Source: Candidatus Hydrogenedentota bacterium (lineage in GTDB: Bacteria > Hydrogenedentota > Hydrogenedentia > Hydrogenedentales > JAEUWI01). From it: 64,000 bases of DNA. Shown here in pieces: positions 1 through 64,000 of the stretch (positions within the stretch are counted from its first letter, which is position 1; each line of letters opens with the position of its first letter). A program made the position numbers and the translations under genes. The stretch is taken from assembly GCA_016791475.1 (NCBI GenBank), contig JAEUWI010000019.1, forward strand, positions 1 through 64,000, in the 5' to 3' direction. The notes beneath the pieces were generated by a model, which was not told the origin of the DNA, did no database searches, and was given only the letters and a program-made list of their open reading frames with translations.

Positions 1-33
1 TCCTACATTCGGCAAGCCATGACCACAGTGACA

Positions 34-55
34 AACAGGGAAACGAGACCCTGTT
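34..55. terminator. Possible hairpin at window edge
   Basis: A 7-bp stem (AACAGGG at 34-40 with CCCTGTT at 49-55) encloses an 8-nt loop. The T tract after it is poor, so this may be a weak terminator for a gene lying left of the window, or only a leader hairpin. Positions 1-179 otherwise show no convincing gene. Confidence 0.3.
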
Positions 56-179
56 GCACTTAGTTTATGAATCCAAGGGCGTCATCCTTCCTTGACTTCG
101 CTACGGGTGCTTTGTTCCAATTACCGGACTGGGCATGTTTTGATTTGTTCCCTTTTTCACCGAATTCTGGAGGTCTCGA

Positions 180-740
180 GTGTCAGCTCCTTCACCCGCG
201 CGCGATTTCTGGCGCTGGCCCGCGTTGCTGCTTTGGTGCCTCTTCTTCTTCCTGGGACTCTGGCCGGAGTTGACCTATAACCTGCTGCGAGAGGCCGGGT
301 ATGTCTTCAGCCAGAATGCGGTCATCAATTCCTTTCACTTTATTTCCTGGTGCCTGACAGGATTTCTCGCCCATTTTGTCTACCACCGATGTGTGGAGGC
401 GGGGCTGCCGCCGCTGGAAGCGATTGGCAAAGCCTTTCAGATTGGTTTGCTGGCCTTCGTGGCGTTTATCAACCTGCCGATCGAGGAAATTGTCCACATC
501 CGAGACGCCATCGACCGGGCGCTCGTGCTGGGGGCGATCGGCCTCAAAGTATTGGTGTGGTTTTACTTATACGTACTTATTGCCCGGTACTACTGGGCCC
601 GAAATCCCTTGATCATTTCCGATTCCATGCCCTGGCTCGCGTTGCGTCCGGCGGAATCGCCCCGTGCAACGCCGAAGGCGGCCAGCGCCTCGGTTCCGGA
701 AAGCGAGCAAGGGACACCGGTAGAGAATTCGGTGGAATGA
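180..740 (+). CDS. Small four-helix membrane protein, unknown function
   Basis: A 186-residue protein starting at GTG, with GGAGG at 170-174 as ribosome binding site. I do not recognise the family. Four hydrophobic segments are visible at about residues 13-30, 46-66, 85-103 and 114-136. They are followed by a Pro/Ala/Ser-rich hydrophilic tail of about 40 residues that probably lies in the cytoplasm or periplasm. An acidic pair with nearby His (IEEIVHI, about residue 101) sits at the end of the third helix. The next gene, 187 nt downstream, encodes an anchored surface-type protein, but nothing shows that the two act together. Confidence 0.7.
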   Translation: MSAPSPARDFWRWPALLLWCLFFFLGLWPELTYNLLREAGYVFSQNAVINSFHFISWCLTGFLAHFVYHRCVEAGLPPLEAIGKAFQIGLLAFVAFINLPIEEIVHIRDAIDRALVLGAIGLKVLVWFYLYVLIARYYWARNPLIISDSMPWLALRPAESPRATPKAASASVPESEQGTPVENSVE

Positions 741-926
741 CGCCGTATATGCCCCGGACTTCGGATCGGGTGTCAACGGATGGCGCTGGACTTCGTTAAG
801 TCAGGAGAGCCTTGGGACACTCAGACGGCCTGGGGCCTTCCCTCGGCGAGCATGGCGACCTGTGAAGGGTTGCAACCTCATGGAGAGCTGGATCTGAACC
901 GACCGACCGCAAAAAGTGATCGCGCG

Positions 927-1943
927 ATGATGCCGCGCCGCGCCCGTCTCATGCTGGCCGCTTCCGCCCTGGTCCTTTCCTCGCTACCCTCCCCGGCGGG
1001 GACCCTGAGCATCGGACGGCCCGTCGTCCAGAATAACCAGTATACGTTTCCCGTGAACCTCCAGGGCAATGCCGAAGGGGTCGCCGCGCTGGATTTCCGC
1101 CTGGCTTATGACCCGGCCGTATTCAGCCCGGTCTCCGCGCAGATCGGCGCCTCCGGAGCGACCGCCCAGAAGCAGGTGAGTTCCAATGTCGCCGAGCCGG
1201 GCGAATTCATCGTGGTGATGATGGGCTTTAACCAGAACGTTGTGGAACCGGGCACGGTGGTGCAGGTTGTGCTGGAGAAGATCGGCGAACCGGCCAACGG
1301 CCAGTCCGAGTTGCAGATTAACGAGCCCACCATGGCGACCTATGAGGGTGTGGAGATCGATTCAAACGGTCAGGCCCGCGTGGTGAAGTTTGGCGAGGAG
1401 AACCAGGCCGAGGAAGTGGCGGAGGAGTCCCCCGCCGAGGAGCCAAACAACGACGCGGAGCGACCGGAAAGTCCGACGGAAGCGGAGGCGGATCCCGGCG
1501 CGCGACCGGCGGGTAGCTTCAAGTTCATCGTAGCCGAGCCCACCGAGAACAAAGATAAGGCCGCGACCAGCAAAGCAGCCGCCGGTAGCTCTGCGGGAGG
1601 CCTCGCGGTGGCGTCGGAGTCGCCCACGGGAAGCCGTGGCGGTGAATCCACGGCGACGACGGAACTTCCGCCGGGCAACGGGCCGAAACCGTCCACGGAG
1701 ACGGGAGAAGAATCCATGGTGCTGGCGGGGAAGACTGCTTCCCTGAGCAGCCGCCGCAGCGCCGCGGAGGACGAAGCATCGGCGGCATTGATTCCTTCCA
1801 CCGATGGGGTTCCGGCGCCCGCGGCCACCCCGCTGGAAGAGGAAAGTGGAAACCGAGGTGTACTATTTGTTACACTGCTCGCGGCGGTCATCGCACTGCC
1901 GGTCGCAGCATTCCTGGGGTTGAAGGCGCTGCGCAAGGATTAA
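927..1943 (+). CDS. Secreted cohesin-like domain protein with C-terminal membrane anchor
   Basis: A 338-residue protein from the tandem ATGs at 927/930. That start puts an Arg-rich n-region and hydrophobic signal peptide (MMPRRARLMLAASALVL) at the N-terminus; the frame is open upstream to 780, but the extra residues are unlike a signal peptide. Residues about 25-150 look like a cohesin/CARDB-type beta sandwich: extracellular proteins show the same pattern of LDFRLAYDPAVF, an aliphatic strand (FIVVMMGF) and a Gly/Val-rich close. A Glu/Ala/Ser/Thr-rich linker of about 150 residues follows. The protein ends in one transmembrane helix and a short basic tail (LKALRKD), so the domain is displayed outside the cytoplasmic membrane. 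No dockerin partner is visible nearby. Cohesin is the best guess; another Ig-like adhesive fold is possible. Confidence 0.7.
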   Translation: MMPRRARLMLAASALVLSSLPSPAGTLSIGRPVVQNNQYTFPVNLQGNAEGVAALDFRLAYDPAVFSPVSAQIGASGATAQKQVSSNVAEPGEFIVVMMGFNQNVVEPGTVVQVVLEKIGEPANGQSELQINEPTMATYEGVEIDSNGQARVVKFGEENQAEEVAEESPAEEPNNDAERPESPTEAEADPGARPAGSFKFIVAEPTENKDKAATSKAAAGSSAGGLAVASESPTGSRGGESTATTELPPGNGPKPSTETGEESMVLAGKTASLSSRRSAAEDEASAALIPSTDGVPAPAATPLEEESGNRGVLFVTLLAAVIALPVAAFLGLKALRKD

Positions 1944-2005
1944 ACTCACTCGTTGGTGAAGACGATCTCTGCCGCGTCTGGCCCTGCCAGGCGCGGCACC
2001 TCACC

Positions 2006-2036
2006 GGAGATGTCGGATGCCCCCTCCGGCATCTCC
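2006..2036. repeat. Hairpin with 11-bp stem
   Basis: GGAGATGTCGG (2006-2016) pairs with CCGGCATCTCC (2026-2036), with one G-U pair and a 9-nt loop. It sits just before the strong terminator and may be part of the 3' untranslated structure of the cohesin-like gene. Confidence 0.5.
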
Positions 2037-2048
2037 TCTGAACTTGTA

Positions 2049-2085
2049 AGCCCCGCACGCGGTCACGCGTGCGGGGCTTTTATTT
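2049..2085 (+). terminator. Rho-independent terminator
   Basis: A perfect 12-bp GC-rich stem (AGCCCCGCACGC at 2049-2060 with GCGTGCGGGGCT at 2067-2078) and a 6-nt loop are followed by TTTATTT. It closes the plus-strand cohesin-like gene. On the minus strand the hairpin also lies 12 nt beyond the stop of the 101-residue gene but lacks a good T tract there. Confidence 0.9.
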
Positions 2086-2097
2086 ACGATGAGGTCT

Positions 2098-2403
2098 TCA
2101 AACGATGGGGCCGGAAAATTTTCCGTCGGCCACGCCATCTTCCCAGTCGATCATGCTGGACATGGACTCGATATCTTCGCGGGAAAACACACCCTTTTCC
2201 ATCAAGAGCCGGAGTGTGGCGACCAGGTAGAGCTTGAGTTCCGCGTTTTCCGCGACAACCTGTTCCAGTCGCTCTTCGCTTGCGATGCGTTTCTTATCGG
2301 ACCAGCGGGCGGCCTTCTTCAAGCGTTCGATTTCCTGCTCGCTGTCTTCGATATCCAGACGGTTACCGATGTCACCCAACAGAATTGTTCTGATCCAGCC
2401 CAT
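2098..2403 (-). CDS. Small coiled-coil protein, unknown function
   Basis: A 101-residue protein with AAGGAG six nucleotides before the ATG, a strong start. After a short hydrophobic N-terminus (MGWIRTILLG) the middle is charged, with heptad-like spacing (IERLKKAARWSDKKRI, about residues 25-40), and reads as a two-helix coiled coil. The C-terminus is acidic and contains a Trp (SMIDWEDGV). I do not recognise a family. It lies 121 nt after the beta-propeller gene on the same strand and may be co-transcribed with it. Expression is likely given the start context; function cannot be assigned. Confidence 0.6.
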   Translation of the reverse strand: MGWIRTILLGDIGNRLDIEDSEQEIERLKKAARWSDKKRIASEERLEQVVAENAELKLYLVATLRLLMEKGVFSREDIESMSSMIDWEDGVADGKFSGPIV

Positions 2404-2524
2404 GGCGTTCTCCTTGACCGTTCCAGTTTCGCCGGGCAGACGCGACCTTACCTGGCCGCGCGCCGGGCAATGACGATACCGCGGGCGGGCCTGATTTATT
2501 CACGAATCTGGATGGCCGGGCCCC

Positions 2525-4381
2525 TCAGTGGGCACCCTCTTTGGGTTTTTCTTCCGCAGGGGGCGCGGGTGGCAGTTCGTAGCACACGGCCTCGCGATCG
2601 TTGCGCACGAAGAGCTTGTTACGGGAGACCACGGGATGATTCCAAGTCTTGCTGTCAAGGGCTTTCAGTCGACCCTTTACTTCGATGGAGGAGGGGTAGG
2701 CGGCAACGAGTTGCACTTCGCCCTCTTCCGTCAGGAGGAGCAGCATATCCAGGGCATTGAGCAGAAGAATCTGGCCACCCAGGCGATCTCCGGTCCAGCG
2801 CATGAAGCCGTTTGCGGCATCGACGCACGCAAAGCGGTTACCGTCGAAGCCGTAGAGATAGCCATCATGAAAGACGTAGTCATTGAAATAGGGACGGAAC
2901 TTCTCGCTGGTCCAGAGGATTTTGGGTACGAAGGTCTCCCCTTCCTTAACGACTTTGAGGAGCCGCGCCCCCTTGCCCTGGCCGGTGCCGGCTATCAGGG
3001 TGTAAAAATCGACCACATAGGGCTGGGCGACGCGGGGGTTGCTCTTGATATCCCATACGTCTTCCCAGAGCACCTGGCCGGTGGCGGGCTCAAAGGCCTC
3101 GATACCGTAGTTGCTGATCTGGAGAATCTGAGGGGCAATGGCCACTTCGGCAAAGTGGGGCGAACTGTAGCCGTTGGTGCCTTTGCCCGCGGCCCAGGCG
3201 AGTTCGCCGTTCTCGGTCTTGTAGGCGAGGAGGCTCTTGCCATCGCCCGCGCCCGCATAGGCGTAGACCAGCCCCCCCACGACGAGGGGCGAGCTGGAGA
3301 AGCCCCACTGGGGCACGCCCATGGACGCGTCTTCTCTCAAATCGCGCTTCCACACGGTCGCGCCGGTGGCCGCGTCGATACATTGAAGGATTCCCGTGGC
3401 GCCCTGGGTATAGAGCTTGCCCTTGTCGTAGGCCGGTGTGGCCCGGGGGCCGGAGCCCATGACGTCATCGAAGCGCTCGGGAACAACATTGCTCCACACC
3501 TCGGCGCCGGTGGCCACTTCGTAACACACGACCGCCTCTTCCGTGCCCCGCTGCTCCTGGGTAAACAGGTAGTCGCCAATCACGGTGAAGGAGGACCAGC
3601 CAAGGCCGACGGGGCGCCGCCACAACTCACGGGGCGGATTCGCGGCCCAGTCTACGCCGAAGCGGGCGACCATGTTGCGATTGTCGCGGCGGGCGCCTCT
3701 GAAGGCGGGCCAATCCTCGGGCTCGGGATTCAAGGCGACGGCGGCGGTCTTTCCAGTGACCGCCGTGGTGGCGCTCAACTCCGGCGGCCCGGCCCAGCGC
3801 CAGGCGATGAGGGGCGCCATGTTGCCATCGACGCCCGCGACTCGGGTGAAGCAGAAGAAAATCGAGCACAGGGCCATGGCCATTAACAGGAGACGGCGGC
3901 GCTCGGACCAGGCGAAGCGAACCGTGGCCACGAGCGTCAGCACGAGCAGCGTGGTCATGGAGGGAAGCACATAGACCAGCAGGAAGGGTGCAAAGGGACG
4001 GCTGACAAGGACGGGCAGCAAGGTCGCCGCACCAACGATTGCGAGACCCGTGAGGCGCTGACGCCAGGGTACCGACATGGACAGGCCCCACCACGCCGCG
4101 AGCGCCAGGGTACCCAGGATGGGAATGATACCGATACCCACATAGGTTCGGAAGGGCGTGGTGCTCGTATTGGCAACGTAGAGCGTGAAAAGCAGTTGGA
4201 TGAGAATCACCGCGAAGGGAATGGTGATATTCAGCCGCGGCTCGACCGCCTCGACGGGTTCGACGGGTTCGGACAGTGCGGCGGACGCTTCCTCGGCGGG
4301 GATCGCCTCAGGCGGCGGGGCCGGGTCCGTGGTCGCGGACTCTTCGGGGCTCATTTCCTTTTCTGATGGTTCATCAGCCAT
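2525..4381 (-). CDS. Membrane-anchored PQQ-type beta-propeller protein
   Basis: A 618-residue protein. I chose the ATG at 4381 (MADEPSEKE) because a GGAG lies upstream and the longer frame runs into intergenic repeat DNA. Order: a Glu/Pro/Ala-rich cytoplasmic tail (about residues 1-45), about five transmembrane helices (about 48-185), then a large domain with WD-like blades of the PQQ/BamB type. Recurrent W...D/G...ATG patterns such as VVCYEVATGAEVW and LQCIDAATGATVW support this. Related proteins bind PQQ or act as scaffolds; no alcohol dehydrogenase catalytic set was recognised, so a binding or assembly role is more likely than an enzyme. It is downstream of the tRNA-Ser on the same strand, with its own extended -10 promoter at 4416-4424. 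Confidence 0.85.
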   Translation of the reverse strand: MADEPSEKEMSPEESATTDPAPPPEAIPAEEASAALSEPVEPVEAVEPRLNITIPFAVILIQLLFTLYVANTSTTPFRTYVGIGIIPILGTLALAAWWGLSMSVPWRQRLTGLAIVGAATLLPVLVSRPFAPFLLVYVLPSMTTLLVLTLVATVRFAWSERRRLLLMAMALCSIFFCFTRVAGVDGNMAPLIAWRWAGPPELSATTAVTGKTAAVALNPEPEDWPAFRGARRDNRNMVARFGVDWAANPPRELWRRPVGLGWSSFTVIGDYLFTQEQRGTEEAVVCYEVATGAEVWSNVVPERFDDVMGSGPRATPAYDKGKLYTQGATGILQCIDAATGATVWKRDLREDASMGVPQWGFSSSPLVVGGLVYAYAGAGDGKSLLAYKTENGELAWAAGKGTNGYSSPHFAEVAIAPQILQISNYGIEAFEPATGQVLWEDVWDIKSNPRVAQPYVVDFYTLIAGTGQGKGARLLKVVKEGETFVPKILWTSEKFRPYFNDYVFHDGYLYGFDGNRFACVDAANGFMRWTGDRLGGQILLLNALDMLLLLTEEGEVQLVAAYPSSIEVKGRLKALDSKTWNHPVVSRNKLFVRNDREAVCYELPPAPPAEEKPKEGAH

Positions 4382-4415
4382 TTCGCATATATCTCCGAAG
4401 GGTTGGTGTCCCGAC

Positions 4416-4424
4416 AGCATAGCA
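4416..4424 (-). promoter_or_regulatory. Extended -10 promoter (TGCTATGCT)
   Basis: On the minus strand this reads TGCTATGCT, 35-43 nt before the ATG of the beta-propeller gene. The -35 region is weak. It matches the recurrent TGCTAnnnT motif of this window. Confidence 0.5.
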
Positions 4425-4435
4425 GATGGGAAATA

Positions 4436-4532
4436 TTTGGGAATAGTGAATCGTGAATGGGAAACGAAGCACGAAAGCTTCCCAAATGATGGTGTCCTCA
4501 ATTCACTATTCTCAATTCACCATTCTAAATTC
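4436..4532. repeat. 7-nt unit inverted array (GAATNNN family)
   Basis: The left arm (4441-4461) reads GAATAGT, GAATCGT, GAATGGG. The right arm (4497-4532), read on the other strand, gives GAATTTA, GAATGGT, GAATTGA, GAATAGT, GAATTGA. Period 7 is exact in both. TTTGGGAA (4436-4443) also pairs with TTCCCAAA (4479-4486), and a small GAAGC/GCTTC hairpin sits in the middle. The same units recur at 54963-54983. Confidence 0.75.
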
Positions 4533-4535
4533 CTT

Positions 4536-4576
4536 AAACAAAACGCCCCGCTGCCAAAGGGGGTAGCAACGGGGCG
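4536..4576 (-). terminator. Rho-independent terminator after tRNA-Ser
   Basis: On the minus strand an 11-bp stem (CGCCCCGTTGC with GCAGCGGGGCG) is followed by TTTTGTTT. It lies 15 nt past the CCA end of the tRNA and would end that transcript. Confidence 0.85.
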
Positions 4577-4590
4577 ATTTGCAAAGCTCA

Positions 4591-4674
4591 TGGCGGAGGA
4601 GACAGGACTCGAACCTGCAAGCCCGAAGGCGGCGGTTTTCAAGACCGCTGCATTACCAATTATGCTACTCCTCC
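4591..4674 (-). tRNA. tRNA-Ser (anticodon UGA)
   Basis: 84 nt including an encoded CCA. Acceptor GGAGGAG/CTCCTCC; D arm GCAT/ATGC with loop AATTGGTA; anticodon stem GCGGT/ACCGC with loop CTTGAAA, giving UGA; T arm GCAGG/CCTGT with loop TTCGAGT. The variable region is only 13 nt, with a 3-bp stem (GCC-TTCG-GGC). That is short for a serine tRNA, and the 4-bp D stem looks class I. The anticodon assignment is clear. It is followed by its own terminator. Confidence 0.9.
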
Positions 4675-4749
4675 GCTGAAACAGGATTCGCTGGGCGGTA
4701 TTGTACGCGATGCGGGGCGGCTGGGTAAAATTGCGGTTTGGGGGAAGCT

Positions 4750-4779
4750 GACCGATCAGACCGATCGGTCTGATCGGTC
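4750..4779. repeat. 30-bp perfect palindrome of 9-nt units (GACCGATCA)
   Basis: Two 9-nt GACCGATC(A/G) units are followed by their exact inverse, making a perfect 30-bp palindrome. Read from the stop codon of the TPR gene (4795 on the minus strand) the 9-nt phase is kept, so the array begins within about 10 nt of that stop. Confidence 0.85.
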
Positions 4780-4792
4780 TGAGTCGCGCGCT

Positions 4793-7700
4793 TCACCCCG
4801 CCGCCGCAATGGCAGGAGCCTCCGCCGCCGGTGCTTCCGCCGGTGCGGCGGGAATCGCGAGAGGCGGGCGCGGCTCCAGGGCGCCGAGGCAGAAGAGCCA
4901 GCGTTTGTTGGCGTTGGTGCTCTTGATGATGACGTGGTTGACACCCGGCTTGAGATCGACCCGGAAACGTTCGAGGCCGGGGCGGACCGCGCTTCGGGAA
5001 TTGGCCTGCTGGACGAGGACGCCGTTGACCCAGACTTGCGCGTTGCCGATATTGGAGGCGAAGCCGAGGTCGGTGGGCCCGCCCTCCGGGGATTCGATGG
5101 CCTTGTAGGCCATGGCGCCGGATTCCTCGAACTGATCGTCCTCCGGGAAGAGCACGGGCCCGAGATTTACAAGACCGAGGGACTGCTTTGGCTCGATAGT
5201 GACCCAGCCTGTGAGGTCCAGCGGCGCTCCTTCGGGCGTGAGGGCGGCCTTGGTGTTTTCTTCTTTGAAGTAGGCCTCCGAACGGTCCACCTTCACGCGG
5301 GGGGAGACTTGCCAACCCTCATAGAGGCGGCTCCATTGCAGCGCCTCGCCCTTTTGCAGGGGCGTGAGCGGCGCGGCGGTGGCCCAGGCCGCCAGGTCGA
5401 TGGGCGCACCGGCGGCCTCGGCCAGTTGGGCGACTTCGCCCATCCAATCCGACACGAGCAAGTTGCCGGGCCGCGCGGCGATGGCTTCGTCCACGGCGGC
5501 TTGCATCGCGGGGATGTGATCCGCCGCCACCGTCTTCCCGATGGATTCCATGAGCCCTTCGCGGTCCCCGTAGGCCGGGCTGATGGCACGGTAGCGCGCA
5601 AAGGCTTCCACGGGACGTCCCGCTTCGGCGTCGATCACGCAGATCTCGGCCAGTGCGCGATCACGATTGCTCGTGCCAAAGCCACCATCGGCGATTCGGT
5701 TGAGCATGACAATCTCGGCGTCTTTGTTGCCCGCGTCCTGGCAGAGTTTGGCGAAGTGACGCCATTGCCACTCTTCGAGCGTGGCGGTTTCGGCGAAGGC
5801 GAGCAGCACCGATAAATCCGCGGCATCACCCCCGTGGTAGGCCGCGAGCTTCTCGAAGAAAGTCACGTTGTCGCCTTCGGGCATGCGCTCGCGCAGGGCG
5901 GTCATGGCGAGGGTGAGGGCTTCGGGTCCGCCGGATTTCGCGATGAAGGCCATGAGCGCGGGATTGCCGCGCATCAAGGAGGGGTTCTGCTGGAGGAGGG
6001 CATGTACCTGGGCGGCGGCATCGTCGAGTGCGTCGGCCTCGGCCAGGGCCTGTAGAATGGTGATCCGCTGATGGTCCTCCAACGATTCGAGGGTGAGAGC
6101 GCGCTGCCATAAGGCGCTCGCGGTCGCCTTGTCTTCCATGCCTTGGAAGAAGGCGGCGAGGTCCATGAGGTCGCCGACATCGGTCAGGGGCAGGGCCAAC
6201 ACGTTGTCGCGCAAGGCATCGCTACGCTGCGCCACGGGCACGCTGCGGTAACCCGCCGCGATGGCGCGGATCAACATGGGATCGTCGAGCGGCGGTGCTT
6301 CCAGGAGGGGAAGGAGTTGGCCCTCGGCGGCCAGGATGGAACCGTAGCCGGCGGCCACCTGCCCCGCCATGGTGGGCGGTACGGCGGTGAGGGCACGATC
6401 AAAGAGCGCGCGCGCGCCGGCGGTGTCGCCGTCCTTCAGCAGGATACGGCCGAGCTGTCCGTAGGCGCCCAGTTCGGCGGGGAAAGCCTGGATTCGTGCT
6501 TCGAGTATTTCGCGCGCAACGGGGCGGAAGAGCTCCCGATCCGCCTGTGCGTAGATCTCGCGGAAGGCGCGCTGGTTCTTGTTTTCGCGCCAGAGTGCGA
6601 GGGCTTTTTCCGTGTCGCCGGTTTCGAGATAGGCGTTCATGAGCGCTACGCCGTTGCCATTGCGAAATTCGGCGTGGCGCATGCCTTTTTCCATGTAGGG
6701 AATCGCTTCCGCAAACTTCGACGCGCCGATGAGCGCCATGCCGATCTGGCCCGCGATCTCGGGAGACTTGTTCCACGCGGCCAGGGCCTCGATGGTGCCG
6801 AGGGCTTCGGCATCGCGATCGGCGGCGAGATAGGTGCGCGCGATGTTCGTGGTGTCCGTCGCCTCTATGCTCAGCTCGTGGGCACCGGGCAGCGCGGCGC
6901 GGATCGCGAGGGCGTCGTCGTAACGCTTCATGCTTTCGAGCACCCCCGCCTTCCGGGTGAGGTGATCGCGGCGTCCGGGCTGAAGCGCCAGCAGGACATC
7001 GGTCACTTCCAGGGCGGAGAGGCGATCACCCATCTGCGTGTAGGTATCCGAGAGCGGCGCGAACAGGGCGACGAAGGGTGGTGTTTCCGCCAGGGCGCGA
7101 TCACGAATGGCATCGGCGAAGGCGCGGCCATGGCCCACTCTCTGGAAGCCGCCCACGAACTCGCGAAGTTGGTATTCGCGATCCCAGCGATCACCGTGGC
7201 GGACGAATTTCCAGAGGAGCGCCACGACGTCCTCTACGGTTCCGTATTGCAGCACGGCATTGCGGATTCCGTCGTTGTGAAAAATCTGGTTGCTCACGAA
7301 ACCCGAGTCCACCTGGGACTTCGCGAACAGGTAGGCCTCTTCCAGGTAGCCCGCTTCGGTGAGGAAACTGAGACAGGCGTTGAAACGCTTGTCGTCGGGG
7401 GCCGCCTCGAAGGCCGCTTTGAGACGTTCCGCGCAGGCGCGCGCCTTGCCGAGCGTCGCCTCGTGCCGGGCGAGTCGATCATCCATCTGTTCAACTTCTT
7501 TCGCGTCCAACGTCGCGGCGCACTGATCGCGGAGGGCCCGGGCGCGATTGACGTGGCCCTGGGCCAGATAGAATTCGAAGGCCACGAGGGCGTTGTCGCT
7601 GTTCATTTTGGCGGCGAGTAGATCGTCGAAGAGTTTGAAGGCTTCCGGCTCGCGGTTGTTCAAAACGAGGGTATTGGCGAAGCGCCGACGCGTGGCGGCA

Positions 7701-10700
7701 TCGTGTTCGTTGAGGGCGAGGAGCTTCTCGCACCAGGGCAGGGCCTCGGCGGGCTTGTTGTTGCGCTCGTGGAGGTCGATGATGCTGTTGAGCAGGAACT
7801 TGTTCTCCGGCTCCCGTTCGAGGAGGGGCGTCAGCATCTGGAGGGCCTGGGCGTAGGAGGTTTTTTCATCGCGGACGATGTTGTCCACGAGGCCTTCGGC
7901 GGGTCCTTTGATTTCCTGGGCCAGCATTTCCTGGACGAGTTCCTCCAGACCGTTACCCTCCATGTACATGTTCATCGCGATGCCGTCCATCTCGCGGGTC
8001 TTCTTGCGGTTTTTCAGGTAGAAGTCTTCCGCTTCTTCGTAGAGGCCGAATTCGTAGAGGCCGCGCATTACGTTTTCGAGTCCCCACTGACCCTGCTGAT
8101 CCGCGTATTTCCGATAGGCCTCCATGGCCCTGGTCCGGTCGCCCGCGGAGAGATACACTTGAGCAAGGCGCTGCTGATCCCAGAAATTGGTCATCATGCC
8201 GTCTTTCTCGAGTTGCTCGACGACGGTGAGGGCGTTGTCCTGATACTCGCCCATGTTGATGAGGATGTTGACGGCATTGCCGTCCTGTCGGGCCTTCATC
8301 ACTTCGAGCAGCAGGGGCTGGGCATCAACGAAGCGGTGCTCGGCCATGGCGATGTGGGCATCGACCGACTTGGCGATGAGATCGTCGGGCTTGTCGATAC
8401 GGGTCAGCTCGTTCTTGGCTTTGAGTTCGTCGAGTCGCCCCGCAGCCTTGTATTGGCCCACCATCTGGGCGAGGGTGTGCTGATCGATGTAGCCCTGGGT
8501 ACGCATGACGGGCGAGTCGAACCACTTGGCGAAGACTTCGAGGGCCTCGTCATCCCGGCCCATTTCGCGAAGGATACCGGCGAGCTCGGTGCGGTAATAG
8601 CTCTGGCCGGGTTGCATGTCGATGATTTTCAGATAGAGCTCGCGCGCCTTATCGAATTCGCCGTCATTGCGAAACTGCCAGGCGAGATTCTGGAGCTGGT
8701 CGGGCGTGCGGGCCTGCTTGACCATGTCCTCTTCGATCTTCGCGAGGTCTTCACCCTTGCCCATGCGTTGGTAGAGGTTGCGAATCTGCCAGCCCATGCC
8801 GCTGTAGAGGCCGGGGCGGCTCTTGATGAAGGATTCGTACTGGGCGATGGCCTCCTGATATTTGCCCGCCTGTTCGTAAAGCTGGGCCAGGGCCGTGGCT
8901 GCCTTCACGAAGTGGGGCCGCTTCTCGATGAGGCTTTTGTAAAGCTCGATGGCCTTGTCCTGATCTTCGTCGAGGGAATACAGCGACGCCAAGTGCTCGT
9001 GGGCCGAAACGGAGGCGGGCTGCTGCTCCAGCCGGGTCTTGAACTCGGCGATGAGCTCGTCCTTTTTGCCCGCGGACTTGGCGTATTGAAACCAGGCGCG
9101 CAGGTTGTCGTCGATGGACATGCCGGAGGACTGGTAGTAGCCGCCGTAGTAGTAAAAGTTCGAGTTCCGCCCCGAGCCGCCCCGCACCTTTCCCTCCCAG
9201 GCCTCTCGGGCAAGTTCCATCGCTTTTTCGTAGTCGTTGTCCTCGGCATAGAGGGCGGCGAGCATGGAGAGGGCTTGCGCATTGCGCTGGAGTCCGGCGA
9301 GTTGCTCTTCGAGGAGCGCCTTCGCCAGTTGCGGCTTTTCTTCCTGCTTGAGCTGCTGAATCATGGCCACGAGATCGTTGGGCGGCGTGCCCCGGCGGGC
9401 GAGTTCGCGAATGCGATCGGCGGCTTCTTCGTGACGGCCCGCCGCCATAAGGGTGGTCGTTTCCGCACGAAGAATATCACGGAGTTGGCCGGGGTAGAGG
9501 TCGCGCAGTTGGGCATAATTCTCCAGCATTGCGTCGAACTTGTCTTCCTGCTCATCGATATAGATGCACAGGTTGTAGGCCGTGGCATCATCCACTTTTC
9601 CCGCGACAAAGGGAGCGAGTACTTCGCGGGCTTTGGCGTAGTCCGTTCCCGCGACGTACTGCGTCGCGAGCAACTGGCCGAAGATCCACGCGCGCTGACG
9701 GGCCGCGGCACCCTCGCCCGTGGTAAACTTCGCGGCCTCGTCGTGGAGGCGCTGCATGAAGGCCGCCTCTTCTTCGCCGTCGAGCAGCTTGGTCATCTGC
9801 TCGATCGCACTCGAGCGCGCGTAATCGATGCTGGTGGTGATACCCAGGTTGCGCAATTGATAGTAGGCGCCGCCGCCGTAGTACACGTTTTGATTATTCG
9901 CGCCGATGCGGGGCGCATAAATACTGACGCGACGACCCCGGGGAATCTGGTAGGCGTAAGGATCCTGATCGTCGTCGTCGAAGAGAATCTCCTCGAAGAT
10001 CTTTCGCGCCTGTTCGGTATCGGCGGTTTCCGTGTAAGCGTAGGCCAGGCTCTGGCGGATGTTCTTCCTGAACTTGGGATCGAGGTCGCCCAGTTTGGCT
10101 TGCATGGCGGCGATGACGTCTTTCTCGGCATACTGTGCGGCCAAGTTCACGGCCATGCTGAGGACGCTCTGGTCGTCGCGGTTGCCGTCGATGAGGCTGG
10201 TGAGGAGGGTGCGCGCTTCGTCTTTCTTTTCCGCGCGAAAATAGAGATAGACGCGGGCGAGGTCGCTGCTTTTCTTACGCGTGGGTTGGAGAACGTCGAT
10301 CTGAGCGAGCTTCTCCAGGGCCTTGTCGGTCTGCTGGGTGTAGGAATACTGGACCGCGAGTTTGTCGAGTATATCGACATTTTCGGGTTGGAGGGCGGAC
10401 AGGGCTTCCGTGGCGGCGTGGGCCTCTTCCTGCTTGTTACAGTTCTCATAGACCAGGATTAGATCCTCGTGGGCCTGCTGAGAATTGGGGTTTTCCTCCA
10501 CGCGCTTTTTATACGTCGCGATGAACTCGTCAATGCCGATGCTGTTTTCGGCCATGCCGGCCATGGTGGAAATGACCTGGGGCCGGACGCCTTCAAAGGA
10601 GCCGCCGCGAAGTGAGTTCCCATAGTAGTAGCGCTGGCCCGGCTGGTAGTGGGGTGAGAACATGTCCACGCGCTCGTAGCCCATGCGCGCGCGCTGTATC

Positions 10701-13585
10701 TGCTCCACTTTCTTTTCGCGCTCTTCCTCTTTCTTCGCTTTCTCCTTGTCGGCCTCGCTCGGACCGAGATCGAGAAGAAGTTGGAGTTGTTCGTAGGCCT
10801 TGCCCATCTCCTCCTGGCCCGCCAACTCCTGGGCATATTCGAAGCGAAGGGAAAAGTTGTGGGGGTCTTTTTCCAAGGCCGCTTCGGTCGCGGCGGCGGC
10901 CTCTTCGCTGAATCCCGCCTGTCGCAGGGCCTTGGCCAGGGTGATGTAGGCCTTGGGATTGTCTTTATCTTCATCGACAATGCGTTGCCACGTGCTGCGC
11001 GCTTTGTCGAGGTCGCCCAACTGGGCATAGACCTGGCCCAGTCGCTCGTACTCGAAGGCGGTCGCCTTGCCGGAGAGGGCGATGAGCTCCTCAAAGTAGC
11101 GGACGACTTTCTCGAAGTCCTGGGCTTCGTAGCTCGCGCGCACGAGGGACTTCAGGGCCTCGCCCTTGTCATCCACGGCGTTGTAGCCACCTTCGAGGAT
11201 CTCCAGCGAGCGGGCGCTGTCCCCCGCCTGGACGTGGATCGCGCCCAGCTCCTGATAGGCCGCGAGGCGCTTGGGCGTGCTGCGGACACGGCTTTGAAAT
11301 TCGGCGAGGAGACTTTCCAGCTTACCCTCGCGGAGGTGAATCTGAGCGAGTGCATTGACCGCCTGAAGGCGCGTCTCGTCTTCCTTCGCCGTGTCCAGCA
11401 TTTTGCGGAAGGCATCCTGCGCCTCGCCAAGACGATCCTGGCTCTGGAGGGCCTGGCCGTACTGGCGATAGTAGTCGGGCTCGTCGGGCGAAAGGCGCAG
11501 GGCACCACGATAGGCTGAAAGCCCATCGTCGTACTGCTGATAATTCATGTAGACCTGACCCAGGTTCAGGTAGGCCTCCGCGTCGGCGGGCGACAGCTCC
11601 ACGACTTTCTTTGCGGTCTCAATGGCCTCGTCTTTGAAGTCGGCCTTAAGATAGATATCGAGCAGCTCGCGATAGTAACCACCGGCGCGGTTGGCATCCA
11701 TGGCGATGAGCTTGTGGTAGAGTTCGATGGCTTCCTCGATGCGGCTGCCGCGGGTGTAGGCGTCGGCGAGGGCCTTGACGTAGTTTGCATCTTCCGGCTT
11801 GAGCTCCACGCAGCGCTCATAGAGCCCGAGGGCGGAGGTGTTGTCCCCGGAGCGTCCATACATGCGCGCGAGGCGCATGAGCAAGTTGGTATCTTCCGGA
11901 TTCGCGCGGACGGCGTCCTCCCACTCCTGCTTTTTCTCGGCCAGGATGCCCAGCTTACCGTAGGCGTCGAGCAGGCCGCCCTCGCCGCGATCCTGGAAGT
12001 ATTCGTTCTCCGTCTGGTTGGCCATTTGCTCGAAGAGCGGCAGGGCCGCGTCGAACTTTTCCTGCTCCATAAGGTTCTTCGCGAGGGCCTGGGCGTACTC
12101 CAGGTTGGCGGGATCTTGCGTGTGGGCCTGAGCAAGGAGGGCCTCAGCCTCGGGGATGTATTTGAAGGTTTCGAGAATCGAGGCGACTTCGGCGCGCTCC
12201 GCGGCCGGACTGTCTTCCTTGAGCACGGAGGTCCACAGGGCTTTCGCGGCGTCCCCCTCCCCACCGGCGTGTTTCAACGCCGCCAGCTTGAAGGTCCACT
12301 CGCGATTGGGCTCCATGGCGAGGGCGGCTTCATACTCCGCGATGGCCTCCGGCGCGAACTCGTACATCTCCATCCACTCCGCCAACTGGGCGTGCTGACT
12401 GGCGGTGGGGGTAGCGTCGATGACACGTCGCCACGCGGCCTTGGCCTGATCGGGCTGATTGCGACGGAGATAGACCTCGCCGAGGCGGCGCAGGTAGTCG
12501 GGCTCGGTGGGATACTGTGCGATCAGTGTTTCGTAGGTCGCGGTCACATCATCGGGCCGCTCCATGCGCTCGTAGAGCGTGATGAGGTGCTCGTGGGTGG
12601 CGATGCGGGACGGATCGCGCTCGAGGATCTTTTTGTGCTCCGCTTCGGCCTCGGCGAATTTCGTCATGCGGGTGTAGGTCTCGGCGAGGAGATCGCGGAA
12701 CTCGGTGTCGGCGGGATTGGCTTCGAGCTTTTCGTTGAGGTAGGTCGCGAGGCCCTGGAGATCACCGAGATCCTGATAGACGCCGACGAGGCGCATTTTT
12801 AAATCTTCAAAGAGCCAGTTGCCGGGCGAAACGAGATCGAGGGCCTGCTCGAAGGCGGCAATCGCCTCGGGGTAGGCCTCCATGGCGATGCGGGCGCGGC
12901 CAATGGCGCGAAGGGCGCGGCACCTTTGATAGGGGTCGTTCGCCGAGGCCTCGGAAAGTTGGCTATAGGCGGCAATGGACTCTTCCCACATGCGGTTGTC
13001 TTCGTAAATCTCCGCGAGTTCGGTCTGGGCGAAGGTGTCGCCGGGGTTGTCCTCGGCGAGGCGCTTCCACGCGGTGATGGCTTCGTCTCGCTTGCCCTGG
13101 CGCATGTAGAGGTTGCCGAGGATGCGGACAACACTGGAGCGCGCCTCGGGATCGATGGGCTGCTCCAGTGCGGTGGTGAGAAGGGCGGCGGCCTTGCCGT
13201 CCTGGCCATTCTCGTAGTAGAGGCGGCCCATGAGCAGATCGAGCTGGGGATCCTGCACGCCGAGTTCTTTGGCCTTCTCCAGGGAGACGATGGCCTCGTC
13301 GGTCTTGAACTGGCGCTCCTGAATGCGGCCAAGGAGAACCCAGTTTTCTTTCGTGGGCTCGCCCTCGGCGGGCTTCAGCTTCGCGACCCAGGCCTCCACG
13401 CCTTCGGCTTCGAGGTAGCTCGCATAAACGCGATCAAAGGCGCTGTCCTGCATGGGGGTGCGGATGAGGACCTGCTCGTAGCGCTCGCGGATCTGTTGCG
13501 CGCGCTCGGGGGAAACGGGTTCTTCCTGTGCCGCGACGGGGAAGACGGCCAGCGCCAGTGCGATGAAAAGTGCCCGAATTTTCAT
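4793..13585 (-). CDS. Giant secreted TPR-repeat protein of the MoxR/Bat cluster
   Basis: A 2930-residue protein. Start is the ATG at 13585: it has AAAGGG upstream and gives a clean signal peptide (MKIRALFIALALAVFPVAAQ). The frame is open further upstream only because a 9-nt repeat encodes a Pro-Ile-Arg run. Nearly the whole length is degenerate tetratricopeptide repeats (patterns such as AYLNLGQVYMNYQQYDDGL), too many to count safely by eye. Three Tyr/Gly-rich insertions interrupt it at about residues 983, 1237 and 1480 (YYYG, YYGGGAYY, YYYGGYY). The last 150 residues look like a beta-sandwich carbohydrate-binding-type module (QVWVNGVLV, VNHVIIKSTN), then an Ala/Pro-rich tail. Bat operons usually carry short TPR proteins (BatB/C/E); this seems a greatly expanded relative, probably a periplasmic scaffold. 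The frame is intact throughout. Confidence 0.9.
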   Translation of the reverse strand: MKIRALFIALALAVFPVAAQEEPVSPERAQQIRERYEQVLIRTPMQDSAFDRVYASYLEAEGVEAWVAKLKPAEGEPTKENWVLLGRIQERQFKTDEAIVSLEKAKELGVQDPQLDLLMGRLYYENGQDGKAAALLTTALEQPIDPEARSSVVRILGNLYMRQGKRDEAITAWKRLAEDNPGDTFAQTELAEIYEDNRMWEESIAAYSQLSEASANDPYQRCRALRAIGRARIAMEAYPEAIAAFEQALDLVSPGNWLFEDLKMRLVGVYQDLGDLQGLATYLNEKLEANPADTEFRDLLAETYTRMTKFAEAEAEHKKILERDPSRIATHEHLITLYERMERPDDVTATYETLIAQYPTEPDYLRRLGEVYLRRNQPDQAKAAWRRVIDATPTASQHAQLAEWMEMYEFAPEAIAEYEAALAMEPNREWTFKLAALKHAGGEGDAAKALWTSVLKEDSPAAERAEVASILETFKYIPEAEALLAQAHTQDPANLEYAQALAKNLMEQEKFDAALPLFEQMANQTENEYFQDRGEGGLLDAYGKLGILAEKKQEWEDAVRANPEDTNLLMRLARMYGRSGDNTSALGLYERCVELKPEDANYVKALADAYTRGSRIEEAIELYHKLIAMDANRAGGYYRELLDIYLKADFKDEAIETAKKVVELSPADAEAYLNLGQVYMNYQQYDDGLSAYRGALRLSPDEPDYYRQYGQALQSQDRLGEAQDAFRKMLDTAKEDETRLQAVNALAQIHLREGKLESLLAEFQSRVRSTPKRLAAYQELGAIHVQAGDSARSLEILEGGYNAVDDKGEALKSLVRASYEAQDFEKVVRYFEELIALSGKATAFEYERLGQVYAQLGDLDKARSTWQRIVDEDKDNPKAYITLAKALRQAGFSEEAAAATEAALEKDPHNFSLRFEYAQELAGQEEMGKAYEQLQLLLDLGPSEADKEKAKKEEEREKKVEQIQRARMGYERVDMFSPHYQPGQRYYYGNSLRGGSFEGVRPQVISTMAGMAENSIGIDEFIATYKKRVEENPNSQQAHEDLILVYENCNKQEEAHAATEALSALQPENVDILDKLAVQYSYTQQTDKALEKLAQIDVLQPTRKKSSDLARVYLYFRAEKKDEARTLLTSLIDGNRDDQSVLSMAVNLAAQYAEKDVIAAMQAKLGDLDPKFRKNIRQSLAYAYTETADTEQARKIFEEILFDDDDQDPYAYQIPRGRRVSIYAPRIGANNQNVYYGGGAYYQLRNLGITTSIDYARSSAIEQMTKLLDGEEEAAFMQRLHDEAAKFTTGEGAAARQRAWIFGQLLATQYVAGTDYAKAREVLAPFVAGKVDDATAYNLCIYIDEQEDKFDAMLENYAQLRDLYPGQLRDILRAETTTLMAAGRHEEAADRIRELARRGTPPNDLVAMIQQLKQEEKPQLAKALLEEQLAGLQRNAQALSMLAALYAEDNDYEKAMELAREAWEGKVRGGSGRNSNFYYYGGYYQSSGMSIDDNLRAWFQYAKSAGKKDELIAEFKTRLEQQPASVSAHEHLASLYSLDEDQDKAIELYKSLIEKRPHFVKAATALAQLYEQAGKYQEAIAQYESFIKSRPGLYSGMGWQIRNLYQRMGKGEDLAKIEEDMVKQARTPDQLQNLAWQFRNDGEFDKARELYLKIIDMQPGQSYYRTELAGILREMGRDDEALEVFAKWFDSPVMRTQGYIDQHTLAQMVGQYKAAGRLDELKAKNELTRIDKPDDLIAKSVDAHIAMAEHRFVDAQPLLLEVMKARQDGNAVNILINMGEYQDNALTVVEQLEKDGMMTNFWDQQRLAQVYLSAGDRTRAMEAYRKYADQQGQWGLENVMRGLYEFGLYEEAEDFYLKNRKKTREMDGIAMNMYMEGNGLEELVQEMLAQEIKGPAEGLVDNIVRDEKTSYAQALQMLTPLLEREPENKFLLNSIIDLHERNNKPAEALPWCEKLLALNEHDAATRRRFANTLVLNNREPEAFKLFDDLLAAKMNSDNALVAFEFYLAQGHVNRARALRDQCAATLDAKEVEQMDDRLARHEATLGKARACAERLKAAFEAAPDDKRFNACLSFLTEAGYLEEAYLFAKSQVDSGFVSNQIFHNDGIRNAVLQYGTVEDVVALLWKFVRHGDRWDREYQLREFVGGFQRVGHGRAFADAIRDRALAETPPFVALFAPLSDTYTQMGDRLSALEVTDVLLALQPGRRDHLTRKAGVLESMKRYDDALAIRAALPGAHELSIEATDTTNIARTYLAADRDAEALGTIEALAAWNKSPEIAGQIGMALIGASKFAEAIPYMEKGMRHAEFRNGNGVALMNAYLETGDTEKALALWRENKNQRAFREIYAQADRELFRPVAREILEARIQAFPAELGAYGQLGRILLKDGDTAGARALFDRALTAVPPTMAGQVAAGYGSILAAEGQLLPLLEAPPLDDPMLIRAIAAGYRSVPVAQRSDALRDNVLALPLTDVGDLMDLAAFFQGMEDKATASALWQRALTLESLEDHQRITILQALAEADALDDAAAQVHALLQQNPSLMRGNPALMAFIAKSGGPEALTLAMTALRERMPEGDNVTFFEKLAAYHGGDAADLSVLLAFAETATLEEWQWRHFAKLCQDAGNKDAEIVMLNRIADGGFGTSNRDRALAEICVIDAEAGRPVEAFARYRAISPAYGDREGLMESIGKTVAADHIPAMQAAVDEAIAARPGNLLVSDWMGEVAQLAEAAGAPIDLAAWATAAPLTPLQKGEALQWSRLYEGWQVSPRVKVDRSEAYFKEENTKAALTPEGAPLDLTGWVTIEPKQSLGLVNLGPVLFPEDDQFEESGAMAYKAIESPEGGPTDLGFASNIGNAQVWVNGVLVQQANSRSAVRPGLERFRVDLKPGVNHVIIKSTNANKRWLFCLGALEPRPPLAIPAAPAEAPAAEAPAIAAAG

Positions 13586-13652
13586 GATCGATCCCTTTGT
13601 GTAAGCTCTCTCTACATTTCGCATGCGGCCCATGGCTGTCGTAGGGGGCCGA

Positions 13653-13733
13653 ATGGGTCTTATGGGTCTTATGGGTCTTATGGGTCTTATGGGTCGTATG
13701 GGTCGTATGGGTCGTATGGGTCGTATGGGTTCG
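13653..13733. repeat. 9-nt tandem array (ATGGGTCTT / ATGGGTCGT)
   Basis: Four copies of ATGGGTCTT are followed by four of ATGGGTCGT and one variant, all in exact 9-nt phase. The complement, AAGACCCAT, belongs to the GACC-core family seen at 35362 and 4750. The clean 4+4 split suggests recent block expansion. It sits between the VWA/GATase gene and the TPR gene and adds a spurious Pro-Ile-Arg run to the upstream frame of the latter. Confidence 0.95.
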
Positions 13734-13741
13734 ATGAACGG

Positions 13742-13848
13742 CATCCTTCACCCTTCACCCTTCACCCTTCACCCTTCACCCTTCATCCTTCATCCTTCAT
13801 CCTTCATCCTTCATCATTCATCCTTCATCCTTCATCCTTCATCCTTCA
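13742..13848. repeat. 7-nt tandem array (CATCCTT / CACCCTT) overlapping a stop codon
   Basis: About fifteen 7-nt units: CATCCTT, five CACCCTT, then mostly CATCCTT with one CATCATT. On the minus strand the unit reads TGAAGGA or TGAAGGG, and the first TGA of the array is the stop codon of the VWA/GATase gene (13846-13848). No inverted partner is present here. Confidence 0.95.
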
Positions 13849-16425
13849 CCCGTACCGCTGATCGCCGCCGAGCAGGCGCACGCCCGCCAAGTCGAATCTC
13901 CGGACCGCCACATCGGCCACGAAGAGGAATAATGCCGCTATCAATAACCATGGCCAAATCTGGGTGCGCACACGCACCGCTTCTTCCGGACCCACGGCCA
14001 TGATTTCATCGAGGGTGGGATTCAGCTTGCCGCCGGTCGCCGCCGCCATCTCGGTCAGGAATTCGGTGTTGGTGGCCAGATGGCGGTATTCGGGCTTGTA
14101 GGAGATCGTGAGGCCGCGGGTGAAATCGGAGTACGTCTCTTCGCCGGATTCTTGACGAATCTTGAAGAGGTAGCTGCCTGTTTCGTTTGTGTTTACTTCG
14201 GCCTCGTATCGGCCCGGCGCGGTCTGCTTCAGCGGAACAGACTCCATTTCCAGGGAAGGGCGCACCAGTTGCACGGCGGTGTTGAGGCCATTGACGAAAT
14301 TGCCGTCTTCGTCCACGGAGTCGATGATGATGTGACCCGCGCTGCCTTTGAAGGCAATCTGGGTTTCGTTGCCCTGGTTCTGCGTCACGCGCATGGTGTC
14401 GCGGACGACCTGGGCCCAGAATACGTTGTAGCCCGGCCAGCCGAGCCAGTCACCCGCCCAACGGCTCTTGGCATCGGACATGAAGGCGACGGTCTTGCCG
14501 AGACCAAAGCGCCAGGTGGCCAGGAGGGGATCGCCGCGCTCGGTGATGAGGGGCACCTCGGCGGTGGCCTTGGCGGAGCACACGACATAGCCGAAGAGGA
14601 AGGGCGTGCTGTTCCAGTCGATGCCCTGGATCACCGGGTGGGTGCGCAGCACCTGGGGCAGGAAGGGCTCTTCCACGAGAGAGGACTTCGACGCGGACAT
14701 GGTTTCTTTGGTGAAGATCTGAGGGATGTCGTAGGGGTCGGCGGTGAAGTAATAGCGGCCCCGGCCCCAGCGGGCAATGTCCTGCAGCAGTGCCGTATCG
14801 GCGCCCTCGCCCACGGCGACGGTGGAGACGGTGACGAGATCGCCCACCATGCGATCCACGATGCCGGCGTAATCGCCTTCCTGGGACTGGCCGTCGGTGA
14901 GGAGAATCGCATGCTTGAAGGTGGCGGAGACGCCCGCGAGGGCGGTGGCGGCTTCCTCCATGGCCGGGGCGATATTGGTGCCGCCGCCGGCTTCGATGCT
15001 TTCGATGGTTTGCAGCACGCCCCCCTGGTTGCCCGCGCTCTGGAGATCTACGACCCATTGGGGCTCACCGTCGAAAGCAACGACGCCCACGTAGTCGCGG
15101 CTGCCGAGGAGTTCCACGGCGGCAACGGCGGCCTCCTTCGCGAGCTGCATTTTTTCGCCGCCCATGCTGCCCGACTTGTCGATGACGAGCATCATGGCGA
15201 GGCTGGGCGTGTCTTTCTTCTTCTCGGAGCGCATCCGCACGGGCAGGGCGCTCTCGATGGAGGTGCGGTAATAGCCGCCGAGGCCGAAGGATTCCTCGCC
15301 GCCGAGCATGATGAAGCCGCCACCGAGATCTTCGATGTAGCTGCGGAGGAGGGACATCTGCTGGACGGTCACGTCGGTGGCGGGCACGTCGGAGAAGATG
15401 ACGGCATCGAAGGCGGCAATCTCTTCGAGTGTGCCGGGCATGCCCTTGCTCTCGCGAAAGTCCACGCGGATGTTTTCCGCTTCCAGCGCGCGGGCGAGGT
15501 GTCGGCCTTCGCGTTCTTCGCCTTCGAGCAGGAGCACGCGGGGCTCGCCGGAGACGAAGACCATGCCGGACGAGACGTTGTTGTCGACGAAGAAGTCGTC
15601 GGGCGTGGTGACGCGGAGTTCATACTTCACGAGGCCGTCGGGGGGATTGGATTCATCGAAGGAGAGGGCGTTGGGGCCCTTCTTCAGGTCGATCTCCTTC
15701 TCCCCCACTTTGAACCCATCGCGATAGAGGGTGAACTGGCCTTTGGTGTCCTGGGTGGCGTGGGCCGTGGCCGTAATGCCGAAGGACTGGCCGCGCTTTA
15801 CTTCCGCGGGCACCTGGAGATCCTCCAGCAGCACCTCGGGCTTTTCCTCGCGGGTGTAGGCCATCGTGTGGACTTTCACGCCGTGGGCCGCGAGTCGCCG
15901 CGCCGCGCTGAGAGCGTCGCCGTCGGTCTCGTTGCCGTCGCTGAAAACAATAACTTTGTTCACCTTTTCGTGGGGCATGATCTCCCGTGCGAGATTGAGC
16001 GCGTCGGCGAGGCGGGTCTCCTCCCCCGCTTCGGGCACGGCGATGGTGTCGGGAAACTCGGGATGCATCACCACGGGCTGGACCAGCTCGGGTGTGGACG
16101 CCACAGTAACCAAGCCCGCCATGGAGGGGTTGCTCACGCGGGTTTCGAGCTGATCGAGGAAAGTCTTAAGCTGGGTGGGCGCGTCCTTCGGCACGGAGTC
16201 GGACAAATCGGCCACGACGAGGACGGCGGGATCGTCGGTGGTGCGGAGCCAGAGGGCGTCGGAGAGCGCCAGGACAACGAGGAGCACCACGATGCCGCGC
16301 ACGAAGGCGGAAAGGAGCCGCTGACCGAGGGGGCTGTCCGTGAGCGAAAAGCGCAGCACGGCGAAGAGCAGGGGCAGCGCCACGAGCAAGACGAGAAACA
16401 GCGGGCTTTCAAACTCAAATTGCAT
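13846..16425 (-). CDS. Membrane protein with two VWA domains and a GATase-like domain
   Basis: An 859-residue protein, ATG at 16425 with GGTGGAG six bases upstream. Order: two transmembrane helices (about residues 8-25 and 40-58); a first von Willebrand A domain with a DLSDS metal site (about 70-240); a beta-rich linker; a class I glutamine amidotransferase-like domain (about 290-385, with a GGGFIMLGGEESFG loop); a second VWA domain with DKSGSMGG (about 405-570); further beta domains; and a final transmembrane helix near residue 830. Related proteins in MoxR/Bat clusters hold VWA domains in the periplasm for metal-dependent binding. I see no Cys nucleophile in the GATase-like part, so it is probably structural. 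It begins 3 nt after the BatA-like gene. Its stop codon is supplied by a 7-nt repeat array. Confidence 0.85.
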   Translation of the reverse strand: MQFEFESPLFLVLLVALPLLFAVLRFSLTDSPLGQRLLSAFVRGIVVLLVVLALSDALWLRTTDDPAVLVVADLSDSVPKDAPTQLKTFLDQLETRVSNPSMAGLVTVASTPELVQPVVMHPEFPDTIAVPEAGEETRLADALNLAREIMPHEKVNKVIVFSDGNETDGDALSAARRLAAHGVKVHTMAYTREEKPEVLLEDLQVPAEVKRGQSFGITATAHATQDTKGQFTLYRDGFKVGEKEIDLKKGPNALSFDESNPPDGLVKYELRVTTPDDFFVDNNVSSGMVFVSGEPRVLLLEGEEREGRHLARALEAENIRVDFRESKGMPGTLEEIAAFDAVIFSDVPATDVTVQQMSLLRSYIEDLGGGFIMLGGEESFGLGGYYRTSIESALPVRMRSEKKKDTPSLAMMLVIDKSGSMGGEKMQLAKEAAVAAVELLGSRDYVGVVAFDGEPQWVVDLQSAGNQGGVLQTIESIEAGGGTNIAPAMEEAATALAGVSATFKHAILLTDGQSQEGDYAGIVDRMVGDLVTVSTVAVGEGADTALLQDIARWGRGRYYFTADPYDIPQIFTKETMSASKSSLVEEPFLPQVLRTHPVIQGIDWNSTPFLFGYVVCSAKATAEVPLITERGDPLLATWRFGLGKTVAFMSDAKSRWAGDWLGWPGYNVFWAQVVRDTMRVTQNQGNETQIAFKGSAGHIIIDSVDEDGNFVNGLNTAVQLVRPSLEMESVPLKQTAPGRYEAEVNTNETGSYLFKIRQESGEETYSDFTRGLTISYKPEYRHLATNTEFLTEMAAATGGKLNPTLDEIMAVGPEEAVRVRTQIWPWLLIAALFLFVADVAVRRFDLAGVRLLGGDQRYG

Positions 16426-16428
16426 ATG

Positions 16429-18321
16429 CTACTCCACCCAGCGCCGGTGAAAGAGACCCCACTCCAGGAAGAGTAGGGCGAGTGCCGCGATGGCCACCAT
16501 GCGCCACGGCGCGGCGCCGATGCGGAAGCCATCGGTAATTTCCTGCAGGGGCTTCTCGCTCTTGACGGGCAGCCCTTCAGACACGGCGATGTTGGCCTCG
16601 CGGCGATTGTTCAGATTCGCGGCGAAGAGGGGTACGACCTCGCCCGAATCGGTGATGGCGCTGTAGACGCCCGCGCGATCCACGGGGACGGACTCGAGCG
16701 CGGTGGGTGTTGCTTCCTCGGTGGTTTCAGGTGTCTCCGCTTCCGGTTCCACCGTTTCACCGGGCGCGAGCACCCTGGTGATCTTCGATTCGCCCGCGTA
16801 TTGCGCGATGGCTTCGGGACCGAGGACGGTGCCCATTTCCGGGGCCCGCCAGGCATCCTGATCGTTGCCGCCGGTCATGTAGCGGATGGTGTTCGACACC
16901 AGAATCGGGAAAGCCACGCGGAGGGGGAGATCGGAGGACGTGGTGTTAAAGCCGACGACCATGGTCATGGCGGGCTTGGATTCGTCCAACAGCACGAGGG
17001 GATTCTCGAAGGACTGGATCAGCGGGGTGAAGGTCTCGGGTGCGGTGAGACGCTGGCCCGCTTCGATGGATATATTGGAAAGCTGGAGGTGACGATTGAC
17101 GGGGTGCTCCTGGTCCCACTCGGTGATGAGGGGCTCGCCGATCTCGCCGCTCGCCGTGATGCCGAGACTTTCGGGCCACTTGCCCACATAGATGGCGTGG
17201 CGCTCGGGGAGCGTCTCGGGCACAAATCCGTCGAAGATGATGACCCTGGCTTCGAGCGTGGCGGCCTTCTCGGCGTATTGCGCGGGCGTCATGCTTTCGA
17301 GCGCGATGGCGTCGTCGGTCATGAGGGCGCTCTCGAAAAAGTAATTGCCCTCCGTCACGAGTGCGACGGGCACCACCACCGCCGGGGGCAGCACCGCGTA
17401 GGCCGTGTTGTCGAGTTGGAAGGCGTCGTCCCAATCGGCCACGAGCTTCACCGTGCCGCCGGTGGCGCTGAACTGGCGCAACGAATGATTGAGGATGCCC
17501 CGCGCGGGAACGGTGATCTCGTCGGCGTCCACGAGGTTGTCGCCCACGTGGATTTCGAAGGGCAGGGTGACTTCGGCGTCGCTTTCGTTGGCGACGGTGA
17601 ACATGATCTCGAAATCGCGGGGCAGCGCGGGCAGGGGGCGCACCTGGAAGGCGGTGATGCCCACGTTTTCCTTGGCCTCGCCCACAGGGAGGTAGGCGAA
17701 GCGCATTTTCTCGTCGCCCTCAAAAGGCACGGTGTCAAAGGCGCCGTCGCCGATGACGTAGACCCACGTTTCGCGCTCGTCGGGCGGGAGTTGTTTCAGC
17801 AGCGCGAAGGCGTCGGCGAAATTGGTGCCGCCGTGGCCCGCCGCGATACCGTCGAGGGCTTCGTGTAGGGTCCGCCTACTGGAGGTGAAGGGCATGTCCG
17901 TTTCCGGGTGTGCGCCAACGGAGACGAGCATGGCGGTGTCGCCCGAGGCCATGCCGGTGATTACCTCGCGGGCTTTGAGCTGCGCCAGGGCGAAGCGGGT
18001 CTGACCGGATTCGTCGGTGAGCATGCTGGCGGAAGAATCGAGGAAGATCACGATGCGCCGCGCGCCCAGGGTGTCTTTCGCGAGGATGGGTTGCGCGAGG
18101 GCGAGTATGAGCAGGAGTAGCACGAGCAATTGAAGGAGCAGCGAAAGAATCTTGCGCAGCTTCGTGATGGAGGCCACGCTATGCTCGTCGCGAAGGATCT
18201 CGTCCCAGAACATGAGGGTGGAGACAATAACGCGACGGCGTTTCTGCTTCAGGAGATAGAGCAGAATGACGGGAATGAAGAGCAGGAAGCCGAGAAAGGC
18301 CAGGGGAGTGAGGAAGCTCAT
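16429..18321 (-). CDS. BatA-like VWA membrane protein
   Basis: A 630-residue protein whose ATG at 18321 overlaps the DUF58 stop by 4 nt; GGGGGA lies upstream. The N-terminus is the aerotolerance-regulator (BatA) hairpin: two transmembrane helices around a basic stretch with FLTPLAFLGFLLFIPVILLYLLK and LLQLLVLLLLILALAQP. A VWA domain with the metal site DSSAS follows (about residues 90-260), then beta domains, a Glu/Thr/Pro-rich stretch (about 535-570), and a C-terminal transmembrane helix near residue 615. Family members are thought to work with the MoxR ATPase in envelope stress tolerance or metal loading. Gene order MoxR, DUF58, BatA, VWA, TPR is the conserved order. Confidence 0.9.
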   Translation of the reverse strand: MSFLTPLAFLGFLLFIPVILLYLLKQKRRRVIVSTLMFWDEILRDEHSVASITKLRKILSLLLQLLVLLLLILALAQPILAKDTLGARRIVIFLDSSASMLTDESGQTRFALAQLKAREVITGMASGDTAMLVSVGAHPETDMPFTSSRRTLHEALDGIAAGHGGTNFADAFALLKQLPPDERETWVYVIGDGAFDTVPFEGDEKMRFAYLPVGEAKENVGITAFQVRPLPALPRDFEIMFTVANESDAEVTLPFEIHVGDNLVDADEITVPARGILNHSLRQFSATGGTVKLVADWDDAFQLDNTAYAVLPPAVVVPVALVTEGNYFFESALMTDDAIALESMTPAQYAEKAATLEARVIIFDGFVPETLPERHAIYVGKWPESLGITASGEIGEPLITEWDQEHPVNRHLQLSNISIEAGQRLTAPETFTPLIQSFENPLVLLDESKPAMTMVVGFNTTSSDLPLRVAFPILVSNTIRYMTGGNDQDAWRAPEMGTVLGPEAIAQYAGESKITRVLAPGETVEPEAETPETTEEATPTALESVPVDRAGVYSAITDSGEVVPLFAANLNNRREANIAVSEGLPVKSEKPLQEITDGFRIGAAPWRMVAIAALALLFLEWGLFHRRWVE

Positions 18322-19238
18322 TGCAGCAATTTCCCCCGGCGCAGCATGTGCACGATGGTGTCCTGGAAGGGCGTGCTGGTGACGCAGCGCGCGTAGCCTA
18401 TGGCGCGGGAGCGGCAGAACTGCTCCATCTTCGCGCCGTGGCCTTCGAAGACCTGCCGGTACTTTTTCAGCAATCCTTCGGTTAGCGTGACGTCGCGGGT
18501 GCGTCCCGACTCACCGTCGATGAGGCGCAAGTCGCCGAGCAACTCGGGGGCGGCTTCCTGCGGTGAGACGAGGTGGATCACGTAGGGATCGAACTTCTGG
18601 TAACGGAGGGCGTTGAGTCCGGGAATCACGCCCTCGCGGTCGTAAAGATCGGAAATCAGTATCGCCATGCCACGTTTCTGGCTGCCGCTGCTGAAGCGCT
18701 GTAGGGCGGCGCGCAAATCGGTGACGCCGCCGCTCTCCCGACTTTCGAGGAAGGAGAGGAGGCGGAAGACCTTGCCTTTGCCCCGCAGGCGCAGGGACTC
18801 CGCGGCGGTCGTGGGGACGTTGTCCACGAAAGGCACGATGTGGACGCGGTCCATGCTGGCGAGGCCGAGGTAGCCGATAGCGGCCGCGAGGCGGCGGGCA
18901 TAGATGAACTTGTCGGGGTTGCCGAAGGCCATGCTGGCGGAACAATCAATCAAGATGTAGATTTGGAGGTCTTCCTCTTCCTCGAAAAGCTTGAGGAAGA
19001 GGTGGTCGGTGCGAAAGTAGACGCTCCAGTCGATGAAGCGGAAGTCGTCGCCCGGGGAATAGGGCCGGTGGTCGGCGAACTCCACGCTGACGCCTTTTTG
19101 CCGGCTGCGCCGCTCGGCCTTCATCTGCCCGCTGAGGATCTTGCGCGCGATGATGTTGAGATAGGCCAGCGTCTCGATGAAGTTGTCATCGAAGAGGGGC
19201 TCGGCGGTTTTGGCCGTCTGGGTTGCGGTAGCGGTCAT
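18318..19238 (-). CDS. DUF58 domain protein of MoxR operon
   Basis: A 306-residue protein. I chose the ATG at 19238 because AAGGA lies six bases upstream; a longer frame to 19268 has no such site. It carries the DUF58 signature YSPGDDFRFIDWSVYFRTD (about residues 60-78), then a VWA-like fold with DCSASM (about residue 100), where the metal-site Asp and Ser are kept. DUF58 proteins are cytoplasmic partners of MoxR ATPases. The gene lies between moxR and the BatA-like gene, overlapping the latter by 4 nt, which suggests translational coupling. Confidence 0.9.
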   Translation of the reverse strand: MTATATQTAKTAEPLFDDNFIETLAYLNIIARKILSGQMKAERRSRQKGVSVEFADHRPYSPGDDFRFIDWSVYFRTDHLFLKLFEEEEDLQIYILIDCSASMAFGNPDKFIYARRLAAAIGYLGLASMDRVHIVPFVDNVPTTAAESLRLRGKGKVFRLLSFLESRESGGVTDLRAALQRFSSGSQKRGMAILISDLYDREGVIPGLNALRYQKFDPYVIHLVSPQEAAPELLGDLRLIDGESGRTRDVTLTEGLLKKYRQVFEGHGAKMEQFCRSRAIGYARCVTSTPFQDTIVHMLRRGKLLQ

Positions 19239-19295
19239 TGCAATCCTTCGGTGACTTGGCGAGGTCATACAAGCTCAAAGGTCATCGCTTTTAGC

Positions 19296-19372
19296 TTGCA
19301 GGGACTTCAGGGACGACAGAGACGGCAGGTAACGGCAACCTGTTGTCCCTGACGTCGCTAATGTCCCTGCAA
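19296..19372. repeat. 9-nt unit hairpin (CAGGGACNN family)
   Basis: The left arm (19296-19329) reads CAGGGACTT, CAGGGACGA, CAGAGACGG; the right arm (19339-19372) is its imperfect inverse, with a 9-nt loop. The arms are 34 nt, and about 27 of 34 positions pair. It lies between the MoxR stop and the DUF58 start, so it would form a long hairpin inside the operon mRNA. Confidence 0.8.
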
Positions 19373-19422
19373 TTTTCATGGTGTGCCCGATCTCTATCAA
19401 GCGCCGCGATGGCGACACCCAA

Positions 19423-20424
<1,002 letters not shown>

Positions 20425-20478
20425 GCTGATCCCACTCCCAGCGCCCTTGGGCGCGGTTTGACTCGGTCTTCCTCTCAA

Positions 20479-20523
20479 ATTCTTTCAGCGTCCTTTGGCA
20501 CTATGGAAACTTTCTGAAAGAAT
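20479..20523. promoter_or_regulatory. 10-bp inverted repeat upstream of moxR
   Basis: ATTCTTTCAG (20479-20488) and CTGAAAGAAT (20514-20523) are perfect inverses 25 nt apart, 55-99 nt before the moxR start codon. The AT-rich content stands out from the GC-rich surroundings. It could be an operator or an RNA stem; no protein partner is known. Confidence 0.4.
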
Positions 20524-20647
20524 GTGGCACATTTTTCCAAATTCTATTGTTATCGTCCTGCTTGCTTCACTATCCGCACGAAGCCAGAGGGATGCACTTC
20601 ACCTGCTTGCACGTACGGATAGCCCCCTACTTGCTTATGGCATGGAC

Positions 20648-20668
20648 GGCGAATGGTGATCATTCGCC
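20648..20668. terminator. 8-bp hairpin after coiled-coil membrane protein gene
   Basis: GGCGAATG (20648-20655) and CATTCGCC (20661-20668) flank a 5-nt loop, 8 nt past the minus-strand stop at 20676. There is no T tract, so it may be an mRNA-stabilising or attenuating hairpin rather than a full terminator. Confidence 0.4.
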
Positions 20669-20675
20669 GGACGAT

Positions 20676-22148
20676 TTATTCCTCGGGCCGGATGGCCTGG
20701 AAGTAACGTTTCACGTGGAAGCGGTGGCTCAGGGGGATGGCCTCCTGGTCCAGGGCCTGCTCGGCCACGGCGGCGTACTCGTTGTACATTTCTTTCGCCT
20801 CGACGGTGCTGGCGGAGGTTTGACCTTCGGTCATTTCCACCTCGCTCTCGACCGGGCCCTCGCCCGCCATGCCCTGCACGTTGAGCATTTCGCGATAGCT
20901 GTCTTCGAGGCCTTTACCTTCACCCTCCGCTTTTACCGAGCCCAGCCCGGCGTTGTTGGACGGTTTATCGCTCTTCGAGGTGCTCTCGCCTTTGCCGATC
21001 TTGGCCAGCAGGGATTCTTTGTTGCCCATATTGCCCTTGCAGGTGCCCAGGCAGTTGGAGAGTTTCTTCATCTGGCGCAGACTGTTGCACTGGCCCATTT
21101 TGCCCTTCAAAGACTTGAAGGAACTCTTGATGCCTTCCTTGTCGTCCGTCTTCACAGATTGGGAGGCGTTGTCGAAGTCCGCGCCGAGGGTGCCCTTCTC
21201 TCCTTTGCCCAGCTTCGCCGCGGCCGCACCCATGTTGAGGGCAAGCTGCTCTTTCTCCTCGGGGCTCAGTTCATCCTTCTGGAGCTTGGCGTCGAGCTTG
21301 TCCAGTTCCTTCGCCGCTTCGTCCAGCTTGTCTTCCTTGATGGACTGGGCCACCTGCTGGGCGGCGGTGCTGGCCATGAGGTGGGGCACCACCTGGTTCA
21401 ACTGGGCGTTCATTTCCTCCACGCCCATCGCCTCCATCTTCTCCTGCAATTCCTTGTCCATGCGCGCGAGGGCGATCATCACATCGCGCTCGTTCATATC
21501 ACCCTGTTCGAAGCGCTCCTGCACTTCTTTCAGCTTCTCCACGAGTTCCTTGAGGTCTTCTTCCTTCGCCAGCTTCTCCACCTCGTTTTTCAGGGACTCG
21601 ACTTCGGCCAGTTGAAGCATCTTGATGGTATCGATGGCGGCATCCGCCGTGGGGGTCTGGTAGACCGACGGCACAAAAAAGCTGGCGACGAAAATGCCGA
21701 AGGCCACGAAGGCCCATCGGGGCAGGCGGGAATGCTGGAGGGTAATCAGAGAACCGAGATCAACGTCGTGAGCGGTGCGGAGGGCATCGCGCACCTGAAG
21801 GGTCTGCTCCTGGGTGAGGGATTCCTGGCCGAGGAATTCCCAGGCGCTGCTGATGCGATCTTTGAGCCCGGCCCGCTCGTCCATCTCAAAGGCGTGATGC
21901 AGGCGGGTGCCACTGCGCAAGAGCGCGTAGCCCGCCGGGATCACCATGAGGGGAATGAGCACAGAAAGGGCTATGGAAAGGCTGTAGGCCCCCTCAAACC
22001 ACGCCTGGTCCACGGCCACCGCGAGGGCTCCAATGGGTAGAAGTGCCAGAGCGAGCCGACAGAGCACATAGCCCCACATTTCCAGAAGCAACCACAACTG
22101 CAACTGTTTGAGAAATCGGCCCAGTACGGATTGCCACGTGCGATTCAT
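20676..22148 (-). CDS. Membrane-anchored coiled-coil protein upstream of moxR
   Basis: A 490-residue protein; ATG at 22148 with AAAGGGG upstream, behind the consensus promoter at 22197-22225. The N-terminal quarter has two close transmembrane helices (about residues 25-75) and a third at about 143-160. The remaining 330 residues are Lys/Glu-rich long helices with heptad patterns (EKLAKEEDLKELVEKLKEV), probably periplasmic coiled coil. A Cys cluster (QCNSLRQMKKLSNCLGTCKG, about 350-370) could form disulfides or bind metal. I do not recognise a named family. Its position first in the MoxR/Bat transcript suggests a structural partner of that system. Confidence 0.8.
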   Translation of the reverse strand: MNRTWQSVLGRFLKQLQLWLLLEMWGYVLCRLALALLPIGALAVAVDQAWFEGAYSLSIALSVLIPLMVIPAGYALLRSGTRLHHAFEMDERAGLKDRISSAWEFLGQESLTQEQTLQVRDALRTAHDVDLGSLITLQHSRLPRWAFVAFGIFVASFFVPSVYQTPTADAAIDTIKMLQLAEVESLKNEVEKLAKEEDLKELVEKLKEVQERFEQGDMNERDVMIALARMDKELQEKMEAMGVEEMNAQLNQVVPHLMASTAAQQVAQSIKEDKLDEAAKELDKLDAKLQKDELSPEEKEQLALNMGAAAAKLGKGEKGTLGADFDNASQSVKTDDKEGIKSSFKSLKGKMGQCNSLRQMKKLSNCLGTCKGNMGNKESLLAKIGKGESTSKSDKPSNNAGLGSVKAEGEGKGLEDSYREMLNVQGMAGEGPVESEVEMTEGQTSASTVEAKEMYNEYAAVAEQALDQEAIPLSHRFHVKRYFQAIRPEE

Positions 22149-22196
22149 GGTTTAAAGCCCCTTTGGTGTTTTTTGCTCACTGTCGTAGTGCGTATC

Positions 22197-22225
22197 AGTC
22201 TAAACGGGCTGCACACATCTGTCAA
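22197..22225 (-). promoter_or_regulatory. Sigma-70 consensus promoter for MoxR/Bat cluster
   Basis: On the minus strand TTGACA (22220-22225) is followed after exactly 17 nt by TAGACT (22197-22202). The first codon at 22148 is about 48 nt further on. This is the best -35 match in the window and probably drives the whole cluster. Confidence 0.85.
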
Positions 22226-22469
22226 GCACTCTTTTCCGAGTGTAATCCGACAACCGCGCACAAGGTTTCACGCCGGGACACGACCGCCGACCGGCCCGGC
22301 CCGCCCTTCGAGAACGTCGGTAGCCACGAAAAGGTTTACCTGTATAACGGTTACAGGGCCGGAGTATTCGACCTTGAATTGGGAAATATGTCCGCCGTAA
22401 CCTTCCGACACTACCGCTGGTACCCAGCTCGCCTCTTGGTACAGTGCGTAGGCGAATGATGCCTGGTTC

Positions 22470-22478
22470 TGCTACACT
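22470..22478 (+). promoter_or_regulatory. Extended -10 promoter (TGCTACACT)
   Basis: TGCTACACT lies about 73 nt before the lipoprotein start and matches the recurrent TGCTAnnnT motif. No convincing -35 is present. Confidence 0.45.
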
Positions 22479-22490
22479 CCAGGACGTTCC

Positions 22491-22535
22491 ATCGGACTCA
22501 ACAGACCGATTGGGCGGATCGGATTATTGATATTG
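22491..22535. repeat. Degenerate 9-nt array (ATCGGACTC family)
   Basis: Five 9-nt units in phase: ATCGGACTC, AACAGACCG, ATTGGGCGG, ATCGGATTA, TTGATATTG. They are diverged but match the GACC/GGAT units at 25971 and 27414. The array lies directly before the lipoprotein gene. Confidence 0.5.
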
Positions 22536-22550
22536 AGGCTTGATTGAAAC

Positions 22551-23045
22551 GTGCATACCCTTCGCCCCATGCTCCTCTTGTGCTGCGTGCTGGCGCTGCT
22601 CTCCCTTGCCGGCTGCGCCAAGAGCGCAAAACACCGGGAGCGCATGTCGCTCTCTTCCGGCTACACGCCCACCCTGGCGGATGTCGCCAAGGCCTACAAC
22701 GAAGCGTGCGTCGGGGGAGGTCGAGAATCCAACAATTGCGCCCATTATCTGGCCGATGCGTTTATCCGGGCGGGCTACACCGACTTGAAGACCTCGAAGC
22801 TCATCACCGAGCGCTGCAAGTGCGGCGCGGGCCGGGCGGTGCGGTCGCAGGACCTGCTGAAGTGGTTTCAGGAGAAATCCCTGCGCTTCCATCAGGGTCG
22901 CCCCGAAGCGAACACGGGATTCTGGGCGGCCTACCAGGAGAAGCCCGGCGACCGACATGTGACCCTGATCGACACGGCCACGGGCAAGTTCTACGGCACG
23001 GCGGACTGCAAGGACTGGCCGGTGCAGTGGTATTACCAGTGGTGA
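22551..23045 (+). CDS. Lipoprotein with possible Cys-His peptidase/amidase fold
   Basis: A 164-residue protein from GTG at 22551 (GAGG about 12 nt upstream); ATG at 22569 is an alternative start. The signal peptide ends in a lipobox (LAGC), so it should be a lipoprotein of the inner or outer membrane. The mature part has a Cys before a helix (NNCAHYLADAFIRAGY, about residues 63-78) and a later His in a strand (DRHVTLID, about 133-140). That order is seen in NlpC/P60 and CHAP-type cell-wall hydrolases. Two further Cys (RCKCG) could be paired. Together with the peptidoglycan glycosyltransferase 34 nt downstream, a cell-wall role is plausible but unproven. Confidence 0.65.
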   Translation: MHTLRPMLLLCCVLALLSLAGCAKSAKHRERMSLSSGYTPTLADVAKAYNEACVGGGRESNNCAHYLADAFIRAGYTDLKTSKLITERCKCGAGRAVRSQDLLKWFQEKSLRFHQGRPEANTGFWAAYQEKPGDRHVTLIDTATGKFYGTADCKDWPVQWYYQW

Positions 23046-23079
23046 GCGTGAATCGGGTGCCAGGCGCGCGACCCGCCAT

Positions 23080-24015
23080 ATGACCGACATCCCCGAGGGC
23101 GAGAGCGCGCCTCCCCGCAAGCGGCGCGTGAAAAAGGTGGATGGCGACGAGGCCGCGCCCCGAAAGAAGGCCGCGCCGCGCAGGCCCCGCGCCAGGGTTC
23201 CGGTGCCCATCCTTCCGGAGGAGGATCCGGACAAGACCATCGAGCTCCCGCGACTTCCCGAGGAGGAAGAGACGGGTGCGGCATCGAAGCCTTCCCTGCG
23301 GCGGCGGCTGGCCCGGCTTGGCCTGAAGTACGGTTCCCGGGCACTCCTCCTCTTTGTGCTGCTTTCCGCCTTATGGATTCTAACCTATCGTTTCATCAAT
23401 CCGCCGGTCACCCCGCTGATGATCCTGCGCCACTTTCAAGACGAGGAGGATTTGCGCAAGCGCTGGCGGGACGGCGACGCGATTGCCCCGGAATTCCTCC
23501 TGGCGGTGGTGGCGGCGGAAGACCAGATGTTCTTCCAGCACAACGGTTTCGACTGGAAGCAGATTGGAACGGCGATCGACGAGCGCCTCAAGGGGGGACG
23601 CCTGCGCGGGGGTAGCACCATCAGCCAGCAGGTGGCGAAGAACGTTTTTCTGTGGCCGGGCCGCTCCTGGGTCCGCAAGGGTCTGGAGGCCTGGTTTACC
23701 GTAGGAATTGAACTCTGCTGGTCGAAGGAGCGTATTCTCGAGGTCTATGTGAACGTGGCCGAAATGGGCCGGGGCATCTATGGGGTGGAGGCGGCGGCCC
23801 AGCATTACTTTCAGAAACCGGCGGCGGACCTGACCCGCGCCGAGTGTGCCCTTCTGGCGACCGTACTGCCGGATCCGCGGGACCGCTCTCCCCGCGCGCC
23901 CACAGGCGCCATGCGGGATCGCCAGGACTGGATTCTCGGGCAGATGCGCAATCTCGGCGGGGTGGCGTTTCTGGAGCAGGCGCGCGAATCCGGCATGCCG
24001 GAACAGGCGCCATGA
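23080..24015 (+). CDS. mtgA: Monofunctional peptidoglycan glycosyltransferase
   Basis: A 311-residue GT51 enzyme that polymerises lipid II into glycan strands at the periplasmic face of the inner membrane. After one transmembrane helix (about residues 88-105) come the hallmark motifs: AAEDQMFFQH with catalytic Glu147, and GGSTISQQVAKN. The downstream RILEVYVNVAEMGRGIYG and ALLATVLPDP also fit. There is no transpeptidase domain. The N-terminus carries an unusual 80-residue Lys/Arg/Pro then Glu-rich cytoplasmic tail; typical MtgA proteins have only a short one. The next gene overlaps its stop by 4 nt. Confidence 0.95.
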   Translation: MTDIPEGESAPPRKRRVKKVDGDEAAPRKKAAPRRPRARVPVPILPEEDPDKTIELPRLPEEEETGAASKPSLRRRLARLGLKYGSRALLLFVLLSALWILTYRFINPPVTPLMILRHFQDEEDLRKRWRDGDAIAPEFLLAVVAAEDQMFFQHNGFDWKQIGTAIDERLKGGRLRGGSTISQQVAKNVFLWPGRSWVRKGLEAWFTVGIELCWSKERILEVYVNVAEMGRGIYGVEAAAQHYFQKPAADLTRAECALLATVLPDPRDRSPRAPTGAMRDRQDWILGQMRNLGGVAFLEQARESGMPEQAP

Positions 24016-25973
24016 GGGACCCGGGGTGTTCGAACGAGGCGCTTGCCACGCCGGTGCTTCGTGGCTGGCTGCGGGGGGCGGGCGTGGTGCTCTTGTGCGT
24101 GACCGGGGGACTGGCTCTGGTGGGCATGCCGCTGGAAACCACGACGCCCGCGCTGGACCCATCCTGGGTGGAAGCCTACCTCCATTTCACCAAGACCGGG
24201 GCACAGGCGGGCGTGGACTACGTGTTTACCTATGGCCCGCTGGCCCACTTCATCGCGCCGGTCTACGATCCGGATCTCTATGCGCTTGATATCGCGGTGG
24301 CGGTGATGATGGCGATCATGCTCATCGTCCCCTTTGCCTGGGCGGCGATACGTCGGCAAAATCTGGTGACCACGCTCTGCCTGCTCTGGCTGGTCTTCAT
24401 CCTGGTTCCCCGCTCGATGGGCAACGAAGTGGGCACCTGCGTCGCCATCATCACGATAACGATCCTGCTGCTGGAGGATTCTCGAAAGTCTTCCGCGGTC
24501 TACGCCCTCCTCGGAGCGTCCTTCGCCTTCTTATCCTTGTTGAAGTTTTCCATGACGGTCATGTGCTGCGCGAGTATGGGCGCGCTCATCCTTCAATGGT
24601 TCCTACCGGAAAACAGGTCCGGGCGGCCGGTGTGGATCGGGGCGCTTCTGGGCGCCTACGGCATTGCCTTTCTCTTCTTTTGGATTCTCGCAGGCCAGGA
24701 GATGCGCAATATCCCCGCCTACCTGATTGCTTCGGTCGAAGTCTCGCGCGCCTACGTGATGGGCATGCACACCCCGATGGATTCGCGGCATTTTGCCTTC
24801 GGCGTTGCGCTCGGGCTCCTCTTGACAGCACAGATCGCTTTTCTCGCCATCCGGGGAAAAGACGCCCTCCCCAATAGACGCGCGGTGCTGCTCTTCGCAG
24901 GCCTGGCCTTGCTGCTGGCCTGGAAAATGGGGGTCGCGCGGGCACAGCCCCCAAAATTCTATGTACCCGCCGCGGCCGTTTCCGTCTTGCTGTGCTCAAC
25001 GCTCCCCAGTACGCCGCTGCGCCGGGGCTTGCGGCTATCGGCGCCGCTGATGGCCCTCACGCTGGCCACTCTGGGCATTCTCTCCATCTACGAGCGCACC
25101 CTCCGCGAACACATCGAATGGTCGTTTTTCGGCGCCTGCAAAACCGTCTATGGCCTGGCGACGCCGGGGGCACGGCGCGAGGACTACGACCGAATCCGGG
25201 ACAGCTACCGCAAGGCCTTTGCCCAGCCGAAGCTTCAGGCACTTGTGGGCCGCGACACGGTGGACATAATCCCGCCGATTCAATCCTTCGTGTTTTTCAA
25301 CGATCTGAACTATCATCCGCGTCCGGTTTTCCAGGGATATCAGGCTTGCAGCCCGCGGCTGGCCCGGCTGAACGGAGACTTTTACGATTCCGCCGAGGCG
25401 CCGACCTATGTGTTGCGCCTGCCGGTGCTGAGCGCCATCGACGGGCGCTTCCCCATGTCGGAGGATGCCGAGGTCTTGAAAGCGCTCTATCGCAACTACC
25501 GCCCAATCCTCCGGGACCGGGACGTTCTGGTGCTCAAGCGGGTGCCCGACGCCCAGCCCGGCGACTCGGATGGGGAGGTTGCACGCCAGACGGGTCTTGG
25601 CCGTATCGGCGCGTGGATCCCGCTGGAGAACCCCGGGCCAAACTGGCAGTTGCTGTCGCTCTTCCTGAAACCGAGCGTGGCGGGGCGGCTCCGGACGCTG
25701 GTCTATCAGCCCCCCATGCCCCTGATCGAGATACGGCACAATGATGGCGCCGTGGAGACGTGGCGTATCAACATCGGATCCATGGAGAGCGGATTCATCA
25801 TCAACCCCGTGTTCGAGCCGATCACCGCCGTGGAGGAATGGCCGGGCGCCTCCGCGTCCCGCCGGGTGGAAGCCATTCGCGTGACCGTGGCCGGGAAACG
25901 GGACTGGGTGCTCCAGCCCGACTTCGAATATAGCGTGGTGACGGTGCCTCCGCTGGCGCGTCCGGTGGATTGA
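24012..25973 (+). CDS. Multipass membrane protein with TYGP motif, glycosyltransferase-C-like
   Basis: A 653-residue protein; the ATG at 24012 overlaps the mtgA stop (ATGA), and the longer open frame lies inside mtgA. About ten transmembrane helices span residues 20-370. The first periplasmic loop reads DPSWVEAYLHF...FTYGPLAHF, typical of uncharacterised GT-C-like membrane proteins. A soluble C-terminal domain of about 270 residues follows. The catalytic acidic pair expected in GT39-type enzymes was not identified with certainty. Coupling to mtgA suggests envelope glycan or lipid-linked sugar chemistry, but this is inference. Confidence 0.75.
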   Translation: MRDPGCSNEALATPVLRGWLRGAGVVLLCVTGGLALVGMPLETTTPALDPSWVEAYLHFTKTGAQAGVDYVFTYGPLAHFIAPVYDPDLYALDIAVAVMMAIMLIVPFAWAAIRRQNLVTTLCLLWLVFILVPRSMGNEVGTCVAIITITILLLEDSRKSSAVYALLGASFAFLSLLKFSMTVMCCASMGALILQWFLPENRSGRPVWIGALLGAYGIAFLFFWILAGQEMRNIPAYLIASVEVSRAYVMGMHTPMDSRHFAFGVALGLLLTAQIAFLAIRGKDALPNRRAVLLFAGLALLLAWKMGVARAQPPKFYVPAAAVSVLLCSTLPSTPLRRGLRLSAPLMALTLATLGILSIYERTLREHIEWSFFGACKTVYGLATPGARREDYDRIRDSYRKAFAQPKLQALVGRDTVDIIPPIQSFVFFNDLNYHPRPVFQGYQACSPRLARLNGDFYDSAEAPTYVLRLPVLSAIDGRFPMSEDAEVLKALYRNYRPILRDRDVLVLKRVPDAQPGDSDGEVARQTGLGRIGAWIPLENPGPNWQLLSLFLKPSVAGRLRTLVYQPPMPLIEIRHNDGAVETWRINIGSMESGFIINPVFEPITAVEEWPGASASRRVEAIRVTVAGKRDWVLQPDFEYSVVTVPPLARPVD

Positions 25974-26009
25974 CTGGACCGATCGGACGGATCGGAGCGA
26001 TCCGTTCGG
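25971..26009. repeat. 9-nt array starting at a stop codon (CGATCGGAC family)
   Basis: Starting with the stop codon of the upstream gene, the 9-nt units read TGACTGGAC, CGATCGGAC, GGATCGGAG, CGATCCGTT. CGGATCG and CGATCCG form a 7-bp hairpin with a 3-nt loop. No T tract follows. Confidence 0.7.
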
Positions 26010-26109
26010 CGCCGGGGCGAGGGGTGGTCCGCTGTCAACGGAACCAGGCTTTGGTGTACCATTTTCTTTTCAGGCGCAGGTTACCGCGGGCATTATCAGG
26101 AGCAAAACC

Positions 26110-27383
26110 ATGAATATCAGCCGACGAGGCTTTCTGGCCCTTTCCGGAGCGGCCGCTTTCACCATCCTCCCTTCGTCCGCACGGGGCGCCAACGAGAAGA
26201 TTCGTTGCGCGGTGGCGGGCGTGAACAACCGGGGCAAGGCCCACATCCAGGGCATCCTCGGCGCGCCGAATGCGGAGCTGGTGGCGCTGTGCGACGTGGA
26301 CGCGACAGCGCTGGAAGCACAGGCCAGGGAAGCGGACCAGAAGACCGGAAAGAGCCTCAAGCGCTTTCGCGACCTCCGCGAGGTACTTGCCGACCCGGAA
26401 ATTGACGCGATCACGCTGGCGCTGCCGAATCACTGGCACGTCCTCGGCGCGATATGGGGATTGCAGGCGGGCAAGCACGTGTATGTGGAAAAGCCCATGT
26501 GCCACACCTATTGGGAAGGTCTCCAGCTTGTGGCGGCGGAGAAGCAGTACGGCAAAGTGCTCATGCACGGCACGCAGCGGCGTTCCGAGCCGCTTTGGCA
26601 GCGGATGGTACACGGGCCAACGCGGGAACGATCGGCGACATCTATCTGGCGCGATGCGTCTGCTTTAACCGCCGTGACGCTATTCCCCCGCAGGCGGATG
26701 CCGCGCCGCCGGAGACGCTGGACTGGAACCTGTGGCAGGGGCCGGCCGAAGAGCGCGCCTACAACGCGAACTACGTGCACTACAACTGGCACTGGTATTG
26801 GCGCTACGGCAATGGCGAGGTGGGGAACAATCTGGTCCATTTCACGGACATCGCCAATTGGACGCTGAACAAGGGCCTGCCGGTGAAGGTCCACAGCGAA
26901 GGTGGTCGCTACGGCTATACCGACGCGGCCGAAACCCCGAACACCCAGGTGGCCACGGCGACCTTTGCCGACGGGACCATGCTGGTCAACGAAGTTCGTG
27001 GCCGATTCAGCCCGCCGGAACAAGGCACCCAGGTGGGTCTTTTCCTCTACGGCTCTGAAGGCTGGATGGCCGAGGGCAAGTTTTTCGACACGAAGGGCCA
27101 GGAAATCCCCGATCCGGAGCCATTCGACCGCGTCAACCCCACGGATGTCCATATCAACAACTTCATCGAGGCCATTCACGCCAATGACAGGGCCCGGATT
27201 ACCTCCACGGCGCAGCAGGGCCTGGAAGCGGCGGCGATCTGCCATCTGGGCGATATTTCCTACCGCCTGGGCCGCACGGTGCACTTTGACCCGACCAATC
27301 ACTTGATCAAGAGCGACGCCGAGGCCAACGGGATGCTGACCAAGGCCTACCGGTCGGGATTTGAGGTGCCGAAGATCAATTGA
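26110..27383 (+). pseudogene. Tat-exported Gfo/Idh/MocA oxidoreductase, frameshifted
   Basis: The N-terminal part has a twin-arginine signal (SRRGFLALSGAAAF), a Rossmann start (IRCAVAGVNNRGKAHIQG) and the EKPM motif of the family (about residue 127). After QRMVHG, near position 26610, the frame breaks. The rest continues in another frame from NAGTIGDIYLARC, through LDWNLWQGPA and NYVHYNWHWYWRYGNGE, to the stop at 27383. One missing base at 26605-26625 explains it, and the restored protein would be about 424 residues. These proteins are NAD(P)-dependent sugar or inositol dehydrogenases. It may be a true pseudogene or a sequencing error; no slippery heptamer for programmed shifting is visible. 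The stop codon lies inside a 7-nt repeat unit. Confidence 0.85.
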
Positions 27384-27530
27384 CAATGGACAATGGACAA
27401 TTGGCAACGAAGAAAGACCGACAGGGCGGATAGGACTGATTAGGTTGCTGATCGGTCGGATTGGCGCCCCCCTCTTCGTTGTCCATTGTCCATTGTCCAT
27501 TGTCCATTGTCAATTGTCCATTGTCCATTG
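27377..27530. repeat. Composite array: 7-nt inverted arms (CAATGGA) around a 9-nt array
   Basis: The left arm (27377-27411) has five 7-nt units: CAATTGA, CAATGGA, CAATGGA, CAATTGG, CAACGAA. The right arm (27475-27530), read inversely, has eight units of the same type and also ends inward in CAACGAA. Between them (27414-27460) lies a 9-nt array (GACCGACAG, GGCGGATAG, GACTGATTA) that itself ends in an inverse GATCGGTC. The Gfo/Idh stop codon is the TGA of the first unit. Confidence 0.95.
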
Positions 27531-27539
27531 CAGTAAAAC

Positions 27540-27569
27540 TTGCCGGGCGGGGCCGCTGCGTGCTATCCT
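27540..27569 (+). promoter_or_regulatory. Promoter for rpsB operon
   Basis: TTGCCG (27540-27545), an 18-nt spacer, then TATCCT (27564-27569) within the extended -10 motif TGCTATCCT. It lies about 118 nt before the rpsB start. Confidence 0.6.
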
Positions 27570-27687
27570 TCCGCGATTTTAACTTCACAGAGCCCCCCAG
27601 ATTCGCACAACGATCCGGGTGTCTGGACGACTTCGATCCAGGCCGCGAGGGGTGCTCAAGGAACCAACCCGGTCGGAGAAATTGAAA

Positions 27688-28533
27688 ATGGCAGTTGTTT
27701 CCATGCGCGAGCTCCTTGAAGCTGGCATCCACTTTGGCCACCAGACGCGCCGCTGGCACCCCAAGATGAAACCCTACATCTTCGGCCAGCGCAATGGCAT
27801 CTACATTATCGACCTCCAGCTCACGCTGCGCCAGGTCTACAAGGCCTATGGTCTGGTCCGCGAAACCGTTGCCAACGGCGGCAACGTGCTTTTCGTCGGC
27901 ACGAAGAAGCAGGCGCAGGAGCCGGTAGCGCAGCAGGCCGAACGTTGCGGCATGTACTACGTCAACAACCGCTGGCTCGGCGGCACGCTCACGAACTTCC
28001 AGACGGTTAAGGGCTCCATCCAGGAGCTGAACAACCTCCAGGAGCTTGAAAAGAGCGACAAGATCGAACGTTACAGCAAGAAAGAGCGCGTGATGTTCAA
28101 GAAGCGCGCCGTCAAGCTGGAGAAGAACCTTTCCGGCATCCAGCGCATGCCCAACCTGCCCAGCGTCGTGTTCATTGCCGACGCGAAGCGCGAAAACATC
28201 GCGGTGCGCGAAGCCAAGCGCCTGGGCATCCCGAGCATCGGCATCGTGGACACGAACTGCGATCCGGACGTGGTAGATCTTCCCATCCCCGGCAACGACG
28301 ACGCGATCCGTTCCATCAGCCTGTTCTGCCAGATCATCGCCGACGCGGTCATCGAAGGCCGCATGCGCGCCGAGAAACTGCGCGCGGAAGATGCCGAGAA
28401 GCGTGCGGCCCGCTCCAAGAGCAGCATGGACGACGCGGAAGAGCAGGGTGAAGAGGCGGTGGAAGAGATCGTTGTGGACGCGGCCGACGAGGAAGCTTTC
28501 GCCGACGCGCCCGCCGATGACGACAACGAATAA
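27688..28533 (+). CDS. rpsB: 30S ribosomal protein S2
   Basis: A 281-residue protein from the ATG at 27688, with GGAG upstream; the frame is open to 27619 but the family begins at [13 protein letters not shown]. The conserved [20 protein letters not shown] and [12 protein letters not shown] motifs are present, and [13 protein letters not shown] and [15 protein letters not shown] complete the S2 fold. S2 binds late to the 30S platform with S1. The C-terminus has an acidic extension of about 45 residues ([13 protein letters not shown]...) beyond the core. First gene of the rpsB-tsf-pyrH-frr block. Confidence 0.98.
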
Positions 28534-28578
28534 TTTTCCGCAGACAGACTTTATTACGATCAGGAGTATTCAGACACT

Positions 28579-29238
28579 ATGGCTACTACCGCCGCAGATG
28601 TAAAGGCCCTCCGGGAATCCACCGGCGCGGGCATGATGGATTGCAAGAAGGCGCTCGACGAGAGCAATGGCGATATGGACAAGGCGGTCATCTGGCTGCG
28701 CGAACGGGGCATTGCCAAGGCCGCGAAGCGCAGCGACAAGGTGGCTTCCGAGGGTGCGGTTCACTCCTACATCCACATGGGTGGCAAGGTGGGCGTGCTG
28801 GCCGAAGTCAACTGCGAGACCGATTTCGTCGCGCGCGGCGATGAGTTTCAGGAACTCTGCCGCAATATCTGCCTTCAGATCTGCTCCACCGCCCCGCTGG
28901 CGGTGCGCCGCGAAGAACTGAATCAAGACGTGGTCGCGGCTGAGATGGACCTTTACGTGAAGCAGGCCGCCGAAACAGGCAAACCGGAGAACATTTGCAA
29001 GCAGATTGCCGAAGGCAAGCTGAAGAAGTGGTTCTCGGAAGTGTGCCTGGTGGACCAGCAGTTCGTGAAGGACGGCGACAAGACGATCGACCAGCTCTGC
29101 ACGGAGTTGAGCGGTAAAGTCGGCGAAAAGATCACCATCCGCCGCTTTGTTCGCTACCAGCTTGGCGAAGGCATCGAGAAGCAGGTGAGCAATTTCGCTG
29201 AAGAAGTTGCCGCCGAACTTGCGAAAGCGCAAGGGTAA
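28579..29238 (+). CDS. tsf: Elongation factor Ts
   Basis: A 219-residue protein; ATG at 28579. It exchanges GDP for GTP on EF-Tu. The N-terminal UBA-like module reads LRESTGAGMMDCKKAL and the core has VLAEVNCETDFVAR, the Tu-contacting motif. At 219 residues it is shorter than the roughly 280-residue enterobacterial form and has a reduced second core subdomain, as in Thermus-type EF-Ts. It lies 45 nt after rpsB, the usual pairing. Confidence 0.98.
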   Translation: MATTAADVKALRESTGAGMMDCKKALDESNGDMDKAVIWLRERGIAKAAKRSDKVASEGAVHSYIHMGGKVGVLAEVNCETDFVARGDEFQELCRNICLQICSTAPLAVRREELNQDVVAAEMDLYVKQAAETGKPENICKQIAEGKLKKWFSEVCLVDQQFVKDGDKTIDQLCTELSGKVGEKITIRRFVRYQLGEGIEKQVSNFAEEVAAELAKAQG

Positions 29239-29247
29239 GGATTTCCA

Positions 29248-29970
29248 TTGACAGCGCCCATCTACAAACGCATCCTGCTGAAACTCAGCGGCGAAGCTCT
29301 CGAAGGCAACACCGGCAAGGGAGGCATTGACTTTCCGACGCTGGGCAGCTTCTGCGATGAAGTCAAAGAAGTGGTGGATCTCGGTGTGGAGGTGGGCCTT
29401 GTGGTGGGCGGCGGGAATATTTTCCGCGGGGTTCAGGGCGTGGAAACGGGTCTGGACCAGCCCACGGGTGATTACATGGGTATGCTGGCCACGGTGATAA
29501 ACGCCCTGGCCATCCAAGCCTCGCTTGAGCAGCGCAATGTGCGCACCCGCGTGATGACGGCCATCGAGATGCGCCCCATCGCCGAGCCCTACATTCGCCG
29601 GCGCGCCACGCGCCATCTGGAGAAGGGCCGTGTCGTTATATTTGGCGCGGGTACGGGCAATCCGTTTTTTACAACGGACACCGCGGCGGCGCTCCGGGCG
29701 AACGAGATTGGTGCGGAACTGGTCATGAAGGCCACCAAGGTGGACGGCATCTATGACTCGGACCCCATGAAAAACCCCAACGCGAAAAAGTATGACCTGC
29801 TGGATTACACCACGGTACTGACGGACAAGCTTCGCGTCATGGATGCGACGGCCATATCGCTGTGCCGGGAAAACAAGCTTCCGATTCTGGTGTTTGATTT
29901 GACCAGGAAAGGCAATATCCTCAAGGTATTGCAGGGCGAATCGATTGGAACGTTGGTAAAGGGAGACTGA
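29248..29970 (+). CDS. pyrH: Uridylate kinase
   Basis: A 240-residue protein that phosphorylates UMP to UDP. Start is TTG at 29248; its ribosome binding site (TAAGGA) overlaps the tsf stop, so translation is probably coupled. Conserved segments: [12 protein letters not shown] (residues 9-20), [12 protein letters not shown], and the C-terminal amino-acid kinase motif [21 protein letters not shown] with downstream [13 protein letters not shown]. It is a hexameric bacterial enzyme regulated by GTP and UTP. It lies between tsf and frr, its standard neighbours. Confidence 0.98.
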
Positions 29971-29972
29971 TC

Positions 29973-30530
29973 ATGTCACACCCGATTCTTGCCGAAGCGA
30001 CCGAAAAGATGGACAAGAGCGTCACGGCGTTCCAGGCGGAAATTGCAAGTATCCGCACCGGTCGTGCCAACGCAAGTATCCTCGACCCGGTGGAAGTGGA
30101 AGCCTATGGCTCCCGCATGAAGATCAACCAGCTCGGCACGATCACGGTACCGGACTCTCACCTGATCGTAATCGATCTGTGGGACAAGAGCCAGATGTCG
30201 GCGGTGGAGCGCGCAATCATGTCCTCGAGCCTGGACCTGATGCCCTCCAATGACGGCCAGGTAATTCGGATTCCCATTCCCCAGTTGAACGAGCAGCGAC
30301 GGCGCGATCTGGTGAAGCTGGCAGGCAAGTATGTGGAAGAGGCCAAGGTGGCCTGCCGCAGCATCCGCCGGCACGCGATTGATACGCTGAAAAAGATGCA
30401 GAAGGACGGCGAAGTCCCGGAAGACGACGCCCACCGTCTCACCGAGGCCGTGCAGAAGCTGACGGATATGCACACGGACAAGATTGACGCGATTTACAAG
30501 GCCAAAGAGGCCGATATCATGGAAGTCTAG
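29973..30530 (+). CDS. frr: Ribosome recycling factor
   Basis: A 185-residue protein starting 3 nt after pyrH. It splits post-termination ribosomes together with EF-G. The signature IRTGRANASILDPVEVEAYG (residues 27-46) and the C-terminal helices IRRHAIDTLKKMQKDGEVPE are typical, and the length equals the family norm. Last gene of the block; a strong terminator follows at 30568-30614. Confidence 0.98.
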   Translation: MSHPILAEATEKMDKSVTAFQAEIASIRTGRANASILDPVEVEAYGSRMKINQLGTITVPDSHLIVIDLWDKSQMSAVERAIMSSSLDLMPSNDGQVIRIPIPQLNEQRRRDLVKLAGKYVEEAKVACRSIRRHAIDTLKKMQKDGEVPEDDAHRLTEAVQKLTDMHTDKIDAIYKAKEADIMEV

Positions 30531-30567
30531 CCGTGGGCCCCATTGCATACTATTGAACGCCCAGTTT

Positions 30568-30614
30568 TGCCGCGGACGCGCCATGAATCGCGTAGGTCCG
30601 CGGCATTTTTATTT
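30568..30614 (+). terminator. Rho-independent terminator after frr
   Basis: TGCCGCGGAC (30568-30577) pairs perfectly with GTCCGCGGCA (30596-30605), followed by TTTTTATTT. It separates the translation block from uppS. Confidence 0.92.
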
Positions 30615-30675
30615 CTGATCGATTAATCGATCTCCCAAGGCCCTTATTGCCCCGAAACCGGGGCCGGAAACTCGA

Positions 30676-31419
30676 GTGCACATGCCCGGCACACAACTCG
30701 ACACGCGAATCGACATGGAGCGCCTGCCCCGCCACATTGCCATCATCATGGATGGCAACGGTCGCTGGGCGCGGGAGCACGGCCTGGCCCATGTCGAGGG
30801 ACATGAAGCGGGTTCCAAGAGCGTGCGCAAGGTCATCGAGGCCTGCCGCAAACTGGGTATCGATGCCCTGAGTCTCTACGCCTTTTCAACGGAGAACTGG
30901 CGACGCTCGAAGTTTGAAGTGAGCGCCCTCTTCCGCCTGCTGAGCAAGTATATCCGGCAGGAAATTGACGAGATGCATGCGAACAATATCCGCATTTGTT
31001 TCATGGGCCGGGAAGAGGGGTTACCGAACCGCGCGCTGGCCGACATGGCCAGTTGCGTGGAGCGCACAAAGGACAATACGGCGCTGACCGTCAATATTGC
31101 ATTGAACTACGGCGGGCGCGCTGAAATCGTCGACGCCACGCGGCGGATCGCGCTGGCCGTGCAATCGGGCGAGTTGCGGGCGGAAGACATCGACGAAGCG
31201 CTCTTCGCGAAGTATCTCTACCAGCCGGACCTGGCCGAGATCGACCTGCTTATCCGCACGAGCGGCGAACTGCGCGTAAGTAATTTCATGCTCTGGCAGC
31301 TTTCCTATTCGGAGATCGTGGTACCGGGCACGCTCTGGCCCGATTTTGACGAACAGTGTCTTTGCGACGCCATCGTGGCCTATCAACAGCGGAGCCGCCG
31401 CTTCGGGGGACGCCCTTGA
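30676..31419 (+). CDS. uppS: Isoprenyl transferase (undecaprenyl diphosphate synthase)
   Basis: A 247-residue cis-prenyltransferase that builds the C55 lipid carrier for peptidoglycan from FPP and IPP. Motifs: HIAIIMDGNGRWA (about residues 20-32, with catalytic Asp), AFSTENWRRS, and RTSGELRVSNFMLWQLSYSE near the C-terminus. Start is GTG at 30676 or ATG at 30682; neither has a strong ribosome binding site. Its stop overlaps the cdsA start (TGATG), so the two are coupled. Confidence 0.97.
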   Translation: MHMPGTQLDTRIDMERLPRHIAIIMDGNGRWAREHGLAHVEGHEAGSKSVRKVIEACRKLGIDALSLYAFSTENWRRSKFEVSALFRLLSKYIRQEIDEMHANNIRICFMGREEGLPNRALADMASCVERTKDNTALTVNIALNYGGRAEIVDATRRIALAVQSGELRAEDIDEALFAKYLYQPDLAEIDLLIRTSGELRVSNFMLWQLSYSEIVVPGTLWPDFDEQCLCDAIVAYQQRSRRFGGRP

Positions 31420-32243
31420 TGCGTTCCAACCAGGGCGCCACCCTTACCCGGCTGCTGACGGCACTGGTGATGCTGCCGTCCGTACTCGCCATTGTCTGGC
31501 TGCCCATGCTGGAGCCGGTCTATATTGCCCTGATCGCTCTCCTCGCGGGCATCGGCCTGACCGAATTCTTCGCCATGGTTCGGGCCAAGAATATTTCGAC
31601 CTGGCCGGCGGCGGCCACGGCCTTTGGCGTGCTCATGGTGGTGGTGGCCGATCGTTCGCCGGAGCTGATGAACACGGCGCTGGTGGTTGGCGTCATAGTG
31701 CTGGCCTGGGGCCAGGTGTTTCGCGGCCAGGTGGACATGGCGGCCCTGTCGGTGACGCTCTGGGGCCTTTTCTACGCCGGATGGATGCCGGCTCACTTTG
31801 TGCTCCTGCACAACGAGGAGGCGGGGCCGGGACTGGTCACTTTGCTGATCGTGCTGATTGCCCTGTCTGATACGGGGGCCTACTTCGTCGGCAAGTCCAT
31901 GGGGCGGCATAAACTGTCACCGAAGATCAGCCCGAATAAGACCTGGGAAGGCGCGATTGCCGGGGTTGTGTCGGCCGTGCTGGGCATGGCGATCGCCTGG
32001 TATATCGACGCGAACTATCCCGCCGCGCCACTGCCGGGCTGGCCCCTGTGGGCCTATGCCCTCACGGGGGCGCTGCTGGCCATTGCGGGCCAGATCGGCG
32101 ATCTCATCGAATCCATGATGAAGCGAGACGCCGGGGTGAAAGATTCTGGAAAACTGCTGCCGGGGCACGGCGGCATTCTCGACCGCTGCGATGGCTTCCT
32201 CTTCGCCGGTCCCATGTTATATTACTTGCTTGCCTGGCTGTGA
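31419..32243 (+). CDS. cdsA: Phosphatidate cytidylyltransferase
   Basis: A 274-residue inner-membrane enzyme making CDP-diacylglycerol from phosphatidic acid and CTP. The ATG at 31419 shares bases with the uppS stop. About eight transmembrane helices are seen. The CDP-DAG synthase signature is clear near the C-terminus: KRDAGVKDSGKLLPGHGG then LDRCDGFLF. It is upstream of prfB with a 22-nt gap, so uppS-cdsA-prfB probably form one transcript. Confidence 0.97.
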   Translation: MRSNQGATLTRLLTALVMLPSVLAIVWLPMLEPVYIALIALLAGIGLTEFFAMVRAKNISTWPAAATAFGVLMVVVADRSPELMNTALVVGVIVLAWGQVFRGQVDMAALSVTLWGLFYAGWMPAHFVLLHNEEAGPGLVTLLIVLIALSDTGAYFVGKSMGRHKLSPKISPNKTWEGAIAGVVSAVLGMAIAWYIDANYPAAPLPGWPLWAYALTGALLAIAGQIGDLIESMMKRDAGVKDSGKLLPGHGGILDRCDGFLFAGPMLYYLLAWL

Positions 32244-32265
32244 CCGGGTTGAGGTTGAGAGAGCG

Positions 32266-33381
32266 ATGTACGAAGATCAATTGAGCACGGTTCAGGCGGA
32301 TATCAAGAAGCTCGCGGAGTTGCGTGCCTGCCTGAATGTGGACGACACGAGCATCAAGATCGAGTCGCTGGAGGCCCGCATGTCGGAGCCCGGCTTCTGG
32401 AACAATGCGGAAAGCGCCCAGGCCGTGGTACAGGAACTGAAAGCGCTCAAGGCGATCGTGACGGCGCCCCTGGAAATCGAAAAGGAACTCGAAGAGCTCG
32501 AAGTCTTTATCGAGATGGCCCGTGAGGAGAATGACGAAGGCCATGGCGAGGAAATCGACGCCCAGCTCGAAGTGGTGGCGCGGAAGCTCGACCGTCTGGA
32601 GTTGAACAGCCTCTTCATGGATCCGCGCGATTCCAAGACGGTGATCCTGAGCGTTCACCCCGGCGCGGGCGGCACGGAATCCTGCGACTGGGCCGACATG
32701 CTCCTGCGCATGATGTTGCGTTTCTGCGAGCGCAACGAGTTCAACGTGGAGTTCCTGGAATACCAGGAAGCGGAGGAGGCGGGCCTGAAGAGTGCAACAC
32801 TGCGCATCACTGGGACGAATCCTTACGGCACCCTGAAGTCGGAGGCGGGCGTCCATCGCCTGGTGCGCATATCGCCCTTTGATTCACAGGCGCGACGCCA
32901 CACGTCCTTTTCGGCGATCGAGGTGCTGACGGAAATCGACGACGACATCCAGATCGACCTGCGCGAAGAAGACATCAAGATGGACGTGTATCGGTCCAGC
33001 GGCGCGGGCGGTCAGAAAGTAAACAAGACCAGTTCGGCGGTGCGCCTCACCCACATCCCCTCGGGTATCGTGGTGGCGTGCCAGATCGAGCGCTCCCAGC
33101 ACCGGAACCGCGACGTGGCCATGCAGATGCTGCGCTCGAAGTTGTATGACATTGAGCAGAAGAAGCTGGAGGCGGAATTGGATTCGCAGCGCGAGGGCCA
33201 TCAGGATGTGGCCTGGGGCAGCCAGATCCGGAGCTACGTGCTGCACCCGTATCAGATGATCAAGGATCACCGGACCGGTTGCGAGACGGGCAACGTGACC
33301 AAGGTGCTCGATGGCGGTCTGGAGCCCTTTATCACCGCGTATCTGAAGTGGAACCTGGAAAAGAAGCACCGGAATAACTGA
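32266..33381 (+). CDS. prfB: Peptide chain release factor 2, no programmed frameshift
   Basis: A 371-residue protein that reads UGA and UAA stops. ATG at 32266 (MYEDQLSTVQ). The anticodon-like tripeptide SPF occurs in RISPFDSQAR, and GGQ is at residues 248-250 (GAGGQKVNKT). At the place where many prfB genes have an in-frame UGA for autoregulatory +1 shifting, this gene reads straight through (codons GCC TGC CTG AAT GTG). The UGA-dependent feedback loop is therefore absent. Three hairpins lie between its stop and lysS. Confidence 0.97.
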   Translation: MYEDQLSTVQADIKKLAELRACLNVDDTSIKIESLEARMSEPGFWNNAESAQAVVQELKALKAIVTAPLEIEKELEELEVFIEMAREENDEGHGEEIDAQLEVVARKLDRLELNSLFMDPRDSKTVILSVHPGAGGTESCDWADMLLRMMLRFCERNEFNVEFLEYQEAEEAGLKSATLRITGTNPYGTLKSEAGVHRLVRISPFDSQARRHTSFSAIEVLTEIDDDIQIDLREEDIKMDVYRSSGAGGQKVNKTSSAVRLTHIPSGIVVACQIERSQHRNRDVAMQMLRSKLYDIEQKKLEAELDSQREGHQDVAWGSQIRSYVLHPYQMIKDHRTGCETGNVTKVLDGGLEPFITAYLKWNLEKKHRNN

Positions 33382-33391
33382 GAAACGGGAG

Positions 33392-33455
33392 AACGGACAT
33401 TCCTGTCCGTTTCTTCGCGCAATTTCGTTGCGCGCTACGCGGGCAGGAAAGCCCG
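33392..33455. other. Three consecutive hairpins between prfB and lysS
   Basis: AACGGACA/TGTCCGTT (33392-33411, loop TTCC), GCGCAA/TTGCGC (33417-33433), and CGGGC/GCCCG (33440-33455). The first is followed by TTCTTCG and may act as a weak terminator. The three could form a structured leader of lysS; the first codon is 75 nt further on. Confidence 0.5.
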
Positions 33456-33530
33456 TGCTTCCGCATTTTGATAATTTGCTGGCAGACGCCCTTTGGCAAG
33501 GCCGCGCGCTGGCCGCAAGGAGAAGAAACC

Positions 33531-35288
33531 ATGGACCAGAACAATCCCCTCTTCCAGAAGCTGGAAAAGCTCTTCACAAAGGTAAAGGAGACCATCGAAT
33601 CGGCGGACGACTCCAAGATCTCGCCGGACGACCGCAAGCTGGTTCACCTGATTGAGAGCAAGATGGTGGACGAGGCCCTGAAGATCGCGGAGAATTCCAA
33701 CATTCCCGGTTTGAAGAAGACGGTGAAGGTCCTCTCCCAGACGATGGCGAAGGCCCTGGACATTGAAGCGAAGCCCGCGGGCGCAGCCCACACCGAGGAA
33801 CTCTCCGGCGCGGCGGCGGACCTGCGCCAACACCGCGTGAACAAGATGGAGCGTATTCGCGCGCGGGGCGACGAGCCCTTCAAGTACGCCTTCGATCGCT
33901 CCCACAACATTGAAGAAGCCCGCGCGGCCTTTGAAGCGGTGGAGCCCTCCGGCACGGAAGAAAACCCGGCGGAAGTTCCCGCGCGGCTTGCCGGTCGCGT
34001 GGTGGCCTTCCGCAGTCAGGGCAAGAGCGCTTTCGCGGACATCCGCGACGAGTTCGGCCGTGTGCAAGTCTTTTTCGGGCTTCAGCAGGTGGGTGAAGAA
34101 GCCTTCGCCGCACTGGACGACTTGGACCTGGGCGATTTCATCGGTGTAACCGGCCCTGTAAAGCGCACGCGTCGCGGCGAGATTACCCTCTTCGCGACGA
34201 GCTTTGAGATCCTGACCAAGTCCCTGCGCCCGGCGGCGGAAAAGTACCATGGCCTGAAGGATGTGGAAACGCGGTATCGCCAACGTTACCTCGACATGGT
34301 GGCGAATCCCGAAGTGCTCGTGACCTTCAAGAAGCGCATCCAGGTGGTGTCAGTCATGCGTTCCTGGCTGGAAGCCCGAGGCTACCTTGAAGTGGAAACG
34401 CCCATGCTCCACCCCATCGTGGGCGGCGCGACGGCGCGGCCTTTCATCACGCATCACAACACCTACGACCGGGATCTGTTCCTGCGCGTGGCGCCGGAGC
34501 TCTATTTGAAGCGCCTGATCGTGGGCGGTTTCGACAAGGTTTTTGAGATCAACCGCTGCTTCCGCAACGAGGGCGTGGACACGCGCCACAATCCCGAGTT
34601 TACAACGATGGAACTCTACGAGGCCTATCAGGATTACTTAGGATTAATGGAAGAAACGGAAGAGATGCTCACCGACATCATCGAGAAGGTGGTGGGTTCG
34701 AGCACCTTCGAGTACCAGGGCCACACGATCAGCGTGGCGCGGCCGTGGAAGCGCATGACGCTTCACGATGCGATCCGCCAGTATGCGGGCATCGATCTTG
34801 AAGCGACGCGCGACCGGGACGAGGCCGCGCGCCTGGCGAAGTCGGCCGGCGTGGACGTGGACCCCACCATGGGCTACGGCAAGATCGTGGACGAGGTGAT
34901 GTCGCTGAAGGTTCAGCCGAACCTGGTGCAGCCGACCTTCCTTTATGATTATCCGATCGAGTTGTCACCCCTGGCGAAGAAGAAGCGGGACAACGAGGCG
35001 CTCACGGAGCGTTTCCAACCCTTTATCGCGTGCCTGGAAGTGGGCAATGCGTTTTCCGAGTTGAATGACCCCATCGACCAGCGCGAGCGCTTTGAGGCCC
35101 AGGCGGCCCTGCGCGAAGCGGGCGACGAAGAGGCCCAGTATCTCGATGAAGATTTCATCACCTCGCTGGAGGTGGGCATGCCCCCCACGGCCGGCCTGGG
35201 CATCGGCATCGACCGCCTCGCGATGATTGTGACGAACTCGGCGTCGATCCGGGAAGTGATTTTGTTTCCGCAGTTGCGGACGGTTTGA
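33531..35288 (+). CDS. lysS: Lysyl-tRNA synthetase, class II, with N-terminal extension
   Basis: A 585-residue enzyme; ATG at 33531 with AAGGAG upstream. Class II motifs: motif 1 around YLEVETPMLHPIVGGATARPF, motif 2 EINRCFRNEGVDTRHNPEFT, motif 3 GLGIGIDRLAMI. The OB-fold anticodon domain begins at about residue 120. Before the normal LysRS start (about residue 88, LRQHRVNKMERIRARG) there is an extra helical segment of about 85 residues rich in Lys, Glu and Ser that standard bacterial LysRS (about 500 residues) lacks. The stop codon begins a 9-nt repeat array. Confidence 0.97.
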   Translation: MDQNNPLFQKLEKLFTKVKETIESADDSKISPDDRKLVHLIESKMVDEALKIAENSNIPGLKKTVKVLSQTMAKALDIEAKPAGAAHTEELSGAAADLRQHRVNKMERIRARGDEPFKYAFDRSHNIEEARAAFEAVEPSGTEENPAEVPARLAGRVVAFRSQGKSAFADIRDEFGRVQVFFGLQQVGEEAFAALDDLDLGDFIGVTGPVKRTRRGEITLFATSFEILTKSLRPAAEKYHGLKDVETRYRQRYLDMVANPEVLVTFKKRIQVVSVMRSWLEARGYLEVETPMLHPIVGGATARPFITHHNTYDRDLFLRVAPELYLKRLIVGGFDKVFEINRCFRNEGVDTRHNPEFTTMELYEAYQDYLGLMEETEEMLTDIIEKVVGSSTFEYQGHTISVARPWKRMTLHDAIRQYAGIDLEATRDRDEAARLAKSAGVDVDPTMGYGKIVDEVMSLKVQPNLVQPTFLYDYPIELSPLAKKKRDNEALTERFQPFIACLEVGNAFSELNDPIDQRERFEAQAALREAGDEEAQYLDEDFITSLEVGMPPTAGLGIGIDRLAMIVTNSASIREVILFPQLRTV

Positions 35289-35395
35289 GGGCGAGGGACA
35301 TAAAGGACTAAAGCGACATAAGGGACATGCAAGTTTTGTGAAGCGCCCTAATTGTCGATCGGGTCTTGTACGTCCTTTTTGTCCCTTAAGTCCTG
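35286..35395. repeat. 9-nt inverted array (AAGGGACAT family) starting at lysS stop
   Basis: From the lysS stop the 9-nt phase is TGAGGGCGA, GGGACATAA, AGGACTAAA, GCGACATAA, GGGACATGC. The right side (35342-35395), read inversely, gives six clean 9-nt units: TCAGGACTT, AAGGGACAA, AAAGGACGT, ACAAGACCC, GATCGACAA, TTAGGGCGC. One unit (ACAAGACCC) is the type seen at 13653, which links the two families. Confidence 0.9.
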
Positions 35396-35442
35396 AACCC
35401 AGCGAGATTGACCCCAGCGTGTCACCAGGAGGTGCCTGATCC

Positions 35443-36702
35443 GTGCCGTTTGAACTTTTTGTGGCCCTGCGCTATCTGCGGGGCAAGCGGAAGAACCGCT
35501 TCGTCTCGCTGATCACGGTGATCTCCGTGGCGGGCGTCTGCGTCGGGGTCATGGCCCTCATCGTCGTGATGAGCGTGATGACCGGCTTCGACAATGCCCT
35601 GCGCGCAACCATCATCGGCAACCGCTCCCATGTAGATTTCCGCATCAAGAACAATCTTTCGATTCTTGATTACGAGGAGGGCATCCGCCAGCTCAAAGCC
35701 GCCAGCCCGGACATCGTTGCGGCGGCCCCGGTGGTGGTGACGGAGTCGCTGCTCCAGCGCGGCGGGGCGACGACGGGCGGCATAATCCTGGGGGTGAATC
35801 CCGAGTTGGAAAGCGAAGTCACCGATCTGGCGACGAACCTGACCAGCGCGGAAGGTCGCCACTTCGGAAAGGGCACGCTTCCCGGCGACAAGGAAATCGT
35901 GCTGGGCTATCGGCTGGCTGCCCGTATCGGGGCCAACGTCGGCGACGACATTATTGTCTACACCGCGAAGGCCAAGAGCAGTCCCTTTGGCCCCCGGGGC
36001 GGCTCCAACATCTCCCTGACGATCTGTGGCATTTCCGAGGCCCGGATGTCCGACATCGACATGGTCTACGGCTACGTGAACATGGAAACCGCCCGGAAAT
36101 TGAGTGGGCGCGAGGGCGCGGACAGCATCCGCTGCAAGCTGAAGGATCCCTACCTGGCGGAGAAGGTGAAGCAGGAGATCGAGGGCACCGAAGGCCTGCC
36201 CTACTACGGCGAAACGTGGTATGAGAGCCAGCAGGAGTTTTTCGGTGCGCTGGAGCAGGAGAAGGTGGCCATGTTCATCATCCTGGCCTTCATTATCCTC
36301 GTGGCGGCCTTTAACATCACCAGTACCTTGATCATGATCGTGCTGGAGAAGCAGCGCGACATAGGCATTCTGCGCACCCTCGGCGTGAGCGGCGGATCCA
36401 TCATCTGGCTCTTTATCGTGGAGGGTCTGCTCATCGGGCTGAGCGGCACCTTCGCGGGGGTGATCCTGGGTACGGTATTCGCCTATTACATCAACCCCAT
36501 CGCGGAGGCCATCGCGTGGGTGCTCGGCATCGATCTCTTCAACGCGACGATCTACTACTACGACCGGATTCCCAGCGACGTGGTGCCCTACGATGTGGCG
36601 TGGATTACCATCAGCGCCGTTATCCTGACCTTCGTTTCCACCCTGTATCCCGCCTGGAGCGCTTCGCGCCTTACCCCCGTGGATGCCCTGCGCCATGAAT
36701 AG
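35443..36702 (+). CDS. lolC: Lipoprotein-releasing ABC transporter permease LolC/E
   Basis: A 419-residue inner-membrane protein that extracts lipoproteins and hands them to LolA. GTG start at 35443 with AGGAGGT 9 nt upstream. N-terminal LolC signature FVALRYLRGKRKNRFVSLIT then a first helix; a periplasmic domain of about 220 residues; and three C-terminal FtsX-type helices (about residues 275-295, 320-345, 380-400). Only one permease gene is present, so a homodimer (as in LolF-type systems) is possible. The start of lolD overlaps its end by 8 nt. Confidence 0.93.
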   Translation: MPFELFVALRYLRGKRKNRFVSLITVISVAGVCVGVMALIVVMSVMTGFDNALRATIIGNRSHVDFRIKNNLSILDYEEGIRQLKAASPDIVAAAPVVVTESLLQRGGATTGGIILGVNPELESEVTDLATNLTSAEGRHFGKGTLPGDKEIVLGYRLAARIGANVGDDIIVYTAKAKSSPFGPRGGSNISLTICGISEARMSDIDMVYGYVNMETARKLSGREGADSIRCKLKDPYLAEKVKQEIEGTEGLPYYGETWYESQQEFFGALEQEKVAMFIILAFIILVAAFNITSTLIMIVLEKQRDIGILRTLGVSGGSIIWLFIVEGLLIGLSGTFAGVILGTVFAYYINPIAEAIAWVLGIDLFNATIYYYDRIPSDVVPYDVAWITISAVILTFVSTLYPAWSASRLTPVDALRHE

Positions 36703-37378
36703 TATCCTGAGCTGCCAGAACATACAGAAGAGCTACGACGACGGCAATCGCAAGCTGGAGATTCTGCGGGGCGTGGACCTCGAAGTGCGCGAAGGCGAGA
36801 TCCTGGCCATCAGCGGCCCCTCGGGCGTGGGCAAGAGCACCCTGCTCCATATCATGGGCACCCTCGACAAGCCCACCAGTGGCGACGTGCTCTATCAGGG
36901 CCGCGCACTGTCGGGATTGGGCCGCAAAGAGATCAACCGCATTCGCAATGAAGAGATCGGATTCGTTTTCCAGTTCTACCACCTCCTGCCGGAATTCACG
37001 GCGCTGGAAAACGTGATGATGCCCGCCATCTGCAAGGGGGCGTCGCGCAAGACGGCCGCCACCCGCGCGGAAGAACTCCTTCACACCGTGGGCCTTGCCG
37101 AGCGCATGACCCACAAGCCCGGCCAGCTCAGCGGCGGCGAACAGCAGCGCGTGGCCATTGCCCGCGCGCTGTACAACAAGCCCAGCGTCGTCCTCAGCGA
37201 CGAGCCCACAGGCAACCTCGACGAAAACACGGGCGGCAGCATCATCGATCTGATCTGGAAGCTCAACGAAGAGCACGGCGTGACCCTCGTCATCGTAACC
37301 CACGACGACAGCCTCGCGGCGAGGGCCCACCGCTGGATCCACATGCACGGCGGCCTGGCGGAGTTGAAGAAGTCTTAA
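36695..37378 (+). CDS. lolD: Lipoprotein-releasing ABC transporter ATPase LolD
   Basis: A 227-residue ATPase; the ATG at 36695 lies inside the end of lolC. Walker A GPSGVGKST, Q-loop FQFYHLLPEFTALENV (a LolD/MacB-type sequence), signature LSGGEQQRVAIARAL, Walker B VVLSDEPTGNLD and H-loop VTHDD are all present. It powers LolC. The downstream region carries a MITE-like inverted-repeat element rather than more genes of this system. Confidence 0.96.
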   Translation: MNSILSCQNIQKSYDDGNRKLEILRGVDLEVREGEILAISGPSGVGKSTLLHIMGTLDKPTSGDVLYQGRALSGLGRKEINRIRNEEIGFVFQFYHLLPEFTALENVMMPAICKGASRKTAATRAEELLHTVGLAERMTHKPGQLSGGEQQRVAIARALYNKPSVVLSDEPTGNLDENTGGSIIDLIWKLNEEHGVTLVIVTHDDSLAARAHRWIHMHGGLAELKKS

Positions 37379-37438
37379 GGACAGCGTCGAATGGCGCTAA
37401 GCCGAGGGCATGCTCCACGCAGTTTCGAGGTCACCCTG

Positions 37439-37648
37439 GGGTGCCACCTCAATCGAGCAATGCTCGTTTGGGTGCCAAGAGGGAGGAGAGCTACACCCTG
37501 TAAAGAGGCCCGCTTCCGGCTCGAGAACCCGAAGGGGGTGGTGCGGAATATTTACGCACGTCAACCAAGCCCGCTCAAGTAACTCTGGAATTTCAATTTC
37601 CACCGCTCAACGCACCCAAACGAGCGTTGCTCGATTGCGGTGGCACCC
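37439..37648. mobile_element. MITE-like element, 37-bp terminal inverted repeats
   Basis: Arm 37439-37475 and arm 37612-37648 are inverse copies matching at 35 of 37 positions. Each arm also contains its own small hairpin (CGAGC/GCTCG). The 136-nt interior has no coding capacity. No obvious target-site duplication borders the arms. The structure fits a non-autonomous element or a large REP/BIME-type unit. Confidence 0.65.
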
Positions 37649-37678
37649 GTCGTCCGATTTGGAGTGAGGCGTGCCCGC

Positions 37679-37707
37679 TTTACACCTCCCGGTCCTTCTG
37701 CTAGAGT
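37679..37707 (+). promoter_or_regulatory. Promoter for gamma-glutamyltransferase gene
   Basis: TTTACA (37679-37684), a 17-nt spacer, then TAGAGT (37702-37707) within TGCTAGAGT. It lies 50 nt before the ATG at 37757. Confidence 0.7.
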
Positions 37708-37756
37708 GGCACCATGCTACGGGCGGCCGTGAGGCGGCCCAATCGGGAGATGGACC

Positions 37757-39505
37757 ATGAAACGCAGAACCTTTTTGCGGGCCACGGGCACACTGGCGGC
37801 GGCGAGCCTTGCCGGTTGCCAGACGGTACCGGAACCCACTGGGGTGGCGATCTCAACGGAGACGAAAGCCATGCGAATTGATCCCGCCAAAGTCGACAAC
37901 CGTAATCAGAACCGCTCCACGATGACCTGCATGCACGGCATGGCCTGTACGAGTCAGCCCCTGGCATCGCTCGCGGGGGTGGACGTGTTGCGCGCGGGCG
38001 GGAACGCCATCGACGCCGCCATAGCAGCAAACGCGCTGCTGAGCCTGGTGGAGCCGATGAACTGCGGGCCGGGCGGAGACCTTTTTGCCATCGTGTGGAT
38101 CGAGAAGGAGCAGAAGCTGTTCGGACTAAACGCGAGCGGACGGGCTCCCTATGGATGGAATCTGGCCGAAGCCCGAAAACATAATCTTTCCACGATCCCG
38201 GGCGCTTCGCCCTTTGCGTGGAGTGTGCCGGGCTGCGTCAGCGGATGGAAGGCCCTGGGAGAACGCTTTGGACGGCAGAAGGCATCGGACTGGTTCGAGC
38301 CGGTCGTGCGCTATGCCCGTGAAGGCTTCCCAGTCTCCCCCATCATCGCGTCGGACTGGGGCACGATGGACCCCGCGAAATTTCCCACGCTCGCGGCGAC
38401 CTTTGCGCCGGGCGGTGCGAGTCCGCGCTTCGGTGATGTGTTCACCAATCCTGATCTGGCCGCCTTCTACGAGATCCTGATCCGAGATGGGCTGGACGCC
38501 TTCTATCACGGCGAACCAGCGGAGCGAATCGTCAAGTTTTCCCGCGAGAACGGCGGTTATTTTGATTTGAAAGACTTCACCGACCACACTGCCGATTGGG
38601 TGGAACCGGCAAGCACAAATTATCGCGGCTATGACGTGTGGGAGATTCCGCCGAACGGCCAGGGCATTTGCGTGCTCCAGATGCTGAACATGCTGGAGCA
38701 ATTCGATATTGGGAGTCTAACTCCAAATTCGCCGGAGCAACTCCACCTCTTTGTTGAAGCCAAAAAACTGGCCTATGAAGATCGGGCGGTGTACTACGCG
38801 GATCCGACCTTTGCCGATGTGCCCATGGATTGGTTGATCTCGAAGGACTATGGTGCGCAGCGCGCGAAGCTCATCGATCCGAAGCGCGCTTCGCAGGCGC
38901 CCGCCCCCGGCGAGTTCGATAAGTCCGACACCATCTACATGACGACGTCGGACGCGGAGGGCAACATGGTATCGCTGATCCAGAGCACCTATGGCGGTTG
39001 GGGTTCTCGGCTGGTGCCGGATCGGCTTGGCTTTCCAATTCAGAATCGGGGCAGCGCCTTCGCCGTGGACGAAAAGCACCGCAACCGACTGGAGCCGCAC
39101 AAGCGACCTTTCCATACGATCATTCCGGCATTTGTTACGCAAGGCGGCCGGCCCGTCTTTTCCTTTGGCGTGATGGGCGGCGCGTTTCAACCGCAGGGCC
39201 ACACGCAGGTTCTGATGAACCTCATCGACTTCGGTATGTCGCCCCAGCAGGCGGGTGAACAGCCGCGCGTGGAGCATGGCGGAAGTTCGGACCCCAATGG
39301 GAGCCGGCGCGTGGATGGGGGGCAGGTTCGCTTCGAACACCACATTCCCGATGCGACGAAAGTAGCGCTGGCCGGGATGGGTCATCAGGTGCACGAGAGC
39401 CCCGGCGCCTTTGGCGGCTACCAGGGCATCTGGCGCGAAGAGGGACCGCGCCGTTACTTTGGCGGAACAGATCCGCGCAAAGATGGGTGCGCAATCGGCT
39501 ATTGA
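37757..39505 (+). CDS. Gamma-glutamyltransferase family lipoprotein, Tat-type signal
   Basis: A 582-residue N-terminal-nucleophile hydrolase that cleaves or transfers gamma-glutamyl groups from glutathione-type substrates. The N-terminus has a twin-arginine motif (KRRTFLRATG) and a lipobox (LAGC), so a folded, lipid-anchored export form is expected. Conserved pieces: DVLRAGGNAIDAAIAANA, MNCGPGGDLFAIVW, and the autocleavage site KSDTIYMTTSDAEGN, with the probable nucleophile Thr392. C-terminal GGAFQPQGHTQVLMNLIDFG also fits. The motif differs from classical GGT (TTHYSV), so it belongs to the broader GGT-like family; exact substrate unknown. Confidence 0.92.
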   Translation: MKRRTFLRATGTLAAASLAGCQTVPEPTGVAISTETKAMRIDPAKVDNRNQNRSTMTCMHGMACTSQPLASLAGVDVLRAGGNAIDAAIAANALLSLVEPMNCGPGGDLFAIVWIEKEQKLFGLNASGRAPYGWNLAEARKHNLSTIPGASPFAWSVPGCVSGWKALGERFGRQKASDWFEPVVRYAREGFPVSPIIASDWGTMDPAKFPTLAATFAPGGASPRFGDVFTNPDLAAFYEILIRDGLDAFYHGEPAERIVKFSRENGGYFDLKDFTDHTADWVEPASTNYRGYDVWEIPPNGQGICVLQMLNMLEQFDIGSLTPNSPEQLHLFVEAKKLAYEDRAVYYADPTFADVPMDWLISKDYGAQRAKLIDPKRASQAPAPGEFDKSDTIYMTTSDAEGNMVSLIQSTYGGWGSRLVPDRLGFPIQNRGSAFAVDEKHRNRLEPHKRPFHTIIPAFVTQGGRPVFSFGVMGGAFQPQGHTQVLMNLIDFGMSPQQAGEQPRVEHGGSSDPNGSRRVDGGQVRFEHHIPDATKVALAGMGHQVHESPGAFGGYQGIWREEGPRRYFGGTDPRKDGCAIGY

Positions 39506-39515
39506 GTCCGTCTGA

Positions 39516-40349
39516 TCAATTCAAAACCTGGTGGATGTCGCGGAAATTAAGGAAGGCGCACTGGCCCGAGTCGGCCAAAGCGTTAACCGTATCCTTGAAC
39601 TTCGCGTGCAGGCCGCGATTGAGTCGTCCGTCATCGTAGAATTCCCAGTGATGAAGGACGAGCACCGTGACGGGGTGATCCTCCATGTAGGCGTGGAAGC
39701 GTTGGAGTTCCACCTCGGTGTTCTTGAACTTCGAGAAGATGACGCCGGGATGTTCGATACATGACGCCCCGCCCGATCGGAGCACGTTCCTCCCACGCAC
39801 CTTCATCCAGGCGTAGGCCGGGAGGACGGTGGCCGGGAGCCGCGTGCGGTCCAGCCAGCCCAGAGAGAAGATCTGAAACTTTCTCAGGATCTCGTGGAAG
39901 GAGGCACGGGAGTACTTGTCCTGAGGCGCGACGAAGGTCGTGGGGGTTGCGCCAAAGGCTTCCTGGAGGATCGCGGAACCCGCGCGCAACTTTTCCGCCG
40001 CGCTTGACCTGTCGGGCAATTCAAACTCATAGCGACCGGGTGCGCCGCCGTGGCAAAAGCCGTGCTGGAGAATTTCCACGGCAGGCGCTCCCCGCAGGTA
40101 GCGCGTAAGTGCGGGATTATCCAGGACGGAAAAGCACTCTTCCCTCCCCTGATATTCCCGGGGTATAAAGGGCTCAAACGTGCCGGGACCGAAATCGCGG
40201 GAATTCGTTCGGGCGTTGGCGTCTACCTTGGGAATGACCGAGAAGTTTACCGGCAGGCCCGCGTCGAGTGCGAATCCATATATTTCATCAACGCGCTCCG
40301 GCTGAGAAAAGTAACACAGGTCATCATCCCGGATCAGCACGTGCTTCAT
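39516..40349 (-). CDS. Polysaccharide deacetylase-like protein
   Basis: A 277-residue protein; the ATG at 40349 overlaps the glycosyltransferase stop (ATGA). The fold resembles carbohydrate esterase 4 / DUF2334: an Asp-rich start after strand 1 (VLIRDDDLCYF, residues 4-14), a His pair (EILQHGFCHGG, about 110-120) for metal binding, and a late strand with His (VLVLHHWEFYDDG). There is no signal peptide, so it acts in the cytoplasm or at the inner face. Coupled to the GT4 gene, it probably modifies a sugar the transferase handles. Confidence 0.8.
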   Translation of the reverse strand: MKHVLIRDDDLCYFSQPERVDEIYGFALDAGLPVNFSVIPKVDANARTNSRDFGPGTFEPFIPREYQGREECFSVLDNPALTRYLRGAPAVEILQHGFCHGGAPGRYEFELPDRSSAAEKLRAGSAILQEAFGATPTTFVAPQDKYSRASFHEILRKFQIFSLGWLDRTRLPATVLPAYAWMKVRGRNVLRSGGASCIEHPGVIFSKFKNTEVELQRFHAYMEDHPVTVLVLHHWEFYDDGRLNRGLHAKFKDTVNALADSGQCAFLNFRDIHQVLN

Positions 40350-41575
40350 GGCGTCACGTCCCTGTAAAAGGCCAGCAGTTGATCCGTGATCACATCCCAA
40401 CTGTAGTTCTCAACGGCCTGGGCGCCGTTCTCCACCAGCTTCTTCTGAAGAGCCTCATCGCTAAGGAGCATACGCATCTTGTCCGTGAGGTCGTCTGGCT
40501 GTTCAAGATCGAAAAACAATCCATTTTCGCGATCTTCGACGAAGGACTTTATCCCGCCGACGGGGGCGCAGATAACGGGCTTACCGGCGGCCCAGGCTTC
40601 CAGAATGACGATGCCAAAGGTTTCGTAACGGCTGGTGTGGACAAACACATCGGCTGCCGCATAGCAGTCAGACAGCTCCGGATCGTCAAAGTCGAGATTC
40701 TGGATCAGCACCACGGAATCCGCGATCTTGTGCTCGGCGATGGCCTCCAGGATTTCTCGGAAATACTTGTCATCGTAGACCACGCCCACCATCACGAGGG
40801 TCATTTTCTGGCCCTCGCGCCGGAGCTTCGCGAAGCTGTTCACCAACAGCAATTGATTCTTCTGGCTGTAGAAGCTGGCGACGGAGAGAATGATCCTGGA
40901 ATCCGCCGGAATGCCGTGCTTGCGTAAGAAATGCTCCCGCGAACCGGAGCGAAACTTGTTCAGGTCGACACCGTTGGGGAAGTAGGCAATCCTCTTGTTG
41001 GGATACTTTTCCTGCATTCGATTCTGCTCCCCGGCCCCCAGGCAAATGATACCGCTCGCATCGTCAAGCACCCGATTCTTCCGCAGGAGCATGTCAATCG
41101 GCTTGCCCCAGTTGAAGCTCCCTTTCAGCGGCTTGACGATCTGGTCCACCAGTTCCTTCGGGATATCGATCGCGCCCCCGTGGATGGATACCACGTAGGG
41201 GATGCCCTTCAGTCGCGCCACGAGCCGAACCAGCGCACCAACGCGACCGGCGGTGTGGAGGTGGATAACCATGGCGTTGTTGCAGATCAGCAACTTGACG
41301 AACATGGCGAACGAGTACAGGTCGCCACCGCGCTTGTCGAGCAGTTTTCGGTTTTCCCGGGAAAGACCGAATCGGGTGTAGGTATATCCGAAGCGGTGGG
41401 TGGCGATTCCGCACACCTCTTCGGAACGCCGGTCCGAAAGGGCAAGTGACGTATAAATCTCCGGGTCGTAGCCGCGCTCTTTCTGCTTCCTGGAAATTTC
41501 GACGATGACCGTCTCGGTTCCACCCCACTCTTCCTTTACCATGCGGCGAGGCACATGGATGATCTTCGCACTCAA
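40346..41575 (-). CDS. Glycosyltransferase family 4
   Basis: A 409-residue protein. I prefer the TTG start at 41575 because GGGAGA lies six bases upstream; ATG codons occur later at MVKEEWGGTE. It has the GT-B fold: an N-terminal Gly-rich loop (EEWGGTETVIVE), a central PNGVDLNKFRSGS, and the GT4 donor-binding signature with EX7E-like spacing (HTSRYETFGIVILEAWAAGKPVI, about residues 315-337). It is cytoplasmic or peripheral at the membrane and transfers a sugar from a nucleotide donor. It is coupled to the deacetylase-like gene, suggesting surface glycan synthesis. An extended -10 lies at 41704-41712. Confidence 0.92.
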   Translation of the reverse strand: MSAKIIHVPRRMVKEEWGGTETVIVEISRKQKERGYDPEIYTSLALSDRRSEEVCGIATHRFGYTYTRFGLSRENRKLLDKRGGDLYSFAMFVKLLICNNAMVIHLHTAGRVGALVRLVARLKGIPYVVSIHGGAIDIPKELVDQIVKPLKGSFNWGKPIDMLLRKNRVLDDASGIICLGAGEQNRMQEKYPNKRIAYFPNGVDLNKFRSGSREHFLRKHGIPADSRIILSVASFYSQKNQLLLVNSFAKLRREGQKMTLVMVGVVYDDKYFREILEAIAEHKIADSVVLIQNLDFDDPELSDCYAAADVFVHTSRYETFGIVILEAWAAGKPVICAPVGGIKSFVEDRENGLFFDLEQPDDLTDKMRMLLSDEALQKKLVENGAQAVENYSWDVITDQLLAFYRDVTP

Positions 41576-41703
41576 CTGCCGTCTCCCTGCGGGGAACCCC
41601 CGATTGTTCCCGCCACGAAACGCACGCAATCTAATGCAGGATCTGGATTTGCACGTGCCCAGATCAGGGCATGGCCCCGTGACAGGTTGGCTCTCTCCAC
41701 TGC

Positions 41704-41712
41704 ACTATAGCA
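41704..41712 (-). promoter_or_regulatory. Extended -10 promoter (TGCTATAGT)
   Basis: On the minus strand TGCTATAGT, with hexamer TATAGT close to consensus, about 129 nt before the GT4 start. A TTCCCA hexamer lies about 18 nt upstream as a weak -35. The rest of 41576-41859 shows no gene. Confidence 0.6.
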
Positions 41713-41859
41713 CGAGGGTCGCCAAATGGGAAAGGACTATTTTACGGAGCGACGGATTCGGGGAATTATGGACACGCGCAAGACAATGTGAGAAATTCAA
41801 GAAGAGATCGAGAACCCCGGACCACGTCGCACCGGGGCCAGACGCGCGTTCGCGCCCGC

Positions 41860-42555
41860 TCAGGCCGGTTTAACCGCAAGCAGCAGGTAATACTCAATGA
41901 GCCACGCGGCGTAGGCGTCGTCCCCCAGCGGCCCGATGCGAAGCCGTCCCGCGCGGGCATAGCCCGCCTCATCCCGGGGAAAGTCGCCGGGCGCGTCGGC
42001 CACCAGGCTTGCCAGCTTGCACTGGGCAACACCGGCGCGGTTCATCAGCCAGCGCAACTCGTGGGCCGTATAGAAGCGAAGATTGTCCCGGGACCAAACG
42101 CCGCGCTCGCCATAGTCCCAGCGCCCCTCGGCCAGTGCGCAGACAATCTTGTGGTACTGCATGTTGGGCACGGCGGCGAGAAAGAGTCCGCCCGGGGCGA
42201 GCAACTTCAGGAGCGGCGGAAGAAACGCTTCGGGGTTGCGCAGCCGCTCAAGGGCATCGCCGCAGATCATGCAGTCGAAGCGTTGTCGCGGCAATTGGAC
42301 GAAATCGAGGGGACCCTGAACTACCTCGTCGTATCCTTCGTGGGGTCCCGGCGTGCCCGCGGTGGCGTCAACGAGCCCGATCACTTCGCGGGCGCCGCGC
42401 GACTTGATGCGATGTCCCCGCTGTCCCCACGTGCCCGTGCAGTCGAGAATACGGGCGGCCGAAGGGGGCACAAAGTCGAGTATATATTCGAGCGACAGGT
42501 TGCGCGCGCGCTCCGGATGGTGGCAGATCGTGTCGGGGGCTTCGATTGGGCTCAT
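41860..42555 (-). CDS. SAM-dependent methyltransferase, class I
   Basis: A 231-residue protein, ATG at 42555 with GGAAGG upstream. The Rossmann core has ARILDCTGTWGQRGHRIKSRG (motif I, with Thr-Gly replacing the usual Gly-x-Gly), an acidic strand end (VIGLVDATAG), and post-II FDCMICGDALERLRNPEAFL. GGLFLAAVPNMQYH is the type-11 or type-12 methyltransferase strand. The N-terminus (ICHHPERARNLSLEYILDFV) resembles sugar or O-antigen methyltransferases found near glycosyltransferases. Substrate unknown. Confidence 0.8.
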   Translation of the reverse strand: MSPIEAPDTICHHPERARNLSLEYILDFVPPSAARILDCTGTWGQRGHRIKSRGAREVIGLVDATAGTPGPHEGYDEVVQGPLDFVQLPRQRFDCMICGDALERLRNPEAFLPPLLKLLAPGGLFLAAVPNMQYHKIVCALAEGRWDYGERGVWSRDNLRFYTAHELRWLMNRAGVAQCKLASLVADAPGDFPRDEAGYARAGRLRIGPLGDDAYAAWLIEYYLLLAVKPA

Positions 42556-42575
42556 GGGTGATTCCTTCCGCCGGC

Positions 42576-42584
42576 ATGATAGCA
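42576..42584 (-). promoter_or_regulatory. Extended -10 promoter (TGCTATCAT)
   Basis: On the minus strand TGCTATCAT; TATCAT matches five of six consensus bases. It lies about 21-29 nt before the methyltransferase ATG. No clear -35. Confidence 0.6.
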
Positions 42585-42697
42585 GAGGCGCGGGCTCGCG
42601 CTCATTGTTCCAAAGGCGGGCGATGGCGGGCCATATTCCGGCGCACTGCGGACCCTACCCGCTTGCCAGCGCCTCCAACCTCATCTTCAGCAGACGG

Positions 42698-43429
42698 TCA
42701 GCGGTCGGCTGGCCGCTCCCCCTCATAGAGACTCGCAATCCCAAAGGTCAGCGGTGTTGCCGACACTCCCTCAAAGCCCGCATCGCGCATGAGCTTGCAG
42801 AAATCTTCGCCATAGGGAAAAGTCTCCACCGTCTCGTTGAGGTAGCGGTAGGCGTGGGAATCACCCGAGATGAGTGCGCCGATGCGGGGCAGGATGTTGC
42901 GGAAGTAGAAGAGGTACAGGGCCCGAAAAGGACGGTTGGCCGGCAGGGAAAACTCCAGGATCAGCGCGCGTCCGCCCGGCTTCAGGATCCGCCGCATTTC
43001 CCCGAGGGCCGCGGGCACGTCGATCACGTTGCGGATGCCAAAGGATATGGTGACCGCGTCAAACTGTTCCGAGTCGAGCCCCAGACAGGTAGCATCGCCG
43101 CGTACAAGGCGGAACTTTTCAAACAAGCCCAGCTTGATCAGCTTGAGCCGGCCATACTTCAGCATGCCGCCCGACATATCCAGACCTACGCCCGATTTCA
43201 CCTGAGCGCAGGCGCCGTGCATGGAAATCAGCACATCGGCCGTCCCGGTGGCGAGATCCAGCACATGGAGGCCGGGCCGGGCCGGAATTCGACGGTTCAG
43301 ACGCTTCCGCCAGCTCACGTCGGTCCCCATGGAAAGGAGGCGGTTGAGCAGATCATAGCGGTGGGCGATCCGGTCAAACATCTTGAAGGCTTGCATGCGC
43401 GATGGCGGGGTGGGGGTACTCTGGGGCAC
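42698..43429 (-). CDS. menG: Demethylmenaquinone methyltransferase, UbiE/MenG family
   Basis: A 243-residue SAM methyltransferase, probably the last step of menaquinone (or ubiquinone) synthesis. The family starts at MQAFKMFDRIAHRYDLLNRLLS; I place the start at GTG 43429, which has AGGA seven bases upstream, though the frame is open further and an ATG occurs at 43492. Motif I is VLDLATGTADVLI; FDAVTISFGIRNV and GGRALILEFSLP are diagnostic of UbiE. The gene is transcribed away from the flagellar operon. Confidence 0.92.
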   Translation of the reverse strand: MPQSTPTPPSRMQAFKMFDRIAHRYDLLNRLLSMGTDVSWRKRLNRRIPARPGLHVLDLATGTADVLISMHGACAQVKSGVGLDMSGGMLKYGRLKLIKLGLFEKFRLVRGDATCLGLDSEQFDAVTISFGIRNVIDVPAALGEMRRILKPGGRALILEFSLPANRPFRALYLFYFRNILPRIGALISGDSHAYRYLNETVETFPYGEDFCKLMRDAGFEGVSATPLTFGIASLYEGERPADR

Positions 43430-43770
43430 GGAAGGATCCTGTTCGTGGATGGCACGTGAAGCGCCTGCATGGAAAGGTGGATCGTATGCCATGGCAGGCC
43501 GGGAAACCAAGTTTCAAGCGGGAAAACCACAACCCTGCGCGATTCTTTGGTTCCTGAAGAGATTATTCAGTCCGAACCGCATTCCGAGTCGCCCCGGAGC
43601 AGCAACACTACATATTGAGCCGATTCCATCCGGACTTCCGCCCAACAACCCACAAGGCATTGAAATTTAATGCGTTACACAATCTCTTTCTCTTGACAGG
43701 CCCTACATGTTGTGGTATGGTAACGCAGTCAAAAAGCAGAAGCCCCCGTTTCACCTCGCGAGTGTATGTC
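43430..43770. other. Divergent intergenic region between menG and fliQ
   Basis: 341 nt. It contains a clear plus-strand promoter (43693-43721) for the flagellar genes. Nothing else with structure was seen, and no menG promoter of the TGCTAnnnT type was found. Confidence 0.6.
43693..43721 (+). promoter_or_regulatory. Promoter for flagellar export operon
   Basis: TTGACA (43693-43698), a 17-nt spacer, then TATGGT (43716-43721) preceded by TG. It looks like sigma-70, not the sigma-54 or sigma-28 type often used for flagella. It lies 50 nt before the fliQ start. Confidence 0.8.
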
Positions 43771-44043
43771 GTGACCGTTGATGATATTGTAGACATCGGG
43801 CGAAGCGCCATGATTGTGACGCTGCTGGCCTCCGCGCCCATGCTTCTTTCCGGCATGGTCGTGGGCTTGCTCATCAGCATTTTTCAGTCGGTGACGCAGA
43901 TCCAGGAAATCACCCTCACCTTCGTGCCGAAGATTGTGGTGGTCCTGGTAGCCTTTGTCATTTTCCTTCCGTGGATGTCCGATGTCATTCTGGTCTTCGT
44001 GCGCGACTTGTATGGCAGCTTCGATACACTGGTGTTACCGTAG
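43771..44043 (+). CDS. fliQ: Flagellar export protein FliQ
   Basis: A 90-residue protein, the usual FliQ length, from GTG at 43771; no good ribosome binding site is visible. Two transmembrane helices: IVTLLASAPMLLSGMVVGLLISIFQSVTQI and KIVVVLVAFVIFLPWM. The linking ISIFQSVTQIQEITLTFVPK is the family signature. FliQ is part of the FliPQR export gate in the flagellar basal body. fliP, its common upstream neighbour, is absent here. Confidence 0.95.
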   Translation: MTVDDIVDIGRSAMIVTLLASAPMLLSGMVVGLLISIFQSVTQIQEITLTFVPKIVVVLVAFVIFLPWMSDVILVFVRDLYGSFDTLVLP

Positions 44044-44102
44044 CCGCCCGGTGCCTGGCACCCGGGGTGTGTGCGGCAGGACGATCAAGAAAGCATGGCG
44101 CG

Positions 44103-44870
44103 ATGGCTGAGATAGAAATCTTTAAACTCTTTCTACTCGTCATGGTGCGTTTTTCCGGGCTGCTGGTATCGGCGCCTGTGCTCGGTTCGAGCAACTTCCC
44201 CCTGCAGGCCAAGATCGGCCTGGCCTTTTTCGGGGCCATGCTTGTCACCCCCACATTGCCCATGCTCGCGGAAGATCTGCCCGACGCCGTCCTGGGTTAT
44301 GCCGGTCTGGCGATTGGCGAATTCTTTATCGGCGTGATGGTCGGCTTCGTGGTGGGCCTCGTATTCGCCGCCGTGCAGGTGGGCGGCCAGATTATGGACT
44401 TGCAGACGGGCTTCGGCATGATGAACGTCTTCAACCCTGCGCTGGAAACCCAGTTCCCCATCTTCGGCTTTTTCCTATTCATCCTGGCCGTGCTGTACAT
44501 GCTGGTGGCCAATCTGCACCATGTCATGATCCTGGCCTTCGTCCACACCTTCGATGTCATCCCCATCGGAGGCTTCATGGCCGAGCCCGCCCTCCTGTGG
44601 GAGGTGAGCCGGTGGGGCGACGACATGTTCATTGACGGCCTGATCATCGCCGCCCCCGTGGCGGCCGCCATGATGCTCGCCTATGTCACCATGGGCCTCA
44701 TCGGCCGGGTCATTCCCCAGATCCAGCTTTTTGTCGTGGGCTTTCCCATCACCATCGCCACGGGCCTCATGGTGGTGGCCCTGAGCATCGGGCTCTACGT
44801 CCAACTGCTGGACGGCGTCTTTGACCGCACTTTCATCCGGGTGGACACGCTCATCCGGGGCATGGGCTGA
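44103..44870 (+). CDS. fliR: Flagellar export protein FliR
   Basis: A 255-residue membrane protein, ATG at 44103 (MAEIEIFKLFLLVMVRFSG). About six transmembrane helices. Typical stretches: ARF-like RFSGLLVSAPVLGSSNFP, IGEFFIGVMVGFVVGLVF, GGQIMDLQTGFGM, and QIQLFVVGFPITIATGL. It assembles with FliP and FliQ into the export gate. The gap to fliQ is 59 nt and to flhB 9 nt. Confidence 0.96.
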   Translation: MAEIEIFKLFLLVMVRFSGLLVSAPVLGSSNFPLQAKIGLAFFGAMLVTPTLPMLAEDLPDAVLGYAGLAIGEFFIGVMVGFVVGLVFAAVQVGGQIMDLQTGFGMMNVFNPALETQFPIFGFFLFILAVLYMLVANLHHVMILAFVHTFDVIPIGGFMAEPALLWEVSRWGDDMFIDGLIIAAPVAAAMMLAYVTMGLIGRVIPQIQLFVVGFPITIATGLMVVALSIGLYVQLLDGVFDRTFIRVDTLIRGMG

Positions 44871-44879
44871 GACTGACGC

Positions 44880-45992
44880 ATGGCGGAAGATACCGGCGGA
44901 GAAAAGTCGTTACCGGCGAGCGGACAAAAAATCCAGCGCGCGCGGGAAGAAGGCAATGTCGCGCGGAGCCAGGATCTCAGCGCGGGCATCGCCCTGGCCG
45001 TGGCCCTGGTGGCCCTGGTATTTTTTGGACAGATGAGTTTCGACACCATGCTGGACGCTTCGCGTTACTATCTGGGCCACGCCCATGAGCTCACGCTGGA
45101 CCAGACCACGCCCCTGCAATTGACCGTGGGCGCCCTGCGCTTTGTGGCCCTGGCCACGCTGCCCGTCGCCCTGGTGCTGCTGGCCGCAGGCATGCTGATC
45201 AATGTCGCCCAGGTTGGCTTTCTGATGACTTCGAAGCCGCTGGTTCCGAAATTCTCCCGCATCGACCCGATCAGCGGCATGCAGCGCTTCTTTTCGCTGC
45301 GCTCCGCCATCGAGCTGATAAAGTCCGTCCTCAAGCTGGTGCTCGTACTCGTCGTGGTCTGGTTCGCCATCCGCAACCGGGTCGAAGAGTTTGTCGTCCT
45401 CCAAGCGATGACGCCCATGGCCATTCTCTACGCCGTCTGCGATCTGGTCTACGCCGTGTGGTGGCGCATCGCCCTGGTGATGGTGCTGCTGGGCCTGGCG
45501 GACTACGGCTATCAGCGCTGGCAGCACCTGCAGGACCTGCGCATGACGCAGCAGGAGGCGCGTCAGGAAACGAAGGAAATGGAGGGCGACCCCCAGATCA
45601 AGCGGCGCGTGCGCCAGCTCCAGCGCCAGATCGCCATGCAGCGCATGATGAAGGATGTGCCCAGCGCCGACGTGATCATCACGAACCCCGTACGCTTCGC
45701 CGTGGCGTTGCGCTACGACATGGGCAACATGGACACCCCCGTCGTCGTCGCCAAGGGTGCGCGCAAGATGGCCGAGCGCATCCGCGATCTCGCCACGGAG
45801 CACAATGTCCCCATCGTGCAGAAACCGGAACTGGCCCGGGCGCTATACAAGAGCATCGAAGTGGGCCAGGGCATCCCGGAGAATCTCTTCCGTGCCGTGG
45901 CCGAGGTGCTCTCCTACGTTTACCGTATTGATCGGCGGCGGGACAAGATCCGCGAGCGCGAGGCGGCGTGGGCCGGCGGGGAGGGCCGCTAA
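44880..45992 (+). CDS. flhB: Flagellar export switch protein FlhB, variant cleavage site
   Basis: A 370-residue protein. N-terminal motif GEKSLPASGQKIQRAREEGNVARSQDL, four transmembrane helices (about residues 33-50, 86-112, 145-165, 183-207), then a cytoplasmic domain. FlhB normally cleaves itself between Asn269 and Pro270 of an NPTH loop to switch export from rod/hook to filament substrates. Here the sequence is NPVR at exactly residues 269-272: the scissile Asn-Pro is kept, but Thr and His are Val and Arg. The rest (FAVALRYDMGNMDTPVVVAKG) is normal. Confidence 0.96.
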   Translation: MAEDTGGEKSLPASGQKIQRAREEGNVARSQDLSAGIALAVALVALVFFGQMSFDTMLDASRYYLGHAHELTLDQTTPLQLTVGALRFVALATLPVALVLLAAGMLINVAQVGFLMTSKPLVPKFSRIDPISGMQRFFSLRSAIELIKSVLKLVLVLVVVWFAIRNRVEEFVVLQAMTPMAILYAVCDLVYAVWWRIALVMVLLGLADYGYQRWQHLQDLRMTQQEARQETKEMEGDPQIKRRVRQLQRQIAMQRMMKDVPSADVIITNPVRFAVALRYDMGNMDTPVVVAKGARKMAERIRDLATEHNVPIVQKPELARALYKSIEVGQGIPENLFRAVAEVLSYVYRIDRRRDKIREREAAWAGGEGR

Positions 45993-45995
45993 GCC

Positions 45996-48071
45996 ATGGC
46001 AGCACCCTTCCAGCGGCGCGCGATGGCCGCCTTCGGACAGAACCAGGACCTCTACCTCGCGGCGGGCGTTATCTCGATCCTGCTGATCGTGTTCATCCCT
46101 TTGCCCACGGTCCTGATCGACGTCCTGCTCACCATCAACATTTCCGTGTCGGTCGTGGTGCTCCTAAGCACCATCTACATCCAGCGCCCGACCGAATTCT
46201 CCGTCTTTCCGGCGCTGCTGCTCATGCTGACCCTGTTCCGGCTGAGCCTGAACATCGCCACGACGCGCCTGATTCTGGCCCAGGGCGACGGCGGCAATGT
46301 GGTCGCCGCCTTTGGCAGTTTCGTAACTTCCGGCAATGTCTTCGTCGGTATTGTCATGTTCTCCATCCTGGTCATCGTCCAGTTTGTGGTGATCACCAAG
46401 GGCGCCACGCGCATCTCTGAAGTAGCCGCGCGCTTTACCCTCGACGCCATGCCCGGCAAGCAGATGGGCGTGGACTCGGACCTGAACGCCGGCCTTCTCA
46501 CCGAGCAGGAAGCGCGCAAGCGCCGTCGCGATATTGAGCGCGAAGCCGATTTCTACGGCGCCATGGACGGCGCCACGAAGTTCGTGCGCGGCGATGCCGT
46601 CGCCGGCCTCATCATCACGATCATCAACATCGTGGCGGGCTTCGGCGTGGGCATCTACATGATGGACCTTGATGCCCGACAGTCCTTTTTTCTGTTTACC
46701 ACGCTGACCATCGGCGACGGTCTCGTCTCTCAGGTGCCCTCGCTTATCATCTCGATTGCCGCCGGCCTCGTCGTGACGCGGACGGTGTCCGATGAGAACC
46801 TGGGCAAGGACCTCAGCACCCAGTTGACCCAGCAGCCCCGGGCGCTGGCCGCGACCGCCGGCCTGCTGGTGCTGGCCGGTCTGGTGCCCGGCCTGCCAAC
46901 CCTGCCCTTTGTCGCCGTGGGTATATTCCTCGGCATCCTGGCCTATTTCTCCGGCCAGATGGTGACCCAGCGCCAGGCCGAATCCGAAGCCGAGGCCACG
47001 CGCAAGGCCATCGCCTCGGAGGAACGCCCCCCCGCGCGAACGGAAGACCTCCTCACGGTGGACTCCCTCAAGATCGAGCTGGGCTACGGGCTTATCACCA
47101 TGGCCGATCCGGGACAGGGCGGCGATCTGCTCACCCGCATCCAGGTGATCCGCCAGCAGATTGCGACCAAGATGGGCTTTATCGTGCCCGTGATTCGCAT
47201 TGTGGACAACATGCGGCTGCGCCCCAACGAGTACCAGGTGAAACTGCGCGAGTCGGTTATCGCCTCCTACGAGCTCATGCCCGATCACTTTCTGGCGATG
47301 AACCCCGGCCTGGTGGAAGAGGAGATCGAGGGCTACCCGACCCAGGAGCCGGCCTTTGGACTTCAGGCGGTGTGGGTGCCCTCCCGCGATCGGGACAAGG
47401 CCGAGCGCCTGGGCTACACCATCGTGGAACCTACGGCGGTTGTGGCGACCCACCTCACCGAGCTTATCATGGGTCATGCCGACGAACTGTTGACCCGCGA
47501 AGACGCCCAGGTGCTGGTCAACCACCTCAAGGAATCCGCCCCAACGGTGGTGGAAGAGCTCATGCCCAAGCTGCTGAGCATGGGCGAACTCCAGAAGGTG
47601 CTCCACAACCTCCTGCGCGAGCGCGTCTCCATTCGCAACCTGGAAATGGTGCTGGAAGTGCTCTGCGACTATGCCCCGCGCACCAAGGACACCGAAGTAC
47701 TCACGGAATACGTACGCCACGCGCTGGCCCGGGAGATCTGCGGGGCCTACAGCGACGAAGAGAACGTCCTGCGCGTGGTGACCCTGGCGCCGGAACTGGA
47801 GCAGGAGATTCTCAGTGCGGTGAACAATGCCCAGACGGGGGACTATATCCCCGTGCCGCCCGATCGCTCCGACGCCATCAGCACCCGCTGCGCCGCCGCC
47901 CTCCAGCCCCTCGTGGTCAGCGGGCAGGATCCCGTCGTATTGACCTCGGCCCCGGTGCGGCGCTATTTTAAGCGCATCGTGGAGCGGCATATCCCCAAGG
48001 TCGTCGTGCTGTCTTATAACGAGATAGACCCGGCGGTCGGCCTGGAGAGTGTCGGCCAGGTGAGCGCATGA
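45996..48071 (+). CDS. flhA: Flagellar export protein FlhA
   Basis: A 691-residue protein with eight N-terminal transmembrane helices and a large cytoplasmic ring-forming domain that docks export chaperones. The FHIPEP region reads FSVFPALLLMLTLFRLSLNIATTRLIL, followed by the conserved cytoplasmic loop DAMPGKQMGVDSDLNAGLL and the IEREADFYGAMDGATKFVRGD block. Length matches the family. Start 3 nt after flhB. The end overlaps the flhF start region closely (1-nt gap). Confidence 0.97.
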   Translation: MAAPFQRRAMAAFGQNQDLYLAAGVISILLIVFIPLPTVLIDVLLTINISVSVVVLLSTIYIQRPTEFSVFPALLLMLTLFRLSLNIATTRLILAQGDGGNVVAAFGSFVTSGNVFVGIVMFSILVIVQFVVITKGATRISEVAARFTLDAMPGKQMGVDSDLNAGLLTEQEARKRRRDIEREADFYGAMDGATKFVRGDAVAGLIITIINIVAGFGVGIYMMDLDARQSFFLFTTLTIGDGLVSQVPSLIISIAAGLVVTRTVSDENLGKDLSTQLTQQPRALAATAGLLVLAGLVPGLPTLPFVAVGIFLGILAYFSGQMVTQRQAESEAEATRKAIASEERPPARTEDLLTVDSLKIELGYGLITMADPGQGGDLLTRIQVIRQQIATKMGFIVPVIRIVDNMRLRPNEYQVKLRESVIASYELMPDHFLAMNPGLVEEEIEGYPTQEPAFGLQAVWVPSRDRDKAERLGYTIVEPTAVVATHLTELIMGHADELLTREDAQVLVNHLKESAPTVVEELMPKLLSMGELQKVLHNLLRERVSIRNLEMVLEVLCDYAPRTKDTEVLTEYVRHALAREICGAYSDEENVLRVVTLAPELEQEILSAVNNAQTGDYIPVPPDRSDAISTRCAAALQPLVVSGQDPVVLTSAPVRRYFKRIVERHIPKVVVLSYNEIDPAVGLESVGQVSA

Positions 48072-48072
48072 C

Positions 48073-49413
48073 ATGAGCCAGCAATTTCACAAGATACGCG
48101 CCCGAACCCTCGACGAGGCCTGGCGCCAGGTCCGCCGCCAATACGGCCCCGAGGCCCTTGTGATCAACACGAGCGACGTCTACGAAGGCGGCTTTTTCGG
48201 TCTCTTCGGCCGGAAAATGGTCGAGTTGACCGCCTGTGTTCCCGTGAATTCCCTTGCCGCCCAGGTACGCACGCCCGGTGCGCCGGGCTCCGCCGCGCTG
48301 CGCAAGTACGGCGAAGCCAGCAAAACCACCGCTGCGCCCGCCAACGCGCCCGGGGAAACGGTGGAGTATTTCGAGCGCCTTGTCCGCGATGCCCAGCAGC
48401 GCATGAACGCCGCGCCAGGCCCACGGAGCGAAGCGCCAGCCGCGCCACCCCGAGCGGAGGCGCTGGCCGCACCGCGCGTCCAGGCCGCCCCTTCCCCCGT
48501 GTTGCCTTTTCCCAAGCAGGAAAGCGCCACGACTTCCCCGGCGGTGCAGCGCGAGCTCCAGGAAATCCGGGAAATGATGGAGGTGCTCTACGCCGAGAGT
48601 CCCGGCGCGGGGCTGCCCTCGGAATTCGCCCCCCACTACCGCACCCTGATTGAGCGGGGCGTTTCCCGCAAGGTAGCCGCTGTGCTCATCGGCGCGGTAA
48701 CGAAGAACTCGGATTTGGCCATCATGCGCGATCAGCGCGTCTTTGCCGAGCGCCTCCACATGGAGATCCGGAAGATCCTCCACGGCACCGGCGGTCTGGC
48801 GGTCCAGGCGGGTGAGTGCCGCGTCGTCGCCCTCTGCGGCGCCACGGGCGTGGGCAAGACCACCAATCTGGCCAAGCTCGCCGCCCACTTTGCCGTGCGC
48901 GAGCGCTCCCGCGTCGCCCTTATTACGGCCGACACGTACCGCGTGGCTGCGGCGGAACAATTGAAGGTCTACGCCAACATCATCGGCCTGCCCATGCGGG
49001 TTGTCCACAACGAGCGCGACATGGACGCGGCGCTGAAGGAATTCGGCGACTATGATCTGGTGCTGATCGATACCGCCGGAGGGAGCCAGTTCAACCTTGA
49101 GCAGATTAACGAGCTCAAGAACTGCCTCCGCGCCGCCCGCCCCCACGAGACCATGCTGGTCATGAGCGCGAGCACGCCCCTCGACGACATGCGTAATATT
49201 GTGGCCAATTTCAAATGCTGCACCCCCACTTCGGTGCTGTTTACCAAGATCGACGAAACACGCCAGTACGGCGCGATGCTGAGTGTCCTGGCCGAATCCG
49301 GCCTGCCGATGAGCTATCTGAGCACCGGGCAGAACGTGCCCGACGACATCTGCCTCGCCTCGCCCGCCGTCATGGCGAACCTGATTCTGGAAGGTAGTAT
49401 TAAACGTGGCTGA
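48073..49413 (+). CDS. flhF: Flagellar SRP-type GTPase FlhF
   Basis: A 446-residue protein placing the flagellum, often at the cell pole. The N-terminus (HKIRARTLDEAWRQVRRQYGPEALVINTSDV) is the FlhF B domain start; a Pro/Ala-rich linker covers about residues 70-155. The NG domain has G1 CGATGVGKTTNLAKL, G2 TADTYRVAAAEQLKVYA, G3 LIDTAGG and G4 TKIDETRQYG. Its end overlaps flhG by 8 nt. Confidence 0.96.
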   Translation: MSQQFHKIRARTLDEAWRQVRRQYGPEALVINTSDVYEGGFFGLFGRKMVELTACVPVNSLAAQVRTPGAPGSAALRKYGEASKTTAAPANAPGETVEYFERLVRDAQQRMNAAPGPRSEAPAAPPRAEALAAPRVQAAPSPVLPFPKQESATTSPAVQRELQEIREMMEVLYAESPGAGLPSEFAPHYRTLIERGVSRKVAAVLIGAVTKNSDLAIMRDQRVFAERLHMEIRKILHGTGGLAVQAGECRVVALCGATGVGKTTNLAKLAAHFAVRERSRVALITADTYRVAAAEQLKVYANIIGLPMRVVHNERDMDAALKEFGDYDLVLIDTAGGSQFNLEQINELKNCLRAARPHETMLVMSASTPLDDMRNIVANFKCCTPTSVLFTKIDETRQYGAMLSVLAESGLPMSYLSTGQNVPDDICLASPAVMANLILEGSIKRG

Positions 49414-50269
49414 TCAAGCACAACGACTCAGAACCATGATGGGCAACAAGGCCAATGTGGCCCGGGTTATCGCCATCACCAGCGGCAAGGGCGGCGTGGG
49501 CAAATCCAATACCAGCGTCAACCTTGCCATTGCCCTGGCGGCCCAGGGCAAACGGGTGATCCTCATGGACGCCGATCTGGGCCTGGCCAATGTGGAGGTG
49601 CTCCTCGGGCTCAGTTCGCTCCATAATCTCGAGCATGTCATCGAGGGCGAGAAAACCATGGCCGAAATCCTCGTGCGCGGCCCCGGCGGCATTTCCGTCG
49701 TGCCCGGCTCCTCCGGACTCGCCAAGATCGCCGACCTCACCCACGCCGGCCGCCAGAACCTTCTGGGCGGTTTGCAGGATCTTCAGGCCCAGAGCGACTT
49801 CATCATTCTCGATACCATGGCCGGTATCGGTCGCAATGCCGTGGCCTTTTCCCTGGCCGCCGACGAAGTGATCCTCATCACCACGCCGGAGCACCCCGCC
49901 ATTGTGGATGCCTATGCCATGCTCAAGACCCTCTATGCGAACCAGCCCGATACCGTGGTGCGCCTGGTGGTCAATATGGTACCCAACCCGGCCCTCGCGC
50001 AGGCGGTTTACACCAAGATGTCCGGCGTGGCCCAGCGCTACCTGGGGAAGAACATCTCCTTCCTCGGCTACCTCGCCCGGGATTCCCACGTGTCCCAGGC
50101 CGTTATGCAGAGCAAGCCCTTCATGATCGCTTACCCCCACGCGCCAGTCTCGCAGTGCATGAACCAGATCGCAAGCCGCTTGCTCCAGCAACAGACCCCG
50201 AAGGAAGGTCAGAAAGACGGATTCTTCCGCCGCTTCGCCCAGACCTTTGGCCTCGCGGGAAATGGCTGA
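49406..50269 (+). CDS. flhG: Flagellar number regulator FlhG (MinD-like ATPase)
   Basis: A 287-residue ParA/MinD ATPase, GTG start at 49406 inside the end of flhF. The N-terminus DQAQRLR matches the DQAxxLR element through which FlhG activates FlhF. Deviant Walker A: SGKGGVGKSN (residues 26-35); Walker A' VILMDADLGLANVE; DTMAGIG as Walker B. The C-terminus ends in an amphipathic stretch (GFFRRFAQTFGL) that probably binds membrane. Last gene of the export operon; a convergent gene begins 35 nt on. Confidence 0.95.
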   Translation: MADQAQRLRTMMGNKANVARVIAITSGKGGVGKSNTSVNLAIALAAQGKRVILMDADLGLANVEVLLGLSSLHNLEHVIEGEKTMAEILVRGPGGISVVPGSSGLAKIADLTHAGRQNLLGGLQDLQAQSDFIILDTMAGIGRNAVAFSLAADEVILITTPEHPAIVDAYAMLKTLYANQPDTVVRLVVNMVPNPALAQAVYTKMSGVAQRYLGKNISFLGYLARDSHVSQAVMQSKPFMIAYPHAPVSQCMNQIASRLLQQQTPKEGQKDGFFRRFAQTFGLAGNG

Positions 50270-50304
50270 TCAGTAAACACAGGATTTCGGCTGACGGCAG
50301 CCCC

Positions 50305-51231
50305 CTATTCCTCCGGTGATTCGACCGTCACGGATGAAAGTCCGAATTGCCGATCCAGCCAACAGGCCATCTTCTCGATTTCTTCCCGCACGGTGGGCCA
50401 GGAGTGGTCGCCGCCGGGCTTGATGATGAGTTCGGCTGCGCCTCCCTGGGCCTGTACCGCCTCGACGAACTTGATGGATTGTTGCGTGGGCACAAGGGAA
50501 TCGGCGTCGCCGTGGATAAGCAGAAAAGGCGGCAGGCCGGGTTTGATCTGGTGCAGCGGCGAGATCGCTTTGGCCGACGCCTCGATTTGCTCGTCCGATT
50601 TACCCGTCAGACCATCGCGGAATACGAGTTGCCCCTGCATCAGATCGAGCCCGTATTTCTTGCCGTTCCAGTCGAGGAAGTCGGTTGGCGGACAGAAAAC
50701 GCCCACAGCGGCCACCTCCGTGCCGAGGCGCAGCAAGGGATCCACCGCGGCGGGATCGCCCGGTTCGGAACAAGTGGCCGCGAGGAGCGAAAGATGTCCC
50801 CCCGCCGAGGCGCCAACCATGCCCAGGCGTCCAGCGTCGATACCATACTCTGCGGCGTGGGCCTTCACGTAGCGGATGCCGGTCTTCACGTGGGCCAGCA
50901 TCTGATCCGCAGTAAAGAGGGACAGGGAGCCGGGGCGCACGGCGAAGACCGTGTAACCGTGGGCACAGAGGACATCAAAGAAGCCAAACTTCTTGTGGGC
51001 ATCCATCATCCCCCGATCCGATTTCCAGGCGCCACTGGTGACACAGATGATACCGAGACGCTTTGCCGGGCCGGCGCCGGGCTGGGGCGTGAAGACATCA
51101 AGCAGAAGCCCCACACCATCGGGTTCCGCGTAGACCACGTTCAGGGTCTGGGTGTACGGCACTTCTTCGCTCGGCACGGAAGCCGCTGCGAGAATCAAAG
51201 CCGCCAAGAGGATTGAACAGGTATACTTCAC
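50305..51231 (-). CDS. Secreted alpha/beta hydrolase (esterase/lipase-like)
   Basis: A 308-residue protein, GTG start at 51231, signal peptide MKYTCSILLAALILAAAS. It is of the BD-FAE/dienelactone-type esterase group: nucleophile elbow GASAGG (about residue 143), acid in HGDADSLVP, and His in GGDHSW near the C-terminus form the triad. The usual oxyanion HGGxW is replaced by TSGAW. It probably cleaves ester groups from glycans or small esters in the periplasm. It leads a catabolic region with GH20 and sulfatase genes on the same strand. Confidence 0.85.
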   Translation of the reverse strand: MKYTCSILLAALILAAASVPSEEVPYTQTLNVVYAEPDGVGLLLDVFTPQPGAGPAKRLGIICVTSGAWKSDRGMMDAHKKFGFFDVLCAHGYTVFAVRPGSLSLFTADQMLAHVKTGIRYVKAHAAEYGIDAGRLGMVGASAGGHLSLLAATCSEPGDPAAVDPLLRLGTEVAAVGVFCPPTDFLDWNGKKYGLDLMQGQLVFRDGLTGKSDEQIEASAKAISPLHQIKPGLPPFLLIHGDADSLVPTQQSIKFVEAVQAQGGAAELIIKPGGDHSWPTVREEIEKMACWLDRQFGLSSVTVESPEE

Positions 51232-51368
51232 GGTGCTGTCGTCCGTAGGCTAACGATGAGGCAATAGTTCGTGGACAACGAATTGTCTCCCTTTGCGAGT
51301 GGACGAACCACTTGGTTTGTACGAGAAGCCAACGGAGGAAAGCGGTATCGGCATTCTCTGCCGGCTTA

Positions 51369-53315
51369 TCATTTCAGAAGCGCCAGTAGTCTCTCGAAGC
51401 GACCGGCGCTATCTTTGAGTCCGCCCGAGCGGTTGCGGGCAAGCCACAACTGGCGGAACTCGGGAATAAGCGGCTCCAGTTCGGCGGCGAGTTGGAGACG
51501 CTGTTCGGGCGGCAGCGCGGAGGTGGCTACACCGCCCGCACGGATACGCGCAGCGCCCAGGCGGCAGGCGAATTTCGCCAGGGCCGCGTTCATTTGGAAT
51601 TCGGCCTTGATCAGCCCGGCATCGGGACCTTTCATATCCGCGCCCTCGATACGGGCTATCGCATTGTCGATAAAGGCGATGGTCTTGTCGAGATCCTCGG
51701 CCTTGAGTCGCTCAAAGCCATCCGTATTCAGCGGCTTCTCCACGCGGTGCTGGAGCAACATGTAAAACACGGTGTTGTTGCCAAACTCCATGCCGGTCTG
51801 CTTGTATGCGTTTCCGAGATCACAGGCCGCCTTCCCCATCACGCCGGCCGCATCGAAGAACGCATAGCGATCGGCCATCGCGGCAGGATCGAGGTCCTCG
51901 TTCGATGTGAAGCACCAGCTTAGCGCCGCGCCGTACAGAAAGGGGACATAGGACACCGGCTGGAACTGCCAGTGACCGCCATCACCCCAGTCGGTCATCA
52001 GGAAACCTTCGCCGCCATGGGCGATCCCATTTTCCGCGGCATTACGGATATTGCCGAGTGCGTTCTCCGTGCGGCCCAGGAGCGTGTTCCAGGAGGACGT
52101 GCCGGGAACCACGTAGAAGCGGACGCCGTTGTCGTGAAAACGCTTTGTATGCTCGGCATAGGGGTGATTGGCCTCGTAGCCCCATTCCATGGCGACCAGG
52201 TCTTTGGGCAGTTCAGGGATCAACTCGGGGTGATTATTGATGATATCGGCCCAGAATTGCATGGACTTGCCGTTCTCCTGCACGACGTCGCGGATGCGCA
52301 ACAGAAATTCGAGATACACCCGACCGACGCCACGCTGCTCGACGGCCTCTTTGCTGCGGCCCTTGCCGAGGCTCCACGTCTCGTCGCAGCCCACGTTAAA
52401 ATACGGGCTGGAAAAGTTGGGCAGCATGAACGTGTACATGGAACGCAACAAAGCGATCGACCGGGGATCCACGGGACAAAGATCCGAGCCGTTCGGGGTC
52501 TCGGCCAGGTCCGCGTACTCCGGGCGGGAAAGCCATCGGTTCATGTGGCCGAAGGAGTTCTGGTTGGGCACGAGCTGGACATAGCGTTCGCGGCAGTAGC
52601 GGTCCAGATCGCGAACTTGCGCCGGTGTCATCGGCGAAGCGTCTTCCCACACCGCGTGGTGGCCCTTGTACGCAAATGTATGTTCGGTGTAAAGCTGAAG
52701 TTGGTTGTACTTCCACGAGGCGAAGAGGTCGACGAGTTCATACAACGTCTTCATTTCCGGGACCTTGTCCCGGGCCACATCGAGCATCACGCCACGGTTG
52801 GGAAAATCGGGATGGTCGGCGATGCGGCACAGCGGGATTTCACCGCGCTCCCGCGATAGCGTCGCCAACTGCCGGAGCGTCTGCGCGGCGTAGAACAACC
52901 CGGCTTCGTCATGGGCCGTCACCGCCAGCTCGGCCCCTGCCCTTCCAGCGGCGATGACAATCTCATAGCCCTGGGCGCCGGGCACACGGGCGGGGTCGAT
53001 GGCTATCCTGTGTCGCCGCGACTGAAGCGTCCTTCCCTTCGCCCGGGGAAAGGCATGGATGGCGTCCGCCAACGCCCCGCCCAACACCGGGGGAAATGCG
53101 TCCAACTCCAGATCACCGGCCGGGTCGAGGCCCGCGGCGGATCCACCCACCTCCATCGTGCGCGGGACCGGCAACAACGGCCAGCCATCATGCGCCGGCG
53201 CGATGTGTGCCGAGGTCGGTGGTAAGTGGGCCGTTCCGGGGGCCGTTGCGCATCCGGCGGCGGCAATCATAATTCCTGTAAGCCCTGCGTTCATCCCCCG
53301 TCGAAATAGTGACAT
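51369..53315 (-). CDS. GH20 beta-N-acetylhexosaminidase lipoprotein
   Basis: A 648-residue enzyme; ATG at 53315 with AAGGA 8 nt upstream. The signal peptide ends at a lipobox-like AAGC, suggesting a lipoprotein. The GH20b domain (about residues 50-170) precedes the catalytic barrel, which opens with FPNRGVMLDVARDKVPEM. The catalytic Asp-Glu pair is Asp311-Glu312 in FNVGCDETWSLG. The enzyme removes terminal GlcNAc or GalNAc by substrate-assisted catalysis. A C-terminal helical extension covers about residues 520-648. The neighbouring sulfatase suggests sulfated amino-sugar glycans as substrate. Confidence 0.92.
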   Translation of the reverse strand: MSLFRRGMNAGLTGIMIAAAGCATAPGTAHLPPTSAHIAPAHDGWPLLPVPRTMEVGGSAAGLDPAGDLELDAFPPVLGGALADAIHAFPRAKGRTLQSRRHRIAIDPARVPGAQGYEIVIAAGRAGAELAVTAHDEAGLFYAAQTLRQLATLSRERGEIPLCRIADHPDFPNRGVMLDVARDKVPEMKTLYELVDLFASWKYNQLQLYTEHTFAYKGHHAVWEDASPMTPAQVRDLDRYCRERYVQLVPNQNSFGHMNRWLSRPEYADLAETPNGSDLCPVDPRSIALLRSMYTFMLPNFSSPYFNVGCDETWSLGKGRSKEAVEQRGVGRVYLEFLLRIRDVVQENGKSMQFWADIINNHPELIPELPKDLVAMEWGYEANHPYAEHTKRFHDNGVRFYVVPGTSSWNTLLGRTENALGNIRNAAENGIAHGGEGFLMTDWGDGGHWQFQPVSYVPFLYGAALSWCFTSNEDLDPAAMADRYAFFDAAGVMGKAACDLGNAYKQTGMEFGNNTVFYMLLQHRVEKPLNTDGFERLKAEDLDKTIAFIDNAIARIEGADMKGPDAGLIKAEFQMNAALAKFACRLGAARIRAGGVATSALPPEQRLQLAAELEPLIPEFRQLWLARNRSGGLKDSAGRFERLLALLK

Positions 53316-53405
53316 GCGGACTTCCTTCCCTGAACGGCTGTGTTTGTGTTCCTGTTCAATTTCATAGTGGTCATGGGATGCCCCCGAGCGGTGGCCCCGA
53401 CGCGC

Positions 53406-54851
53406 TCACTCCTGTCCCTGCTCCTTGACGTCCGCTCTCGCGATAGGTTGGACATTTTCCTTCGGCATCCAGCGGCCCAATTCGTCCTTCAACGCCGCGT
53501 ACTGCGCGTCACCCGCAAGGTTGGTCCATTCCATTTCATCGTTGTCGTGATCGTAAAGCTCTTCCGTGCCATCGCTGTAGCGGATATAACGCCATTTGGC
53601 CGTGCGCACCGCGTGGTTGTTGTAGCCGAAGGTCGTCAACGCGGGCCGCTCCCGTGTTGCGGACGGATCGCGCAACTGGGGCACGAGGCTGAGCCCGTCG
53701 ATACCTTCCCGCGCGGGCAGGCCGCAGAGCTCCGTCAGCGTGGGGTAGATATCGATAAGGCCCACGGGCACGTCACATCGCTGCCCCGGCGTGATGCCGG
53801 CGCCCGCAAAGACGAGAAGATTCCGCGTGGCCTCTTCCCACAGGGTGAACTTGCGCCAGTGCTCCTTCTCACCCAGGTGCCAGCCATGATCAGACCAAAG
53901 CACGATAAGGGTGTTATCCCGGTGCGGGCTCGCCGCCACGGCATCGAGTAATTGGCCTATGCAGGCATCCGTAAAGGCAATGCTCGCCATGTAGGCCTGC
54001 ACCGCCTCCTTCCACTTGCCGGTTTCCAGCACGCGCTTGTGATCGCCATTGGGCTTGGCCGCCGCACGACCCAGCGGGGGCACGTCATCCAGATCGCCCG
54101 CTTTCACCCGGGGCAACTCGATCTCATCAAGGGGATACATATCGAAATACTTCTGCGGGACGTACCACGGGAGATGGGGCTTGAAAAGGCCACACGCCAG
54201 GAAAAAGGGTTTATCCTGCGGCGCCGCCAACTGTTTGCCAACCCACTCGACCACCTGCCCATCGCCCATGTCCGAATCCGCCACATCGAGCGGACCCCAG
54301 TCGAAGTGGGTCACCGCCGCCGCGCCCGCCTTCCAGGGTATCTGGGGAGGCTCCGGATCCTTCGGAGAATTCCTTTCCTGCGACGGCCAAAACGCGTCCC
54401 ATGAAGCGGCGTGCGGATAACGCCCGTGGTAGATCTTCCCGCTGCCCATGGCCGTGTAGCCGTTGGCCATGAAGTGCTGCGGCAGCGTCACCGCCTGCTG
54501 CAACATGGGGCTCGTGCGCCAATCCTGGTTGTTTTCATAGACGCCGGATCGCGAAGGCAGAATACCCGTCATCAGCGCCGTCCGCGAGGGATTGCACAGG
54601 GGCGAGGCACAGTAGGCCCGCGTAAAGGCCGTGCCCTGGGCCGCAAGACGATCCAGATTCGGCGTCTTCACCTGGGGGTTGCCCCCAAGGAAGCCCGGCC
54701 AGTCGTTCAGATCATCAATGGCGATGAACAGCACATTCAAAGGACGTTTTGCTTCGGCGGTCTCAGCGCTGTGTGCCACCGTAGAAACGAGGATCCATGC
54801 GACGACGGTCGCCATGCGGCATGCACGAGTCAAACGCGAATTCCTGGTCAT
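53406..54851 (-). CDS. Secreted Cys-type sulfatase
   Basis: A 481-residue sulfatase; ATG at 54851, with AGGAG about 9 nt upstream, and a signal peptide (MATVVAWILVSTVAHSA). The active-site motif CNPSRTALMTG has Cys86, the residue converted to formylglycine by a maturation enzyme that is not in this window. Metal-binding Asp pair: FIAIDDLND near the N-terminus; later WSDHGWHLGEKEHW is the iduronate-2-sulfatase-like block. It removes sulfate esters from glycans in the periplasm. An extended -10 lies at 54889-54897. Confidence 0.93.
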   Translation of the reverse strand: MTRNSRLTRACRMATVVAWILVSTVAHSAETAEAKRPLNVLFIAIDDLNDWPGFLGGNPQVKTPNLDRLAAQGTAFTRAYCASPLCNPSRTALMTGILPSRSGVYENNQDWRTSPMLQQAVTLPQHFMANGYTAMGSGKIYHGRYPHAASWDAFWPSQERNSPKDPEPPQIPWKAGAAAVTHFDWGPLDVADSDMGDGQVVEWVGKQLAAPQDKPFFLACGLFKPHLPWYVPQKYFDMYPLDEIELPRVKAGDLDDVPPLGRAAAKPNGDHKRVLETGKWKEAVQAYMASIAFTDACIGQLLDAVAASPHRDNTLIVLWSDHGWHLGEKEHWRKFTLWEEATRNLLVFAGAGITPGQRCDVPVGLIDIYPTLTELCGLPAREGIDGLSLVPQLRDPSATRERPALTTFGYNNHAVRTAKWRYIRYSDGTEELYDHDNDEMEWTNLAGDAQYAALKDELGRWMPKENVQPIARADVKEQGQE

Positions 54852-54888
54852 GGGGCGATATCTCCTCAAGTTATAGGTCACCAGGAAC

Positions 54889-54897
54889 AGCGTAGCA
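54889..54897 (-). promoter_or_regulatory. Extended -10 promoter (TGCTACGCT)
   Basis: On the minus strand TGCTACGCT, about 38-46 nt before the sulfatase ATG. It matches the recurrent TGCTAnnnT motif. Confidence 0.5.
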
Positions 54898-54962
54898 CAG
54901 ATAGGCGAGATGGACCAGCCTCATGTGCGGGCAATCTGGAGGAATGACATGTGACACACGAG

Positions 54963-54983
54963 TTCATTCACTATTCTCCATTC
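54963..54983. repeat. 7-nt array (GAATNNN family), short copy
   Basis: On the minus strand three 7-nt units: GAATGGA, GAATAGT, GAATGAA. These are the units found at 4441-4532, 50 kb away. The array sits between the divergent sulfatase and esterase genes. Confidence 0.7.
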
Positions 54984-54994
54984 CCCCGCCCTTG

Positions 54995-55003
54995 TGCTAC
55001 AGT
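54995..55003 (+). promoter_or_regulatory. Extended -10 promoter (TGCTACAGT)
   Basis: TGCTACAGT lies about 49-57 nt before the esterase ATG. No good -35 is visible. Confidence 0.5.
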
Positions 55004-55051
55004 GATCAAATCCCCCATGCAAGGCATTTCGAAGACGGCAAGGAGCCCCCA

Positions 55052-56140
55052 ATGCAAATGACACGCGCCATCATCACGCTTTCGTTGAGCCTGACCGCCA
55101 CCATGGCCCTCGCCGCGCCGCCGCGACCCGAGCCGCCCGTGCGCGCGCCTTCCATCCCCGCAACGGAATTGCCCGACGGCGCGGTGCCGCCCTCCGACGC
55201 GAACGGCAACTTCATCATCGGACCGACCCATGCTCCAGCGCCGGAAATGATCGTGCAGGAGGGCATCCCGGAAGGCACGATTCACGAACTCACCATGCGC
55301 TCGGAGGACAGCGAGATCTACCCCGGCATCGCGCGGGAGAAGGACACCTTCGGCACGCCCGATCCCGAGAACAAGGCGAAGCTCATTGTCACCACAAGCC
55401 ACCCGGCGCCTTATGTGCGCAAGGTCGCCGTCTATGTTCCCGCAGGCTATACCCCCGGGACCGAAGCTCCCTTCATCGTGGGCGCCGACGGCCCCGACAC
55501 GATGCTCTTCACCGCCCTGGACAACCTCATCGCCCAGAAGCGCGTGCCCGCGATGGTCGCCATCTCCATCGGCAACGGCAGCGGCGACGCCCAGGGCAGC
55601 CAGCGCGGATTGGAGTACGACACCATGTCGGGCCTCTACGCCGAGTTCGTGGAAACCGAAGTGCTTCCCCTCGTCGAGCGCGAATGCAACGTGAAGCTCA
55701 CCAAAGACCCCGAAGGCCGCGCCACCATGGGCTGCAGCTCCGGCGGCTCCTGCGCCATGATCATGGCCTGGTACCGTCCCGACCTCTACCGCCGCGTCCT
55801 CACCTTCTCCGGCACCTACGTGAACCAGCAATGGCCCTGGAACCCCGAAACGCCCATGGGCGCCTGGGGCTTCCACCAGACCCTCATCCCCCAGAGCGAA
55901 AAGAAGCCCCTCCGCATCTGGATGCACGTCGGCGACAAGGACCTCCTCAACCCCAACGTCCAGCGCGACGACATGCACGACTGGGTCGAAGCCAACAACC
56001 GCATGGCCCAGGCACTGGCCGCAAAGGGCTACGACTACCAGTACGTCTTCGCGAAGAACGCGAAGCACTGCGAGGGGATCGTGAAGCAGCAATTGCTGCC
56101 TACCGCGCTGGAGTATGTGTGGAAGGGGTATGGAGACTGA
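55052..56140 (+). CDS. Secreted putative esterase (Fes/D-like, PF00756 type)
   Basis: A 362-residue protein; ATG at 55052 with AAGGAG seven bases upstream, and signal peptide MQMTRAIITLSLSLTATMALA. A Pro-rich stretch follows. The esterase domain has a nucleophile elbow GCSSGGSCAM (about residue 230), FSGTYVNQQWPWNP, an acid in HVGDKDLLNP, and a C-terminal His in NAKHCEGIV. The family includes enterochelin, feruloyl and acetyl-xylan esterases. Given the neighbours, removal of acyl groups from plant or animal glycans is plausible. Confidence 0.88.
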   Translation: MQMTRAIITLSLSLTATMALAAPPRPEPPVRAPSIPATELPDGAVPPSDANGNFIIGPTHAPAPEMIVQEGIPEGTIHELTMRSEDSEIYPGIAREKDTFGTPDPENKAKLIVTTSHPAPYVRKVAVYVPAGYTPGTEAPFIVGADGPDTMLFTALDNLIAQKRVPAMVAISIGNGSGDAQGSQRGLEYDTMSGLYAEFVETEVLPLVERECNVKLTKDPEGRATMGCSSGGSCAMIMAWYRPDLYRRVLTFSGTYVNQQWPWNPETPMGAWGFHQTLIPQSEKKPLRIWMHVGDKDLLNPNVQRDDMHDWVEANNRMAQALAAKGYDYQYVFAKNAKHCEGIVKQQLLPTALEYVWKGYGD

Positions 56141-56156
56141 CGCACCGCGAGAAGTA

Positions 56157-56214
56157 TAAAGAGGCCCGCGCAATTGGCGAACCCGACGGGTGCCACCCGC
56201 ACGCGGGCCGCCTC
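56157..56214 (+). ncRNA. Candidate structured leader sharing a motif with 37501
   Basis: GAGGCCCGCG (56161-56170) pairs with CGCGGGCCGCCTC (56202-56214) apart from a 3-nt bulge, and an inner GGGTG/CACCC hairpin sits between. The start TAAAGAGGCCCGC and the inner GAACCCGA.GGG also occur at 37501-37536. It lies 17 nt after the esterase stop and 92 nt before the next start. Function unknown. Confidence 0.4.
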
Positions 56215-56305
56215 TGGCGGCCAACAGCTTGCGGGTGATGGGACTTCATGCCGGAGCGGACACTCGAACCGGCACGTAACACAGACAAACAATAGGAAAA
56301 GCACC

Positions 56306-57001
56306 ATGTCCGACAAACCATTCAGACCCGCCTTCGACGAAGAGCACGCCGCGGCCTACGACGAGCGCTTCGCCCGACTTGCCCCCTTTAAAGACGCCCT
56401 TCATCTTGCCATGCGCGGCCTGCTCGCCGAGCTCCCGGTGAACGCCCGCATCCTCTCCGTTGGCGCGGGCACCGGGGCGGAGTTGCTCTACCTCGCCAAC
56501 GCCTTCCCCGGCTGGACCTTCACCCTCGTCGAGCCCGCCCCCGCCATGCTCAACCGCTGCCGCGAAAAGGCCGCCGTGGCCGGGATCAACGCCCGCTGCA
56601 CCTTTCACGAGGGCTACCTCGACGCCCTCCCCCACGCCGAACCCTTCGACGCCGCCACCTCCATCCTCGTGTCCCAGTTTGTGCTCATCCGCCAGAAGCG
56701 CGTCAACTACTTTCAGGACATCGCCGCACGCCTCAAGCCCGAAGGACACCTCGTCACCGCCGACCTCGCCGGCGAACCCGGAACAACGAACTTCGAGGCC
56801 TGGATCGCACTCCAGAAATACAACGGTTCCAGTGACGAACAAGCCGATCAATACCGAACGGCCCTGAAAGAGCACGTCGCCGTCGCCCCACCGAAAGAAG
56901 TGGCCGACATCATCACCGAAGGCGGCTTCGACACGCCGACGCTGGTATGTCAGACGCTGTTGATACATATGTGGCATTCGCGCAAAGGCCTTGGAACTTG
57001 A
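56306..57001 (+). CDS. SAM-dependent methyltransferase
   Basis: A 231-residue protein; ATG at 56306 with AGGAAA upstream. Class I methyltransferase: RILSVGAGTGAELLYLA (motif I), FTLVEPAPAMLNRCREKA (motif II), FDAATSILVSQFV and GHLVTADLAGEPGT. The N-terminal AAAYDERFARLAPFKDALHLAM resembles the CmoA and tellurite-resistance type, but substrate residues cannot be judged by eye. It is probably a small-molecule or tRNA-linked methyltransferase. Context gives no further clue. Confidence 0.85.
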   Translation: MSDKPFRPAFDEEHAAAYDERFARLAPFKDALHLAMRGLLAELPVNARILSVGAGTGAELLYLANAFPGWTFTLVEPAPAMLNRCREKAAVAGINARCTFHEGYLDALPHAEPFDAATSILVSQFVLIRQKRVNYFQDIAARLKPEGHLVTADLAGEPGTTNFEAWIALQKYNGSSDEQADQYRTALKEHVAVAPPKEVADIITEGGFDTPTLVCQTLLIHMWHSRKGLGT

Positions 57002-57067
57002 CCTTTCGTCATACGAGTGAACTGGCGCCCCTGAACTAACGTCACGATGCCTTGCTGTAAGAACGAT

Positions 57068-57213
57068 GCGCAAGGCTGAGAGCGCGGGCGTCTCGCCTGC
57101 ATCATGTGCCGCAGGCACATGAAAGTACGACGAGGCTCCGCTTACGGTTGGCGGCGCGACGTGCATCACTGGTGCGTAATGCAGGCCGGACGCCTGCGCT
57201 CCCAGCCTTGCGC
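57068..57213. mobile_element. REP/MITE-like element, 35-bp inverted ends
   Basis: Arm 57068-57102 and arm 57179-57213 are inverse copies matching at 31 of 35 positions. Between them is a perfect 8-bp hairpin (CATGTGCC/GGCACATG, 57104-57122). The total of 146 bp and the GC-rich GAGCGC..GGCGTC core are typical of REP/BIME units. It lies just before a decayed hicB-like fragment. Confidence 0.65.
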
Positions 57214-57260
57214 GTCCTCTTGAATGAAAATCGTGGTGTCGCGAGCTTGTGAACACGGCA

Positions 57261-57380
57261 ATGAGCCAACCAATCCTGGAGTATCAACTGTCGATTACGT
57301 ACGAGCTCATCATCTACTGGAGTGAAGCCGATCTGACCGGCGCGTTGTCGCAAGAAGTTCCACGTCGCACTTGCCATTGA
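57261..57380 (+). pseudogene. HicB-like antitoxin fragment
   Basis: A 39-residue frame from the ATG at 57261. It contains YELIIYWSEAD, very like the start of HicB-family antitoxins (YEIIIYWSEED), then a degraded ALSQEVPRRTC where the family has AFVAEVPELPGC. The rest of HicB and any hicA partner are missing. This reads as the remnant of a toxin-antitoxin locus. Confidence rests on one short motif. Confidence 0.5.
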
Positions 57381-57405
57381 CATACAAAAACCATCAAAGT
57401 ACCCA
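57377..57405 (+). promoter_or_regulatory. Possible promoter for 125-residue membrane protein
   Basis: TTGACA (57377-57382), a 17-nt spacer, then TACCCA (57400-57405). The -35 is perfect and the -10 poor. The next start codon is 45 nt on. Confidence 0.4.
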
Positions 57406-57449
57406 TAGCTTTCGCCCCGGCACAGAAACTCAGAGGAGCCAGCGTTCTT

Positions 57450-57827
57450 ATGAAAAGCCCAAACAAGTCAAAGGCGCTCGTATTCGCAGGCTTGCTGGCC
57501 GTGTTTACACTTGTGACGTTTCTTATCACCAATTCAGGCGTGGATGACGGACCCGACCATGGCGCTCGTGTGTTCCAAACCACCCTGGGCACGATCACGG
57601 GGCCGCTCACCGGGGCGATTTCCAGGGGATTTCAGGATTGCTGTCTGAGCTTCTCGCTTTCCGTCATGATGTATTGCGGACCCGTCCTCGCGATTGGGTT
57701 CGCGGCCCAGTTTCTTCGACTTCCGGATCTTAGATGGGCGCGCGTGCTGAAAATGGCCCTGTGGACTATCGGTTGGCTGGCGTGGTTCGGCGGGGGCATC
57801 TTGTCTTTCGGGCACGCCCTGTCATAG
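57450..57827 (+). CDS. Small membrane protein, unknown function
   Basis: A 125-residue protein; ATG at 57450 with GAGGAG about 11 nt upstream. Three hydrophobic segments are visible at about residues 9-27, 65-85 and 100-121. A Gly/Thr/Arg-rich loop (GTITGPLTGAISRGFQDCC) and two adjacent Cys (residues 64-65) are the only landmarks. I do not recognise a family. It is 44 nt before the GH42-like gene and could be co-transcribed with it. Confidence 0.6.
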   Translation: MKSPNKSKALVFAGLLAVFTLVTFLITNSGVDDGPDHGARVFQTTLGTITGPLTGAISRGFQDCCLSFSLSVMMYCGPVLAIGFAAQFLRLPDLRWARVLKMALWTIGWLAWFGGGILSFGHALS

Positions 57828-57871
57828 ATTGAAGGGCGCCTTCCTCCACCTGTCAGCAAAGGATTACTTTC

Positions 57872-60094
57872 ATGGGCGCCATCTCGCCAGTCCCAACAGC
57901 ATTCCGCAGGTGCGCCGTCGCGCTTTTTCTGACCTTCTTCGCCGCGCCGACCCACGCCCAGATCACCTCGGGCGTGGGCGAGGCGGGCGGCGCTCCGGTG
58001 CTGATGATCAACGGCGCGGCCCATCCCGGCGCTTCGTACATGACCTATGTGGGCGTGGGCGATCCGGCGAAACCGAGCGCGCAGTTGACGCGCTATGTGA
58101 ACGGCTTCGGCGGCGCGGGCTGTGATTTCTTCACCTTCGTGATCGACCTTGGCGGACTCTATGGCTATACCCCCACGGTGTGGCCGGAGCCGGATCGCTT
58201 CGATTTCACCTACTTGGATGCGTCCGCGCGGGCGGTGTTGGCGGCGGGCGGGCCGGAGGCGAAGTTGATGATCCAGTTGTACATGGACACGCCGGCGTGG
58301 TGGTCCGCGCAACACCCGGAGGAGCTGCTGCGCCTGAGCAATGGCGAGACGACCTTCGGCGAGAAGCTCTTCGCCCTGCCGCGCCCGGGGGAGCTGCCCT
58401 CCATCGCGTCGGACGTGTGGCGTGCCGACATGAAGCGGGTCATCGAGGTGCTCATCGATCACGTGGCGCAGTCCGACTATGGCGCGCGGGTCATCGGCTA
58501 TCAAGTGACGGGGCAGAAGACGCAGGAGTGGTATCACTGGAGCATGAACACGCCCGAGCTGGGGGATTACTCCGCGCCGATGGTGAAGGCGTGGCGCGGG
58601 TGGCTCCGGGCCCGCTATGGCACGGACGAGGCCCTGCACGCCGCGTGGCACCAACCCGATGCGACGCTGGACACGGCGGCCATCCCCACGAAGGAGGAGC
58701 GCTACGGCGCGGCGGACGCGACGTTCCGCGATCCGGTGAAGGAGGCCCATGTCATCGATTTCCACCGATTCTGGTCGGACATCATGGCGGACACCATCGC
58801 GTACTTTGCGGGGGTGGTGAAAGAGAAGACGGGTCACACAAAAGTGGTCGGGGGCTTCTACGCCTATTCCTTCGAATTTGCCGAGCTCGCGGAAGACGCG
58901 GGGCACCTGGCCCTGGGCAGGCTGATGGAATGCCCGGACCTCGATTTCATCATGGCGCCCGCGAGCTACCACCGGCGCAACCTGAAAGGTGGCCAGAGCT
59001 GCTTCCGCGCGCCGCTGCTCTCGCTGCGCCAGCACGGGAAACTCTTCTGGAACGACTTTGACCCGGCGAGCTTCAAGATCCTCGACAAGGACAAGGCCGC
59101 GCTGGCCCCGTGGATCGATGTGCTCGCGGTGACGGACACAGCGGAGGAGTTCACATGGATGATGGGCCGGGAGCTGGGCAATGCCCTGGCCAACGGCGTG
59201 AACATGGCCTGGTTCGACCTTCACGGCGGCTACTACGACGACCCGACGATCCTGGCGCACGTGGCCAAGCAGCGGAAGATCCGCGAGGCGGCCCTCGGGC
59301 GGGATCGGCGATCCACCGCGCAGATCCTCGTGGTCTTCGATGAAGACTCCATGCACTACCTGAAGTTTCGCGATCCACTCGTGCGCAAGGTGCTCATCGA
59401 GCAGCTCGCCGAACTGCCCTTCGTCGCGCCTTATGATTCCATGCTCCTTTCCGATCTCGGGCGCGTGGACCCGGCGCAATACAAGCTCGTGATCATGGCC
59501 AATACCTTCAAGCTCGACCGCCCCCAGCGCGATGTGCTGTCCCAGACGATTCTTCGCGATGGGCGAACAGTGCTGTGGCTCTATGCGCCGGGTTATTTCG
59601 CCGAGCCGGGCACACCGGGAAGCGCAGCGGCGATGGAGGCCCTCACGGGCATCCCGATAGTATCCGTCACCGCCGATCAGGTCGTCGCGGCGCCCCTTCT
59701 GGCCAGCGGCGCCTCGGTGGAGATTCCGCCCATGCAGGGCCAGCAATTCGCGGCGCAGGCAGCCGACGGTACCGTGGCCGTGGTGGGTAACGCGGGCCGG
59801 GAAGGCTGGCGCTCGGTCTATTCGAGTCGCGTCCCTCTGCCCGCGACCTACCTGCGCGAAATCGCCTCGGCGGCCGGAGTACACCTCTACAGCGACAACC
59901 CGAAGGATCAGGTCTACGCCAGCGGCGCGTGGCTGACCCTGGCTGCAAGCGGGGATGCCGGGCCGAGAACCATTCGCCTCCGCACACCGGCCACGGTGCG
60001 CGATGCCTATACTGGCGCGGAGATCGCGACGGGCGCCAGCGAGTTCACGGCGGACTTCAAGCCCTGGGAAGTGCGGTTGTTTGAGCTGGAGTAG
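57872..60094 (+). CDS. Secreted glycoside hydrolase, GH42-like (clan A)
   Basis: A 740-residue protein; ATG at 57872 with AAAGGA eight bases upstream, and signal peptide ending THAQ. The first 400 residues form a probable TIM barrel with GH42-like segments (GGLYGYTPTVWPEPDRFDFTY, MIQLYMDTPAWW). A likely acid/base Glu lies in GYQVTGQKTQEWYHW (about residue 220). Residues about 480-640 resemble the beta-galactosidase trimerisation domain (flavodoxin-like), and a C-terminal beta domain ends in the usual FKPWEVRLFEL. It probably cleaves beta-linked galactose or similar sugars; exact specificity unknown. Confidence 0.82.
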   Translation: MGAISPVPTAFRRCAVALFLTFFAAPTHAQITSGVGEAGGAPVLMINGAAHPGASYMTYVGVGDPAKPSAQLTRYVNGFGGAGCDFFTFVIDLGGLYGYTPTVWPEPDRFDFTYLDASARAVLAAGGPEAKLMIQLYMDTPAWWSAQHPEELLRLSNGETTFGEKLFALPRPGELPSIASDVWRADMKRVIEVLIDHVAQSDYGARVIGYQVTGQKTQEWYHWSMNTPELGDYSAPMVKAWRGWLRARYGTDEALHAAWHQPDATLDTAAIPTKEERYGAADATFRDPVKEAHVIDFHRFWSDIMADTIAYFAGVVKEKTGHTKVVGGFYAYSFEFAELAEDAGHLALGRLMECPDLDFIMAPASYHRRNLKGGQSCFRAPLLSLRQHGKLFWNDFDPASFKILDKDKAALAPWIDVLAVTDTAEEFTWMMGRELGNALANGVNMAWFDLHGGYYDDPTILAHVAKQRKIREAALGRDRRSTAQILVVFDEDSMHYLKFRDPLVRKVLIEQLAELPFVAPYDSMLLSDLGRVDPAQYKLVIMANTFKLDRPQRDVLSQTILRDGRTVLWLYAPGYFAEPGTPGSAAAMEALTGIPIVSVTADQVVAAPLLASGASVEIPPMQGQQFAAQAADGTVAVVGNAGREGWRSVYSSRVPLPATYLREIASAAGVHLYSDNPKDQVYASGAWLTLAASGDAGPRTIRLRTPATVRDAYTGAEIATGASEFTADFKPWEVRLFELE

Positions 60095-60160
60095 GAGCGT
60101 ACCCTGCGGCGATACACTCTCAATTACCTCAAGCCAGTCCTCGAGGATCTTTGTTTGAGC

Positions 60161-60254
60161 GTGGTTCAGGGGAAAAAGTTATTTAACCTCAAAGGACGCA
60201 AACAGAACGATAATAAGTCCTCCTTTGCACCCTCTAAGTTCTTTGTGGTTCAGG
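60161..60254. repeat. 9-nt inverted array (CACAAAGGA family)
   Basis: The left arm (60185-60217) reads CTCAAAGGA, CGCAAACAG, AACGATAAT; the right arm (60218-60250), read inversely, gives AACCACAAAGAAC and GTGCAAAGGAGG in 9-nt phase. A direct repeat GTGGTTCAGG occurs at 60161-60170 and 60245-60254. It lies 67-160 nt after the GH42-like gene. The rest of 60095-60359 shows nothing else. Confidence 0.6.
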
Positions 60255-60359
60255 TTTTCGTATTGCCGCGAACAACGCTTGGAAGAATTCTCCGGTAAAG
60301 CCGAAAAGAACGCTCGAACCAGGTGACTCGAATCTCAACGATGCAGGGTCCGCGCTACC

Positions 60360-60830
60360 CTATTCCGGCAGCGACTTGAAACCCACATACCATACCAGAA
60401 CCGCGACAAGCTGCCACGAAACAAAAAGTATTCCCCACAACGCAAGTATTCCCCCAACTCGCTCAAAGATGTCCGGTGACGGTAGGCCGAGTAACAGCAA
60501 CAATAGATCGTTGGCGGCCGCCGATATGAGCAGGATAATGGACAGGTAAAAACCAATGCGAGATTGGCGGTACGCCCACGCCACACCAAGCAGGGGAACT
60601 TGGATCAGGGGGAGAATTGATGCCCCCGCGCCACCACCCCAACCGTGGCCAGCCCCGGTCAATCCAGCCCCCATCAGACCCAGGACACAGCTATACGTGA
60701 AGCCAACCACGGCTAGTATCAGGGCGCGGGGCCAGATGGCTCCCGGCCAGACTTTGTATTCATCGGGATTGTAGGCTGCGTTTTTTGCCGGGGAATCTAA
60801 TTCGGGGGCCTCATCATTCGCAGGATTCAT
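60360..60830 (-). CDS. Four-helix membrane protein, unknown function
   Basis: A 156-residue protein from the ATG at 60830 (AAGG 11 nt upstream); ATG at 60848 is an alternative. Four hydrophobic stretches: ALILAVVGFTYSCVLGLMGAG, ASILPLIQVPLLGVAWAY, IGFYLSIILLISAAANDLLLLLLG and LALWGILFVSWQLVAVLVWYV. A soluble N-terminus (NPANDEAPELDSPAKN) lies first. No family recognised. It is isolated between catabolic genes and has no obvious partner. Confidence 0.55.
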   Translation of the reverse strand: MNPANDEAPELDSPAKNAAYNPDEYKVWPGAIWPRALILAVVGFTYSCVLGLMGAGLTGAGHGWGGGAGASILPLIQVPLLGVAWAYRQSRIGFYLSIILLISAAANDLLLLLLGLPSPDIFERVGGILALWGILFVSWQLVAVLVWYVGFKSLPE

Positions 60831-61049
60831 ATTATCGCGTGCCTTCATAAAGTATGGTGGGGGCCTTTTGTCGCTTATCAAATGATAGTTGAAATTGCTC
60901 CGGCAATTCGAGCATTCGAGTTGGTACCGCATTCGAAAACATCCTCACCCCTGCGTTATCCTGTTGCCCGGCACGATACCGCGTCACCAGGCGGCTCGAG
61001 TTACCCTGAGCACCGTACCCCGTCGCTTAACGTGACCAGGAAAATCCGC

Positions 61050-61187
61050 ATGCAGAAGATCGCTCGCCCCCGTATGGACCGCCGCCAATTTTTTGCTTAC
61101 GCCGCCCTGGCCTCGGCGGGGCTTGTAACCGTTTCGGCCCGCGCCGATGCCCGGTCGAATATGCTCATCATCCCCACCGACCAGTAG
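61050..61187 (+). pseudogene. Sulfatase N-terminal remnant with Tat signal
   Basis: From the ATG at 61050 (AGGAAAA upstream) a twin-arginine signal peptide (DRRQFFAYAALASAGLVTVSA) leads to SNMLIIPTDQ, the first strand and metal Asp of a sulfatase. It then meets TAG at 61185, where sulfatases usually have Gln (TDQQWAG); the next codons do read WAG before similarity is lost. The rest of the gene is deleted. The start signals survive, so a 45-residue exported peptide may still be made. Confidence 0.6.
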
Positions 61188-61255
61188 TGGGCGGGGGACT
61201 CGTCGGGCAGCAGGGCGGCGTGTACAGTTCACATTTGTAGGCATGGTGGAGAATC

Positions 61256-61292
61256 GGCTACTCTAAAACCGCACGGGCGAGCGGCTCGCCCG
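61256..61292 (+). promoter_or_regulatory. Promoter and hairpin before the first small protein
   Basis: TTGTAG (61235-61240) and, 18 nt on, TACTCT within GGCTACTCT (61256-61264). A CGGGCGAG/CTCGCCCG hairpin follows at 61273-61292, in the leader of the small gene. Confidence 0.4.
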
Positions 61293-61329
61293 GAGTATGA
61301 CCGCTTCAACCAACAAAAGGGGTATTCCC

Positions 61330-61461
61330 ATGGCTGACAAAGAACTCGAAAAGGAAATGAAGGCGCTCGCGAAGGAGATTATGGACTACACGAATAAGAA
61401 GCTTGCCCAGATGGAAAAGAATCTGGTTGCCTATATCGACAAGAAGGCCGATGGCAAGTAA
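61330..61461 (+). CDS. Small Lys/Glu-rich helical protein, copy 1
   Basis: A 43-residue protein, ATG at 61330 with AAAGGGG upstream. It reads as one amphipathic helix (MADKELEKEMKALAKEIMDY...), with hydrophobic residues every three to four positions and a Lys-rich C-terminus. A paralogue lies 104 nt downstream with the same start (MA[D/N]KELEKE[M/L]K) and end (DKK..GK). Two related copies, each with a ribosome binding site, argue that this is a real gene. It contains no Cys or Trp and no signal peptide. It could be a nucleoid or RNA-associated protein, a small oligomerising helix or an antitoxin; none is supported directly. Confidence 0.7.
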   Translation: MADKELEKEMKALAKEIMDYTNKKLAQMEKNLVAYIDKKADGK

Positions 61462-61565
61462 GGGACGCGTCGATCCATCGTTGCTCACGACGGCTTCACG
61501 TTGGCGTCGCGCCATGCGTGCAGGCGGAGGCCGCTGTCCCGAAATCTAGATCGAAAGGCATTGTG

Positions 61566-61694
61566 ATGGCCAACAAAGAACTGGAAAAAGAGCTCAAAGA
61601 ATTGTTTAAAGAGATCATGGATATGGTCAACACCAAGTCCGCCACGTTAGAGAAGAGTATCGTCAAGTACGCAGACAAAAAGCTCGGCAAATAG
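61566..61694 (+). CDS. Small Lys/Glu-rich helical protein, copy 2
   Basis: A 42-residue paralogue of the protein at 61330; ATG at 61566 with GAAAGG upstream. It aligns with one gap near the C-terminus: MANKELEKELKELFKEIMD, then a more variable middle, then KYADKKLGK. About half the residues are identical. Codon differences between the copies show the duplication is not very recent, so both have been kept under selection. They are likely co-transcribed. A short hairpin (TGGGC/GCCCA, 61703-61717) follows. Confidence 0.7.
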   Translation: MANKELEKELKELFKEIMDMVNTKSATLEKSIVKYADKKLGK

Positions 61695-62101
61695 GAAACG
61701 CTGGGCGCACAGCCCACAGATCCGTACTTTTCGGCAACGGACTCACGCGCGCCTCCCCCTGGGCGAAGTATGCTTTTCGTGTCCGGCTGTCGGACGTGTC
61801 CCCGGAAGTTTGTTTCATGCTGGCGGCAAACGAAGATTTCCCAGTTCCGGCGGGCGAGGCCCTCTTTCCTTGCCGGGCCCAATTCTTGATTCCCAGTGCC
61901 ATTTCTGGCAAAGTATGGCGGTTTTCCCGCCGTGACTGGCGAGCTATACGTGGGCCCAACCACGGTGAAGCGGCGGGTCCTTTCCCAATGCCGTTCGCCT
62001 GGGCGCCCTGAACATTTGCTGATTTGATCCCTTTTTTTACCGTGGGATGGCAATCAGGCGGCCCCCCTGCCGCCCGTGCGCCCTCCCGGAGGCCGTGACC
62101 C
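61695..62101. other. Intergenic region before gcvT
   Basis: 407 nt with several small hairpins (61703-61717; GTCCG/CGGAC near 61780; GGCGG/CCGCC near 61920) and a T7 tract at about 62031. None of the conserved blocks of a glycine riboswitch could be recognised. No gene was seen. Confidence 0.6.
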
Positions 62102-63172
62102 ATGCAACAGACGCCCCTGCACGACAGCTACGCCCAGTATGGCGCGAAGGTCGTGGATTTCCACGGCTGGGCGCTCCCGGTCCAATTTGCGGGCATCATC
62201 GAAGAACACCTCCACACCCGCTCGAAAGCCGGGCTTTTCGACTGTTCCCACATGGGCGAATTCGTCTTGAAGGGGGCTGAGGCGATCGCCGCCTTCGACC
62301 GCTTTGTGTTCAGCGATATGATCAACCTCCGCCTCGGTCTCTGCCGCTACAGCGCGATTTTGAACGAACAAGGCGGTGTAATCGACGACTGCGTGGGCCT
62401 GAAACTGGCCGATGACGAACTTTACCTCGTGACCAATGCCGGCCCCCTCGATGAGGTCCACGCCCTTATCGGTTCCATTCCGGGCGTGGAAAACGTGAGC
62501 GACGCTACGGCGAAAATCGACATTCAGGGCCCCCTGGCGCGGGATATCATGCTCGCGAGCGGCTTTGAGGCCGTCGGCCCCCTGAAATACTGGAACGGCG
62601 CCCGCATGACCTGGGAAGGCCAGGAGATCGTGGTCACCCGTGCGGGCTACACCGGCGAAGTGGGCTATGAGATCTTCGTACCCAATGCCCTGGCCGTGCC
62701 GCTCTGGGAGCGCCTGGCCGCCCACCCCGACGTGGCCTGCTGCGGCCTGGGCGCGCGCGACACCCTGCGCACCGAGGTGGGCTACCCCCTCAATGGCGAA
62801 GATCTGGCTCCGGACAAGTCCCCCCTGGAGTCCGGCATGGACCGTATGGTCAAGTGGGACAAAGACTTCGTGGGCAAGGCCGCCCTGGAAGCCCAGCGGG
62901 ACAAGGGCGATCACACGGTGCTGACCGCCATCAAATCAATGGACCGCCGCGCCCCGCGTCATGGCTTCGAGATCAAGCACAACGGCGAAGTCGTCGGCAA
63001 GGTCACCAGCGGCACCTTCGGCCCCAGTGTGGGTGTCGGCGTGGGCCTCGCGGATCTCCCGAAGTCCCTGTCGGAGCCCGGAATCGCCCTGACGGCGGGC
63101 CCGCGCGACCTGCCCATTGAGACGGCCCCCCTGCCGATTTACGCCGCGGGAACGTGCCGGAAAGTATTTTAA
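62102..63172 (+). CDS. gcvT: Aminomethyltransferase (glycine cleavage T protein)
   Basis: A 356-residue protein; ATG at 62102 with GGAGG about 11 nt upstream. It transfers the methylene group from lipoyl-bound aminomethyl to tetrahydrofolate, releasing ammonia. Conserved: VDFHGWALPVQFAGI, AGLFDCSHMGEF, GLCRYSAILNEQGGVIDDCV, TRAGYTGEVGYEIFVP, and C-terminal GKVTSGTFGPSVGVGVGLA. Next come gcvH and gcvPA, forming a probable gcvT-H-PA-PB operon that runs beyond the window. Confidence 0.97.
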   Translation: MQQTPLHDSYAQYGAKVVDFHGWALPVQFAGIIEEHLHTRSKAGLFDCSHMGEFVLKGAEAIAAFDRFVFSDMINLRLGLCRYSAILNEQGGVIDDCVGLKLADDELYLVTNAGPLDEVHALIGSIPGVENVSDATAKIDIQGPLARDIMLASGFEAVGPLKYWNGARMTWEGQEIVVTRAGYTGEVGYEIFVPNALAVPLWERLAAHPDVACCGLGARDTLRTEVGYPLNGEDLAPDKSPLESGMDRMVKWDKDFVGKAALEAQRDKGDHTVLTAIKSMDRRAPRHGFEIKHNGEVVGKVTSGTFGPSVGVGVGLADLPKSLSEPGIALTAGPRDLPIETAPLPIYAAGTCRKVF

Positions 63173-63308
63173 GAGCGAACCATGAAAAATGCGCTTGCCA
63201 AGGGGGAATAGCGCCATGGTAGTATCCAAGCACCGAATGCATTCAACGGCCCCGGTCGGGTTCTCGCACCCGGCCCTGCCTGAAATATCGTCGAAAAGCG
63301 GAGAATGA

Positions 63309-63698
63309 ATGACCATGAACCCAGAAAACCTCAGGTACACCGAAGAGCACGAATGGATTGCCGAACTGAACGGCCAGTATGTGGTCGGCATCACGGACTT
63401 TGCCCAGTCCCAGTTGGGCGACATCACCTATGTGGAACTCCCTGAGGTCGGGCGGGTTATCGAGGCCAGCGAAGAAGCCGCCGTGGTGGAATCCGTCAAG
63501 GCCGCGAGCGATATCTATGCGCCCGTGTCCGGTCGGATTTCCGAGGTAAACGACGCTCTGGAATCCCGCCCCGAGCTGGTCAACAAAGACCCCTACGGCG
63601 AAGGCTGGTTCTTCAAGCTCAACGAAGTCGATATCATCGAGTTCGACGCGCTGATGGATATCTCCGCCTACCGGACCTACGTGGAATCCTGCTCCTGA
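63309..63698 (+). CDS. gcvH: Glycine cleavage system H protein
   Basis: A 129-residue lipoyl carrier protein; ATG at 63309 with GGAG upstream. It shuttles the aminomethyl intermediate between the P, T and L proteins. The lipoylation site is Lys64 in VVESVKAASDIYAPVSG. The N-terminal RYTEEHEWI and C-terminal NKDPYGEGWFFKL are hallmark sequences. It lies 136 nt after gcvT. Confidence 0.98.
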   Translation: MTMNPENLRYTEEHEWIAELNGQYVVGITDFAQSQLGDITYVELPEVGRVIEASEEAAVVESVKAASDIYAPVSGRISEVNDALESRPELVNKDPYGEGWFFKLNEVDIIEFDALMDISAYRTYVESCS

Positions 63699-63849
63699 TA
63701 AAGCGGGACTTTCTCCCCGAGTACCTTCCCATCCCTATTGTTCACGGCACAGGCGCGCTGCGGCGCCTGACCGTATCACCCACCCGCCGTCCTGCTGGAC
63801 GGCTGCGGCCCGCTCCCCTGGACCGGCCCGCGCAGGAGCTTGTAATTTC

Positions 63850-64000
63850 ATGAGTTGGATCCCCGCAACCGAAGCCGACCAGCGGGAAATGCTGGCGGCC
63901 ATCGGGGTTGATTCCGTCGAGGCGCTCTTTGGCAGCATTCCCGCAGCCCTGCGCATGAAGTCCTGGGATATCCCCGCGGGCATGTCGGAAATGGCGGTGC
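63850..64000 (+). CDS. gcvPA: Glycine dehydrogenase subunit 1, partial
   Basis: The first 50 codons are visible before the window ends. ATG at 63850 with AGGAG 11 nt upstream. The start, WIPATEADQREMLAAIGVD and then VEALFGSIPAALR, matches the N-terminus of the split P protein alpha subunit (PLP-dependent glycine decarboxylase) rather than the fused form, which predicts a gcvPB downstream. Confidence 0.93.
   Translation, partial: MSWIPATEADQREMLAAIGVDSVEALFGSIPAALRMKSWDIPAGMSEMAV

Follow-up and report, generated by a model that had tools for sequence, protein, structure and literature searches.

The window analysed here, a stretch of 64,000 nucleotides from a Candidatus Hydrogenedentota bacterium, carries a tandem pair of small genes, A1 and B1, and a second, diverged A-B pair is present elsewhere in the same genome. 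Comparison of the two pairs indicates that these genes are coding, translated and clearly kept by selection, and the family appears so far to be restricted to one species among the genomes searched. The best explanation, to which we give a probability of about one half, is that A and B are cytosolic, one-species small proteins that form a right-handed A-B coiled-coil bundle, were duplicated as a unit and have an accessory role. The genes and the elements around them are:

61275..61291, plus strand: GC-rich dyad GGGCGAGCGGCTCGCCC, located in the leader of A1 and similar to a dyad at C9:17716-17732
61330..61461, plus strand: A1, 43 aa, MADKELEKEMKALAKEIMDYTNKKLAQMEKNLVAYIDKKADGK; open reading frame (ORF) with SD-like AAGGGG, a 91% identical paralogue and an AlphaFold2 (AF2) helix
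61462..61565, plus strand: A1-B1 spacer, 104 bases (100 bases in the C9 pair)
61566..61694, plus strand: B1, 42 aa, MANKELEKELKELFKEIMDMVNTKSATLEKSIVKYADKKLGK; ORF with SD-like AAAGG, a 62% identical paralogue and an AF2 helix
61922-62011, plus strand: ZTP/ZMP riboswitch RF01750, 57.5 bits (gathering threshold 39), directly 5' of gcvT (62102)
C9:17770-17901, strand and order as in the window pair: A2, 91% identical to A1
C9:18002-18130, strand and order as in the window pair: B2, 62% identical to B1

The sequence-only reading had described a tandem paralogous pair of 43 and 42 residues with ribosome binding sites, and both ORFs are indeed present, each with its SD-like site about 8 bases 5' of the ATG. 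A1 and B1 are 64% identical as proteins and were the sole non-overlapping similar pair at E<=1e-4 when 423 window ORFs of 30-80 aa were compared. The genome (G000, 7.7 Mb in 529 contigs) holds four copies and no others, and none of its other proteins resembles A or B. The second pair, which spans C9:17770-18130, has the order and strand of the window pair on C19.

A1 and A2 differ by 23 base changes, distributed over the three codon positions as 3/1/19 (p=1.7e-6), and their codons show 16 synonymous versus 4 replacement differences. The 4 amino-acid changes compare with a mean of 16.3 and a minimum of 8 in a neutral simulation of 20,000 runs. Because the changes sit at third positions, the genes are judged to be translated and constrained. 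The A1/B1 comparison gives 14/12/28 (p=0.004) and 16 amino-acid changes where about 31 would be expected without constraint; by itself this suggests modest constraint. The earlier proposal that both genes are kept by selection is therefore modestly supported by A1/B1 and decisively by the A1/A2 codon pattern. A lack of homologues anywhere had also been named as one part of what would refute the family. None turned up beyond this genome although selection on the genes is clear, so that part was wrong as a test.

The two subunits differ in their rate of change. B1 and B2 show changes of 12/9/21 per codon position (p=0.019) with 16 replacements; the replacement rate is thus 4/43 for A versus 16/42 for B (Fisher p=0.002), at a similar third-position divergence (19/43 and 21/42, respectively). 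On these counts A is evidently held under constraint, while B varies, either drifting or diversifying. The alignment also orders the events: since A1 and A2 have in common the residues MADKELEKEMKALAKE...KKA-GK, and B1 and B2 have in common EKELKEL...EKS..KYADKKL-(G/S)K plus a one-residue deletion, tandem duplication evidently gave A and B first, and the whole A-B unit was copied to a second place later.

A four-sequence profile was run against 67 further phylum genomes, three of them from the same genus and another three from the family, and against about 320 genomes more; it gave no convincing A/B match. Degenerate-pattern scans of GTDB contigs and IMG/VR viral contigs were empty, as were tblastn searches of 50,697 phage records and 72,556 plasmids, sequence scans for so short a protein being liable to miss distant relatives. 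With family membership defined as a score above the curated cut-off (Pfam, NCBIfam) or a clearly significant E-value, the best E-values in Pfam, NCBIfam, PHROGs and PADLOC (0.007-0.27) were below cut-off or at chance level; PDB sequences gave chance-level scores only, and literature searches returned nothing on the A/B family. Hits at E 0.0008-0.01 were rejected: most of them fall within longer frames, and a search of several hundred genomes is expected to yield hits of this level; the best of these, in G173, is inside a longer frame with a signal-like look. The notion of an undescribed small-protein family is borne out by the lack of a match in the genomes, Pfam, NCBIfam, PHROGs, PADLOC, PDB and viral contigs searched. 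At both loci the flanking genes align over kilobases with those of genus relatives, which shows the contigs to be native.

In the window, the pair has on one side an unknown membrane-type ORF (minus strand, 60360-60932) and on the other the ZTP riboswitch. The riboswitch-gcvT block is conserved in same-genus genomes, and the common block begins at about 61881-61903, 3' of B1. A link to gcvT was rejected, given that the second pair is found at another place and that the relatives' conserved block begins only after B1. Just before the pair, on the plus strand (61051-61187), there is the start of an ORF with a twin-arginine-type signal (MDRRQFFAYAALASAGLVTVSARADARSNMLIIPTDQ), cut short by a stop; it seems to be what remains of the N-terminal part of a sulfatase-like gene, the Pfam score not being significant. 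The distance from rpsB to gcvT is about 33 kb here (27619-62102), with glycosidase and sulfatase genes in between, whereas in G002 and G003 rpsB directly precedes gcvT and points the other way; the stretch 27619-62102 is plastic. At about 13600-13800 of the window and about 4400-4650 of L012, one strand has short repeats in tandem that encode (PIR)n.

The dyads in the A1 and A2 leaders are at the same distance 5' of the gene and may represent a candidate operator or leader hairpin, albeit weakly, the pattern having been defined after both leaders were inspected. As a genome-wide operator the dyad was not supported, since the 11 other fetched sites lie in, or abut, long ORFs. No conserved RNA structure was found upstream of A, and the predicted RNA fold loses its stem in A2. 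The spacers of the C19 and C9 pairs are alike only in the final bases before B (TCGAAAGGCA). The A1-B1 spacer scan found no sigma-70-like promoter on the plus strand and no terminator, these promoter and terminator scans being uninformative. Codon adaptation is 0.53-0.73 versus 0.49-0.75 in the reference genes, one of which was in the wrong frame, and does not clearly indicate high expression.

At the second locus, about 2.3 kb with a Bro-N gene and the A-B pair separates a DHDPS-family gene from a GFO/IDH/MocA oxidoreductase gene. In the same-genus genome G001, which lacks the insertion, about 170 bases lie between the aligned parts of these two genes. This comparison places the C9 pair in accessory DNA, and gain is likelier than loss because all relatives searched are without the genes. 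Two different dispersed repeats flank the insertion (L012:8504-8641, equal to C9:16504-16641, and L012:10291-10555, equal to C9:18291-18555), together having some 50 matches in the genome. The Bro-N domain gene (DinD-like, L012:8753-9610) is 87% identical to a copy elsewhere in G001 and was not found in G002, G003 or G005. The neighbours of the two pairs differ: gcvT at C19 versus the GFO/IDH/MocA oxidoreductase at C9.

AF2 predicted one continuous helix for each protein, at residues 2-40 of A1 (pLDDT 92) and 2-39 of B1 (pLDDT 93), and many short K/E-rich peptides give single AF2 helices. The best hydrophobic angle is 95-96 degrees in all four proteins, with amphipathicity at P<=0.003 (Eisenberg scale). 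Hydrophobic residues are at positions 6, 10, 13, 17, 21, 25, 28, 32, 36 and 40, a spacing of 4-3-4-4, and align in the columns 6/21/36, 10/25/40, 13/28, 17/32 and 18/33; positions 8/23/38 and 15/30 are almost all lysine. The period in all four proteins is thus 15 residues, or 3.75 per turn. Among simulated helices of equal composition and moment, an angle of 96 degrees or less arose in 0.1% of heptad (102.9), 0.6% of standard (100) and 7.5% of hendecad (98.2) helices, where the four sequences are not independent and hold only 2.5 repeats, and a heptad with one stutter is equivalent on paper. The 15-residue period appears to mark a right-handed coiled coil, and not a leucine zipper or membrane helix. 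Mean hydrophobicity is -0.2 to -0.3, charged residues make up 40-48%, net charge is +1 or +2 with the charges mixed, and no signal or membrane segment is evident by composition in A or B. The sequence-only reading was therefore partly right: in addition to selection and an undescribed family, its amphipathic helix agrees with the single AF2 helices and the hydrophobic periodicity, and its self-assembly is favoured, as a prediction, by the 15-residue period; its alternatives of binding to nucleic acid or to a membrane are not supported, in view, respectively, of the low, mixed charge and of the negative hydrophobicity and many charged residues. It had missed the second pair, the C9 insertion and the one-species range.

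These results suggest the following: A1 and B1 would each be one amphipathic, cytosolic helix of 37-39 residues; A and B most likely fold only upon association; the helices, with hydrophobic residues repeating every 15, would line up laterally to form a right-handed coiled-coil bundle that is probably tetrameric; A and B probably mix in one bundle, because they would be made together; and the role might be that of a small accessory protein, either of the assembly or of the adaptor type. Neither profile nor structure libraries linked the proteins to a known oligomerisation domain. The more specific version, in which A and B are free-standing microproteins of a one-species family, and a constrained A and a fast-changing B form mixed right-handed bundles duplicated as a unit on accessory DNA, is put forward only tentatively.

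Two alternatives are live. It is conceivable, at rather long odds, that A and B are microprotein-type regulators, each helix docking into the bundle of a larger coiled-coil host partner and blocking or bridging it. Consistent with this, each protein is predicted as one short helix bearing a lone hydrophobic stripe, without any further domain, and the strong constraint on A would suit a fixed partner surface; however, the genome has no A/B-like proteins beyond the four copies, and since the neighbours differ at the two loci, no partner is indicated. Slightly less probable still, the pair might be carried by a mobile or phage-derived element and serve that element, for instance as a small accessory in structure, anti-defence or DNA metabolism. 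The roughly 2.3-kb C9 insertion between genes adjacent in G001, the dispersed repeats on both sides and the absence of the family from all relatives are in line with this, but phage records, plasmids, viral contigs, PHROGs and PADLOC gave 0 matches, the neighbours of both pairs included nothing recognised as an integrase or transposase, and G001 has a Bro-N gene elsewhere without the pair.

Two further readings are unlikely. Leaderless two-peptide bacteriocins consist of two tandem peptides without a leader, a layout that two tandem leaderless peptides of about 43 residues fit. A bacteriocin or similar membrane-active pair is nevertheless improbable: such peptides are cationic and hydrophobic and have adjacent export or immunity genes, whereas A and B have negative mean hydrophobicity, a near-balanced charge and 40-48% charged residues, and neither an exporter nor an immunity gene adjoins both pairs (the neighbours being gcvT, DHDPS, GFO/IDH/MocA and Bro-N). 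Least credible of all is that the ORFs are untranslated and their similarity is that of a recent DNA repeat. The failure to find homologues outside the genome would suit such a repeat, but the changes sit at third codon positions, and in alignments of C19 with C9 the spacer (z=1.2) and downstream flank (z=-1.1) are not above shuffles, the upstream region being only slightly so (z=2.3).

For the preferred coiled-coil bundle, the VASP tetramerization domain, which is about 40-45 residues long, offers a comparison: it too has one helix with hydrophobic residues every 15, a design likeness of period and not homology. As cited in PMC4721544, this domain is a right-handed coiled coil with a 15-residue repeat (Kuhnel et al. 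2004). That repeat, at 3.75 residues per turn, was found in all four A/B proteins, heptad and 100-degree helices being unlikely and hendecads, at 7.5%, still conceivable. VASP differs in that its domain ends a large animal protein, whereas A and B are whole, bacterial proteins; no such chain was among the PDB profile hits up to E=5, and there was no Pfam match. The GnsA/GnsB-type proteins (PDB 4xo1 and 4xo2) are likewise small, helical and bacterial, but score at chance level to A/B (E=0.25). Orphan bacterial small proteins are likewise short, confined to a single genome and without domain match; they are usually dismissed, as a single short ORF cannot be proven to be a gene. Most such orphans occur alone and are difficult to establish as genes, whereas A and B are present in four copies, two by two, with direct evidence of selection, and judged from the codon comparisons the case for a gene is, for an orphan, unusually strong. 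Thanks to the duplicated pair, coding is proven with no need of expression data, and all searched relatives are without the genes, making this a clean case for study of how new small proteins arise and persist; if the bundle prediction is true, protein designers would also gain from it a natural right-handed coiled coil of very small size.
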